44,648 bases of DNA from an uncultured bacterium (GTDB lineage Bacteria; Vulcanimicrobiota; CADAWZ01). Of the stretch, positions 1 through 44,648 are shown one piece after another. The translations under genes and the position numbers were made by a program. The stretch is from positions 1 to 44,648 of the forward strand of contig CASEKF010000068.1 of assembly GCA_949288455.1 (NCBI GenBank), read 5' to 3'. The stretch's first letter is position 1. Each line of letters begins with the position of its first letter. Under the pieces are notes generated by a model that worked only from the letters and a program-made list of their open reading frames with translations, did not search any database and was not told the DNA's origin.

Positions 1-51
1 AAGATAAATGTTGTTTTCAAAAGATTTTGACGCCTGTTCTTATTTAACGCG

Positions 52-112
52 AAAGAACCGCATAGAGCCGTAATTCCTAATATCTACGATTCTAAGCGGT
101 TCTTTTATTGAT
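52..112 (+). terminator. Long imperfect hairpin with T-rich tail
   Basis: A perfect 10-bp inverted repeat (52-61 with 96-105) is extended inward by a second 10-nt arm pair (63-72 with 85-94) containing one G:U and one C:A pair, around a 12-nt loop. On the plus strand it runs into a T-rich stretch (TTCTTTTATTGATTTTA), so it reads best as a terminator for a plus-strand transcript arriving from outside the window. It lies just past the stop of the minus-strand GGDEF gene and may also act on that transcript, although no T-run follows it on the minus strand. Confidence 0.55.
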
Positions 113-113
113 T

Positions 114-2771
114 TTATTTATTTGAGGAGCCGCATACGCAAATTCCGGTATCCATGAGTTTTGCCATATCTAGAGCCGTGATAAGTTTGTTTAAAAGTTC
201 GTCTCCGGTATCTGCGCAGTCCGGATAAGACGCTACGGCCGCTATTACTCTTAAAGTTTGTCCAGTTTCGCTTAGAATATTCTTGTCCGCTAAAGCGTTT
301 TGCATTCTCTTAGCCAATATTGCTCCTTTGTCTTTGGAAGTCTCCGGAGCCAATAAAAGGAAAGACGAGTCGTTAAGTTTTGACGGCAAGTCTATGCCTT
401 CTCGGAATTTAGTCGTTAAGATTTCGGTTATAGTCTTGGAAACTTCTTCTTGTTTGTTTTCCGGAATTTCCGGATAAATTGAGAAGATAAGCATAGAACA
501 GGTAAGTCGGTATCTGTCGCATCTTTTAATTTCATCTTGAATTTTCATGGAAAAGTAAGAGTAACTTGGGAGACCCGATTGCAAATCTTTTATATTTAAA
601 TGATCGAAGATTGTTTCAAAGGCAGCCTGTCCCGCTTGAAGCTGGAATCGTTTCTTTTTTGTCTCTTCTTCATTCTGTTGACCGTCATAGACGCATACTC
701 TGTTCTTTCCGTTTTTCTTTGCGTTTTGGAGTCCGCTTTTTGCAGTTTCTACAAGATCGTTGTCAGATATGGCCAGATCAGGATATGTCGAAATTCCTAT
801 GCTTAGAGTTATTGTCTTATGAGTTTCAAAACCTTCAAAAGTCGCGCTTTGAACAGTTTTTCTTATTCTATCGGCAACAAGCGCGGCTAAATCTGAAGTG
901 GTGGCGGGAAGTATAATCGCAAATTCTTCTCCTCCTGCACGTATACCTATGTCTATTCCTTCCCTTACGTTTTCTTTGATTATTTTTCCTATCCCTTTAA
1001 GAATTAAATCGCCTTGAGAATGACCGTATGTTTCATTAATGGATTTGAAATCGTCCATATCCAGAAAACACAGGGAACATGGCTGTCTGTATCTGTCGGC
1101 TCTTTTTAATTCTTCTATAAGACTTGGATATAAATGCTTTTTGTTGTATAGATCAGTAAGGTCGTCGCTGATGGAAGTTTCTATTAAATATTCAGTTTGA
1201 AGCGTTTGACTTGAAGCGGCGATTAGAGGCTCAAGCAAATCGAACGTTATTTTTTTCCTTACTATATTGGACTCATGCATCTCGCCCATAGTGATAAAAC
1301 CGATAAACGATTTTCTATCTTTTAAAACGATAACGTATCCTACTTGTAATTTTTCCAGTCTCTTGGCAAGACTGGGAAAGGCTTTGTCAAATAATTTGGA
1401 ATGTATCAGTTCTCTGATCGACATTATGGGTTTGGACTCTTGAAAAGTCCAGTTGTCGACGTCGCTTCCGGTGACTATTGAGATTGGCTCCGTATTGTAT
1501 ACAAGATGCGATTTGATCGTATTTAAAGAATTGTTTTGTCTATTATAAACCATCAGAAATCCGGTTATTGTTTTTAGATAGTGACTGAAAAATTCAGGTA
1601 AAAAAGCGGCTAATTCTTGAACGTTAGCCACTTTTTGCAAGGCTTCGTTAAAATCTGAAAGTACTTTTTCGATATATGTTCTTTTCTTTTTAGAATATAT
1701 GAAATAACCGTTTATTCCAAGTAATATGACGCCAAGGATGCAGGCTATAGCCGCAGTAGCTATATTTTTGATTTTTTCTTTTTCGATATTTTCTATTTTA
1801 TATTTTAGTTCTTGTATTTCTCCAGAACCTTTGCCTTCTCTTTGGACTATAGCCAATTCTTTTTTAGCTTCCTGAAGTTCGTCCATAGAAATATATACGT
1901 CGGCTTTTCCTATATGGAGTTGAGATCTTAAATTATCTTCTTTAGGAAGTTTATTTAAAAGAGAGTTGTATTCGTTTAACGCGTTTTGATATTTGCCTTG
2001 TCTTGCGTAAATATCTCCCAGCCTTTTGTAATTCAGCATAAAATCGGGCTGAAGACTGATCATCTTTTTAATTTGCTGTTCAGCCAGCTTATACTCTCTT
2101 GCAGACATTAGAGATCTGTAATATTGAAATCTATAGTATCCCGATTCCGGGAGATAATCTACTATTCTTTTGTAATATTCGTTAGCTTTTTTATGGTCGC
2201 CTTCGTCTCTATAAGATTCGGCTAGAATTCTCATAGCGGTAGTAAATGTTTTGTTTATCTTCAAAGATTTGTTAAGATTTACGCGCATTTGCTCTGTATC
2301 GCCTTCTTGGAAGAAGGTATTGCCAAGATAGAAATACGCGTATTCGTTATTGGGATTTAGAATAATAGCGCGTCTGCAGTTATTTTTAGCTTGTTCTTTT
2401 TTGCCTTCGTTCATATAGCAGTAACCCAGAAAAGTATACGCTTCCGAAAGTATTAATTTGTCTTCCGAAGTTAATTTTGGATTTAATATTATTTCGCTGT
2501 TGGCGCTATTTATAAAGATGTTGCCTCTTTTGGCAATACAGGCGTTTAGATGTTTGATCGCTTCAGAAAAATTAAGATCGGCAAGGTATTTGTATCCTTC
2601 GGTCAGGTGTTTATCTTTATTAATAAAAGTATGGAGATATTGTACATGATAGTTGCCTAAAGAAGGAGTATTGGCCGTAGCGAAATTTGTGTCTATTTCC
2701 GCCGCTGATAAACAGGCGTATAATAGACAAGATAAAATTAATATAGCGGCGAATACTAAGGGAATTTTCAT
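114..2771 (-). CDS. TPR-GAF-GGDEF-(degenerate GGDEF) membrane signalling protein, probable diguanylate cyclase
   Basis: Likely makes the second messenger c-di-GMP at the inner membrane. The 885-residue protein has an N-terminal export signal (residues 1-23, with Cys20 in a poor lipobox context), TPR-type helical repeats at about 50-325, one membrane helix at about 336-359, a GAF-like region at about 370-525, a GGDEF domain at about 535-700 and a second GGDEF-like domain at about 735-875. The first GGDEF has an intact active-site motif GGEEF at 613-617. The inhibitory I-site RxxD reads EGID, so product feedback may be absent. The second domain has LNDSS where GGDEF should be and is probably catalytically dead. 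The TPR part should be periplasmic and the cyclase cytoplasmic. The start ATG follows AAAGGCG. It appears monocistronic. Domain calls are from motifs; the signal it senses is unknown. Confidence 0.9.
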   Translation of the reverse strand: MKIPLVFAAILILSCLLYACLSAAEIDTNFATANTPSLGNYHVQYLHTFINKDKHLTEGYKYLADLNFSEAIKHLNACIAKRGNIFINSANSEIILNPKLTSEDKLILSEAYTFLGYCYMNEGKKEQAKNNCRRAIILNPNNEYAYFYLGNTFFQEGDTEQMRVNLNKSLKINKTFTTAMRILAESYRDEGDHKKANEYYKRIVDYLPESGYYRFQYYRSLMSAREYKLAEQQIKKMISLQPDFMLNYKRLGDIYARQGKYQNALNEYNSLLNKLPKEDNLRSQLHIGKADVYISMDELQEAKKELAIVQREGKGSGEIQELKYKIENIEKEKIKNIATAAIACILGVILLGINGYFIYSKKKRTYIEKVLSDFNEALQKVANVQELAAFLPEFFSHYLKTITGFLMVYNRQNNSLNTIKSHLVYNTEPISIVTGSDVDNWTFQESKPIMSIRELIHSKLFDKAFPSLAKRLEKLQVGYVIVLKDRKSFIGFITMGEMHESNIVRKKITFDLLEPLIAASSQTLQTEYLIETSISDDLTDLYNKKHLYPSLIEELKRADRYRQPCSLCFLDMDDFKSINETYGHSQGDLILKGIGKIIKENVREGIDIGIRAGGEEFAIILPATTSDLAALVADRIRKTVQSATFEGFETHKTITLSIGISTYPDLAISDNDLVETAKSGLQNAKKNGKNRVCVYDGQQNEEETKKKRFQLQAGQAAFETIFDHLNIKDLQSGLPSYSYFSMKIQDEIKRCDRYRLTCSMLIFSIYPEIPENKQEEVSKTITEILTTKFREGIDLPSKLNDSSFLLLAPETSKDKGAILAKRMQNALADKNILSETGQTLRVIAAVASYPDCADTGDELLNKLITALDMAKLMDTGICVCGSSNK

Positions 2772-3179
2772 CTGAATTCAAGCGCCTTTCTTTTCAAGTC
2801 AATCTTTAATTATTTTCTTTTAGTACGCTAAAAAACCTTCTAGTAATTAAGGTAGGAAAACGCAATATACGCGCTAAAATATATTTTCGTTTTATTTACG
2901 CTTTTAGGATTTTAAGTTTTCAAGACGGATAATCGGACTTAATATAATTTATAATATATTTAAAAGGATTTTTGTTCTTTACGTTAAATTTTCTTTATGA
3001 GTTCGCGATAATTTATAAGAGGGTATTCTATAATAGCGCGTCGCTTGAAAATATAAGTCTTACGAGTTCTTTGCGCTTTAGAATAACGTTTTGTAGCGCT
3101 TTGCAGCGCGACTAGAGATAATTTTATTATATTTGGGCTTGGCAATTTTATTGGAACTACTTTTATATTGGAGGATTTT
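2772..3179. other. Divergent intergenic region, AT-rich, promoter-bearing
   Basis: 408 bp between two divergent genes. It contains several TATAAT-like strings (for example around 2942-2960 and at 3029-3034) but none with a convincing -35 partner at 16-18 bp. A GC-rich patch with short inverted repeats (about 3035-3118) could be a structured 5-prime leader for the downstream plus-strand gene. I see no coding sequence here on either strand. Confidence 0.5.
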
Positions 3180-3731
3180 ATGAAATGTTTATGTTGCGGA
3201 GCTATTCAGCCCGCCGAAGCGTTGCCTTCGTGTTCAGTTTGCGGATTTTACCTTGGAGAGGGAATTGAACAGGCTTATAAAAATCAGCTTTTACGTTTGG
3301 CAGAATATTTTACCGAAGGGGAACTCGATCAAGAACATTTTGTAAAAGCGTTAGGCAATATGTCCATAGTTCTTGACGAAATGCATAGAGCGGCAATCAG
3401 CTGGGACGAATATATTCCCGCCGGAAGTATTCCTGACGACGTTAGAAACGTCGTTATGAAGCCTGTAGGAGTAATGAGAGAAGGAATAGACGCTTTTGAG
3501 GAAGCGTTAAAGTATTATAATCTTTATGCCGTGGATCCTGATAAAGAGCATTTTGTAAAAGCCAACGAGGCCGCTAGAAAAGCGCATAATATTCTTGTCA
3601 ACAGTTCAGAATTAGCCGCTTTCGCTTTTAGAGAGGTTAAAGCTCAAATGCCTCCCGGAACCGCTCCGTCAGACGAGGAATTGCGGCAGATGCTCGCGGC
3701 ATCCCTAAATAATCCGGCTGAAAATTCATAA
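3180..3731 (+). CDS. Small zinc-ribbon helical protein of unknown function
   Basis: I do not recognise this family. The 183-residue product opens with two closely spaced Cys pairs (CLCCG and CSVCG), a treble-clef or zinc-ribbon-like metal site. The rest is predicted mostly helical and fairly acidic, with no signal peptide or membrane segment, so it is probably cytoplasmic. A strong GGAGG lies 5 nt before ATG 3180 and decides the start; a TTG twelve bases earlier overlaps that ribosome binding site and is unlikely. The gene is followed by 186 bp before trpS, so it may be transcribed alone. A cytoplasmic adaptor or regulatory role is possible but not shown. Confidence 0.75.
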   Translation: MKCLCCGAIQPAEALPSCSVCGFYLGEGIEQAYKNQLLRLAEYFTEGELDQEHFVKALGNMSIVLDEMHRAAISWDEYIPAGSIPDDVRNVVMKPVGVMREGIDAFEEALKYYNLYAVDPDKEHFVKANEAARKAHNILVNSSELAAFAFREVKAQMPPGTAPSDEELRQMLAASLNNPAENS

Positions 3732-3917
3732 GTTTCAGTCGGCGTAAATTTTGATAAATAATATTTTTTATCGTTTAACGCAGATTTTAAGAACTATAGC
3801 AAAACTTCTAAGATTTAGTTATATTTTAAGCTTTTTGTATGTTAAAAATTATGCCGCGTCGTTTTTGCGCGGTCTGCGGCAAAAAGCTGACTTATAGGAA
3901 GTTTTAAGGAGGGTATT

Positions 3918-5084
3918 ATGTGCGCGTCTGATTTAACGAAGCTTTGTGAAGACGACAGAAGCGAAAAGTTAAGTCTTAGAAAAGCAAATGAGGACAATCT
4001 TGCCGCTAAAATGAAGGAGTTTGGCTTGGAGCCTCTTTCTAAAGACAACTGCGGTCTTGCGAATGCGACTCCAGGTATATTAAAAGGGATTTTCCCGGCT
4101 CATAAAGATTTTGGTAACGTGTCGGAAAGTATCAGGGAAAATAAACCTTGGGCCGTAGTTTCCGGTATAAACCCTTCAGGTCCTTTGCATCTCGGACATT
4201 TGGCTTTATTTAGAGAAAATCTCGCTTTGCAAAAGTTAGGAGCAGACGTATTTATTCCGGTATCGAACGACGAAAGTTTTCTTTTCGATAAAGCTCCCAG
4301 CCTAGAAAAAGCGGAAGAAATCGCGTTTAAGTCGGTTATCCCCAGCGTTATTGCGATGGGATTTAATCCTGCTAAAACTCATATTTTTGTAGATAGCGAT
4401 TTTCCGTCTATTTATACTTTTGCGATACATATCGCTAAACATTTTACTTTAAATCATGTTAAGGGCGTTTTCGGGTTTACCGACGAAGTGTCTCCCGCTT
4501 ATGGTTTTTATATGGGCGGAGTGCAGATGGCTCATATATTAATGCCTCAGCTGCCGGAATTTGGGGGAGTTCGTCCCGTAGTCGTACCGGTAGGAATAGA
4601 TCAGCATCCATATATTCAAGTTTCAAGAAGAGTCGCGCGCAAATTGAATCTAACGCCTCCTTCCGAGTTAATTCTGAAGTTTATGCCTAGTTTGGCCGGG
4701 CCGGAACATGTAAAGATGTCGGCGTCTTATCAAAATACGGCCATATACGTTACGGATACTCCGGACAGCGCCGTAAAAAAGATTAAGACGGCTTATACCG
4801 GAGGCAGCCCAGTTTTAAAATATCAGCAGGAAAACGGAGGAATACCGGAAGTCTGTTCTGTTTTTGGAGTTTTGCAATACCATCTTTTGGACGCAGACGA
4901 ATCTTCTTCGATAGCGTTAAGGTGTAAAGAGGGTCTTCAGAAATGCAAGGAATGCAAAGAAGCGGCCTCAGAGGGAATCGCCGCAATGCTGCAAGAACAT
5001 CAAAAAGCTTTTAACGAGGCTTTAAACAATATTGAGGATTTTATGATTAAAACGCCGATTAAATCTTTTCGTTTTTTTAAATAA
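3918..5084 (+). CDS. trpS: Tryptophanyl-tRNA synthetase, archaeal/eukaryotic type
   Basis: Charges tRNA-Trp with tryptophan in the cytoplasm. The 388-residue class I synthetase has its HIGH-type motif PLHLGH at 89-94 and its KMSKS-type motif as KMSAS at 266-270. KMSAS, the GIDQHPYIQ segment just before it, the FDFG-like lead-in (AHKDFG at 61-66) and the TGG...NPEVC-type C-terminal region (YTGGSPV then IPEVCSVFG) match the archaeal/eukaryotic TrpRS group. Bacterial enzymes are about 330 residues and carry KMSKS. The start ATG has AAGGAGGG 4-5 nt upstream. No tRNA or T-box sequence is evident upstream, only two short competing hairpins at 3853-3880. Confidence in TrpRS over TyrRS rests on the KMSAS and DQ segments. 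Confidence 0.88.
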   Translation: MCASDLTKLCEDDRSEKLSLRKANEDNLAAKMKEFGLEPLSKDNCGLANATPGILKGIFPAHKDFGNVSESIRENKPWAVVSGINPSGPLHLGHLALFRENLALQKLGADVFIPVSNDESFLFDKAPSLEKAEEIAFKSVIPSVIAMGFNPAKTHIFVDSDFPSIYTFAIHIAKHFTLNHVKGVFGFTDEVSPAYGFYMGGVQMAHILMPQLPEFGGVRPVVVPVGIDQHPYIQVSRRVARKLNLTPPSELILKFMPSLAGPEHVKMSASYQNTAIYVTDTPDSAVKKIKTAYTGGSPVLKYQQENGGIPEVCSVFGVLQYHLLDADESSSIALRCKEGLQKCKECKEAASEGIAAMLQEHQKAFNEALNNIEDFMIKTPIKSFRFFK

Positions 5085-5087
5085 ATA

Positions 5088-5170
5088 GACGGCAGGGGGA
5101 CGCTGCGAAAGAACGCCTGCTGTCGATTTACAAAAGAGAGCGGGCTTCTTTAGATTTTTGCCCGCGAATA
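5088..5170 (+). terminator. Two consecutive hairpins after trpS
   Basis: The first is a 9-bp stem (5088-5096 with 5116-5124, one G:U). The second is a GC-only 6-bp stem (GCGGGC 5140-5145 with GCCCGC 5160-5165) followed by an AT-rich tail that is not a pure T-run. They lie in the 161-bp gap before the uridine kinase start. A terminator or leader structure is likely; which of the two is not clear. Confidence 0.45.
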
Positions 5171-5245
5171 TTTTATAGTTTATATTTGCCTTGTAAATGT
5201 TATACGCGCCCTCTTGCGACATATGTTTTTTGGGGGTGTCGTTTT

Positions 5246-5917
5246 ATGTCTAATACTCTTATTATGGGAATAGCCGGAGGAACAGGTTCCGGTAAGACAA
5301 CGATGGTTAGAGAGATATCTCAAATGCTTGGCGACGGAGTGACGATTATTCCTGCCGACGCTTATTATTACGATAGAAGTAATTTGCCGGAAGAAGAGAG
5401 AGATAAGCTGAATTATGATCATCCTGACGCTTTAGAAATTCCTCTATTATGCGAACATATTAAGGCGTTGAAGGAAGGCAGAAGTATAGAGCGGCCGTCT
5501 TACGATTTTTATACTCATACCAGGAAAACGGACACAGTGCATATTGAGCCTTCCGAAATAGTTATTTTAGAAGGCATTTTGATTTTTGCGATTCCCGAAT
5601 TAAGGAATCTTATAGATATAAGAATCTTTGTCGATACCGATTCAGACGAAAGGCTTATGAGACGTATAATTAGAGACGTTATGGAAAGAGGGCGTTCGTA
5701 CGAAGGGGTTATGGAACAGTGGAGGGAAACTGTCGCGCCGATGCACGCCTTATTTGTGGAAGCTTCTAAGAGAGAAGCTCACATTATAGTTCCGCATGGT
5801 TATAACGAGATAGTCGTAGGAATGGTAGCGGCGTTTTTACAAAAATTTAGAATTGATAGAAAAAACGCCTGCGTTAAACTTAATGCGCCTTTAGAACAGG
5901 AAAAACGAGTTGTGTAA
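5246..5917 (+). CDS. udk: Uridine kinase
   Basis: Phosphorylates uridine (and usually cytidine) to the monophosphate with NTP, in pyrimidine salvage. The 223-residue protein has a P-loop GGTGSGKTT near the N-terminus, the family signature DAYYYDRSNLP and YDHPDALE shortly after it, and the RPSYDFYTH substrate segment. Length is close to the usual 205-215. A GGGGGTG sequence 8 nt before ATG 5246 sets the start; an extension to an upstream start at 5186 is possible but lacks a site and would add residues unlike the family. It probably begins an operon with trmB and the following genes. Confidence 0.93.
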   Translation: MSNTLIMGIAGGTGSGKTTMVREISQMLGDGVTIIPADAYYYDRSNLPEEERDKLNYDHPDALEIPLLCEHIKALKEGRSIERPSYDFYTHTRKTDTVHIEPSEIVILEGILIFAIPELRNLIDIRIFVDTDSDERLMRRIIRDVMERGRSYEGVMEQWRETVAPMHALFVEASKREAHIIVPHGYNEIVVGMVAAFLQKFRIDRKNACVKLNAPLEQEKRVV

Positions 5918-5940
5918 TAGATTACCATATTATTTTGATT

Positions 5941-6630
5941 ATGAATAAACGTGAAAAATTTAAAGAAAACGCGACTTTTAAGCGTCTTTATCAGCCTGAG
6001 CTTTCTTTCTATTCCGTTTCCGATTTCGCGCTGAAAGGGAAATGGAATGAACTTGCTTTTAAAAAGAATCGCCCGATATTTCTTGAGGTAGGCTGTGGAA
6101 AAGGAACTTATACTCTTGGATTATCCGCTAGATTTGCCGATAGAAATTTTATAGGGATGGATATAAAAGGTTCTCGTATTTGGCATGGCGCTAAAAAAGT
6201 GGAAACTGGCGATATTTCTAACGCTTTATTTTTGAGGACTAGAGTTGAGTTTTCAAATTTGTGTTTTGCGGAAAATGAAATAAGCGGATTATGGATCACT
6301 TTTCCTGATCCTCATTTTAGACGCTCCGAATTTAAAAAACGTTTAGTCTCTCCTTTTTTTCTATCTATCTATTCTAAGTTTCTGTCTGATGACGGAGAAA
6401 TTAATCTTAAAACTGATAATGACGAGTTTTTTGAGTATGCTTTGCGCGTGATTGAGAAAAATGATCTTTTATGCGTAGCTAAATCTTTCGACGTGCATAG
6501 CGATTCTTCATTGGATGGCACGGAAATAAAAGATTTAAAGACTGATTATGAATTGAAATTTCTGGACGAAGGGAAAAAAATTAAATTTGTTCGTTTTTCT
6601 CTGCAGGGTAAAAAAGTTTTTTCAGAATAG
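5941..6630 (+). CDS. trmB: tRNA (guanine-N7)-methyltransferase
   Basis: Methylates G46 of tRNA to m7G using S-adenosylmethionine. The 229-residue protein shows the SAM motif LEVGCGKGTYTLGLS, the FIGMDIKGSR segment, and the family hallmark WITFPDPHFRRSEFKKRL. The late ELKFLDEGKKIKFVRF region resembles the TrmB C-terminus. The start ATG 5941 lies 24 nt after the uridine kinase stop; its ribosome binding site is weak, so translational coupling is likely. A TTG two codons earlier is a poorer candidate. Confidence 0.92.
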   Translation: MNKREKFKENATFKRLYQPELSFYSVSDFALKGKWNELAFKKNRPIFLEVGCGKGTYTLGLSARFADRNFIGMDIKGSRIWHGAKKVETGDISNALFLRTRVEFSNLCFAENEISGLWITFPDPHFRRSEFKKRLVSPFFLSIYSKFLSDDGEINLKTDNDEFFEYALRVIEKNDLLCVAKSFDVHSDSSLDGTEIKDLKTDYELKFLDEGKKIKFVRFSLQGKKVFSE

Positions 6631-6643
6631 GCGGGTTATTTGC

Positions 6644-7291
6644 ATGGCTATTTTTAATAATGCCTTAGTTCGTTCCTTTTTTATCTTTCTTTCTTTTTTT
6701 CTGATGTATCCTTCGTATATTTCGTCTCAAGAGTTGATGATTTTTGATTTCGAAACTAAACGCAAATCAAAATTAAATTCTTTTGCCGATATTGATTCAA
6801 GCAAGTCTGCGCCGTCTGAAAAAGCGGAAATAGTTATTATCGATATGTATGATAAGATTGCCGCGTTTAACTCTTCCCGTTTTGATAATTTTGCCGTTTC
6901 TGCTCCGTCTGATAAAATGAATTTGTTAATAGATAGAGTCGCGGTAGAGTTTGGGATTGACGCGGATTTTATTAAGGCCGTAATAGCCGTCGAGTCCGGA
7001 TTTGATCCTAAAGCAGTTTCTAAAGCGGGAGCGGCGGGCCTTATGCAGCTAATGCCTGATACTGCTTTGGCTTTAGGCGTCGGCGACGTGTTTGATCCGG
7101 AGCAAAATATAAGAGCGGGAGTAAAATATCTTTCGCTTCAACTTGAGAGGTTTTCCTCTCTGGAACTTGCCCTTGCCGCTTATAACGCAGGACCGGAGGC
7201 CGTGATTAAATACGGAGGCATACCTCCTTATAGAGAAACTAGAGAATATGTAAAACTTGTTACTTCTATTTATTACGCCGGAAAATATTAA
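6644..7291 (+). CDS. Secreted lytic transglycosylase (SLT domain)
   Basis: Cleaves peptidoglycan glycan strands in the periplasm, producing 1,6-anhydromuramic ends. The protein starts with a hydrophobic signal (about residues 1-27), has a linker, and ends in an SLT domain of about 115 residues. The catalytic Glu lies in AVESGFDP. The GAAGLMQLMP, AYNAGP and YVKLV motifs complete the family 1 lytic transglycosylase pattern. ATG 6644 gives a clean signal peptide; an earlier in-frame ATG overlaps trmB and would place charged residues ahead of the signal, so I reject it. It sits 13 nt after trmB, in the same run. Confidence 0.9.
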   Translation: MAIFNNALVRSFFIFLSFFLMYPSYISSQELMIFDFETKRKSKLNSFADIDSSKSAPSEKAEIVIIDMYDKIAAFNSSRFDNFAVSAPSDKMNLLIDRVAVEFGIDADFIKAVIAVESGFDPKAVSKAGAAGLMQLMPDTALALGVGDVFDPEQNIRAGVKYLSLQLERFSSLELALAAYNAGPEAVIKYGGIPPYRETREYVKLVTSIYYAGKY

Positions 7292-7308
7292 ATTGTGGAG
7301 TTTTTAGT

Positions 7309-7797
7309 ATGGATAGGTTTGTTTTTAGTGTTATAAGTTTATTATGCGTGACGTTTATAGTTTTAGGCTGCGGCTGTAAAAAAGACGAAGCTCCTATGAA
7401 ATCTTTTCGCTCTTTCAATACCGCTTTAAAACAGAAAAATTGGGAAGAAGTATGGGATTTGCTTTCTTTAAAGAGTAAGAAAGCATTCGCTGAAGAAGGA
7501 TATAAGCGAATGAAGGAAATTATAGAATCTATGCCTCCCGAAATGAGGAAGAAAAAAGTCGATTCTCTTGACGTAACGCATGCTCAGCTTTTAGATATGG
7601 AGCCTAAACAGTTTTTTCTTTATGTGATGAAAAAGACTGAGTCTTCTCAAGATTTTTTTAGCGAAGAATTGGATCCTGAGATATCTAAAACGATCATAAA
7701 CGGAGATAAAGCCGTTCTTTATATAAAAGGGAAAAACGAATATGTTAATATGGTATTGGAAAACGGCGTATGGAAGATAGAATTTGAGGAAGAATAA
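7309..7797 (+). CDS. Small lipoprotein, unknown function
   Basis: The product is 162 residues with a signal peptide ending in a good lipobox (VLGC, Cys21), so it should be lipid-anchored on the periplasmic side. The rest is a small alpha/beta domain: the SFRSFNTALKQKNWEEVWDLL start, and the strand-rich end with DKAVLYIKG and ENGVWKIE, resemble NTF2-like or DUF4878-type lipoproteins. This is a resemblance only. A TGGAG sequence precedes the ATG. Its stop overlaps the next start by one base (TAATG), which indicates translational coupling to the pseudouridine synthase. Confidence 0.8.
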   Translation: MDRFVFSVISLLCVTFIVLGCGCKKDEAPMKSFRSFNTALKQKNWEEVWDLLSLKSKKAFAEEGYKRMKEIIESMPPEMRKKKVDSLDVTHAQLLDMEPKQFFLYVMKKTESSQDFFSEELDPEISKTIINGDKAVLYIKGKNEYVNMVLENGVWKIEFEEE

Positions 7798-8525
7798 TGG
7801 AACGGCTTAATAAATTTATATCCCGATGCGGAGAAGCTTCGCGCCGTAAGGCTGAAGAACTTATTAGATCGGGAGCGGTTTCGGTCAACGGCAAGATTGT
7901 GTCGGCCGTTCTTTTAGTAGATCCCGATCTGGACGAGGTTTGTGTAAACGGCAGAAAAATTTCTCCTCCGGATCGCTTGGTTTACTATATGATTAATAAA
8001 CCTATAGGTTACGCTTCCACGTTGTCAGATCCTCATATTGATAGAACGGTAAAAGATTTGCTGCCGGTTTCAGAGAGGATTTTTCCGGTAGGCAGGCTGG
8101 ATGTCGATTCTTGCGGGTTGATGATTCTTACGAACGACGGAGAACTTACGCACAAACTTACTCATCCTTCATATGAACATGAGAAAGAGTATGAAGTTTT
8201 CGCTTCTTGGATTATAAAGTATCCCGGACGTACGAAAGGAAGAGCTTTGCTTTTAAAGTTTGAAGAGGGCGTTTTGATCGATGGAATAAAAACTCTTCCG
8301 GCAAAAGTAGACTGTAGAAAGATAGACGAGACCGGCATTTTATTCAGAATAGTTCTTAAAGAAGGACGTAATCGTCAGATAAGAAAAATGTGCGAAGCGG
8401 TCGGACTATCGGTGCGCTCGCTTACCAGATTAAGGATAGGCAAGCTGGAATTGGGAGATCTTATGCCGGGAGAGTTTAGGAAAATAAAACTTGAAGATAT
8501 CGTTGATTCGCCTTTTATCCGTTAA
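7797..8525 (+). CDS. rluB: RluB/RsuA-family 23S/16S rRNA pseudouridine synthase
   Basis: Converts a specific rRNA uridine to pseudouridine. The 242-residue protein has an N-terminal S4 RNA-binding domain (ERLNKFISRCGEASRRKAEEL), then the RsuA/RluB catalytic domain with the catalytic Asp in GRLDVDSCGL and the C-terminal EGRNRQIRKM motif. Residue order and length fit RluB better than RluA/RluD, but which rRNA position is modified (RluB versus RluE, RluF or RsuA) cannot be decided from sequence alone. GAGGAAG precedes the ATG. It is the last gene of the plus-strand run; the next gene is convergent, 26 bp away. Confidence 0.88.
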   Translation: MERLNKFISRCGEASRRKAEELIRSGAVSVNGKIVSAVLLVDPDLDEVCVNGRKISPPDRLVYYMINKPIGYASTLSDPHIDRTVKDLLPVSERIFPVGRLDVDSCGLMILTNDGELTHKLTHPSYEHEKEYEVFASWIIKYPGRTKGRALLLKFEEGVLIDGIKTLPAKVDCRKIDETGILFRIVLKEGRNRQIRKMCEAVGLSVRSLTRLRIGKLELGDLMPGEFRKIKLEDIVDSPFIR

Positions 8526-8551
8526 AAAAAGCTAAGCTATACCCATACATA

Positions 8552-9754
8552 TCAGTAGTACATATGTAAATGCAGTTTAATGAGATATACCGCTTGTCTT
8601 GCTTCAGACATAGATGCTGCTTTCAGTAATTTTATCTTTTTATTTTTATGGGTTATTGCATATACGCTATTTTCATTGTCCGCATATATATCCTGAACCT
8701 CGCGTGTTGGAACGGAGAATTCTTTGTTAGGATGAAAAACGGGCTGGCTTATATAGTGTATTTTGTATTTGTTTATTGTAACCGTAACTGTATTTGTTAT
8801 TATAATAACTATAACATAGACTAATAAAGCCGCCATAATTAAAATGATGGGCAATAGCGAAGTTTTAATTTGACAATTTAGAATTATCAAAAATATGATA
8901 AACAAACTTATTCCGGTCAGAATAGTCCAGATGTCTTGCGTTTTAGACATCTTTTGTTGTAGTTGAATAAAATTTGGGGTGTCCATTGCGGTTATTGTCT
9001 GAAAATTGTATCTATAATTATTGTTTCTATTCTTCTCAACTTCTTTTATTGAATTTAAAGGCAGTTTGATCAGTTCTTCTTTTTCTTCCCCTTTATATTC
9101 CAAAGCGCAGTGACTGTCTTTTATTTTCAGAATTTTCTCTATCTCGTTTTCAATGTACTGAGCAGTTAAAAAGTCTCTAATGCCTTTTAGCAGAAGGATG
9201 GTTTGCCCGTTGCGCGTTTCGGCTGAAATATCATATAGTATTATCTCTGACGTCCCATTTTTTGTCCGAACTTTTTGAACAATCATTTCACAGTAAATTT
9301 GTTTCAGATTTTCTTTTGTGATTTCTTCCGACTCTCTTATGTGCGTGGCCCAGTCGCAGTTTGGCTTATTTATGCGTATGTAATCGGAGCTTATTGTTAT
9401 TTCGTAATATGATTGTGGAATTATTTTAAAAGACATTACGATCCCTGCTATCAGCGCCGCGACAGCCAGAAATAAACAAAGCATGCTTAAGGTTATGGAT
9501 GTTTCCATAACTAATTTTCCTATGAAGCCCAGAACTAAGACAATAGGGATAAAGATGCCTATAAAATCGTAGTTATTTACTCTTATTGTAATGATACCGT
9601 TTTCATTTTTGAAAGAATAATTCTTAGGCCATTTTATCCCATGCCTGCTTATATTTAATATTGCATGTCGACCTGTTTCAGGATCAAATCCGCACTCAGG
9701 ACATATAATATGTTCATTTTCGGAGTATGTAGTATTACAATGTTGACATAACAT
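8552..9754 (-). CDS. Zinc-ribbon membrane protein of unknown function
   Basis: I do not recognise this 400-residue protein. It opens with a four-cysteine zinc ribbon (CQHC at 3-6 and CPEC at 18-21). Two pairs of membrane helices follow (about 65-110 and about 278-325). Each pair is followed by a strand-rich region (for example YYEITISSDYIRINK and TVTINKYKIHYIS), as seen in proteins with bacterial PH-like domains attached to membrane hairpins. That comparison is by pattern only. AAAGG lies upstream of the start, and ATG 9754 gives the ribbon at the very N-terminus. It is a single gene, convergent with the pseudouridine synthase gene, with an unusual inverted-repeat cluster upstream. Confidence 0.78.
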   Translation of the reverse strand: MLCQHCNTTYSENEHIICPECGFDPETGRHAILNISRHGIKWPKNYSFKNENGIITIRVNNYDFIGIFIPIVLVLGFIGKLVMETSITLSMLCLFLAVAALIAGIVMSFKIIPQSYYEITISSDYIRINKPNCDWATHIRESEEITKENLKQIYCEMIVQKVRTKNGTSEIILYDISAETRNGQTILLLKGIRDFLTAQYIENEIEKILKIKDSHCALEYKGEEKEELIKLPLNSIKEVEKNRNNNYRYNFQTITAMDTPNFIQLQQKMSKTQDIWTILTGISLFIIFLIILNCQIKTSLLPIILIMAALLVYVIVIIITNTVTVTINKYKIHYISQPVFHPNKEFSVPTREVQDIYADNENSVYAITHKNKKIKLLKAASMSEARQAVYLIKLHLHMYY

Positions 9755-9874
9755 AGTTTTGGGCCTTTCTTATTAAATTTTTATTTTGAATAGGAACGTC
9801 AGATAAGGTTAAAATTATTTCTGATTAATATATTTAAAGTTTATTAAGCAATTTTCCTTTTAAGATTTTTTTTT

Positions 9875-9945
9875 GCTCAAATGTATCTTTACGGTCATTA
9901 TGTTTAATTTTATGTACCGTAAAGATTTTTAATAAAAAATTGAGC
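9875..9945. repeat. Nested interrupted palindrome
   Basis: Inner arms ATCTTTACGGT (9885-9895) and its exact reverse complement (9916-9926) flank a 20-nt AT-rich loop. Outer arms GCTCAA (9875-9880) and TTGAGC (9940-9945) are also exact inverted copies. It lies 121-191 bp upstream of the start of the minus-strand zinc-ribbon gene, so it could be an operator or leader structure. On the plus strand the inner hairpin is followed by TTTTTAAT and looks like a terminator, but no plus-strand gene ends nearby. Confidence 0.55.
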
Positions 9946-9953
9946 TTGGAAAT

Positions 9954-9992
9954 AAAAAAACGCTTCGACAAAAATTAAGAAGCGTTTTTTTT
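9954..9992 (-). terminator. Strong rho-independent terminator
   Basis: A six-base GC-containing stem (CGCTTC 9961-9966 with GAAGCG 9979-9984) is flanked by A7 on the left and T8 on the right, so it can work in both directions. The nearest upstream transcript on the minus strand is the M48 peptidase gene and the long run before it. Confidence 0.85.
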
Positions 9993-10141
9993 ATATTAAT
10001 ATATATTATATTTGATTTTCCGTACCGTAAATCCGCATATTGGCTTTATTCTTAAATATTGCCTGATTTTTAGCCGTAAGGTATTATGTGATGAGCGATG
10101 ATTTTTCGGCTGTTTTTAATTGTATTGTCGTTTTAAGCTCT

Positions 10142-11089
10142 TTAAAAATTTCCCCATGCCGCTTTTATTTGCCTTATTCTTTGTTCTCCTGTCGGGTGAG
10201 TCCGATTGGGGTGGTTTAAAGTTCCTGAATATAGTTCCAGAAGATCTGCAAACCTAAACCAAGCTACCATTCCGTTTATCGAATAACCGGAATATTTTAA
10301 GAGTTTAGCTCCGTATCTGTCTGCTTCAAGTTCTTTTTCTTTAGTGAAATCTTGATTTATGTATTGCTGTATCTGAGTCTGATTGCCTCTCCCTTGACGC
10401 CATAAAGCTTGCTGAGCGAGCATTTTTTCTTTGGTGTGTTCTAAAAACGCATGGGATCCTTCATGAGCCAACACGGCCGCTATTAATTCCTCAAAGTATT
10501 TATAAGCCAGCTGTTGCTGCGCCTGAGATAGCGGAGGAGGCGAAGGAAGATTAAAAGGATTTTCCGGGTTGCTTGTATTTATGTTGGCCGTTCTGTTTTT
10601 TAATGCTCCGGTAGTCATAAGGGTAGCCGAAGCCAACGTTTTAGTGTAGTCGCTGTTGAATTTACCATAATAAGCCATACCCATAGCCAAGCGTTTCATA
10701 ACGTCCATAAGAAGGGAATCTATAATTATTGATCTGTGAAGGGCCATTGCGTTAAATCCGAAGACTCCCGTAAGAACTACGTATCTTACGTCTTTTGAAT
10801 TATAATTTTGGAATACTCTGCCGCCTGCCTGATTAAATTTTGATGAAATCATGTTCAAAAATTGTTCGTATCTTGCGTCTGGAGGATTTATGTACGCCAT
10901 TTGCTGAACCATCATTTGATCCTGATAGTTTAATTGAGCGTCGAGTTGAGAATTGGCCGGCGGAGCATATTGATTATACTGATTATATTGATTATATTGC
11001 CGTTGGTTCGGGAAATAGAGCTGAGCATAAGCCGGGAACACCGCTCCGATAACTATAAGGAGCGCTAGTAAAAATATCTTTCTTATCAT
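10142..11089 (-). CDS. Secreted M48-family zinc metallopeptidase
   Basis: Probable periplasmic endopeptidase of the M48 (BepA/YcaL/LoiP-like) group that acts on envelope or misfolded outer-membrane proteins. The 315-residue protein has a signal peptide (1-22), a QYN-repeat segment at about 31-42, and the zinc motif HEGSH at 209-213, with the third ligand in ELEAD at 253-257. The C-terminal HPNRTHPTGEQRI matches the usual THP..ERI end of this family. It has no TPR domain like BepA. GAGGAG lies 8 nt before the ATG. It follows the pseudokinase gene by 54 bp and is the last gene before the terminator at 9954-9992. Confidence 0.88.
   Translation of the reverse strand: MIRKIFLLALLIVIGAVFPAYAQLYFPNQRQYNQYNQYNQYAPPANSQLDAQLNYQDQMMVQQMAYINPPDARYEQFLNMISSKFNQAGGRVFQNYNSKDVRYVVLTGVFGFNAMALHRSIIIDSLLMDVMKRLAMGMAYYGKFNSDYTKTLASATLMTTGALKNRTANINTSNPENPFNLPSPPPLSQAQQQLAYKYFEELIAAVLAHEGSHAFLEHTKEKMLAQQALWRQGRGNQTQIQQYINQDFTKEKELEADRYGAKLLKYSGYSINGMVAWFRFADLLELYSGTLNHPNRTHPTGEQRIRQIKAAWGNF
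10968..10999. repeat. 9-bp tandem repeat in M48 gene
   Basis: About 3.5 copies of a 9-bp unit (TATTGATTA with one T-to-C variant). It encodes the Asn-Gln-Tyr triplets just after the signal peptide of the M48 peptidase. The unit is a multiple of three, so changes in copy number keep the frame. Confidence 0.8.
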
Positions 11090-11143
11090 AGTATGTTCTC
11101 CTCTATTTTTATTTATTTTTATTATATCAATTTTATGTATCCG

Positions 11144-13156
11144 TCAGTCGCGAGATGAAAAAGCGTAAATTTCTCCTTCGTCGCTTGTGCAATAAAGCAT
11201 GCCGTTTACGGCTAACGGTATCGAATTTGCTTTGCCTTTTAGTTTAATTTGTCTGTATACCGTTCCGTTTTCTATATTAGCCGTTAAAATGGTATGTTCC
11301 GGCGACGTCATAAACATAAATGTTCCGGAGATGCAGAATACCGGATTGGATTTAGCCCCGTAGTCTATAGTCCATAATTTTTCTCCGGAGTCTTTGTTAA
11401 AGGCAGAGATCTGTCCGGCCGAAGTTGAACATATTATTTTATTTTCCGATATTGCCGGACCGTGTATCACGGCGCCTTTCATAGACGATGACCATATTTC
11501 TTTCCCCGTTGAGGCGTCTACGCAGAAGATAGTTCCCATTCCGTCTCCGGCATAGAGCCTGCCGTCTTTAGAAAGGGCCGCTCCGGAAGTGAACGACGAA
11601 GACGGAAGCTCCCATTCTACTATTCTGCTTTCTCGATTTACTGCAAGAAGTCCATGAGAAAGAGTAGGAATATACAGTCTCGCTTGATCATATATAATCG
11701 GAGCCATAACTTTGCCTTTAATATTTTCCATTGAGATAGGTTTGCCATCCGTAGGATTTACTTTAACCATGAATCCGTCATAGGAAAGAGTTAGTATCGC
11801 GTCTTTAGTAATGCTTGGAGGGGTGAGAAACATACTTTTAGTTCTGAAATCCCAAAGAGGCTCGTTTTTTTCAAAATCGATTGCGGTTTGACCGGAAGAG
11901 GAGTTAATATACATTATATCATTGTTGATTACCGGCGGCACCGCATTTATATTCAGCGAATATTTTTTTATAATGTGGGCTTTAGTAAAACTTATAAGAT
12001 ATAGCTCTCCTTTGTCCGACAGTACTGTCAAACCTTTGCCGGACGGCTGAAGATAAAATCTTGAGGCTGATTTTACCATTATGCTCCAGGAAAGGTATAA
12101 GAATGGAGAAGGAGCAGTTCCAAAACTATTAAGACGTTTTACGCTTCCTAAATAAATATTCCAGTTGAATTCTGCTTTTTCTTGTTCAGGTAATTCGGGA
12201 GCTTTTTCATACGTTGCTATAATATTTTTTATATCCTGCAAGATATCTTGTATATCGTTGTGTCTGGAGTATTCGTTGAGAAGTTTTTGCGTTACTTGAC
12301 GTAAACTTGGAAACCTGACGTTTTTGGGAACTTCCGTGGGGATATTTATTGAGGATGGGGTTAGATTTTTTCCGCTTATTATATAAAGAAGAGTAAGGCC
12401 AAAGCAGAATAAATCGTATTCAGGCGATATTTTAGAGTTGTCTAGAATTTCGTTTTCAAAAGGATTTTTTATTCCTGTTTCTTTGTAAAATACCGGCATT
12501 CCTATATTTATATATTTTATTTTTTCTTCGTCGTTAACTAAGAAGGAATATGGCAGAATATTACAGCAACAGAACGGCCGTTTTTGCTCTTTTTGAAAAA
12601 AATATAACAATTCCGCAATATCCCTGGCCCATGTTAAGGCCGTCTTTTCGGAAATATACCCGGATTTTAATTTGAGATCTTCAAGATATTCGTCTAGAGA
12701 GCATCCTGTTTGATATTCATAAATAACGGAAAAAGTATCGTTTTCATATTTAGAATCCATAACGCTGCTGAGATTTATATGCTTAAGAGTTTTTAAAGCG
12801 TTTGCTATATATTCTAAATTTTTTCCAATTTTTTCTCTTTCAGGTTTAGTTTTTCCAACAATTCTAAAATCTTTTAGAATATAAAGCCTATCGTTTTTGT
12901 AGTGCTTTACTAAACATACCGTTCCAAATTCGCTGCAGGAAAGAGGCTCTTCTAAAATATATCTGTCCGCAAATAAAACTTCGTCAGTTTCCGCTGATTT
13001 TTTCTCCTCTGCCTCGTCAGTCCGCGTACTGTTTTCTATTGGCTCGCTTACGTCTGACTGATGCGAATTATCTTCTTCGGCAAAGTCGGCAAAGCAGTAA
13101 GGACAGAATTTAAAGCTTTCGTCGACTTCTTTACCGCATTCAAGGCATTTTTTCAT
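11144..13156 (-). CDS. Zinc ribbon-pseudokinase-PQQ beta-propeller protein
   Basis: Three parts: a zinc ribbon (CLEC at 4-7 and CPYC at 18-21), a Ser/Thr protein kinase-like fold at about 64-315, and a WD40/PQQ-type beta-propeller at about 350-670 with repeats of the form G.LYAGDGMGTIFCVDASTGKEIW. The kinase fold keeps the VAIK-type lysine (K95) and a glycine-loop remnant. However, HRD reads CCN (Asn199 in place of the catalytic Asp), the next catalytic Lys is Leu201 and DFG reads NIG (217-219). It is therefore almost surely a pseudokinase. No signal peptide or membrane helix is seen, so it is likely cytoplasmic. AGGAG precedes the ATG. It sits between mscS and the M48 gene and may act as a scaffold or sensor. 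Confidence 0.85.
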   Translation of the reverse strand: MKKCLECGKEVDESFKFCPYCFADFAEEDNSHQSDVSEPIENSTRTDEAEEKKSAETDEVLFADRYILEEPLSCSEFGTVCLVKHYKNDRLYILKDFRIVGKTKPEREKIGKNLEYIANALKTLKHINLSSVMDSKYENDTFSVIYEYQTGCSLDEYLEDLKLKSGYISEKTALTWARDIAELLYFFQKEQKRPFCCCNILPYSFLVNDEEKIKYINIGMPVFYKETGIKNPFENEILDNSKISPEYDLFCFGLTLLYIISGKNLTPSSINIPTEVPKNVRFPSLRQVTQKLLNEYSRHNDIQDILQDIKNIIATYEKAPELPEQEKAEFNWNIYLGSVKRLNSFGTAPSPFLYLSWSIMVKSASRFYLQPSGKGLTVLSDKGELYLISFTKAHIIKKYSLNINAVPPVINNDIMYINSSSGQTAIDFEKNEPLWDFRTKSMFLTPPSITKDAILTLSYDGFMVKVNPTDGKPISMENIKGKVMAPIIYDQARLYIPTLSHGLLAVNRESRIVEWELPSSSFTSGAALSKDGRLYAGDGMGTIFCVDASTGKEIWSSSMKGAVIHGPAISENKIICSTSAGQISAFNKDSGEKLWTIDYGAKSNPVFCISGTFMFMTSPEHTILTANIENGTVYRQIKLKGKANSIPLAVNGMLYCTSDEGEIYAFSSRD

Positions 13157-13225
13157 TATTTAGTCTCCTGAAGAGAAAATTGCGTCGCGTTTTTTTGACG
13201 CCGCATATTATAGATATATATTTAT

Positions 13226-14056
13226 TTATTGCTTATCGGAATTAGCCGCATATATTCCCGCGTTTTTAAAGTCCAGAACAGGTATATTTCTGTTTAACAT
13301 ATATGAAGTGTCGTTATAAACTGTCCAATAAAATTCGTTGTTGCAGTAGGCTTTTATAGTCATTATTGGGCCAATTGGGCGAAATTCTGATACTACTACT
13401 TCCGGAGCCGGGTCGGCAAGGACGTTTGGAATTTCAGATTCAAGCTTCAGCAATTTTTTGGAAAGCTTGTCAATATTACAGCCTGCCGGAACTTGAAAGT
13501 TTATATCTACTCGTCGTATTTCGTTAGTAGAAAAGTTTCTTATGGTAGTCGTTAGAATCGAATTATTGCCTATTATTGTTTGTACGCCGTCTGGAGTATT
13601 TATAGAGGTAGAAAATATTCCTATTTCCTTCACTGTGCCGGTTATATTGTTTATCATAACTACGTCGCCGACTTTAAACGGTCTAAGAAACAGCAAAAAG
13701 GCTCCGGCGGCGAAATTGGACAACAGGCCGGACCAAGCCATACTGATGGCTAGACCGCTTGCGCCTATGATAGCCGCAAATGTAGTAGTTTGAACGCCAA
13801 GGAACCCCATGCATGCCGCTATTAACAGGATGTATAGAAGTATCCTAGAGCTGTTTACTATATAAACTCCCAAGGTTTTATCTATGTGCTTTTTTGTTAA
13901 GGCTAGCTCCATAATTTTATTGAGCCACTTGATTACGAAAAATCCTACTGCAAAAAAAACAATCGCAGTTAAAATATTTAATCCTGACGACATTGTAAAC
14001 TGCAGAATTTTATCGATGATTTGTTTAATAGCGGATGTCTGCTCTATTATGCTCAT
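13226..14056 (-). CDS. mscS: Small-conductance mechanosensitive channel, MscS family
   Basis: Tension-gated inner-membrane channel that releases solutes on osmotic downshock. The 276-residue protein has three N-terminal membrane helices; the pore-lining TM3 with Gly/Ala spacing is at about 95-125 (IIGASGLAISMAWSGLLSNF). It is followed by the LRPFKVGDVV beta-domain motif and the family C-terminal domain. Length is close to E. coli MscS (286). The upstream radical SAM gene ends 7 bp before the start and no strong ribosome binding site lies next to the ATG, so coupling is likely. Confidence 0.92.
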   Translation of the reverse strand: MSIIEQTSAIKQIIDKILQFTMSSGLNILTAIVFFAVGFFVIKWLNKIMELALTKKHIDKTLGVYIVNSSRILLYILLIAACMGFLGVQTTTFAAIIGASGLAISMAWSGLLSNFAAGAFLLFLRPFKVGDVVMINNITGTVKEIGIFSTSINTPDGVQTIIGNNSILTTTIRNFSTNEIRRVDINFQVPAGCNIDKLSKKLLKLESEIPNVLADPAPEVVVSEFRPIGPIMTIKAYCNNEFYWTVYNDTSYMLNRNIPVLDFKNAGIYAANSDKQ

Positions 14057-14063
14057 ATTTTCG

Positions 14064-14987
14064 TTATTGGAATTTGCCTCCCTGTCTTATATGTTTCTCT
14101 TCAAGTTTTTTGTTTATTAAATCTATTAAATATTTTCTATTCCAGTTCGGAGCGATTATTTCGCCGTAAATTACTCTTGAAAAAAGACGTTGAATATAAA
14201 TTCCATCTCTTAAGTGTTCTATATAATCCGTAATAAAATCGCCGTATTCGTTCGCATCCCAAATTTTAAAAGGAGCCTTTTCGTATATTTTAGCCAGTTC
14301 CGTATTTTTTACCACTTGGAGTTGATGTATTTTTATTATATCAATTGGCATATGAGATATAATTTTGCAGCTTTCCAACATCATATCTTTCGTTTCTATA
14401 GGAATTCCAAGTATCATATGAACTGCCAGCGTAAGACCTCTTCGCTTGATTCTTTCCGAGGCGTCGACAAAGTCTCCAAACGTATGTCTGCGGTTTAGCC
14501 ATTCGAGGCTTTTGTCATATGTAGTTTGAACGCCTAACTCGATCGTGACAAATTTTTCTTTATTGATCTCAGCCAATAAATCCAAAGCGTCGTCGTTTAA
14601 ACAGTCGGGACGAGTTCCTACCGCCAATCCTAAGCATCCTTCTTCTTCCAGGGCTTGAAAATATATATATCTCAGTTTGTCAACCGGAGCGTATGTATTT
14701 GTATTTGGCTGAAAATAGGCTATAAATCCGGCGTATTTTTCAGGGTGTTTCAAGTTTGACAACACGCTATGAATTTGTTCTTTGACGGTCGTGTTCTTTC
14801 GGGATATGGGACTAAAACTTTGATTGCTGCAGAAGACGCAGCCTCCGTAACCTTTTGTCCCGTCCCTGTTCGGACATGAAAAACCGCCGTCAAGACTTAT
14901 TCGTACGACTCTTTTTCCGAATTTTTTTTTCAGCATGTACGTATACGTTCTATAATATTTTTCAAGAGGTCTGTATTCTTCGTCCAT
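14064..14987 (-). CDS. YhcC/TIGR01212-type radical SAM protein
   Basis: A radical SAM enzyme of the YhcC group; its substrate is not firmly established in the family. The 307-residue protein carries the distinctive cluster motif in which the first Cys is well separated from a CxxC: ISLDGGFSCPNRDGT, then GGCVFCSNQSF. The ELGVQTTYDKSLEWLNRRH and VHMILGIPIET segments are typical of this family. No B12 or SPASM-type extension is seen. It lies 23 bp after the DUF47 gene and 7 bp before mscS on the same strand. Confidence 0.86.
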   Translation of the reverse strand: MDEEYRPLEKYYRTYTYMLKKKFGKRVVRISLDGGFSCPNRDGTKGYGGCVFCSNQSFSPISRKNTTVKEQIHSVLSNLKHPEKYAGFIAYFQPNTNTYAPVDKLRYIYFQALEEEGCLGLAVGTRPDCLNDDALDLLAEINKEKFVTIELGVQTTYDKSLEWLNRRHTFGDFVDASERIKRRGLTLAVHMILGIPIETKDMMLESCKIISHMPIDIIKIHQLQVVKNTELAKIYEKAPFKIWDANEYGDFITDYIEHLRDGIYIQRLFSRVIYGEIIAPNWNRKYLIDLINKKLEEKHIRQGGKFQ

Positions 14988-15010
14988 ATGCCGCGTTCCA
15001 TTTGATGCGT

Positions 15011-15640
15011 TTAACCGTTTTTTAGAATTATACCTTCGATAACTGTGGCTAGATTTTCAGTTTTTTCGATGGCGTTTAAGATCAAATCGTATATTTGAGT
15101 CCATTGAAGTATATAAAGTATATCCGCAGGATTTTCTTTAGGCCCTTCGTATAGTTCTGCATAAGCTATGCGTACGAGAGTGGAGCCTTGTTTTCTCATA
15201 TCTTCAATTTTGCCAATAGTATTATCCATATCTTTAATTTTTTCAAGTCCGTCTATTAGCGTCTTGATCTCTTTAACCATAACGTTTAGCATTTTAGAGA
15301 GTTCTTTTGCGGTAGAAGTTACGCTCGGTAAATTTAAAAGACCTATGCGGATAGATATGGCTTTTATTAAGTGGATGACGTCGTAATGCCTTCTGCTGAT
15401 TGCATGTATATCTTCTCTGTCTAGAGGCGTAAGGAAATTTCTGTAAAGCTCATGATTTATTGTTCTTACTATTTGATGACATTTGTCTTCAAGTTCGTTG
15501 ATTTCGCCGCATGCTTGCTCAGCGTCGTTTTTGCCTTCGAAAAGATTTACCAAAGACGAAGCGGCTTTTTCTAACATTTCGCTTTCGTCTTTAAAAAGCT
15601 CGAAAAATTTTACGTTTTTAGGTAAAAAATTGATCGGCAT
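15011..15640 (-). CDS. PhoU-like DUF47 protein
   Basis: All-helical 209-residue protein of the DUF47/PhoU-divergent family (TIGR00153): start MPINFLPKNVKFFELFKDES, then EDKCHQIVRTINHELYRNFLTPLDREDI, which carries the family core with acidic metal-binding positions. Relatives usually sit next to a PiT phosphate transporter and are thought to modulate it. No transporter gene is seen in this window, so the partner here is unknown. AGGAGAAGGA precedes the ATG. It lies between the STAS and radical SAM genes, with gaps of 24 and 23 bp. Confidence 0.88.
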   Translation of the reverse strand: MPINFLPKNVKFFELFKDESEMLEKAASSLVNLFEGKNDAEQACGEINELEDKCHQIVRTINHELYRNFLTPLDREDIHAISRRHYDVIHLIKAISIRIGLLNLPSVTSTAKELSKMLNVMVKEIKTLIDGLEKIKDMDNTIGKIEDMRKQGSTLVRIAYAELYEGPKENPADILYILQWTQIYDLILNAIEKTENLATVIEGIILKNG

Positions 15641-15664
15641 AATATTTCCTTCTCCTAATTATAT

Positions 15665-16003
15665 TTAAGGCAAGTCGTCTTCTGTAGGATAGATATTGAA
15701 GAGAGACGCGCAGTCCGCTATGTTGATAACCTTCATAACCGTAGAACCCGCGTTCACGATCGTGAGTTTTTTATTATGTTCGCTTAATAATCTTGAAACG
15801 GAAAAGAGAACTCTTAGTCCCATGCTGCTCAGATAATTTGATTCTTTGAAATCTATAATAATATCGTACTGTCCTTTTGCGTATAATTCATTTAAAATGG
15901 CTTCTATTTCATCCGATATCGTAGTGTCAAATCTTCTGGTTAACTTGATAACAGTGTAATCGTTATTTTTTTCTGATTTTTGCACTGTCGCTGCTGTTGT
16001 CAT
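15665..16003 (-). CDS. STAS-domain anti-sigma factor antagonist-like protein
   Basis: Single STAS domain of 112 residues, of the SpoIIAA/RsbV kind. The phosphoacceptor region reads NYLSSMGLRVLF, where the usual motif is DSSGLxxL; one of the two serines should be the phosphorylation site. A partner-switching role is inferred: it would be phosphorylated by an HATPase kinase and dephosphorylated by a PP2C phosphatase. Both domains are present on the protein encoded just upstream (16807-18567). AAGGAGGGG lies 3-4 nt before the ATG. The 10-nt gap after the PAS gene suggests co-translation. Confidence 0.9.
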   Translation of the reverse strand: MTTAATVQKSEKNNDYTVIKLTRRFDTTISDEIEAILNELYAKGQYDIIIDFKESNYLSSMGLRVLFSVSRLLSEHNKKLTIVNAGSTVMKVINIADCASLFNIYPTEDDLP

Positions 16004-16013
16004 ATACCCCTCC

Positions 16014-16820
16014 TTAATAAAAGCGCATTACTTTTTTTTGTTTTTCAACAATAAACGCCGTGCCTTCTAAAAAAATACCTTTTATATCTCTGTGTAATAA
16101 TATATCTAAATGAGCGTCGAATCGTTTTTCTTTTCCTATTATCGAACAGGAGAAACTTTGCCTGTCAGAGTTGCTGAATTGCTCTATTAAATTATAAATT
16201 TTCTCCCTGGCCTGATCGTCTATGATGTGCCATATGTGGAGAATTCCTATATCTTCCGGCTCGTAACCCAAAAGAGTTAGAGCCGCATGATTCATAGTTT
16301 TTATTCTTCCTCTGCGACCGAACGTAAATACCGGAACATGGGGCAGATTTTCAACTTTTTCCTTAAAAACTTTCAGTTCGTTCAACTCTTTCTCTATGAG
16401 CTTATTTTCAGTTATGTCAGAGATTATTTCGACTTTTAAATTGCCAAACTCTCCGTATTTTATAACTTTACTTACGCTTCTGTACCATCTTTCGTCAGAT
16501 TTAAACTCTAATGGCAGAGGCTGAATATCCATATTTCCTTGAGCTATTTGAGAATTAACGCACTCTTCGCATGGAGATTTTCTTTTTTTAAGGAGTAATT
16601 CGTAACATTTTTTACCTAGGGGATTAGGTCCTAAAAATTTTTCGGCTATATTGTTTGCGGCTATGATTTTGTATGTGATCGGATCGACAAGATATACCGC
16701 CATTCCGATTTTGCCGAGGATATCAAAGAAAGTATCTATATTTTCCTTTATAAGTTCAGAGTCTAAAATATTAGCTTGTCGCGGAGAACAGGGGAGTTCG
16801 CCGTTATTATTGTTCTCCAT
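16014..16820 (-). CDS. Tandem PAS-domain protein
   Basis: 268 residues with no membrane helix and no output domain. A first PAS domain (about 25-140) contains the CEEC motif often found in the PAS_4-like loop and ends in a VEIISDITENKL PAC-like segment. A short coiled linker leads to a second PAS domain (about 155-262; MNHAALTLLGYEPEDIG). It would work as a signal receptor or binding partner for the adjacent phosphatase/kinase. AAGGAGG lies 4 nt before the ATG. The start overlaps the end of the upstream PP2C gene by 14 nt, a strong sign of stoichiometric expression. The ligand is unknown. Confidence 0.85.
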   Translation of the reverse strand: MENNNNGELPCSPRQANILDSELIKENIDTFFDILGKIGMAVYLVDPITYKIIAANNIAEKFLGPNPLGKKCYELLLKKRKSPCEECVNSQIAQGNMDIQPLPLEFKSDERWYRSVSKVIKYGEFGNLKVEIISDITENKLIEKELNELKVFKEKVENLPHVPVFTFGRRGRIKTMNHAALTLLGYEPEDIGILHIWHIIDDQAREKIYNLIEQFSNSDRQSFSCSIIGKEKRFDAHLDILLHRDIKGIFLEGTAFIVEKQKKVMRFY

Positions 16821-18567
16821 TCCGCCTCCTTATGTTTGTGCCGGTTTCGCTTCTCTTTTTGACCAGCATAGTTACGTTCCCTTTTTCTTCGTCGTACCAG
16901 TAACTGATTTCATCTAGTAACTCTCTAATAAGAAGCAGACCGTATCCTCCGTTTTCCATGCGTTTTGTATTAAACTCATGGGGACATTCTATTATTCTGG
17001 TTGGATCGAAAGGTATGCCTTTATATTTTATTACTACGGTCATTCTGTCTCCGTCTGTCCAGGCTTCGGCCGTATACTGAAGTTTGTTTTCCGTTTGAGG
17101 AAAACCGTACATTATAATATTTACGCAGATCTCTTCGACAGCTATCAGCATATCGTTTATATCTTCTCTTGAAAAATCGCCTCCGGAAGCTACTTGTTCG
17201 ACATATTCCATAGTCTGAGTTATATCTGACATTCTGTCGAATCCTTTTAATGCGAAGGATCTTATAGGAGATTTTTGTTGCGTTCTGTTTATGCCGTCAA
17301 GAAACCTTAACAGTAAAAGACATCTGTCGTCTGAAATTTTATTTTCCGCAAATTTTTCTACTTTTGAAAAGATATGTTCAAGCAGGGTCTTAAGAGGCAT
17401 AGAACGATGCTTTATTAGCTGTTTTTCTAACCTCTTTTCTCCGAATTCGCTTCCGTGCGAATTTATGCATTCCGTTATTCCGTCCGTATACAGGCAGAGT
17501 AAATCTCCTTTTTCTATAAAAAGTTCTTTTTGTTCATAAGTTGATTTTTCTATAACTCCTAAAGGCATTCCTTTTGTTTTAAGATATATAGCTTCCCCGT
17601 TTTCTCTAACTAATATACCGGAATTGTGACCTGCCGAGACGTATTTGAGCGTTTTCTTTTTGATGTCCACTACTAAAAGCAGAGCCGTTACGAACATATC
17701 TATTCTATTGGAATTTCGTAAAAATTCATTCGTTTTTTCGCATATTTTTTGAGGATCATGAAAAAAGTTGCTTACGGTCCACATAATGCTTCTTGCTATG
17801 GCCATAAAAATTGCCGCGGGATTACCTTTGCCGGAAACGTCGGATATTAGAAACAGGTATTTATTTTCTTCAAGCTCTCTCCAATCATAAAAATCGCCGC
17901 CCATCTCTTTCGTTTGAACCAGATTAGCTCTAAATTCAAAAGAAGGTTTTTCAAGTTTTTTTAACGGCAATATCGCGGACTGCATAAAGGAACCGAATTC
18001 AAGCTCTTTTTTCATCCTGTCGCGTTCGCTCGCGTCCGTAAAAAGGTGCGCGTTATGAATGGCTATGGCGGTTGTGCCTGAGATGAATTCCAGAAGTTCC
18101 AAATCGTTATTTGAAAACGGAGGATCGTCATGCCCATTGACGAGCTCTAAGATACCCATTACATTTTGTTTGTTCAGCAAAGGAATACAAACTATATTTT
18201 TGACTTTGACATGCATTTTGCTTTCGAAGTCGGAAACATATCCCGGAAATTTGCTTATATCTTCTATGATGATAGATTTTTTATTCCTGATGCAATAACC
18301 TTTTACTCCTTCGTCCTGAGATATTTCAGCTCCTTTTAACTCAGTCCCTCCGGGATTTATGCAGTTGCTGCATATAGCTTTGCCTTTTTCAGCGTCGTAA
18401 AGCCAGAAGGCTCCGGCCTCCGCGTTCATTTCGTCTACTACGTCTGAGAGAGCGGAGTCCAATAGAAAACTTATATTTATGCTGGAATTAAAAAGTCTGC
18501 CGATTCCGTAATAGAATTTATATCTATCTTCCATCGAAGCTTTTGCTTTGCGAGTGTTTTTTATCAT
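16807..18567 (-). CDS. GAF-PP2C(SpoIIE)-HATPase switch protein
   Basis: Combines opposing activities of a partner-switch in one 586-residue chain. A GAF domain (about 20-175) is followed by an RsbU/SpoIIE-type PP2C phosphatase (about 190-425) with metal-binding motifs GGDFYDW (223-229), SDVSGKG (242-248) and TDGITE (361-366). A C-terminal RsbW-like HATPase (about 435-575) has the N-box VEEICVNIIMYGF and the G-box GGYGLLL (540-546). It should both phosphorylate and dephosphorylate a STAS protein, most likely the one encoded at 15665-16003. Vibrio SypE has the same activities in a different order. No sigma factor gene is seen nearby. It is the first gene of the minus-strand run and is divergent from copA; the start has AAGGG upstream. 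Confidence 0.9.
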   Translation of the reverse strand: MIKNTRKAKASMEDRYKFYYGIGRLFNSSINISFLLDSALSDVVDEMNAEAGAFWLYDAEKGKAICSNCINPGGTELKGAEISQDEGVKGYCIRNKKSIIIEDISKFPGYVSDFESKMHVKVKNIVCIPLLNKQNVMGILELVNGHDDPPFSNNDLELLEFISGTTAIAIHNAHLFTDASERDRMKKELEFGSFMQSAILPLKKLEKPSFEFRANLVQTKEMGGDFYDWRELEENKYLFLISDVSGKGNPAAIFMAIARSIMWTVSNFFHDPQKICEKTNEFLRNSNRIDMFVTALLLVVDIKKKTLKYVSAGHNSGILVRENGEAIYLKTKGMPLGVIEKSTYEQKELFIEKGDLLCLYTDGITECINSHGSEFGEKRLEKQLIKHRSMPLKTLLEHIFSKVEKFAENKISDDRCLLLLRFLDGINRTQQKSPIRSFALKGFDRMSDITQTMEYVEQVASGGDFSREDINDMLIAVEEICVNIIMYGFPQTENKLQYTAEAWTDGDRMTVVIKYKGIPFDPTRIIECPHEFNTKRMENGGYGLLLIRELLDEISYWYDEEKGNVTMLVKKRSETGTNIRRRNGEQ

Positions 18568-18677
18568 TTCAGCCCTTTTATTTTTCTTTTTTCAGTTTTC
18601 TATCTTTCTTCTTAATCTTATTATTTCCTTTAAAAAACTTACGCATTGACGATTGTTTCTGCTTATTTTGAATCTTT

Positions 18678-18706
18678 TTGTCTAAAACGGCATCTTTATA
18701 TATAGT
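18678..18706 (+). promoter_or_regulatory. Probable sigma70-type promoter for copA
   Basis: TTGTCT (18678-18683) and TATAGT (18701-18706) are separated by 17 bp, with the -10 element 35 bp before the ATG of the first metal-binding domain. No clear CueR- or CsoR-type dyad is seen between the elements. Identified by pattern only. Confidence 0.5.
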
Positions 18707-18741
18707 ATAAAGAAATATTATATGGAATTTTGATAGATTTT

Positions 18742-18981
18742 ATGCAGAACAAAAAACAGTATAAAATAAAAGGAATGACTTGTTCCGCTTGCGCCTCGAA
18801 AGTTGAAAAAGCCGTATCTCAAACGGATGGAGCTGATGTCGTTTCGGTAAATTTGCTGACGAATTCTCTTACCGTTTACGGAGACGTTTCTTCGGAATCC
18901 GTTATTAAAGCCGTTCGGCAAGCCGGCTATGAGGCTGCTATCTCAGACGGATCTCTGATAGCCGCTTCTAAAAAAGCTTAA
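18742..18981 (+). CDS. N-terminal heavy-metal-binding (HMA) domain fragment of CopA, CopZ-like
   Basis: A complete HMA domain of 79 residues, metal motif MTCSAC, which stops at TAA 18979-18981. As translated, it would be a free copper chaperone of normal CopZ size. The same frame continues after the stop into the membrane part of a copper ATPase without any shift, so this is the 5-prime segment of an interrupted copA. The start at ATG 18742 is preferred over a TTG at 18730; neither has a good ribosome binding site. Confidence 0.6.
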   Translation: MQNKKQYKIKGMTCSACASKVEKAVSQTDGADVVSVNLLTNSLTVYGDVSSESVIKAVRQAGYEAAISDGSLIAASKKA

Positions 18982-19269
18982 CAAATAGACAACGGCGTTT
19001 CTGGCGAGTTAAACGTTCTTATTTTTTCTATTGTATTTTCCGGATTTCTTTTTTATATTTCGACCGGTCATGTAATGCGTAATATGCCTATGCCGTTGGA
19101 AGTTTTGACTGTTCCGACAGTAATCGCGGCGCTTCAAGCTCTTTTGGCGTTAACGGTAATGATTTTAAATCGAAGATTTTTTATCGGAGGTTTCTTTGCT
19201 TTATTAAAACGAACTCCGAATATGGACACTCTAGTTTCTTTGGGTTCCGCTTAGTCTTTTTGCTACAGC

Positions 19270-21282
19270 ATGGCGGAGTTATTTGCGATATTTTATGATC
19301 AGGCTTCCGGAAATTTTCATCAGGCGTCTTTTCGTCTTCATAATCTTTATTTTGAATCCTCCGCTTTAATTTTAACTTTTGTCGCTATCGGGAAAACTTT
19401 AGAAGCTTACTCCAAAGGAAAGACTTTAAAAGCGTTAAAAGGATTGATATCCCTTTCTCCTGAAATCGCTTATATATTGGCGGATGGAAAAGAAGTCGAG
19501 GTTCCGGTAGAACAAGTTAAGCCGGGAGATATTTTTGTAGCGCGTCCCGGATCGATTATTCCTGTTGACGGCGTAATAACTAAGGGATTCGGATCTATAG
19601 ACGAATCGGCTTTAACCGGAGAGAGCGTTCCTGCCGAAAAGCAAACGGGAGAAACCGTTTATGCGGGAAAGATTAATTTAGAGGGATTTTTAACTTGCGC
19701 GGCAGTGCAAGTAGGCGAAGATACTTCGTTGTCAAAAATAATTCGACTTGTCGAAAATGCTTCGACGCAAAAAGCCCCGATTTCTAAGATGGCAGATAGA
19801 GTTTCATATATTTTCGTTCCGACGGTGATAGTTATATCGATTTTTACCGCCGCGATTTGGTTAATACTTGGCCAATCATTATATTTTTCGCTTAGTCGAG
19901 CAGTTTCAGTTCTAGTTATAAGCTGTCCATGCGCTTTAGGACTGGCGGCTCCGGTAGCCGTTATGACAGGAAGCGGAGCGGGAGCTAGGCGAGGTATTTT
20001 ATTTAAAACGGCTTCGGCTCTTGAAGAGATGGGAAAAGCTTTGATAATCGCTTTTGATAAAACGGGAACTTTGACTGTCGGGCATCCTGCGTTAAGCGAC
20101 ATAATTACCGCTCCTGGCGTCGCCGAAGAAGATTTGGTATCGTATGCTTCTTCCCTTGAAGCGGGAAGCGAGCATCCTATAGCAAAAGCCGTTTCGTCTT
20201 TTGCAGACGCGGGAAATTTTGCCGTTAAACAGATCGATAACTTTAAATCGTTTCCGGGGAGAGGAGTGACCGGCGAGGTAGGAGGAAGTATTATTTCAGG
20301 AGGCAAATTAGAATTTATAAAGACAGTCGCGTTTGTCCCGGAAGATTTTATTTTGAAACTTGCGCCGTTGTTAGAAGATGGAAAAACTCCTCTTTATTTC
20401 GCTTTAGACTCGAAATTTTTAGGTTGCCTGTTTGTCTGCGATAAAATACGGGAAAGCGCGGGACGAGCCGTTGAAGAATTGAAAAACCTGGGGATCAGGC
20501 CGGTTATGCTTACCGGAGATAGTTTTGCCGCGGCGTCTTTTATCTCGCGGCAAACCGGAATTTGCGAATTCTATGCGGGTTTGCTTCCGGAAGAGAAAGA
20601 AGCGTTAATCCGAAAATTTCAAGCGGATGGTAAGACGGTGATGATCGGAGACGGAGCGAATGATTCTCCGGCTTTGGCTAGAGCCGATATTGGAGTAGCT
20701 ATGGGAGGAGGAACTGGAATCGCTCTGGATTGCGCCGAAGTCGTTTTGATGAAGAACGATCTTTTAGACGTCCCTGCAACGGTTAGACTCAGCCGCGCAG
20801 CGTTAAAAATTATTAAAGAAAATTTATTTTGGGCATTTTTTTATAACGCGGTCGGAATTCCTCTTGCCGCCGGAGTCTGGTTCCCAATTTTCGGCTGGGT
20901 CTTGCATCCCGCTGTCGGAGCCGCGGCTATGGGCCTGTCAAGCGTCTGCGTCGTTTTAAACGCTTTAAGACTGAATTTCTTTAACCCTTATGACTCTTCA
21001 AAGGATGGAAGATATATTAGGACAACAAGAAAAAGAGAAGAAAAATTAACGGAGGTTAATATGGAAAAAACCATACTTGTGCAGAGCGTTACTTGTTCTC
21101 ATTGTACGGCTAGAATAGAAAAGGCTTTGAGAAAGTTAAGCGAAGTCGTAGACGTTCAAGCGACAAGAGATGAAACTACAAATATCGGCACGGCTAAAGT
21201 CGTTCTTTCAAAAGCTGTCTCCGACGCTTTATTGAAAAAAGCAATAGAAGATCAAGATTACGAAGTTATTTCAATAAAATAA
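19270..21282 (+). CDS. copA: Copper P-type ATPase core with C-terminal HMA domain (3-prime fragment of copA)
   Basis: Carries the catalytic parts of a copper exporter: TGES in the actuator domain, the membrane metal site CPC (SCPCALGLAAP), DKTGTLTVG with the phosphorylated Asp, the SEHPIAKAV nucleotide motif, MLTGDS and GDGANDSPALA. After the last helices the chain continues through a charged linker into an HMA domain with TCSHC. The first ATG after the upstream TAG is 19270 and has no ribosome binding site. A product starting there would lack the first membrane helices and is unlikely to transport on its own. A C-terminal HMA fusion is known in Firmicutes CopA proteins. Confidence 0.7.
   Translation: MAELFAIFYDQASGNFHQASFRLHNLYFESSALILTFVAIGKTLEAYSKGKTLKALKGLISLSPEIAYILADGKEVEVPVEQVKPGDIFVARPGSIIPVDGVITKGFGSIDESALTGESVPAEKQTGETVYAGKINLEGFLTCAAVQVGEDTSLSKIIRLVENASTQKAPISKMADRVSYIFVPTVIVISIFTAAIWLILGQSLYFSLSRAVSVLVISCPCALGLAAPVAVMTGSGAGARRGILFKTASALEEMGKALIIAFDKTGTLTVGHPALSDIITAPGVAEEDLVSYASSLEAGSEHPIAKAVSSFADAGNFAVKQIDNFKSFPGRGVTGEVGGSIISGGKLEFIKTVAFVPEDFILKLAPLLEDGKTPLYFALDSKFLGCLFVCDKIRESAGRAVEELKNLGIRPVMLTGDSFAAASFISRQTGICEFYAGLLPEEKEALIRKFQADGKTVMIGDGANDSPALARADIGVAMGGGTGIALDCAEVVLMKNDLLDVPATVRLSRAALKIIKENLFWAFFYNAVGIPLAAGVWFPIFGWVLHPAVGAAAMGLSSVCVVLNALRLNFFNPYDSSKDGRYIRTTRKREEKLTEVNMEKTILVQSVTCSHCTARIEKALRKLSEVVDVQATRDETTNIGTAKVVLSKAVSDALLKKAIEDQDYEVISIK
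21061..21282 (+). CDS. Possible internally initiated CopZ-like copper chaperone
   Basis: Inside the copA frame, ATG 21061 is preceded by ACGGAGGTTAAT, an excellent ribosome binding site with 5-6 nt spacing. Starting there gives a self-contained 73-residue HMA domain (TCSHCTARIEKAL metal motif). The upstream linker codons (LTEVN) encode the site. The same DNA could therefore supply both a tethered domain and a free chaperone. This is an inference from site quality; the domain would also be made as part of any full-length product. Confidence 0.45.
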   Translation: MEKTILVQSVTCSHCTARIEKALRKLSEVVDVQATRDETTNIGTAKVVLSKAVSDALLKKAIEDQDYEVISIK

Positions 21283-21408
21283 TTTTTCTTTGATATCGTC
21301 TTCCGAATTCTTTATAATTATATCATTTAAAATATTGCTTTATATCGTATAAGTTCTTTGAGATGTATCCGCTATTTGTTTTAGGGACTTGAACGTCCGG
21401 AGGAAATT

Positions 21409-22758
21409 GTGACTACGGAAAATTTAAGCGAAATGATTTGCGACGTCGCGGTTATCGGAGGAGGAGTATCAGGCTGTGTCGCGGCTATTGCATGCGCTAG
21501 AGCAGGAGCCGATACCGTTTTAATTGAAAAAAGAAATTTTTTATCCGGAGACGCTTTTTATTCTTCGGTAGAAACTATTCTTACTTTTCACAGCCTTAAG
21601 GGTAAATTAATAGTAAAGGGGATTCCCGGTGAAATTATTGATCGGCTTTCCTCGTTAGGAGCTTCCTTAGGCCATGTTAGAGACACCGTAGGAGCGGCCT
21701 GGTCTGTTACTCCCGTTTCCTGCGCGGCTTTAGCTTTGCTGCTGCGCAAAATGTGCCAAGATTCGGGAGTTAAGATCCTGTCCGGAGCCGAACTTTTGTC
21801 TTTGAAAAAAGGCAGCGGGTCTTCCCGTGTGATAACAAGCGGCGTAGTTAAACAGGACGGCAATATGATAAATTTGAAGCCTAGAGTTTGGATAGACGCT
21901 TCCGGACAGCCGCTTTTGGCTTTATTTGGCGGAGGTTCTCTAGTTCGGGATCTTATTTCCAGAAGAATGCCCGGAGCGTTGATATTTCATGTAAAGGACG
22001 TAGATATTAGTCTGATTAAAATATATATGAAAGAAAACAAAGCCGAATTTCATTATGAAACTTTATTTGATTTGCTGGAACAAACGCCGGTTTTAGGCTG
22101 TTCCGGTTTCTTTTCCATGATTAAAGCCGCTTCGCTTCCGGTAGCTAGAGACAGACTTTTGTTTTATCAGACTTTAGCTCCTGACGAAGTCTCCGTCAAT
22201 ACCAGCAGAGTTCCCGCAGCCTTCCAGAGTAAAATTTCTTCGGCGTATTCGGAAGCTCTAAAGCAGGTAAACGCTATTTTTTTATTTATGAAAAATTCGG
22301 TTCCCGGTTTTAAAAGTTCGTATATTTCTTATATAGCTCCGAGTATAGGCTGGCGTGAAAATGGGAGAGGCAAGGGAGTTTATATTCTTTCCGCATCAGA
22401 TGTCGTAAACGGTTCTCGCTTTGAAGATGAAATAGCTTACGGCGGCTTTCCCGTCGATATTCATGACGATTCGGGCAGCGGAATCGTCATGAATAAAATT
22501 GCCGGAGACGGTTTTTACGGCGTACCGTATGGATGCGTTGTCAGCGAAGATTTAGACAATCTTTTTTTTGTCGGGAAAGGATTGTCGGCAGAATTTGAAG
22601 CTCACGCTTCGGTTAGAGTTCAAGCTTCTTCAATGGCTATAGCCGAAGCTGCCGGAACCGCGGCTTATCTTGCCTGCAAGCGAAAACTAGCCCCTAGAGA
22701 ACTTAACGTAGGAGTTTTGAAGGATTTGCTTAGAAAAAACGGAGCTTGTATATTTTAA
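21409..22758 (+). CDS. FAD-dependent oxidoreductase
   Basis: Flavoprotein of the pfam12831-like FAD-dependent oxidoreductase group; substrate unknown. The 449-residue protein begins with a dinucleotide-binding motif VIGGGVSGCVAAIACARAGADT, followed by a glutamate (LIEK) that binds ribose. It ends with the second FAD contact (DNLFFVGKGLSAEFEAHASVRVQASSM). No signal peptide is present. The start is GTG 21409, set by a CCGGAGG site 5 nt upstream. It is preceded by 126 bp after copA and followed by a short stem-loop, so it may be transcribed alone. Confidence 0.85.
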   Translation: MTTENLSEMICDVAVIGGGVSGCVAAIACARAGADTVLIEKRNFLSGDAFYSSVETILTFHSLKGKLIVKGIPGEIIDRLSSLGASLGHVRDTVGAAWSVTPVSCAALALLLRKMCQDSGVKILSGAELLSLKKGSGSSRVITSGVVKQDGNMINLKPRVWIDASGQPLLALFGGGSLVRDLISRRMPGALIFHVKDVDISLIKIYMKENKAEFHYETLFDLLEQTPVLGCSGFFSMIKAASLPVARDRLLFYQTLAPDEVSVNTSRVPAAFQSKISSAYSEALKQVNAIFLFMKNSVPGFKSSYISYIAPSIGWRENGRGKGVYILSASDVVNGSRFEDEIAYGGFPVDIHDDSGSGIVMNKIAGDGFYGVPYGCVVSEDLDNLFFVGKGLSAEFEAHASVRVQASSMAIAEAAGTAAYLACKRKLAPRELNVGVLKDLLRKNGACIF

Positions 22759-22766
22759 TAAATATG

Positions 22767-22790
22767 CTAAGTAGTCTTAGAATTTTTTAT
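22767..22790 (+). terminator. Weak terminator after FAD oxidoreductase
   Basis: CTAAG (22767-22771) and CTTAG (22776-22780) form a 5-bp stem with a TAGT loop, followed by AATTTTTTAT. The T-run is good but the stem is short and AT-rich. Confidence 0.4.
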
Positions 22791-22901
22791 TATTCGTTAT
22801 TTTACTAGGGATTTATAAGAGGAATAATATAAGTTTTGTTAGAATTTTACTAGAGAAAGCGGCGTTTTTTTTGCTCGTCGCGTATGTAGGAGGATGAGTT
22901 T

Positions 22902-23195
22902 ATGTTTAAAAAGATATGCGTTTGCATCGGCTTGTTAGCGGCTTGTTTGTTATTTGCTTTCGCTTTTTGCGAAGCTAAAACGGAAAACAGTAAAAAACCT
23001 GAAAATGTTCCCGTAGCTCAACAAAGGAATTTTATCGGAGATTCTAAAACGAAGAAATATCATAAGCCTCAGTGCAAAAGATGCCCTTCGGAAATAAGAT
23101 CGGTCGTTTTTGATTCTCCGATGTCGGCTCAGCTTAGCGGATATACTCCTTGCAAAAAATGTAAACCGCTATATGTAAAGAATTTAAACAAATAG
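22902..23195 (+). CDS. Small exported Ada-like zinc-binding protein
   Basis: 97 residues: a signal peptide of about 25 residues, a short linker, then a domain with the pattern FIGDSKTKKYHKPQCKRC, a middle FDSPMSAQLSGY and a final TPCKKCKP. This is the four-cysteine layout of the Ada metal-binding domain (Ada N-terminus: GNKNSKKFH..C...GYRPCK.C). In Ada that domain repairs DNA methyl-phosphotriesters; here it has no DNA-binding or methyltransferase partner and is exported, so the role must be different. TAGGAGG precedes the ATG. Stand-alone exported copies are also seen fused to thermonucleases in other bacteria; no nuclease is present here. Confidence 0.8.
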   Translation: MFKKICVCIGLLAACLLFAFAFCEAKTENSKKPENVPVAQQRNFIGDSKTKKYHKPQCKRCPSEIRSVVFDSPMSAQLSGYTPCKKCKPLYVKNLNK

Positions 23196-23620
23196 CCGTT
23201 TAGCGTTGTGGATATAAAATACCGCCGCGTTATTGTTTATTGCGTTTTGTTTGAGTTAGAACGATAATCGGCGATTTGATTTTAAAATAGTTTTAATATT
23301 CAGCTTTTTAATACTAGGACATGTCTTATTTAACGACTGCAGAGTTTTTGGTCTTCTTGCAGTCTTGTTTTTTGTTATGAGATAGAATCGGATAAACTGG
23401 GATTTGCGAGGCAGGATGTTTTAATATTTCTGCTGAATTGTTTTGACATACCGTTTGTCCAGACGCTTTAACTTCTTTGTTTGACAGGTATAATTTAGAG
23501 TTCCGGACGCCGGAGTTTGCGCTTTTTATTCTAAGAGCAATCGCGGCGATAGCAATTGTTTGGAGATTAATTTGATAGGCTGCGGCGCCTAAAGTTTTGA
23601 GATATCGGAGTTTTCTTCTA
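23196..23620. other. 425-bp intergenic region with terminator and likely promoter
   Basis: A hairpin (GACTGCA 23335-23341 with TGCAGTC 23358-23364) followed by TTGTTTTTTG closes the upstream transcript on the plus strand. Further on lie two TTGACA strings (23443-23448 and 23481-23486) and a consensus TATAAT (23489-23494), but no pair has 16-18 bp spacing. The csaB promoter is probably here. Between the Ada-like gene and the hairpin lie 140 nt that could hold a small RNA. I see no real coding region. Confidence 0.5.
23335..23374 (+). terminator. Terminator downstream of the Ada-like gene
   Basis: A 7-bp perfect stem with a 16-nt loop is followed by a T-rich tail (TTGTTTTTTG). It ends plus-strand transcription before csaB. 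Confidence 0.6.
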
Positions 23621-24793
23621 TTGAAAAAAAATGCTAAAATAATTATTTCAGGCTACTACGGGTTTGGCAATGTAGGCGATGAAGCTATTTTGATTTCTAT
23701 ATTAGAGCGTTTGGAAGAGGAGCTGGAAAGTCCCAGTTTTGTTATACTTTCGAATTCTCATAAGTCTTTTTTATCTTCTAAATCGAATGTAAAGATTATT
23801 GGAAGACTTTCGCTTTTTTCTATAATAAAAGAGCTTTTATCCGCAGATCTTCTTATAAGCGGAGGGGGAGGGCTTCTTCAGGATTCCACCGGATTTTCAA
23901 CGGTAGCGTACTATTTGGGCATTATTAGTTTAGCTTTGGCTTTGAAGAAAAAAACTATGATATATGCTCAAGGCATAGGCCCTGTTTCTTGTGAAAAAAG
24001 CAAAAAATTAATAAAAAAAGTCTGTGATAAAGTCGATTTTATTTCGGTCAGAGATTCAGAATCGGCGGCTCTTTTGAAACGACTGGGAGTTACCGGAGTC
24101 CCTATAGCAGTTACGGCGGATCCCGTTTTGGCGATGAAGCGACTTGACAAAGAAGAGATAAGCTCTTTTATTGAACGCAGCGTTCCTTCCGTAAAAGACG
24201 GCAAATTTAACGTGGCCATATCGGTAAGACCTTGGAAGTCTAAAAATGATTATATTTCCGAGATTGCCGCGGCATGCGATATTATTTGCGATAAATTTGG
24301 AGCTGACATATATCTTATTCCTTTTCAATTGACTCAGGATTACGCCGTATGTCAGGCCGTTTCGGATAAGATGAAGTCGAAAGCGTCGATTATAGCCCCT
24401 CAAAATAGAGACGACGGAGTTTTTCAATATACTCCCGAAGAGATGGCCGGATTGATTGGAAAGATGGATGCGCTTATTGCCATGCGGCTTCACGCTTTGA
24501 TTTTTGCCGCGTCTTACGACGTTGTTTCGGCCGGGATTATTTATGATCCTAAAGTTGGGGCTTTCGCCGATTCTGCCGGAATGCTTTCTTGGAATTTAGA
24601 AGAAGTTTCTTCCGGAGATTTAGTCGCTTTTGTAGCCGATTGCATGGATCGAAAAGGCAAAGAGTCTCCTACGGTTTCTTCAAAGTTACTGACATTAAAA
24701 AGAAAGGCCGAACTTACCGGCAAGATCGCAGCCGATTTGGTTGCGGGAGTTCAGCCCCATGAAATATTGAAGAATAGGGGCCTTGACCAATGA
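23621..24793 (+). CDS. csaB: Polysaccharide pyruvyl transferase CsaB
   Basis: Adds ketal pyruvate from phosphoenolpyruvate to cell-wall-linked polysaccharide, in the organisms studied a modification used to anchor surface-layer proteins. The product starts [23 protein letters not shown], the characteristic glycine-rich start of the family, and contains [22 protein letters not shown] and the late [10 protein letters not shown] motif. Start chosen at TTG 23621 because GGAG lies 10 nt upstream and relatives begin directly at this point; a TTG at 23597 would add eight residues. The stop overlaps the ftsE start by four bases (ATGA). CsaB in front of ftsEX suggests coordination of surface-polymer maturation with division. 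Confidence 0.9.
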
Positions 24794-25512
24794 TAGAGTT
24801 TCATAACATATGTTATACTTATCCTAACGGAGTGAAAGCTTTAGACGAAGTAGATCTTTACGTTGAAAAGGGAGAATTTGTGTTTCTGGTAGGCTCTACC
24901 GGTTCGGGAAAATCCAGTATATTGAAGATGATTTACAGAGAAATAGTTCCGACCAGCGGAGATATTTATGTAAACGATAGGGATATTACCGATATGAAGC
25001 GTTCGCAGGTTCCGGAGTTTAGAAGAAGTCTTGGCGTAGTATTCCAAGATTTTAAACTGATACCTTATAAAACGGTATATGAAAATATAGCGTACGCGCT
25101 TGAAGTTACCGGTTTTAATTCTAAACAGATACGTCCGAAAGTTGAAAAAGCATTGGAACTTGTCAATTTGGCCGATAAAGCTAAAAGATTTCCGCATGAA
25201 CTATCGGGCGGAGAGCAGCAAAGAACTTCTGTAGCTAGAGCTATCGTAGCCGATCCTTTAATAGTAATAGCCGACGAGCCTACCGGAAATCTTGATCCGG
25301 AGTCTTCATGGGATATCATGGAATTGCTTGATAAGATCAACAAAAAGGGAGCTACCGTAGTGATGGCGACTCACAATAAGGAAATTGTGGATTTAATGGA
25401 AAAACGGGTCATTCTTGTGACTAACGGCAAAATACTTTCAGATGAAGAAGAAGGTCATTACTCCGTCGCCGTAAAAAAAATAAATTCTATTACAGGCAAC
25501 CCTAAAAAATGA
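24790..25512 (+). CDS. ftsE: Cell division ATP-binding protein FtsE
   Basis: ATPase of the FtsEX ABC-type complex, which controls septal peptidoglycan hydrolases by ATP-driven movement instead of transport. The 240-residue protein has Walker [11 protein letters not shown]-loop VFQDFKL, signature LSGGEQQR, Walker [14 protein letters not shown] and the H-loop ATHNKE. It is slightly longer than E. coli FtsE (222) because of a C-terminal tail. The ATG overlaps the csaB stop, and its own stop overlaps the ftsX start (ATGA), so translation is coupled. Confidence 0.95.
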
Positions 25513-26423
25513 TAAAAAATCTTGTTAATTTCCCTTATTTTTTAAAAGAAGTTGTTTTTAATATGAGACGTAATTTGATTATGTCTGTCGCCTCCGTATC
25601 TACCGTTATGATTCTATCGCTGATACTAGGTTTTTTTATCATATCCGTTATGAATTTAAATTTTTTAAGCAGAAGAATAGTCAGCGATATTCAAATTGCG
25701 GTTTATCTTGAAGACGGCTTATCAGAAGCCGAAGTTAAGCTCTTGCAGAATAGAATAGCCGTTATAGAAGACGTTAAAGAAGTAAGATTTATTAGTAAAG
25801 AAGAAGCTTTGGCTAATATAAGAGCTAAACTTGGAACTTCTATTGAAATTGAAGACATTGGAACGAACCCTTTGCCTGATTCTTTTGAAGTGACCATGAT
25901 AGATTATAATAAAATTGAGAACGCGGCAAATTTAATAAAAGAGAACTCCGGAGTCGACGAAGTCAGATTTGGAGAGGATATTACTAAAAATTTGCTGTCT
26001 TTAAGCGCCGCTGTGCGCGTCGCAGGCGTCATAATAGTGATTTCTTTGATCGCCGCCACCGTATTTATCGTCAGCAATACTATACGTATTACGGTTTACG
26101 CTAGGAGAAGGGAAATTTCCGTTATGCAGCTGGTAGGAGCTGAGAACTGGTTTATTAGATGGCCTTTTGTAATCGAAGGAATTTTATACGGTCTGATCGG
26201 CTCTATTTTAGCGTCTGTTATTTTAGCTGCTGCTTATTCGGCTTTTTTGCCTCACATTCTTCAGGCCCTTCCGTTTTTAACTCTGGTGAAGCCTTCCGCT
26301 TTAATTTTTAGGACTTCGTTTATGATTATATCTACCGGGATTCTAGTCGGATTATCGGGCAGCTGGATTTCCGTGAACAAATATTTAAAGAATTTTGTCA
26401 GCAGGACAAAATATTATGTTTAA
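25509..26423 (+). CDS. ftsX: Cell division protein FtsX
   Basis: Membrane partner of FtsE. The 304-residue protein has a first helix at about 22-45, an extracytoplasmic loop of about 120 residues (FtsX_ECD, with the KEVRFISKEEAL motif and an IGTNPLPDSFEV segment), and three helices in the C-terminal half (about 170-295). That is the four-helix topology of the family. The loop is the docking site for the murein-hydrolase activator; the next gene encodes a matching coiled-coil M23 protein. Its last 8 bases overlap that gene. Confidence 0.93.
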   Translation: MIKNLVNFPYFLKEVVFNMRRNLIMSVASVSTVMILSLILGFFIISVMNLNFLSRRIVSDIQIAVYLEDGLSEAEVKLLQNRIAVIEDVKEVRFISKEEALANIRAKLGTSIEIEDIGTNPLPDSFEVTMIDYNKIENAANLIKENSGVDEVRFGEDITKNLLSLSAAVRVAGVIIVISLIAATVFIVSNTIRITVYARRREISVMQLVGAENWFIRWPFVIEGILYGLIGSILASVILAAAYSAFLPHILQALPFLTLVKPSALIFRTSFMIISTGILVGLSGSWISVNKYLKNFVSRTKYYV

Positions 26424-27615
26424 AACTGCGTTTTTTTCTTTCTTTATTCTGCTGGCTTTATTTGCCGTTTGTTCTTTTAGGCCTGCTTTTTCGGCTTCAA
26501 AAGAAGATAGAGCTAAAATTTTAAGGCTAAAGCAGGAAAGTAAAAAGGAAATTTTACTAAGAAACCAAAGCCGCCTTGACGAAGAAAAAGCTAAACTTTC
26601 AGAATTTAATAAAAAAGAGAACGATTTATCGGCAAAATTAAAACAGACCGAGTCGTCTCTTTGGATGATTGAGGACGATATACGCCTTATTATGGATAGA
26701 CAAGCTCGAATATCTGAGAATATAGCGAGAAAAAGAGCCGATATATCTTCTTTGAAGGAGCAAGTGAAAGTTTCTCAAACTTATATCGCGTCCAGATTGC
26801 GGGAAATAAATAAGCGGCAAATTTCTAACTATTGGGCGGTTTTATTTAATTCTGAAAATTTTTACGATTTTATAACTCGACTTGATTTTATTAAGAGAGT
26901 TACCGAGAACGATTTGAAAACAATAAAAGAATTAAAACTGAAGCGTAAACGCCTGGAACGAGAAGAGATAGAATTACTAAATCTCCAAGCTTCTCTTAAG
27001 GAACAGGAAGCCGAATTGAGGAAACGTCAGATACTGCAGGATTCTTTAAGAAAGGAACAGCGAGCAGTTTTGGACGACGTATCAGCTCAAAAGTCCGTTC
27101 AGGCCGGAATAGTTTACGATTTAGAACTGATCACATATGAACAAAACCTTCAGCTTGAAAACTTGATACGTCAGGAACAAGCGTTATATTCTTCGTCTCC
27201 ATCGTCCAAATCCTTGAAAACTTCCTCTTCAGGAGCGTTTACATGGCCCTGTAACGGCGTCATTACTTCGCCCTATGGGTATCGATGGCATCCTATAAGA
27301 GGCGGATATATTTTTCACTCGGGCCTGGATATTGGAGCAGATTATGGAGTTCCTATACGAGCCGCGTCAGACGGCGTAGTTATAATGTCGGGTTGGTACG
27401 GCGGGTATGGAAATTGTCTGATAATAGATCATGGAGGCGGTTGGTCCACTTTATACGGTCATTGCAGCGTTCTTTTCGTTTCAAAGGGGCAATCGGTTTC
27501 TAAAGGGACGGCGGTGGCATCCGTAGGATCGACAGGCATGAGCACTGGTCCTCATGTGCATTTTGAAGTGAGATATAACGGTTCTCCAGTAGATCCGTAT
27601 TCTAAATTGCCATGA
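26416..27615 (+). CDS. envC: EnvC-like murein hydrolase activator, M23 peptidase
   Basis: Acts in the periplasm with FtsEX to cleave septal peptidoglycan or to activate amidases. From ATG 26416 the protein has a signal peptide (about 1-25), a long coiled coil (about 27-235, Lys/Glu/Gln-rich) and a C-terminal LytM/M23 domain. The M23 metal residues are apparently present: HSGLDIG supplies His and Asp and HVHFEV supplies the HxH pair. It may therefore be an active endopeptidase, unlike E. coli EnvC, whose domain is degenerate. The start is uncertain by a few codons: an upstream TTG at 26395 lies in ftsX. The stop overlaps the next ATG by four bases. Confidence 0.88.
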   Translation: MFKTAFFSFFILLALFAVCSFRPAFSASKEDRAKILRLKQESKKEILLRNQSRLDEEKAKLSEFNKKENDLSAKLKQTESSLWMIEDDIRLIMDRQARISENIARKRADISSLKEQVKVSQTYIASRLREINKRQISNYWAVLFNSENFYDFITRLDFIKRVTENDLKTIKELKLKRKRLEREEIELLNLQASLKEQEAELRKRQILQDSLRKEQRAVLDDVSAQKSVQAGIVYDLELITYEQNLQLENLIRQEQALYSSSPSSKSLKTSSSGAFTWPCNGVITSPYGYRWHPIRGGYIFHSGLDIGADYGVPIRAASDGVVIMSGWYGGYGNCLIIDHGGGWSTLYGHCSVLFVSKGQSVSKGTAVASVGSTGMSTGPHVHFEVRYNGSPVDPYSKLP

Positions 27616-28763
27616 GCATATATAAGACTTTTTTATTGACTGACGACTTTCTTGTTTTAATGCATCATTCGCAGAAAAAAGTCTTCTACTATTATAAATT
27701 TCCATTTGTCCGTAAGTTTGTAAGGAAACTTGTCAATTCTGCAGTTTCAGATATTCCAAATTCTTTTTTTAAATTTCAAGATTCGAATTTATCGATAGGC
27801 AAAAAAATTACTTTATTAGAATCGATTGAACTCTCTCCTTTTGAAATTATATTTAAATCTCGTTTTAATGAGACGTATTCTTTCGTCCTCGAGTCTAATT
27901 CTGTAGTTCGTCAACTTTTCTACTATATACTTGAAAGAATCCCTGCGGACGGTTTTGAATCTTTTAAACCCGATATTTATTCAGGATGGGGAAGACCTGC
28001 CTTTATACCAGGCTCGGATCCGGAACTAGTAGATTGCGAATTTTCCCTCAAGGAAGAGACAGCCGGCGTAAAAGGCGTTCTCTATTCTGTTTCTCTTCTT
28101 AAAAATGGGGCGTCATATATAGTTAAAACTTTGTCAGGATTTAAGGGCGGGGCTATGGATAAGCCTGATAGAGATAAATTTTCGGCGGTTTTTATCGCTT
28201 TTCTTGAAGAATTTAATAAAAATTTTTCGGAGCCGCAGTATAGCCGCCTTAGATTTATTGCAAATAAATGTCAACGCTGCGGGGAATGCTGTAAAATATA
28301 TGAGGTGGAAGCGAATCCGTTTGAGATAGAAAGAATCTCGGATTTTTTACATATATCTATGGAAAAGTTTCGGGAATTGTTTTTACATGAAAATCTTTTT
28401 TCTTGGAATGAGTTTTCTTTTATGCTTAACAAAGAAAAAGGATTCGGAACTCCCTGCGTATTTCAAGGAAAATGCCGAGACGGATTATATGGATGTAAAA
28501 TATATTCCGTTCGTCCGGAAGTATGCAGAAAATTTCTGCCGTCCTTAGGCAAGTGCATATTAAACGGCGAATTACCTGATATTTTAGAAGTGAGTAGAAA
28601 TCTCGTTAGTTTTACTCTGACTGAAGATTCTTGTTCTTTTCACACTGATATGACTTATTTTAACGGAATATTGCCAGTAGTGCTCGACGTTGATAAAGAA
28701 AACTCCGCTTTTAGAAGTCTTCTTGATTTTTTTTATTATTTTAAAGATAAAATATCCGCGTGA
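27612..28763 (+). CDS. YkgJ-family CxxC metal-binding protein with novel N-terminal half
   Basis: C-terminal part (about 215-345) has the YkgJ/zinc-iron-chelating signature: CQRCGECC at 220-227, then TPCVFQGKC, GCKIYSVRPEVCRKF. Family members bind zinc or an iron-sulfur cluster; the function is unresolved. The first 200 residues are a mixed alpha/beta region that I do not recognise. There is no signal peptide or membrane helix. It is translationally coupled to the M23 gene (ATGA overlap), so it belongs to the csaB-ftsEX operon. A role in division or in a post-translational modification of a partner is inference. Confidence 0.78.
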   Translation: MSIYKTFLLTDDFLVLMHHSQKKVFYYYKFPFVRKFVRKLVNSAVSDIPNSFFKFQDSNLSIGKKITLLESIELSPFEIIFKSRFNETYSFVLESNSVVRQLFYYILERIPADGFESFKPDIYSGWGRPAFIPGSDPELVDCEFSLKEETAGVKGVLYSVSLLKNGASYIVKTLSGFKGGAMDKPDRDKFSAVFIAFLEEFNKNFSEPQYSRLRFIANKCQRCGECCKIYEVEANPFEIERISDFLHISMEKFRELFLHENLFSWNEFSFMLNKEKGFGTPCVFQGKCRDGLYGCKIYSVRPEVCRKFLPSLGKCILNGELPDILEVSRNLVSFTLTEDSCSFHTDMTYFNGILPVVLDVDKENSAFRSLLDFFYYFKDKISA

Positions 28764-28776
28764 TAACAAAATTTAA

Positions 28777-28822
28777 CCGCCGCTTATTTATTGGACGTAA
28801 GAGTCCAGGTTTATAGCGACGG
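28777..28822. terminator. Convergent nested stem-loop between ykgJ-like and glgA genes
   Basis: CCGCCGCT (28777-28784) pairs with AGCGACGG (28815-28822) with one mismatch, enclosing a smaller GGAC/GTCC hairpin (28793-28806). It lies in a 104-bp convergent gap and probably stops transcription from one side; it lacks a long T-run. A second stem, CTCTT...AAGAG (28845-28874), overlaps the end of glgA. Confidence 0.45.
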
Positions 28823-28867
28823 TAATAAATCAATTCATTATATGCTCTTTTAATTCGTTTATATAAA

Positions 28868-30322
28868 TTAAGAGATCCCTAGAACCATTTTATACATTTG
28901 CTCATATCGTTCGGCGCTTCTTCCCCAGCTAAAATCTTGGCTCATTGCTTTGTATCTTAAAATATCCATTAAGTCCGGACGTTTATAATATACGCTTAAT
29001 ACCCATAAAATAGTTCCATATAAGGCTTCGGGAGTAAAATCGTAGAATTTGAATCCGGTTCCGCTTTTCCGTTCAACGTCGCAATTTTCTACGGTGTCGC
29101 TTAAACCGCCGGTATTTCTTACGATCGGAAGAGTTCCATACTTAAGAGAATATATTTGATTTAAACCGCAAGGCTCAAAAAGACTTGGCATAAGAAAAAA
29201 GTCTGAACCGGCTTCGACTACATGAGCAAGCTCTTCGCTAAAACCAATATGACAACAGAATTTTCCTTGATATTTTCTTGTAAGATATGAGAAATATTCC
29301 TCAATATCTTTATCTCCGCTTCCCAGAACGGCTATTTGAATCGAAGTCTCAGAAAGTAGTTTTTCAATAATTTGAGAGATTAAATTATATCCTTTTTGAT
29401 AAGTAAACCTGCTTATTATTCCAAAAATTGGGAAAGTATAATTTCGTTCTAAGCCAAATCTATCTTGAAGATGAGATTTACATATCCATTTGCCGCTCAT
29501 ATTGTCTTTTGTATAATTTGCCCGTATTAAATTATCCGTTTCCGGATTCCAGATTGTATAATCCGCTCCGTTCAATATGCCCCCGAATCTGGAACCTTTT
29601 GATCTCAACGTAGAGTCAAGTCCGTATCCTTGTCCTGAAATTACTTCTTCCGCATAAGTCGGACTAACCGTATTTACCGCTTCCGCAAAACTTATTCCGC
29701 CTTTTAGCATGTTGACTCTATCATGATCTTCAAATTTATCAAAAGTAAAATTATTCCATCCTATCCCCATATAATTAACGTTCTCTTTTGAATATGTTCC
29801 TTGATAGGCCATATTATGAATAGTTAAGACTGAATGCGCATTTTCAATGGAAGTATTTTTTATGTCCCAAATATACAGATAAGCGTTAAGCAGAGCAGTT
29901 TGCCAATCATGCGCGTGGAAGATGTCGGGAGAATAGTTTTTGTCTATACAAAGCTGCATTGCCGCTCTAGATAAAAAAGCGAAGCGCATCGGATTGTCAG
30001 CGAAATCGTTCATGTAGTTATCATGATAAATTCCGTCTCTATTGAAAAATTGATTATGTTCGATAAAATAAACGTAGATGCCGCGTATTTTTTTTCTGTA
30101 AACCGCACACCATTCTTGTTTGGAGCCCATCCATACTCCCATTGGAGAATGGAACAGTTCCATATCGGTATGTATAGACGCGTATTTAGGCATTATTACG
30201 GAAACTTCATGTCCTCTACCGGCTAAGGCTTCGGGAAGAGAACCGACGACGTCCGCTAATCCTCCGGTTTTTGCGAACGGAGCCATTTCAGACGCTGTCA
30301 TTACAATTTTTAATTTTCGCAT
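28868..30322 (-). CDS. glgA: Glycogen synthase (ADP-glucose, GT5)
   Basis: Extends alpha-1,4-glucan chains from ADP-glucose. The 484-residue protein starts MRKLKIVMTASEMAPFAKTGGLADVVGSLPEAL (the ADP-glucose/acceptor KTGGLADV motif) and contains HDWQTAL, VLTIHNMAYQG, the GISRFTYQKGYNL core of the second Rossmann domain and SLFEPCGLNQIYSLKYG, the C-terminal catalytic Glu region. Length matches bacterial GlgA (about 477). GAGGA precedes the ATG. It is the last gene of a minus-strand set, 22 bp after the endonuclease Q-like gene. Confidence 0.95.
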   Translation of the reverse strand: MRKLKIVMTASEMAPFAKTGGLADVVGSLPEALAGRGHEVSVIMPKYASIHTDMELFHSPMGVWMGSKQEWCAVYRKKIRGIYVYFIEHNQFFNRDGIYHDNYMNDFADNPMRFAFLSRAAMQLCIDKNYSPDIFHAHDWQTALLNAYLYIWDIKNTSIENAHSVLTIHNMAYQGTYSKENVNYMGIGWNNFTFDKFEDHDRVNMLKGGISFAEAVNTVSPTYAEEVISGQGYGLDSTLRSKGSRFGGILNGADYTIWNPETDNLIRANYTKDNMSGKWICKSHLQDRFGLERNYTFPIFGIISRFTYQKGYNLISQIIEKLLSETSIQIAVLGSGDKDIEEYFSYLTRKYQGKFCCHIGFSEELAHVVEAGSDFFLMPSLFEPCGLNQIYSLKYGTLPIVRNTGGLSDTVENCDVERKSGTGFKFYDFTPEALYGTILWVLSVYYKRPDLMDILRYKAMSQDFSWGRSAERYEQMYKMVLGIS

Positions 30323-30344
30323 ATTTTCCTCTGCCTTTCGTTTG

Positions 30345-31562
30345 TTATATTTTAAACGTTAACTGTTCTATTTTAGTTCTGTATACGGAGCCGTATTTTC
30401 CTCCTCCTCCGCTGCCTATAGGAAGCTCTCCTTGCCTGGCTTTTATTATATTTTCCGCTATTTCGATCGATACTATTTGTCTTAGTTCTTCTAATGAGGC
30501 GTTGTGAATAACCGCCATTTCGCTCCCAAAAGCGTCTATGAGTCTGGATAATCTGTTGTTTGACAAACCCGGCACAAATTCCAAAGGTATTTGATAGAAA
30601 TAGGGAGGTCTGAAATCGGGGGAGTGCGGTTCGTTATAATCTGCTATCATATTGATTCTATCAAGAACGCCTATAATAAAGTCGGAGTCTTTTGAGAAAC
30701 AGTAAGGGCAAAACGTTGCCGGCGGAAGAGTTTCCGCAACTTTTCCGCATCGTTTGCAATAACTTCTATGGTATTTTCCTAGTCTTGGATCCATACCAAA
30801 ATTAGCTCCTATAATTCTGCCTTCGGCGCGTCTTAAAGCTAGAGAAAATTCTTTGAAATTGAGTCTTGCCATTTTAAACATAGTGTATTCCCTAGCTATT
30901 TTGCTTGCCGAATGAGCGTCTGACGAAGTGAGGTAAGATGTTCCGGAAAGTTCGGCTTTCCTGTCCGCAAGATTAGTGTCGGCGGATAGGCCAAGCTCTA
31001 AAGCCGGTATTGAGTAAAATTGATCTTCCGAGAATATTTTTTTCCAGCTATCCGCAACTCTTCCATATATGCTTTTGTGGGGAGTGAAAGCATGAGCCGG
31101 AACAGGAATGCCCCCGCAGTCCAGAGTTATGTCATAGAGTTCTTTTGCCGGCAGGCCGCTTGATTGAGAAGAAAGTTCTATATTTGTTATATGTTTCCCC
31201 ATTATTGAGCTGAATCTTTTAATATTTTTCAGATATGGAAAATAACAAATATGGTGCGACGTTCTGCCGTTTTTTTCAGACGTTTCTATTTCGCTCGCAA
31301 GGATTACAAGGAGTTTCTCTTTATGTATAAATCCGCCTTCCGGTAATTCATAAATTATGTCTTTAGCGGCTAGTTCTTCTATATCTTTAATAATTTTTGG
31401 AGCGGCGCAATCTACTATTCCCGCGACATCTATTCCTTTTCTATTTATGCATTCGTTTATTATAGCGTTAAAAGTCAGCTTTCTGGACGCCGTAATTTTA
31501 ACCGGACTTCCGGAAGAAGAGCCTCCTATATGTATATGAAGATCGGCATAGTAATTATTCAT
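30345..31562 (-). CDS. Endonuclease Q-like PHP-domain protein
   Basis: 405 residues with an N-terminal PHP phosphoesterase domain (YADLHIHIGGS at the start, SEIETS, GGIPVPAHAFTP, SSDAHSASKI as metal-binding motifs). A zinc finger follows at about 265-300 (CKRCGK...CPYCF), then a helical C-terminal region. This is the domain order of endonuclease Q and the Bacillus YqxK/TIGR00375 group, which cleave DNA 5-prime to deaminated bases such as uracil and hypoxanthine. The AGGCGG ribosome binding site overlaps the end of the upstream peptidase gene. Enzymatic role by analogy only; many PHP relatives have other phosphoesterase functions. Confidence 0.8.
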   Translation of the reverse strand: MNNYYADLHIHIGGSSSGSPVKITASRKLTFNAIINECINRKGIDVAGIVDCAAPKIIKDIEELAAKDIIYELPEGGFIHKEKLLVILASEIETSEKNGRTSHHICYFPYLKNIKRFSSIMGKHITNIELSSQSSGLPAKELYDITLDCGGIPVPAHAFTPHKSIYGRVADSWKKIFSEDQFYSIPALELGLSADTNLADRKAELSGTSYLTSSDAHSASKIAREYTMFKMARLNFKEFSLALRRAEGRIIGANFGMDPRLGKYHRSYCKRCGKVAETLPPATFCPYCFSKDSDFIIGVLDRINMIADYNEPHSPDFRPPYFYQIPLEFVPGLSNNRLSRLIDAFGSEMAVIHNASLEELRQIVSIEIAENIIKARQGELPIGSGGGGKYGSVYRTKIEQLTFKI

Positions 31563-31567
31563 AAAAG

Positions 31568-32764
31568 CTACTTACCGCCTATAAGAATAAGTTTTCTTTG
31601 AGGCGTAGAGAGGAAAATCGCTCCGTCTTCAGTTACTTGAACCATTTCTTCCATTGTTATTGCGCCGTATTCCGGAAGAGTTATTCTCGGTTCCAGAGTA
31701 AAAATTTGATTTTTTTCTATTTTGATATAAGGTCTTTGTCCATATCTATCCCATTCGGGACATAATAAAGCCGCTCCGTCATGAGTAGACGTTCCGACTT
31801 GATGACCCAATGCATGCGGATATTCTTCAAAACCATGGTCTTTGAGTCTGTCTCGTGAAATTTTATCTATAATTCTTCCCTCGACTCCGGGCCGCATTGC
31901 TTTAAAAGACGCCTGTATTGAATCGTCAAGAGCAAAGAACGCTTTTAGCGCTATTTCCGGAGCTTGCGTCTCTTCGTCTTTTAAAATATACCAGGTCCGT
32001 TGCAGATCCGAGCAATAACCTTCATATTTGACTCCGAAATCTGCATGCACTATCATTCCTTTTTCTATTTTTCTGTCAGATGGCGCCGCATGGGCTTGAG
32101 CCGAGTCTGCTCCGGCGAAAATACCGGGACAATGCGAAGGATCCCATGCCGGAACTAATCCTCTGTTGTTAATTTCGTTTTTTACTATATCTGCGGCTTC
32201 CTTTTCTGTCATTCCCGCTGTTAGTTTGTTTGTGAGAATATCGTATATCTCTTCCGTTATTTGTATCGATTTAATTATTTTTTCCGTTTCCGCCGGCGTT
32301 TTTCTGCTTCTTAAAGCTCCTATTATTTTTTCTGAAGAGACGAATCTGTTCAGATATATAGTTCCGGTCAATATTCCTTGTAAATACTCGAACATGCCGC
32401 AGGTTAAGCCGTCTGCCATAATATCGTCTGCCGATTTGTTTATCGCTATCGTTTTTGGATCGAATTTTTGAATAGTTTCCAGTAATGGTTCTTTTATTGA
32501 ACCTACGTATGTTTTTATTACCGGATATAGACCGGAGTCTTTTATATTGTCCAGGTCAAGGCTTCCGACTATCGCTTCTTCGTATCCGTCTTTCGTAAAG
32601 ATAAACGCTGATTGCCAAGTAACTCCTCTGTCAGTTATAAAATCTAAAATAGGATCTTTCATGATATCGCTTTCTCGTACGAAGACTAGCCACATATCGA
32701 TATTGAATTCTTTTAGAAGACTTGGGATCATATCTTTTTTTTCTTTGATTATATTTATATCCAT
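31568..32764 (-). CDS. pepP: M24-family Xaa-Pro aminopeptidase-like protein
   Basis: Removes N-terminal residues preceding proline, or belongs to the related M24 creatinase-like group. The 398-residue protein has an N-terminal creatinase-like domain (to about 155) and an M24 pita-bread domain with the metal residues in HADFGVKYEGYCSD (two Asp), HALGHQVGTSTHD (His), and LEPRITLPEYG and TMEEMVQV (two Glu). No signal peptide is present. It has its own start upstream of the endonuclease Q gene with 5 bp between them. The exact substrate is not readable from sequence. Confidence 0.87.
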   Translation of the reverse strand: MDINIIKEKKDMIPSLLKEFNIDMWLVFVRESDIMKDPILDFITDRGVTWQSAFIFTKDGYEEAIVGSLDLDNIKDSGLYPVIKTYVGSIKEPLLETIQKFDPKTIAINKSADDIMADGLTCGMFEYLQGILTGTIYLNRFVSSEKIIGALRSRKTPAETEKIIKSIQITEEIYDILTNKLTAGMTEKEAADIVKNEINNRGLVPAWDPSHCPGIFAGADSAQAHAAPSDRKIEKGMIVHADFGVKYEGYCSDLQRTWYILKDEETQAPEIALKAFFALDDSIQASFKAMRPGVEGRIIDKISRDRLKDHGFEEYPHALGHQVGTSTHDGAALLCPEWDRYGQRPYIKIEKNQIFTLEPRITLPEYGAITMEEMVQVTEDGAIFLSTPQRKLILIGGK

Positions 32765-32780
32765 GAATTTCTCTTTCTAA

Positions 32781-32828
32781 TAAAAAGACTGCTGTAAAAC
32801 GCATAGTCGTTGAACAACAGCCTTCTTA
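32781..32828 (-). terminator. Terminator of the subtilase gene
   Basis: AAGACTGCTGT (32785-32795) and ACAGCCTTCTT (32817-32827) form an imperfect 11-bp stem. On the minus strand it is followed by TTTTTATT (plus-strand A-run at 32782-32786). It lies just downstream of the S8 peptidase stop. Confidence 0.7.
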
Positions 32829-32848
32829 TTTAATATATCTTCTTAATT

Positions 32849-34201
32849 TTATGCTTCTATATTTAATTCGGGAGCTATTTGATTGATCAGAGTTACAGGA
32901 TCTATAACTCCTTTGCCTTGCTGATTTTCAGTCAAGTTATCCTGAGGAAGCGGAACGGCGGTTCCCTTAGCGGCTTCCTTAAGATCCGTAGGATCTATTC
33001 CCGGTTTAGCCTGCGCTGCCAGAGCCATTACTCCGGCCGCGAAAGGAGTTGCCATAGAAGTTCCGGACATGGATACGTAACCATTTCCAGTATGCGAGGC
33101 TGCGGTAATATTTACGCCTGGAGCAAGAATATCGGGTTTAATTCTTTCGTCGTATTTAGTCGGTCCTACGCTTGAGAAGTAAGCTAATTTATCGTCGTCT
33201 CTCGTTTCGGTGCCGCGATCGTCCATAGCTCCTATCGTAATCACGTTTTCGGCGTTGCCGGGAGTGCCTATCGTTTTAGGATTTGGCCCTTCGTTGCCTG
33301 CCGCAACTACGGTAATAATGCCGGCTTCGGTAGCTTTTTCAGCGGCCAAAGATACGGGATCCTTAGCGGAAGGCTGAGTGACCGGGCCTCCCAGAGACAT
33401 GCTTATTACGTCGATTCCAAATTTTTCCTTATTTTCGATAGCCCATTGAATTCCTTTGATAACGTCTGAGAAGTTTCCGGAGCCGTTTCTATCAAGCACT
33501 TTGACGCCTACGATGTTAGCTTCCGGAGCAGTGCCTTTATATTTGCCGGTTTCTCCTCCGTCTCCGGCGGCTATTCCGGCGCAGTGAGTTCCATGCCCTT
33601 GATCGTCGTAAGCTTCTGTTTTTCCGTTTACGAAATCTTTAAATCCTACGATTCTGTCTTTAAGATCAGGGTGCTGAGCTATTCCTGTGTCTATAACGCA
33701 GATAGTAGTCCCTTTGCCCGTTATGCCGGCGTCCCAAAGTTTATCTACGCCTAAAGAAATAGGAGCTACGTCCATTCTGGCATCGACTTGCTGAGATTCT
33801 ATAATTGGATCCGGTATTGAAATTCTTCCGTCTTTCCATACGTTTATATCGCTTCCGATTTTTCCAAGCTGGGGCAGTATGCCAAGCTGTTCCTCGGAAA
33901 CTTCTACGGCTATGCCGTTGATTAACGGTAAATCCGCCGTTATTTTACTTCCGGAATCTTTTGAAGTAAGATTTTTTTTGATTTCTTCAAGAGACTCTTT
34001 TGAGTCGGCGTTTATAATAAGCTTAACTTTCCCGTTTTCGCTGTCTTGTTTAAGAGAGGAAAGGAAAGACATCGTGTCCTGAGGTTCGCTTGGAGCGGCC
34101 TGGGGAGTCTGAGCGGCCTTAGAAATCTGAGGCTCCGATGTGTGAACCGAAGAAATATTTCTTAAATATTCGGCTCCGCCTGTCGTTCCGATAGTATTCA
34201 T
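32849..34201 (-). CDS. Leaderless subtilisin-like serine peptidase (S8)
   Basis: 450-residue subtilase with catalytic triad Asp171 (CVIDTGIAQHPDL), His203 (DDQGHGTHCAGIAAG) and Ser382 (MSGTSMATPFAAG). The oxyanion Asn lies in VVAAGNEGPN. Residues about 50-120 look like an I9-type inhibitory propeptide (KVKLIINADSKESLEEI, then NGIAVEVSEEQLGIL). Unusually there is no N-terminal signal peptide: the start is a hydrophilic Ser/Thr/Gln/Pro-rich tail. Either the enzyme stays inside the cell or uses another secretion route. It is monocistronic, with its own promoter (34252-34280) and terminator (32781-32828). Confidence 0.9.
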   Translation of the reverse strand: MNTIGTTGGAEYLRNISSVHTSEPQISKAAQTPQAAPSEPQDTMSFLSSLKQDSENGKVKLIINADSKESLEEIKKNLTSKDSGSKITADLPLINGIAVEVSEEQLGILPQLGKIGSDINVWKDGRISIPDPIIESQQVDARMDVAPISLGVDKLWDAGITGKGTTICVIDTGIAQHPDLKDRIVGFKDFVNGKTEAYDDQGHGTHCAGIAAGDGGETGKYKGTAPEANIVGVKVLDRNGSGNFSDVIKGIQWAIENKEKFGIDVISMSLGGPVTQPSAKDPVSLAAEKATEAGIITVVAAGNEGPNPKTIGTPGNAENVITIGAMDDRGTETRDDDKLAYFSSVGPTKYDERIKPDILAPGVNITAASHTGNGYVSMSGTSMATPFAAGVMALAAQAKPGIDPTDLKEAAKGTAVPLPQDNLTENQQGKGVIDPVTLINQIAPELNIEA

Positions 34202-34251
34202 GTCGTCTTATGCCTCCTTTAATTACTACTATAATTTTAGCGTCTTAACTT

Positions 34252-34280
34252 AGTATAACATTATAGAACATGTAAATCAA
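34252..34280 (-). promoter_or_regulatory. Sigma70-type promoter for the subtilase gene
   Basis: On the minus strand TTGATT (34280-34275) and TATACT (34257-34252) are exactly 17 bp apart, about 50 bp before the start codon. A GGAGG ribosome binding site lies 11 nt from the ATG. Confidence 0.65.
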
Positions 34281-34323
34281 CTTAAAGCGCTAAAAAAATG
34301 TAAACATTAAGTTAATTATCCGT

Positions 34324-35178
34324 TTATATTGAGCGTTTCCCGTTCTCTGCGGCCAAAACGACGTTGCGTATGGCTTCGATTGCCGTTAACGCTCCTACGC
34401 CTCCGGGCACGGGAGAAACCATCGAACAAACTTCTACGGCTTCGTCGAATACCGCGTCTCCTAATATTTTACCCTCTGAGTTAAGCGATATCCCGGCGTC
34501 TATAACAATGCCGCCGCGTTTTAAGTTTCTGCGGTTCAAGATGCCGGGTGAGCCCGCCGCAGATATTACTATATCCGAGCTTTTTATAATTTCGTCTATA
34601 TCGTTTGTATGAGTGTGGCATATGGTAACGGTGGCGTTTCTTTTCAAAAGCAATAGCGCCGAAGGTATGCCTACGATTTTGCTTCTTCCTATTATGGCTG
34701 CGCGTTTGCCATGGACGTTTATATCGTAATAATCTAGTAAGTCTATTATCGCCGAAGCCGTGCATGGAGCGAAAGCTCCGCCGCTCATAATTTTGCCTTG
34801 AGCTTCGGAAGACATTCCGTCGATATCTTTTTCTAAAGGCGTCTCTTCGTATATTCTATCCGCGTTTATTTGGGGAGGAAGAGGCGAATATATCATTATG
34901 CCGTGGATCGAAGGATTGCGTTTTGCCTCCGCTATTTTCGCTTTTATTTCTTCTTCGGTTACGTCGTCGGAGAATATTGCGCTTTCAAGAATTACTTTGG
35001 CTTCTTCGCATTTTCTTGATAAATTTTTCAGATAAACTTGCGCCGGTCTGCTTTTTCCTGCCGCAACGACTAATATTTTTGGAACTACGCCTATTTTGCG
35101 AAGTTCTTTTGATTTTAACTCCGCCGTTTTCAAAATTGCGCTTGCGGCCGGGCGTCCATATAAAATTTTAGCTGACAT
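34324..35178 (-). CDS. folD: FolD-like methylene-THF dehydrogenase with altered cyclohydrolase site
   Basis: FolD normally makes 10-formyl-THF from methylene-THF by a dehydrogenase step and a cyclohydrolase step. The 284-residue protein keeps the NADP fold (IIGRSKIVGIPSALLLL), the VSPVPGGVGALTA signature and the active-site Asp (EKDIDG, Asp120). However, the catalytic Lys of YxxxK (E. coli K54, human K56) is Leu53 (Y49-L-K-N-L53). The Gln of VQLPLP (human Q100) is Tyr97 (IYSPLP). In human FolD the Lys change leaves dehydrogenase but not cyclohydrolase activity, so this protein may be monofunctional. It lies 17 bp after nifS, at the end of a minus-strand run. Confidence 0.88.
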   Translation of the reverse strand: MSAKILYGRPAASAILKTAELKSKELRKIGVVPKILVVAAGKSRPAQVYLKNLSRKCEEAKVILESAIFSDDVTEEEIKAKIAEAKRNPSIHGIMIYSPLPPQINADRIYEETPLEKDIDGMSSEAQGKIMSGGAFAPCTASAIIDLLDYYDINVHGKRAAIIGRSKIVGIPSALLLLKRNATVTICHTHTNDIDEIIKSSDIVISAAGSPGILNRRNLKRGGIVIDAGISLNSEGKILGDAVFDEAVEVCSMVSPVPGGVGALTAIEAIRNVVLAAENGKRSI

Positions 35179-35195
35179 TCTTTTAATTTCCGGTT

Positions 35196-36371
35196 CTATT
35201 TTTTAAACGGGGACATATTCCGAAGTTTAGTTATTATTTTGGGTAATTCCTCCGACGCGTAATCTATTTCTTCGTCGGTATTTTCTTTGCCTAGGCTTAT
35301 TCTTATAGAGCTGTGCATGCGCTCGACGCTTAGCCCCATAGCTTGGAGCACGGGAGACGGTTCCAGGGAGCCTGAGCTGCATGCCGAACCTGTTGACACC
35401 TCTATTCCGACATGATCTAGCATATAGAGTATAGATTCTCCTTCTATCATATCAAAAGAAATATTGAGCGTGTTGGGAACTCTTTTTTCTCTATCTCCGT
35501 TTACGTATGAATACGGTATTCGTTCAAGAATATTTTTTTCAAGTCTGTCTCTCATTAGTTTTATTCTAGGAAGCTCTGAAGCCGCGTCGCGCATTGATAT
35601 AAGAGCGGCTTTGCCTATGGCTATAATTCCGAGAGTATTTTCCGTTCCGGCTCTCATGCCCGTTTCCTGATGACCGCCTGAGATAAGAGGACATATTTTT
35701 ACTCCTTTTTTTATATACAATATTCCGATGCCTTTAGGAGCGTACATTTTATGTCCGGAGATAGAAAGGAAGTCTACTCCTAAATCTTTTACGTCGATTG
35801 GTATTTTGCCAGCAGCCTGTACCGCGTCGGTATGGAACAGCGCTCCTTGTTCATGGGCGGCTTCGGCCATTTCCTTAATCGGCATTACGACGCCGGTCTC
35901 ATTATTGGCGTACATAATCGAAACTATATCCGCCGGTTTTTTCAAGAGCCGCCGTAAAGACGATGCCGACGCGAGCCCATTTTCGTCGACCGGAAGATAG
36001 TCCGTTTGTATTTTTCCGCATTCAAGAGCTTTACATGTCTCGATTACCGACGGATGCTCCACTGCCGAAGTTATAATCCTTCCGTTTCCTTTGTTGCGGT
36101 TGATTCCGCACGCTCCGGTTTTACATATAATGCTTTTTAAAACGATATTGTTTGATTCCGAGCCGCCGCTTGTGAATATGATTTCTTCTTTGTCTGCGTT
36201 TATGAATTTCGCTACGTTTTCTCTGGCCTCTTCTATTTTTCGCCTGACTTCTTGACCTAATTCATGGTGACTGGAAGGATTACCGTATAAGTCCAAAGCT
36301 CCGATTATGGCTTCCTTAACTTCTTTATCAAGCGGAGTCGTAGCGTTATTGTCAAAATATATTCTTTTCAT
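35196..36371 (-). CDS. nifS: Cysteine desulfurase, NifS/IscS type
   Basis: PLP enzyme that takes sulfur from cysteine to build iron-sulfur clusters. The 391-residue protein has the N-terminal FDNNATTPLD motif, TSGGSESNN, the PLP-binding Lys in SISGHKMYAPKG, and the mobile loop with the catalytic Cys in STGSACSSGSLEPS. Length and loop fit the group I (NifS/IscS) class. AAAGGA precedes the ATG. It lies directly after nifU (36 bp), as in ISC/NIF-type operons. Confidence 0.95.
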   Translation of the reverse strand: MKRIYFDNNATTPLDKEVKEAIIGALDLYGNPSSHHELGQEVRRKIEEARENVAKFINADKEEIIFTSGGSESNNIVLKSIICKTGACGINRNKGNGRIITSAVEHPSVIETCKALECGKIQTDYLPVDENGLASASSLRRLLKKPADIVSIMYANNETGVVMPIKEMAEAAHEQGALFHTDAVQAAGKIPIDVKDLGVDFLSISGHKMYAPKGIGILYIKKGVKICPLISGGHQETGMRAGTENTLGIIAIGKAALISMRDAASELPRIKLMRDRLEKNILERIPYSYVNGDREKRVPNTLNISFDMIEGESILYMLDHVGIEVSTGSACSSGSLEPSPVLQAMGLSVERMHSSIRISLGKENTDEEIDYASEELPKIITKLRNMSPFKK

Positions 36372-36407
36372 TAGTATATCCTTTCCGCAGGATCGTTTTC
36401 GTCCGTT

Positions 36408-37025
36408 TTAAGAAATATGAGGAGATGAAGAGCTTTTTAGCTCTTCTAATAGGTTTTCTGCCTTTTTAAGACATTGTCCGCAGCTCGTTCCGATTTTTGT
36501 CTTTTGTTGAAGTTTTTCAATAGTGTCTACTCCGTCGTTATGGTAGAGCGACTCAATTTCGGCTCTGTCGACGTCGAGACATTTGCAGATGATTTCTCTT
36601 TTTTTCCAAAAGATTTTGTCTTTATTTCCAGTTTTTTCGTAATAATCTTCAACTGCGGCTTTTAGAGCTTTATCTCCTAAGACCGAACAATGGAATTTTT
36701 GTTCCGGTATTCCGCCTAAAACTTCCGCTATGTCTTTCGGAGTTATTTTTACGGCTTCTTCTATCGTTTTTCCCGTCGCCATTTCAGATAAAACCGAAGT
36801 GCTGGCTATAGCCGACGCGCATCCGTAAGTTTTCCACTTGCATTCTTGTATTATGTCTTTGCCGTCTTTTTTGTCTATTTTGACATAAAATTTCATCATA
36901 TCGCCGCATTTTATGTTGCCTACTTCGCCTGTCCCATCGGCTTGATATTCTTCTTCTGGAATTTCAAGTATATTTTTAGGATTAAAGAAATGTTCTTTCA
37001 GTTTGTCCGTATAATCCCAGGCCAT
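36408..37025 (-). CDS. nifU: NifU-like Fe-S cluster scaffold (IscU domain plus 2Fe-2S domain)
   Basis: Scaffold on which iron-sulfur clusters are assembled with sulfur from NifS. The 205-residue protein has an N-terminal IscU domain with its three cluster cysteines (NIKCGDMM, YGCASAIAS and KFHCSVLG). The central BFD-like ferredoxin domain has four Cys in CKC...GTSCGQC. The C-terminal Nfu domain of full NifU is absent, as in some non-nitrogen-fixing bacteria such as epsilonproteobacteria. AAGGAG lies 8 nt before the ATG. No nitrogenase gene is in the window. Confidence 0.93.
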   Translation of the reverse strand: MAWDYTDKLKEHFFNPKNILEIPEEEYQADGTGEVGNIKCGDMMKFYVKIDKKDGKDIIQECKWKTYGCASAIASTSVLSEMATGKTIEEAVKITPKDIAEVLGGIPEQKFHCSVLGDKALKAAVEDYYEKTGNKDKIFWKKREIICKCLDVDRAEIESLYHNDGVDTIEKLQQKTKIGTSCGQCLKKAENLLEELKSSSSPHIS

Positions 37026-37095
37026 TTTTTTATCTCCTTGATAATTGTTGTTTCCGTTTTAATAGATGTCATTTTTGCTAATGTGGATTCATACT

Positions 37096-37521
37096 TTAAT
37101 TATTGCTTATATTTTCGTCTTTAGGTATGAATTCTTCCATATCTTCCGCGTACAAGTCGTCGTCTTCCGAATTAGGTTCGATATACTCCGCGCCTTTATC
37201 TGCGATGATCGAATTTATAAAAATTTCGTCGAATTCCTGTATTATATCGTACAAATTTAAGTAATGAAGTCTGAATCTCGATAATAATTCAAACGGAGTT
37301 TCTTTAGAATCTTCGTCGGTCAGATCCGGAAGTATTTTCGTATACATATATTTTGCCGCCAGCATTATTTCCGCCATTCTATAGGCTATAGATTCTTTAT
37401 TGTCTTGAGAGATGCTCGACTCGCGTTGAAGTCTTTCGCATATTATTTTAGTTATAGCTTGCATTCTGTTTAAATCTTCCGTTAGTTCTTCTTTTTTTAT
37501 CTGTGACTCCGGTGTTTCCAT
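37096..37521 (-). CDS. Small acidic helical protein, unknown function
   Basis: 141 residues, mostly helical and strongly acidic towards the C-terminus (EPNSEDDDLYAEDMEEFIPKDE). No cysteine cluster, signal peptide or membrane helix is present. I do not recognise it. The start is set by AAGGAG 6 nt before ATG 37521; a longer reading starting upstream would run over the nagZ end without a ribosome binding site and I reject it. It lies 17 bp after nagZ and 70 bp before nifU, within the same run. Confidence 0.65.
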   Translation of the reverse strand: METPESQIKKEELTEDLNRMQAITKIICERLQRESSISQDNKESIAYRMAEIMLAAKYMYTKILPDLTDEDSKETPFELLSRFRLHYLNLYDIIQEFDEIFINSIIADKGAEYIEPNSEDDDLYAEDMEEFIPKDENISNN

Positions 37522-37538
37522 TTTTAACTCCTTGAAGT

Positions 37539-39032
37539 TTATTCTGTTCCGTTTATTTTTGCAGCAGTATGTTTCATAGATAATTTGTTGCCTGAAAAGG
37601 CGTTTACGTATGTTTTTAGCCAAGGCAGATCCAAAAGCATATAAGGACTTCCTATGGAGACCGCAACTATTTTATCTTCGTAGCGTCTCAGAGATTCGGC
37701 AAGTTTCTTTTGTCCTTCCGGCAGTTTTCCTATGGCGTATAAATTTAATATTATCCTTTCTGTGGTTTCCAGTTTTTTCTCTTTTCCCGGATCTTTAAGG
37801 TCTCCGGTTTCCAAGTCGAAGAATATCGTTTCGTCTTCCATAAAATACGGAAGCCATGAAATTTCGGTCGGAGGGCTATGCGGAGATTTTTTTATTTTTT
37901 CGGGAGCTATAACGACGGTAGATATTTTCTTTCCTATCAAATCGTTTTCGTCTTTAACTATTTTTATTGATTTTTTTGCCGTTTCTTCCGCTATGCTAAG
38001 ACGGTTTTTTATATTTACGCTCGAGCGTAAATTCGATTTCATTAGTTCGATTTTTAAGAATGAATTTTCGAGGCTTTTTCTGTCTAGCCTCCCTTTTTTA
38101 ACGGATTTTATAATTGTGTCGACGGCTTTTTCCCGATCTTTTTTATCTCCGCAAAGCAAGAGAAGATCATTTCCCGCTTCAAGAGCTTTTTCCGCGGCAT
38201 CTCCGTAAGAATAACGTTTTATAACTCCTTTCATAGCCATTGAATCCGTAACTATTACCCCTTTAAAGTTTAATTTTTGCCTAAGTATGCCGCCGAGTAT
38301 TTTTTTTGATAAAGTGGCCGGCAGATTGCCGTCGTCAATACTGGGAAAACAAATATGCGACGTCATTATCATGGGAATTTCAGCGTTTATAAGCTCGGCA
38401 AACGGGATTAATTCGCAGCTTAGAAGTTCTTTTAGAGTTTTATTGCTTTTTGGCATCGTAAGATGCGTATCAAATTCCGTATCTCCATGTCCCGGAAAAT
38501 GCTTGGCGCATGGAATTACTCCTCCGGTCTCAAGACCTTTCGCTAGCGCTTTGCCTAATTTTGCTACTTTAAAAGGATCTTCTCCGAAAGATCTTGTTCC
38601 TATTATTGGATTCAAAGGATTTGAGTTGACGTCTATGCAAGGGGCGAAGTTTAGATTAAAGCCAAGTTCCCACAATTCTCGGCCTATAATATGTCCGTTT
38701 TTGAAGGCAAGATCTTCTGAATCAGAGGCGCCTATAGCCATATTGCCGCATAGAGGAACGCCGTCGTCGAAGTTAATTCGGATTACGTTTCCTCCTTCTT
38801 GATCTACTCCTATTAAAATGTCTCTTTTTGCGGCTTCTCTTAGATCCTTTGTCAACGTTGACAGCTGCTCTCTGTTTCTTATATTCTTGCCGAATAAAAT
38901 TACGCCGCCGTACGGTCTGTTAAAGAGTTCGTCCGGTATGGTTATGCCGGAAAAATCGATCATAACTAGTCCGCTGACTAAATCTTCGTCCGAAAGCTTG
39001 GATATATATATTTTTAAAAGTTCAATATTCAT
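37539..39032 (-). CDS. nagZ: GH3 beta-N-acetylhexosaminidase, NagZ-like
   Basis: Removes GlcNAc from peptidoglycan fragments during wall recycling, or a related beta-hexosaminidase. The product (497 residues from ATG 39032) has the GH3 motifs GVDQEGGNVIRI, GTRSFGEDP, KHFPGHGDTEFDTHL (catalytic His of the NagZ His-Asp dyad) and VTDSMAMKGV (nucleophile Asp). The C-terminal 150 residues resemble the second domain of two-domain GH3 enzymes such as Bacillus NagZ (YbbD). There is no signal peptide. A second possible start at 39059 adds nine residues; the inner ATG has a better ribosome binding site (CGGAAAA). It is first in its run and divergent from rfaE2. Confidence 0.88.
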   Translation of the reverse strand: MNIELLKIYISKLSDEDLVSGLVMIDFSGITIPDELFNRPYGGVILFGKNIRNREQLSTLTKDLREAAKRDILIGVDQEGGNVIRINFDDGVPLCGNMAIGASDSEDLAFKNGHIIGRELWELGFNLNFAPCIDVNSNPLNPIIGTRSFGEDPFKVAKLGKALAKGLETGGVIPCAKHFPGHGDTEFDTHLTMPKSNKTLKELLSCELIPFAELINAEIPMIMTSHICFPSIDDGNLPATLSKKILGGILRQKLNFKGVIVTDSMAMKGVIKRYSYGDAAEKALEAGNDLLLLCGDKKDREKAVDTIIKSVKKGRLDRKSLENSFLKIELMKSNLRSSVNIKNRLSIAEETAKKSIKIVKDENDLIGKKISTVVIAPEKIKKSPHSPPTEISWLPYFMEDETIFFDLETGDLKDPGKEKKLETTERIILNLYAIGKLPEGQKKLAESLRRYEDKIVAVSIGSPYMLLDLPWLKTYVNAFSGNKLSMKHTAAKINGTE

Positions 39033-39271
39033 TATTTTTCCGTATATGTTTAAATTCATGTAAAGGCGTATATTCGAGTGATTTTTCGTTATTTAAGAAT
39101 ACAACATTTATTTTCTAAAACCTTTGACTTTTCAGAGGATTAAATCTTTTGGGAAAGAAAGATTTACAGACGTCTATTAAAAAAATTTGACGTTCGCGAA
39201 GGCAATAATGTCGCCTTGTTTAAGCGTTTATCGTTTAGCTCGTTGCAATAACGTTGAAAAGGTTTTAGGAT

Positions 39272-39748
39272 ATGGGTAAAATTATAAGTCGAAATCTTTT
39301 GTCGAAATTATTAAAGAATGATTATGCGGGTAAGACAGTCGTTTTTACTAACGGCTGCTTCGATTTGCTGCACATAGGACATGTCCGTTTGCTTAAAGCC
39401 GCCGCGTCTTGCGGCGATGTGTTGGTGGTCGGCATAAACGCCGACGAGTCCGTTAAAAGGCTTAAAGGTAAAAGTAGGCCTATAGTTCCGGAGGCGGAGA
39501 GAGCCGAAGTCATATCGTCTTTGGATTGCGTAGATTTCGTGACGTTGTTCGGAGAAGATACTCCTGTCGATTTGATAGCTCTTTTAAAGCCGGACGTTTA
39601 CGTTAAGGGAGGAGATTACGATATGAATCTTATTCCCGAATCCGAGGTTATAAAATCTTACGGCGGAAAATCCGTGAGTTTTCCGTTTGTGGACGGTCAT
39701 TCTTCGAGCGATATTGTAAAAAGAGTTTTAAAAGCGTACGAAAAATAA
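39272..39748 (+). CDS. rfaE2: D-glycero-beta-D-manno-heptose 1-phosphate adenylyltransferase (RfaE2/HldE C-domain)
   Basis: Makes ADP-heptose for the inner core of lipopolysaccharide-like glycans. The 158-residue stand-alone nucleotidyltransferase has FTNGCFDLLHIGHVRLL (HxGH motif), the INADESVKRLKGKSRP segment and LKPDVYVKGGDY, the family hallmark. In E. coli the function is the C-terminal half of HldE; no kinase domain is here, so the kinase must be elsewhere. It starts a run with three glycosyltransferase genes; AGG lies upstream of the ATG. Confidence 0.92.
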   Translation: MGKIISRNLLSKLLKNDYAGKTVVFTNGCFDLLHIGHVRLLKAAASCGDVLVVGINADESVKRLKGKSRPIVPEAERAEVISSLDCVDFVTLFGEDTPVDLIALLKPDVYVKGGDYDMNLIPESEVIKSYGGKSVSFPFVDGHSSSDIVKRVLKAYEK

Positions 39749-39785
39749 TTTTTGAACGCAGTTAATTTTATTGCGAGTTTATTTT

Positions 39786-41963
39786 ATGAGTAATATCAAG
39801 AATATATTTATTTCGGTCAACAGTCCGGGAGAAATAGCAAGTTGGATGAAACCTACGGTGAAAGCCATAAAAAAGAAGCTTCCAAATTGTATAATAAAGG
39901 CGCTTCTGCTTCCCTGCGTTTTCGCTTCCGGCACAGAGAAAAAAGTTATCGAATCTATACCTGAGATCGACGAAGTTATTCCTTCTAGAGATTTTATTAA
40001 AATGGCTTTTTCCCATGAAAAGTGGTCTAACGCATATTTTATTCATTTAGGCGGAGATCTGGCTTTAACGGCTTTTATAGCCGCAAGGCGTAAAACTTTC
40101 GCATGGGGGTATCAATGGGGAACAAAAGCCAGCGATAAAGCTTACGCCGGTTATTTCGTTAAGTCGGAGTCAGATAAAAAAATATTGCTGGAAAGAGGCA
40201 TACCGGAATTTAAAATTTACGTAATTGGAGATCTGCTTTACGATTCCGTGATGACCGATATCGAAGGCGGGATTCCGTCCGCTTTTTCAGGACGAGTCAA
40301 AAATATAGCGTTTATGTGCGGCAGCAGAATGAAAGAGTTAAAAGCTCTCTTGCCGTTTTATTTAAAAGTCGCTAAATTGCTTAAAGAGAGAGACGAAAAT
40401 TTAGAGTTTAAAACTTTGATTTCCCCTTTTATCGATTTGGACGAATTTTTATCGTCAGATATTCTTGAGCCGGAAAAAGGATTTCCGGGATGCAAAACCG
40501 TCGTAGACGGGAAAAAAAACGTCGTGTTTGCAGCGGACGCTCCTTCCGTATCAATCAGACTCGTTTATTCGAATTTGCATGAAGAAATGAATTCTGCGGA
40601 TTTTATTATATCCATTCCGGGCACAAAAACGGGAGAAGCCGCAAGTCTTGAAAAGCCTATGATTGTTATTATGCCTTTAAACAGGCCGGATCAGATCCCT
40701 TTCTTTGGTTTAGTCGGGCTTTTGGACTGGGTTCCTCTGATAGGCAGAAAACTTAAAGGTCTTATTATTTTGAAGGCGGCGCGCACTTTTGGATTTACCG
40801 CTCAGCCTAATATTCTTGCCGGTAAAGAAATCGTTCCGGAACTTCGCGGAGTTATTTCGCCTGAAGGCGCGGCTGATGCGGTTTGGAACGTCTTGTCCGA
40901 TCCGTCTCTTCTTTCGAATATGAGAAATAACCTTGCGGAGATTTACAGACCTTTTAAGGGAGCTTCGGAGAGATTAGCCGATATCTTTTTAGAAAGCATT
41001 CTTGCGGATGAGAATCCCGATAAGCCTTATCTTTCGGTTATTATCTGCACTAGGAATAGAAAAAAATTATTGGAAGGAACGCTGCTGACTCTTGACGATC
41101 AGACCCTTCCTTCTTCTGCTTATGAGATTATCGTAGTGGACGACGGCAGCGAGGACGGGACTGAAGAAGTCGTTAAGGCCCTTACTCTTAAATGCCGTTT
41201 GAAATATATGCGAAAGGATTGGGGAGGTCGTTCTGAAACTAGAAATTTGGGTCTGAAAGAAGCCGTAGGCGAAATATGCGTTTTTGTAGACGACGATATT
41301 TTGGCGGATAAAAATTTTCTTAAAAATCATGCTTCTTGGCACCGTATGTATCCCTCTTCTATTGTGAGAGGCCCTATAGTCAATATTCCGGAATATAAAA
41401 TTCCCGATTATAAAATTACTTTTAAAGATTTTTCCGCGGCTATCTTTTGTACCTGCAACGCTTCCGCTCCGAGAAAAGCTTTGACGTCGCTTGGAGGATT
41501 TGACGAAACATTCAGGGAATACGGTTACGAGGATAACGAAATGGGCTGGAGACTTTATAAATTGGGTTTGAAAGTAAGATTTAATGCCGACGCCGTAGTT
41601 TTCCATTATAAGCCCTATAAGACAATAGAAGCCCTCCCCGGAGACATTAGAAATTCCCAGGAAATGGCTCGTTCCGCTATGCGTTTTTATAGAAAGCATA
41701 AGCATTGGAAAGTAAGTTTGTCTACTAAAATTAATTTTTTTGATTTGACTTTGTTTCGTTTGACTTCATGCGAGCCGTTGAACAGACTCTATATGAAAAT
41801 TTGGAGATTTGCGGCTCTGCGTAAAAAATACGGCGTGATGTCTTTTCTGGAATCTAAAATTAAAAATTATTATTATATGAAAACCTTAATTGAAGAATTG
41901 AAATCAAATCCGAAAGGCGAATTTAAAGATGAAAGTCACAGTTCAGATTTGCTCGATGAATAG
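39786..41963 (+). CDS. Bifunctional glycosyltransferase: GT19(LpxB)-like domain fused to GT2
   Basis: 725 residues. Residues about 1-395 resemble lipid A disaccharide synthase (LpxB, GT-B fold): ISVNSPGEIASWMKPTVKAIK at the start, LLPCVFASGTE, WGYQWGTKASDKAYAGYFVKS, FIISIPGTKTGEAASLEKPMIV. Residues about 414-690 are a family 2 GT-A domain: SVIICTRNRKKLLEG, VVDDGSEDGT, a metal-binding FVDDDI, and FDETFREYGYEDNEMGWRL. I have not seen this fusion named. The start is ATG 39786 with a poor ribosome binding site (a TTG five codons earlier is possible). The 3-prime end overlaps the next GT2 gene by 35 nt, and both GT2 parts look like copies of each other. Product unknown; a surface glycan is likely. 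Confidence 0.82.
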   Translation: MSNIKNIFISVNSPGEIASWMKPTVKAIKKKLPNCIIKALLLPCVFASGTEKKVIESIPEIDEVIPSRDFIKMAFSHEKWSNAYFIHLGGDLALTAFIAARRKTFAWGYQWGTKASDKAYAGYFVKSESDKKILLERGIPEFKIYVIGDLLYDSVMTDIEGGIPSAFSGRVKNIAFMCGSRMKELKALLPFYLKVAKLLKERDENLEFKTLISPFIDLDEFLSSDILEPEKGFPGCKTVVDGKKNVVFAADAPSVSIRLVYSNLHEEMNSADFIISIPGTKTGEAASLEKPMIVIMPLNRPDQIPFFGLVGLLDWVPLIGRKLKGLIILKAARTFGFTAQPNILAGKEIVPELRGVISPEGAADAVWNVLSDPSLLSNMRNNLAEIYRPFKGASERLADIFLESILADENPDKPYLSVIICTRNRKKLLEGTLLTLDDQTLPSSAYEIIVVDDGSEDGTEEVVKALTLKCRLKYMRKDWGGRSETRNLGLKEAVGEICVFVDDDILADKNFLKNHASWHRMYPSSIVRGPIVNIPEYKIPDYKITFKDFSAAIFCTCNASAPRKALTSLGGFDETFREYGYEDNEMGWRLYKLGLKVRFNADAVVFHYKPYKTIEALPGDIRNSQEMARSAMRFYRKHKHWKVSLSTKINFFDLTLFRLTSCEPLNRLYMKIWRFAALRKKYGVMSFLESKIKNYYYMKTLIEELKSNPKGEFKDESHSSDLLDE

Positions 41964-42846
41964 GAAAAAATTATTGAAAAGAGCCCTGGAAGCTCTTTTT
42001 GAACAGTCTTTCGATAAAAATGATTTTGAGATTATCGTTGTCGACGACGGCAGTTCCGACGGAACGTCGGAAATGGTGAGAGAACTTGCGAAAACCGCTC
42101 CATGTTCGATTAAACTTATTACTCAAGAACATGCCGGACTGGCTTCCGGAAGGAATAAGGCTATACGCGAGGCGTCAGGAGATATAATAATTTTTATAGA
42201 CGACGATATTATCGCCGATAAAAATTTTATAGCCGAGCATGTGAAATCTCATGCAAAGCATCCTAAAAGCGTAATTATGGGATGGGTAAACCATACGGCT
42301 AATTTACAAAGACGAACGCCTAAATTTTGTATGGCGGACATTTCTACGTCTTTTTTCTGGACCAGCAACGTATCCGTAGAAAAAAAGTATTTGATTGAAG
42401 CCGGTCTTTTCGACGAGGATTTTAAAGAGTATGGTTGGGAAGATTTGGAATTGGGAAGACGCCTTAAGAAATTGGGTCTGAAACGCAGATACAACTTTAA
42501 AGCTTTGGTTTTTCACTATAAAGGGCATTGGACGAAAGAAGACATCCCGCGTCTTATCAAACAGACTAGAGCTAAAGCCAGAACAGCCGTAATATTTTTA
42601 AATAAGGATAAAGCTTTGAAAGTTAAGCTTACCACGGCAGTTTATCCTCCAAGGCTTTGGCTAAACAGAATGCTTAATTGGAAAAATAGAGGAGAGGCTT
42701 TTTGCGAGAGCGTTATAGCTAGACAGAAAGACGGAGAACCTTTAAAAGGTTTCGCTCTTTTGTGCGCTCAGCATTTAATTTCTTTTCATTATTTTAACGA
42801 AATTGAGAAAGAGTTGAAAAAACAAGAGTCAAATGAAGCTCTTTAG
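41929..42846 (+). CDS. Family 2 glycosyltransferase
   Basis: 305-residue GT-A enzyme, probably working at the inner face of the membrane on surface polysaccharide. Motifs: VQICSMNRKKLLKRALEAL, VVDDGSSDGTSEM, FIDDDII (metal site), and FDEDFKEYGWEDLELGRRL with FHYKG at the end of the catalytic domain. Its sequence is close to the GT2 half of the preceding fusion (for example DDDIIADKNF against DDDILADKNF), which suggests tandem duplication. It starts inside the previous gene and overlaps the next gene by 14 nt. Sugar specificity cannot be read from sequence. Confidence 0.9.
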   Translation: MKVTVQICSMNRKKLLKRALEALFEQSFDKNDFEIIVVDDGSSDGTSEMVRELAKTAPCSIKLITQEHAGLASGRNKAIREASGDIIIFIDDDIIADKNFIAEHVKSHAKHPKSVIMGWVNHTANLQRRTPKFCMADISTSFFWTSNVSVEKKYLIEAGLFDEDFKEYGWEDLELGRRLKKLGLKRRYNFKALVFHYKGHWTKEDIPRLIKQTRAKARTAVIFLNKDKALKVKLTTAVYPPRLWLNRMLNWKNRGEAFCESVIARQKDGEPLKGFALLCAQHLISFHYFNEIEKELKKQESNEAL

Positions 42847-43837
42847 CAAAATATTGGTAATAAGATCGGACGCTCTAGGAGATACTTTGGTTTCTCTGCC
42901 TTTGCTTGAAGCTTTGACCGAAATTTTTCCTGATTCGGAAATCACTTTTATAGCTTCAAATCGCGGTAAAGACGCGCTTATCGGATGTAAGTTCTTAAAA
43001 AATTCATATTCAGCCGATTTAAACGACAAAAACGACTTTAATAGGCTTTTAGAAATTCTTAGAAATGAAAAATTTAATTTGTCTTTAAACTTGTCGGAGA
43101 AACTGCCATGTTACGCATTGCCTTTGAGGGCCGGCATTCCGGTGAGAGTAGGATTTGATCCCGGTACGACTCAGCCTTTCAAATCTCTTTTATGCAGATT
43201 TTTTTTGACCGTAAGGGCAGAATATAAAAATGATCCTTCCCGTTCTTTAAAATTGCATGAAGTCGAAAGACAGTTTTTGCTTCTTAACGCTTTGGGGTTT
43301 TACCCTGAACCTAAAAGCTACAGCGTCGCTATAGATAAGCGGGCTTTAAGCCATATTGAGAAGCTTTTGCCTGAAAACAGGCTTCTGGGAGTTCATATTT
43401 CAAATAAATGGTTTCTAAACGGCTGGTCTGAGCTTTTCTTCAAAAATATGGCTCAGGCTTTAATTGATTCGTTCCCTGATTATTCCGTTTTTTTTACTTA
43501 CGGTTCTCAAGAGCGCGAAATAGCCGAGCGTATGGGGTTTAAGCGTTGTCTTGGAGATCTTTCTTTTTCGCAATGGGCCGCCGCGATATCTAAAGCCAGA
43601 GCCTTGATTACTATGGATACTTCGGCCTCTCATCTTGCGGCGGGTCTCTCTATCCCTGCCGCGGTCGTTTTCGAAGAAAAATACTTTGAGCATACCTCGG
43701 ATCGATGGAAGCCATGGAAGACTCCAAGTATGCTTATCAAAAGGCCGTCTCTTGCGTCGCTTTCAAAGAAAGAAGCCGGCGAGGCGGAAGAGAGATTAAT
43801 TAACGATATAGCGCAAGCCGTGAAAAAAATTATTTGA
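42833..43837 (+). CDS. GT9 heptosyltransferase-family protein
   Basis: 334-residue member of the GT9 family (RfaF/WaaC/WaaQ), which transfers ADP-heptose to lipopolysaccharide core. Motifs: ILVIRSDALGDTLVSLPLLEAL at the start, RVGFDPGTTQPFKSLL, LLGVHISNKWFLNGW, and TMDTSASHLAAGL, the family C-terminal motif. ADP-heptose supply by RfaE2 in the same run fits a heptose donor. Overlaps the preceding gene; AAGAG lies upstream of the ATG. Terminator 43879-43908 follows. Confidence 0.88.
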   Translation: MKLFSKILVIRSDALGDTLVSLPLLEALTEIFPDSEITFIASNRGKDALIGCKFLKNSYSADLNDKNDFNRLLEILRNEKFNLSLNLSEKLPCYALPLRAGIPVRVGFDPGTTQPFKSLLCRFFLTVRAEYKNDPSRSLKLHEVERQFLLLNALGFYPEPKSYSVAIDKRALSHIEKLLPENRLLGVHISNKWFLNGWSELFFKNMAQALIDSFPDYSVFFTYGSQEREIAERMGFKRCLGDLSFSQWAAAISKARALITMDTSASHLAAGLSIPAAVVFEEKYFEHTSDRWKPWKTPSMLIKRPSLASLSKKEAGEAEERLINDIAQAVKKII

Positions 43838-43878
43838 CGGCTGCTTCGCGTTTTATTGCCTTCGGCGTTTATATAATT

Positions 43879-43908
43879 GCGGCTTTGATATCAGCCGCGC
43901 GTTTTTTA
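43879..43908 (+). terminator. Strong terminator after the GT9 gene
   Basis: Perfect 6-bp GC-rich stem (GCGGCT 43879-43884 with AGCCGC 43893-43898), 8-nt loop, then GCGTTTTTTATTTATTT. It lies only 33 nt before the next ATG. Confidence 0.8.
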
Positions 43909-43940
43909 TTTATTTAGTCAATAAGGAGTTTATGCTTTGA

Positions 43941-44648
43941 ATGGTTGAAATCAGCGTTGTAATTCCGACATATAATAGACGCGATACTCTGGAGACTGTG
44001 CTTCCTTCGCTCTCAGCGCAGGATTACCCTAAGGACAAATATGAGTTAATTCTTGTGGACAACGGATCTGCCGACGGTACCGACGAGCTTATCGAGAAAC
44101 TTGCCATTCCTAATTTAAAATATTGCGTTCAAGAAAATTCCGGCAGATCGGGGGCGCGCAACAGAGGCATAAGGGAAGCTTCCGGTTCGTTAATATTATT
44201 TACGGACGCCGATATTATAGCTTCTCCTAATTTAATTTCGTCTCATGCCGAATTTATATCTAGGAGAGGACCGTGCGCGATAGTCGGATGTGAAATTCAA
44301 GTGGACGATTTAGATGAATATGAAAAAGTTAAAAGCGGACGACAAAAGAGAAGAACTCTTCACAAAAATTCTAAAAAGCGTCTGCCTTGGTACTTTTTTC
44401 TTACCGGTAATGCCGTAGCTCCTAAACAAACTTTAATCGACGTCGGAATGTTTGACGAAAATTTTACGGGGTATGGTCATGAAGATATAGAGCTTGGCTA
44501 TAGAATCGAACGTTCCGGTCTTCCCATTTTTTATAATCCTGATTCGATAAATTATCATTGGCATCCCGTATCCTTTCAAGAAAAATGTGAAAAGATGCGT
44601 CTTGCGGGTATTTCTACCGTGCGTTTTTTTAACAAATATAAAGATAAC
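43941..44648 (+). CDS. Family 2 glycosyltransferase, cut by window end
   Basis: At least 236 residues; the 3-prime end lies outside the window. GT-A motifs: SVVIPTYNRRDTLETVL, LVDNGSADGTDEL, LFTDADI (metal site) and VGMFDENFTGYGHEDIELGYR. Same family as the two preceding GT2 domains but more distant (a TDAD in place of DDD). ATG 43941 is 12 nt from AAGGAG. An earlier ATG at 43932 opens a two-codon frame ending in TGA and cannot be the start. A terminator lies 33 nt upstream, so promoter activity or readthrough must drive it. Confidence 0.85.
   Translation, partial: MVEISVVIPTYNRRDTLETVLPSLSAQDYPKDKYELILVDNGSADGTDELIEKLAIPNLKYCVQENSGRSGARNRGIREASGSLILFTDADIIASPNLISSHAEFISRRGPCAIVGCEIQVDDLDEYEKVKSGRQKRRTLHKNSKKRLPWYFFLTGNAVAPKQTLIDVGMFDENFTGYGHEDIELGYRIERSGLPIFYNPDSINYHWHPVSFQEKCEKMRLAGISTVRFFNKYKDN

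Follow-up and report, generated by a model that had tools for sequence, protein, structure and literature searches.

A copper-exporter gene with two in-frame stop codons in an uncultured Vulcanimicrobiota bacterium, a probable case of recent inactivation

Introduction

CopA, the copper-exporting P-type ATPase of the PIB-1 class (TIGR01511), is the closest described system to the gene reported here, which retains every CopA motif for catalysis and transport, along with the HMA domains, and yet, unlike CopA, is cut by two stop codons. A second comparison is offered by E. coli, where, according to a review (PMC7558416), frameshifting ribosomes produce a copper chaperone from copA. The short HMA product of this copA/CopA(Z) system likewise ends soon after the first HMA domain; there the signal is a frameshift site, whereas here it is an in-frame stop, followed by a second stop that blocks the full pump. 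The gene can also be set beside the nonsense pseudogenes of bacteria, in which, likewise, stop codons cut a conserved gene whose frame is open in related organisms, in a genome that terminates translation in the standard way. Two stops with no indel would place it at the mild end of that group, from which it otherwise shows no notable difference; no match was obtained when the literature was searched for nonsense pseudogenes in genome assemblies.

Here we analyse a contig from an uncultured bacterium of the Vulcanimicrobiota (CASEKF010000068.1, positions 1 to 44,648; hereafter the window, meaning the whole stretch of 44,648 nucleotides), together with the remainder of its genome (2.13 Mb in 70 contigs) and a set of homologues. 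With a probability of about 0.68, we conclude that the PIB-1 copA gene of the window was recently inactivated by two nonsense substitutions, with no functional suppression of either.

Results

Translation confirmed that positions 18742-21282 encode a complete CopA apart from two internal stops, a TAA at 18979-18981 (residue 80) and a TAG at 19252-19254 (residue 171), with the reading frame constant throughout as far as the terminal TAA at 21280-21282. The first-pass annotation had given these coordinates, named both stops and read the copper-ATPase motifs, all of which were borne out by the translation and a motif search. The frame and its neighbours are laid out as follows.

16807..18567, minus strand: divergent upstream neighbour, an intact GAF/SpoIIE phosphatase/HATPase protein, not a copper gene
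18742..18981, plus strand: first open piece, 79 aa, an HMA (CopZ-like) copper-binding domain with GMTCSAC (PF00403, 1.8e-17), ended by TAA
18982..19254, plus strand: piece between the stops, 90 codons, with the first CopA membrane helices; coding-like and aligned to homologues throughout; ended by TAG
19255..21282, plus strand: remainder of CopA, 675 codons, with E1-E2 ATPase, CPC, DKTGT, GDGxND, YN, MxxSS and a C-terminal HMA domain
21409..22758, plus strand: downstream neighbour, an intact FAD-dependent oxidoreductase

In Pfam searches, residues 7-64, ahead of the first stop, match HMA, and the part beyond the second stop matches E1-E2 ATPase, HAD hydrolase and, weakly, a further HMA domain at the C-terminus, while the piece between the stops (18982..19254), when searched alone, matched no family. 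The motif set of a functional PIB-1 CopA (CPC, DKTGT, TGES, GDGxND, YN and MxxSS) is present, along with CxxC and HP, whereas the single uninterrupted frame of such a protein is not. Using a 3-periodic coding model, all three pieces score as gene-like, and this includes the 31 codons that run from the TAA to the next ATG. The TAG interrupts membrane helices that the pump needs; the first ATG after it, at 19270, lies within a membrane helix, and no Shine-Dalgarno-like sequence was seen by eye upstream of this codon. Elsewhere in the window, the minus strand at 11144-13156 encodes a fusion protein with a protein kinase domain and a PQQ-type beta-propeller. A plasmid origin was considered and rejected, the matches being weak only.

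All 84 rows of our homologue set, in which two family genomes are counted twice, are open at both stop sites, and the inactivating lesion is absent from relatives at the level of the family and beyond. At residue 171 the aligned residue is Ala in 78 rows, Val in 3, Thr in 2 and Ser in 1; since no single substitution turns an Ala codon into TAG, either the ancestor of this gene did not carry Ala here or codon 171 has changed twice. The encoded CopA is about 50% identical to CopA from Clostridia and Treponema. Two of the three other genomes of the family hold an intact copA, of approximately 830-865 residues and 47-50% identical to that of the window. The gene neighbourhoods of these two genes are unlike the window's, and because the window copA is not joined to them in a tree, where it sits on a long terminal branch, strict orthology with the family copA genes is not established.

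At near-invariant sites, the window copA deviates as often as intact family members do (26/237 versus 25/234), and from this equality older decay is not evident. At positions where 80% of outgroups agree, private changes are more numerous in the window copA than in that of family genome G002 (71 versus 45, p=0.02), as they are outside the ATPase core (27 versus 10, for a split chosen after the data had been seen), and in a small set of other proteins this genome evolves no faster than its relative G001. The excess of 71 over 45 fits a mild recent relaxation of constraint without amounting to proof of it; the relative-rate result could instead reflect a separate origin of the window copA, which has the long end branch in the tree. 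The earlier description of the gene as free of other damage therefore holds for frameshifts and deletions, while its wording that everything else is intact was slightly too strong, given the mild excess of changes at conserved sites.

Recent loss is the best supported of the readings that the first-pass annotation had offered, its recency being suggested by motifs that are intact and by a frame that is open and coding-like in composition. As read from the assembled bases, copA is interrupted. Translation from 18742 would stop at residue 80 and yield the HMA domain only; the pump would not be made, because its membrane helices are interrupted by the TAG, and copper export through this CopA would be lost. 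The first-pass annotation linked such a loss to a possible host-associated or copper-poor niche. An ordinary nonsense pseudogene is thus the most likely explanation, and an error in the consensus ranks next.

Comparable lesions are found elsewhere in this genome (G000). A homology screen for interrupted genes, covering about 342 conserved loci, identified a minimum of two further genes that are each interrupted by a single in-frame TGA, with no clear frameshift; in both, the lesion lies near a contig end. In the first (C32:40477; L131/L203/L204), the TGA is at codon 35 of a secreted-type protein of about 400 residues, whose frame is uninterrupted in the family relative G001; in the second (C41:21202; L139/L210), it falls in a large protein that shares 34% identity with a G001 protein of 1811 residues, itself open. 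These two nonsense-only genes suggest that such lesions are part of the genome's background. Most of the apparent internal stops in this screen were antisense shadow frames and were set aside. A genome-wide coding-potential screen gave 187 in-frame-stop candidates, and the 16 that were read looked like tandem genes or weak downstream frames that do not continue the upstream protein. Within the copA frame, 3-5% of possible substitutions are nonsense, and for assumed indel:substitution ratios of 0.2-0.05 the probability of two nonsense changes before any frameshift is 0.02-0.27, so that no special mechanism is necessary and two stops without a frameshift are unremarkable.

The same lesions bear on the strongest rival, an assembly or consensus error, in which wrong or minority-strain bases stand at the two stops while copA is intact in the living organism. 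Such an error, which we judge a real possibility although clearly a secondary one, would be in keeping with a genome fragmented into 70 contigs, with frameshift-free nonsense lesions in C32 and C41 that also lie near contig ends, and with near-invariant residues that are preserved to the same degree as in relatives whose copA is intact; yet a short-read consensus is unlikely to contain two independent substitution errors within a single mid-contig gene of 2.5 kb, and very few genes elsewhere in the genome are interrupted.

Since the first-pass annotation had proposed a search for a second copA, we surveyed the genome for copper-handling genes. Besides CopA, just two P-type ATPases sharing its ATPase domain were identified, KdpB (C42) and a heavy-metal ATPase (C36); the latter passes both the Cd and the Cu subfamily cut-offs, with the higher score for Cd, and by eye is without the copper-type YN and MxxSS motifs. 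Across the genome we found no second copper-type (PIB-1) ATPase, no CsoR, and no HMA domain beyond the two in the copA frame. The window copA is probably the genome's only dedicated copper exporter, and it is possible that the C36 ATPase also transports copper.

It is against this background that the first stop might be seen as releasing a CopZ-like copper chaperone of 79 residues, maintained by selection although the pump no longer works. The HMA domain immediately preceding the stop is complete, keeps its CxxC and is the only one in the genome besides the C-terminal one of the same frame, and the CopZ-like product made from copA by frameshifting in E. coli (PMC7558416) provides a precedent. 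Nevertheless, this domain scores under the CopZ-family profile cut-offs, no intact copper-type ATPase was found in the genome that could receive its copper, it has diverged more than the domain of a relative (9 changes versus 4, a difference that is not significant), and for one stop to land in this linker is not improbable. We consider such a chaperone quite unlikely, and very unlikely the fuller proposal that the first stop is itself retained and copA has thereby been reduced to a free-standing copper chaperone, in an organism that has abandoned copper export entirely.

The recently inactivated copA is also the reading that agrees with how this genome terminates translation. A scan yielded 47 tRNAs and one tmRNA, and none of the 47 has an anticodon reading UAG or UAA, so the genome-wide check for suppressor tRNAs that had been proposed at the outset came back empty. 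Both RF1 and RF2 are encoded, and of 1190 long ORFs 198 end in TAG and 759 in TAA; stop-codon reassignment is rejected by this stop usage together with the release factors and tRNAs. No stable RNA structure was found 3' of either stop (z +1.9 and +1.3). Elsewhere, a selenocysteine tRNA gene (G000:C47:41034-41127) reads UGA only, and prfB, encoding RF2 (G000:C45:39010-40035), carries AGGAG...CTTTGAC, the classical site for programmed +1 frameshifting, by which its apparent internal stop was rejected as a lesion.

Programmed readthrough or suppression of both stops to give full-length CopA, an early suggestion in keeping with the intact downstream motifs and with the C that follows the TAA at 18979-18981 (a leaky context), is contradicted by the failure to find suppressor tRNAs or a stimulatory RNA structure, by the presence of RF1 and RF2 with TAG and TAA as normal terminators, by the lack of either stop in any homologue, and by losses that would multiply over two stops in series, which makes it the least likely explanation of all.

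Discussion

Readthrough or recoding of the copA stops is not supported, and this gene teaches nothing new about genetic decoding. Few genes are interrupted elsewhere in the genome, and the two stops are best explained as ordinary nonsense changes. If real, the inactivation would mean that one species has lost its only recognisable copper exporter, a result of use for annotation and for judging the copper tolerance of the organism.
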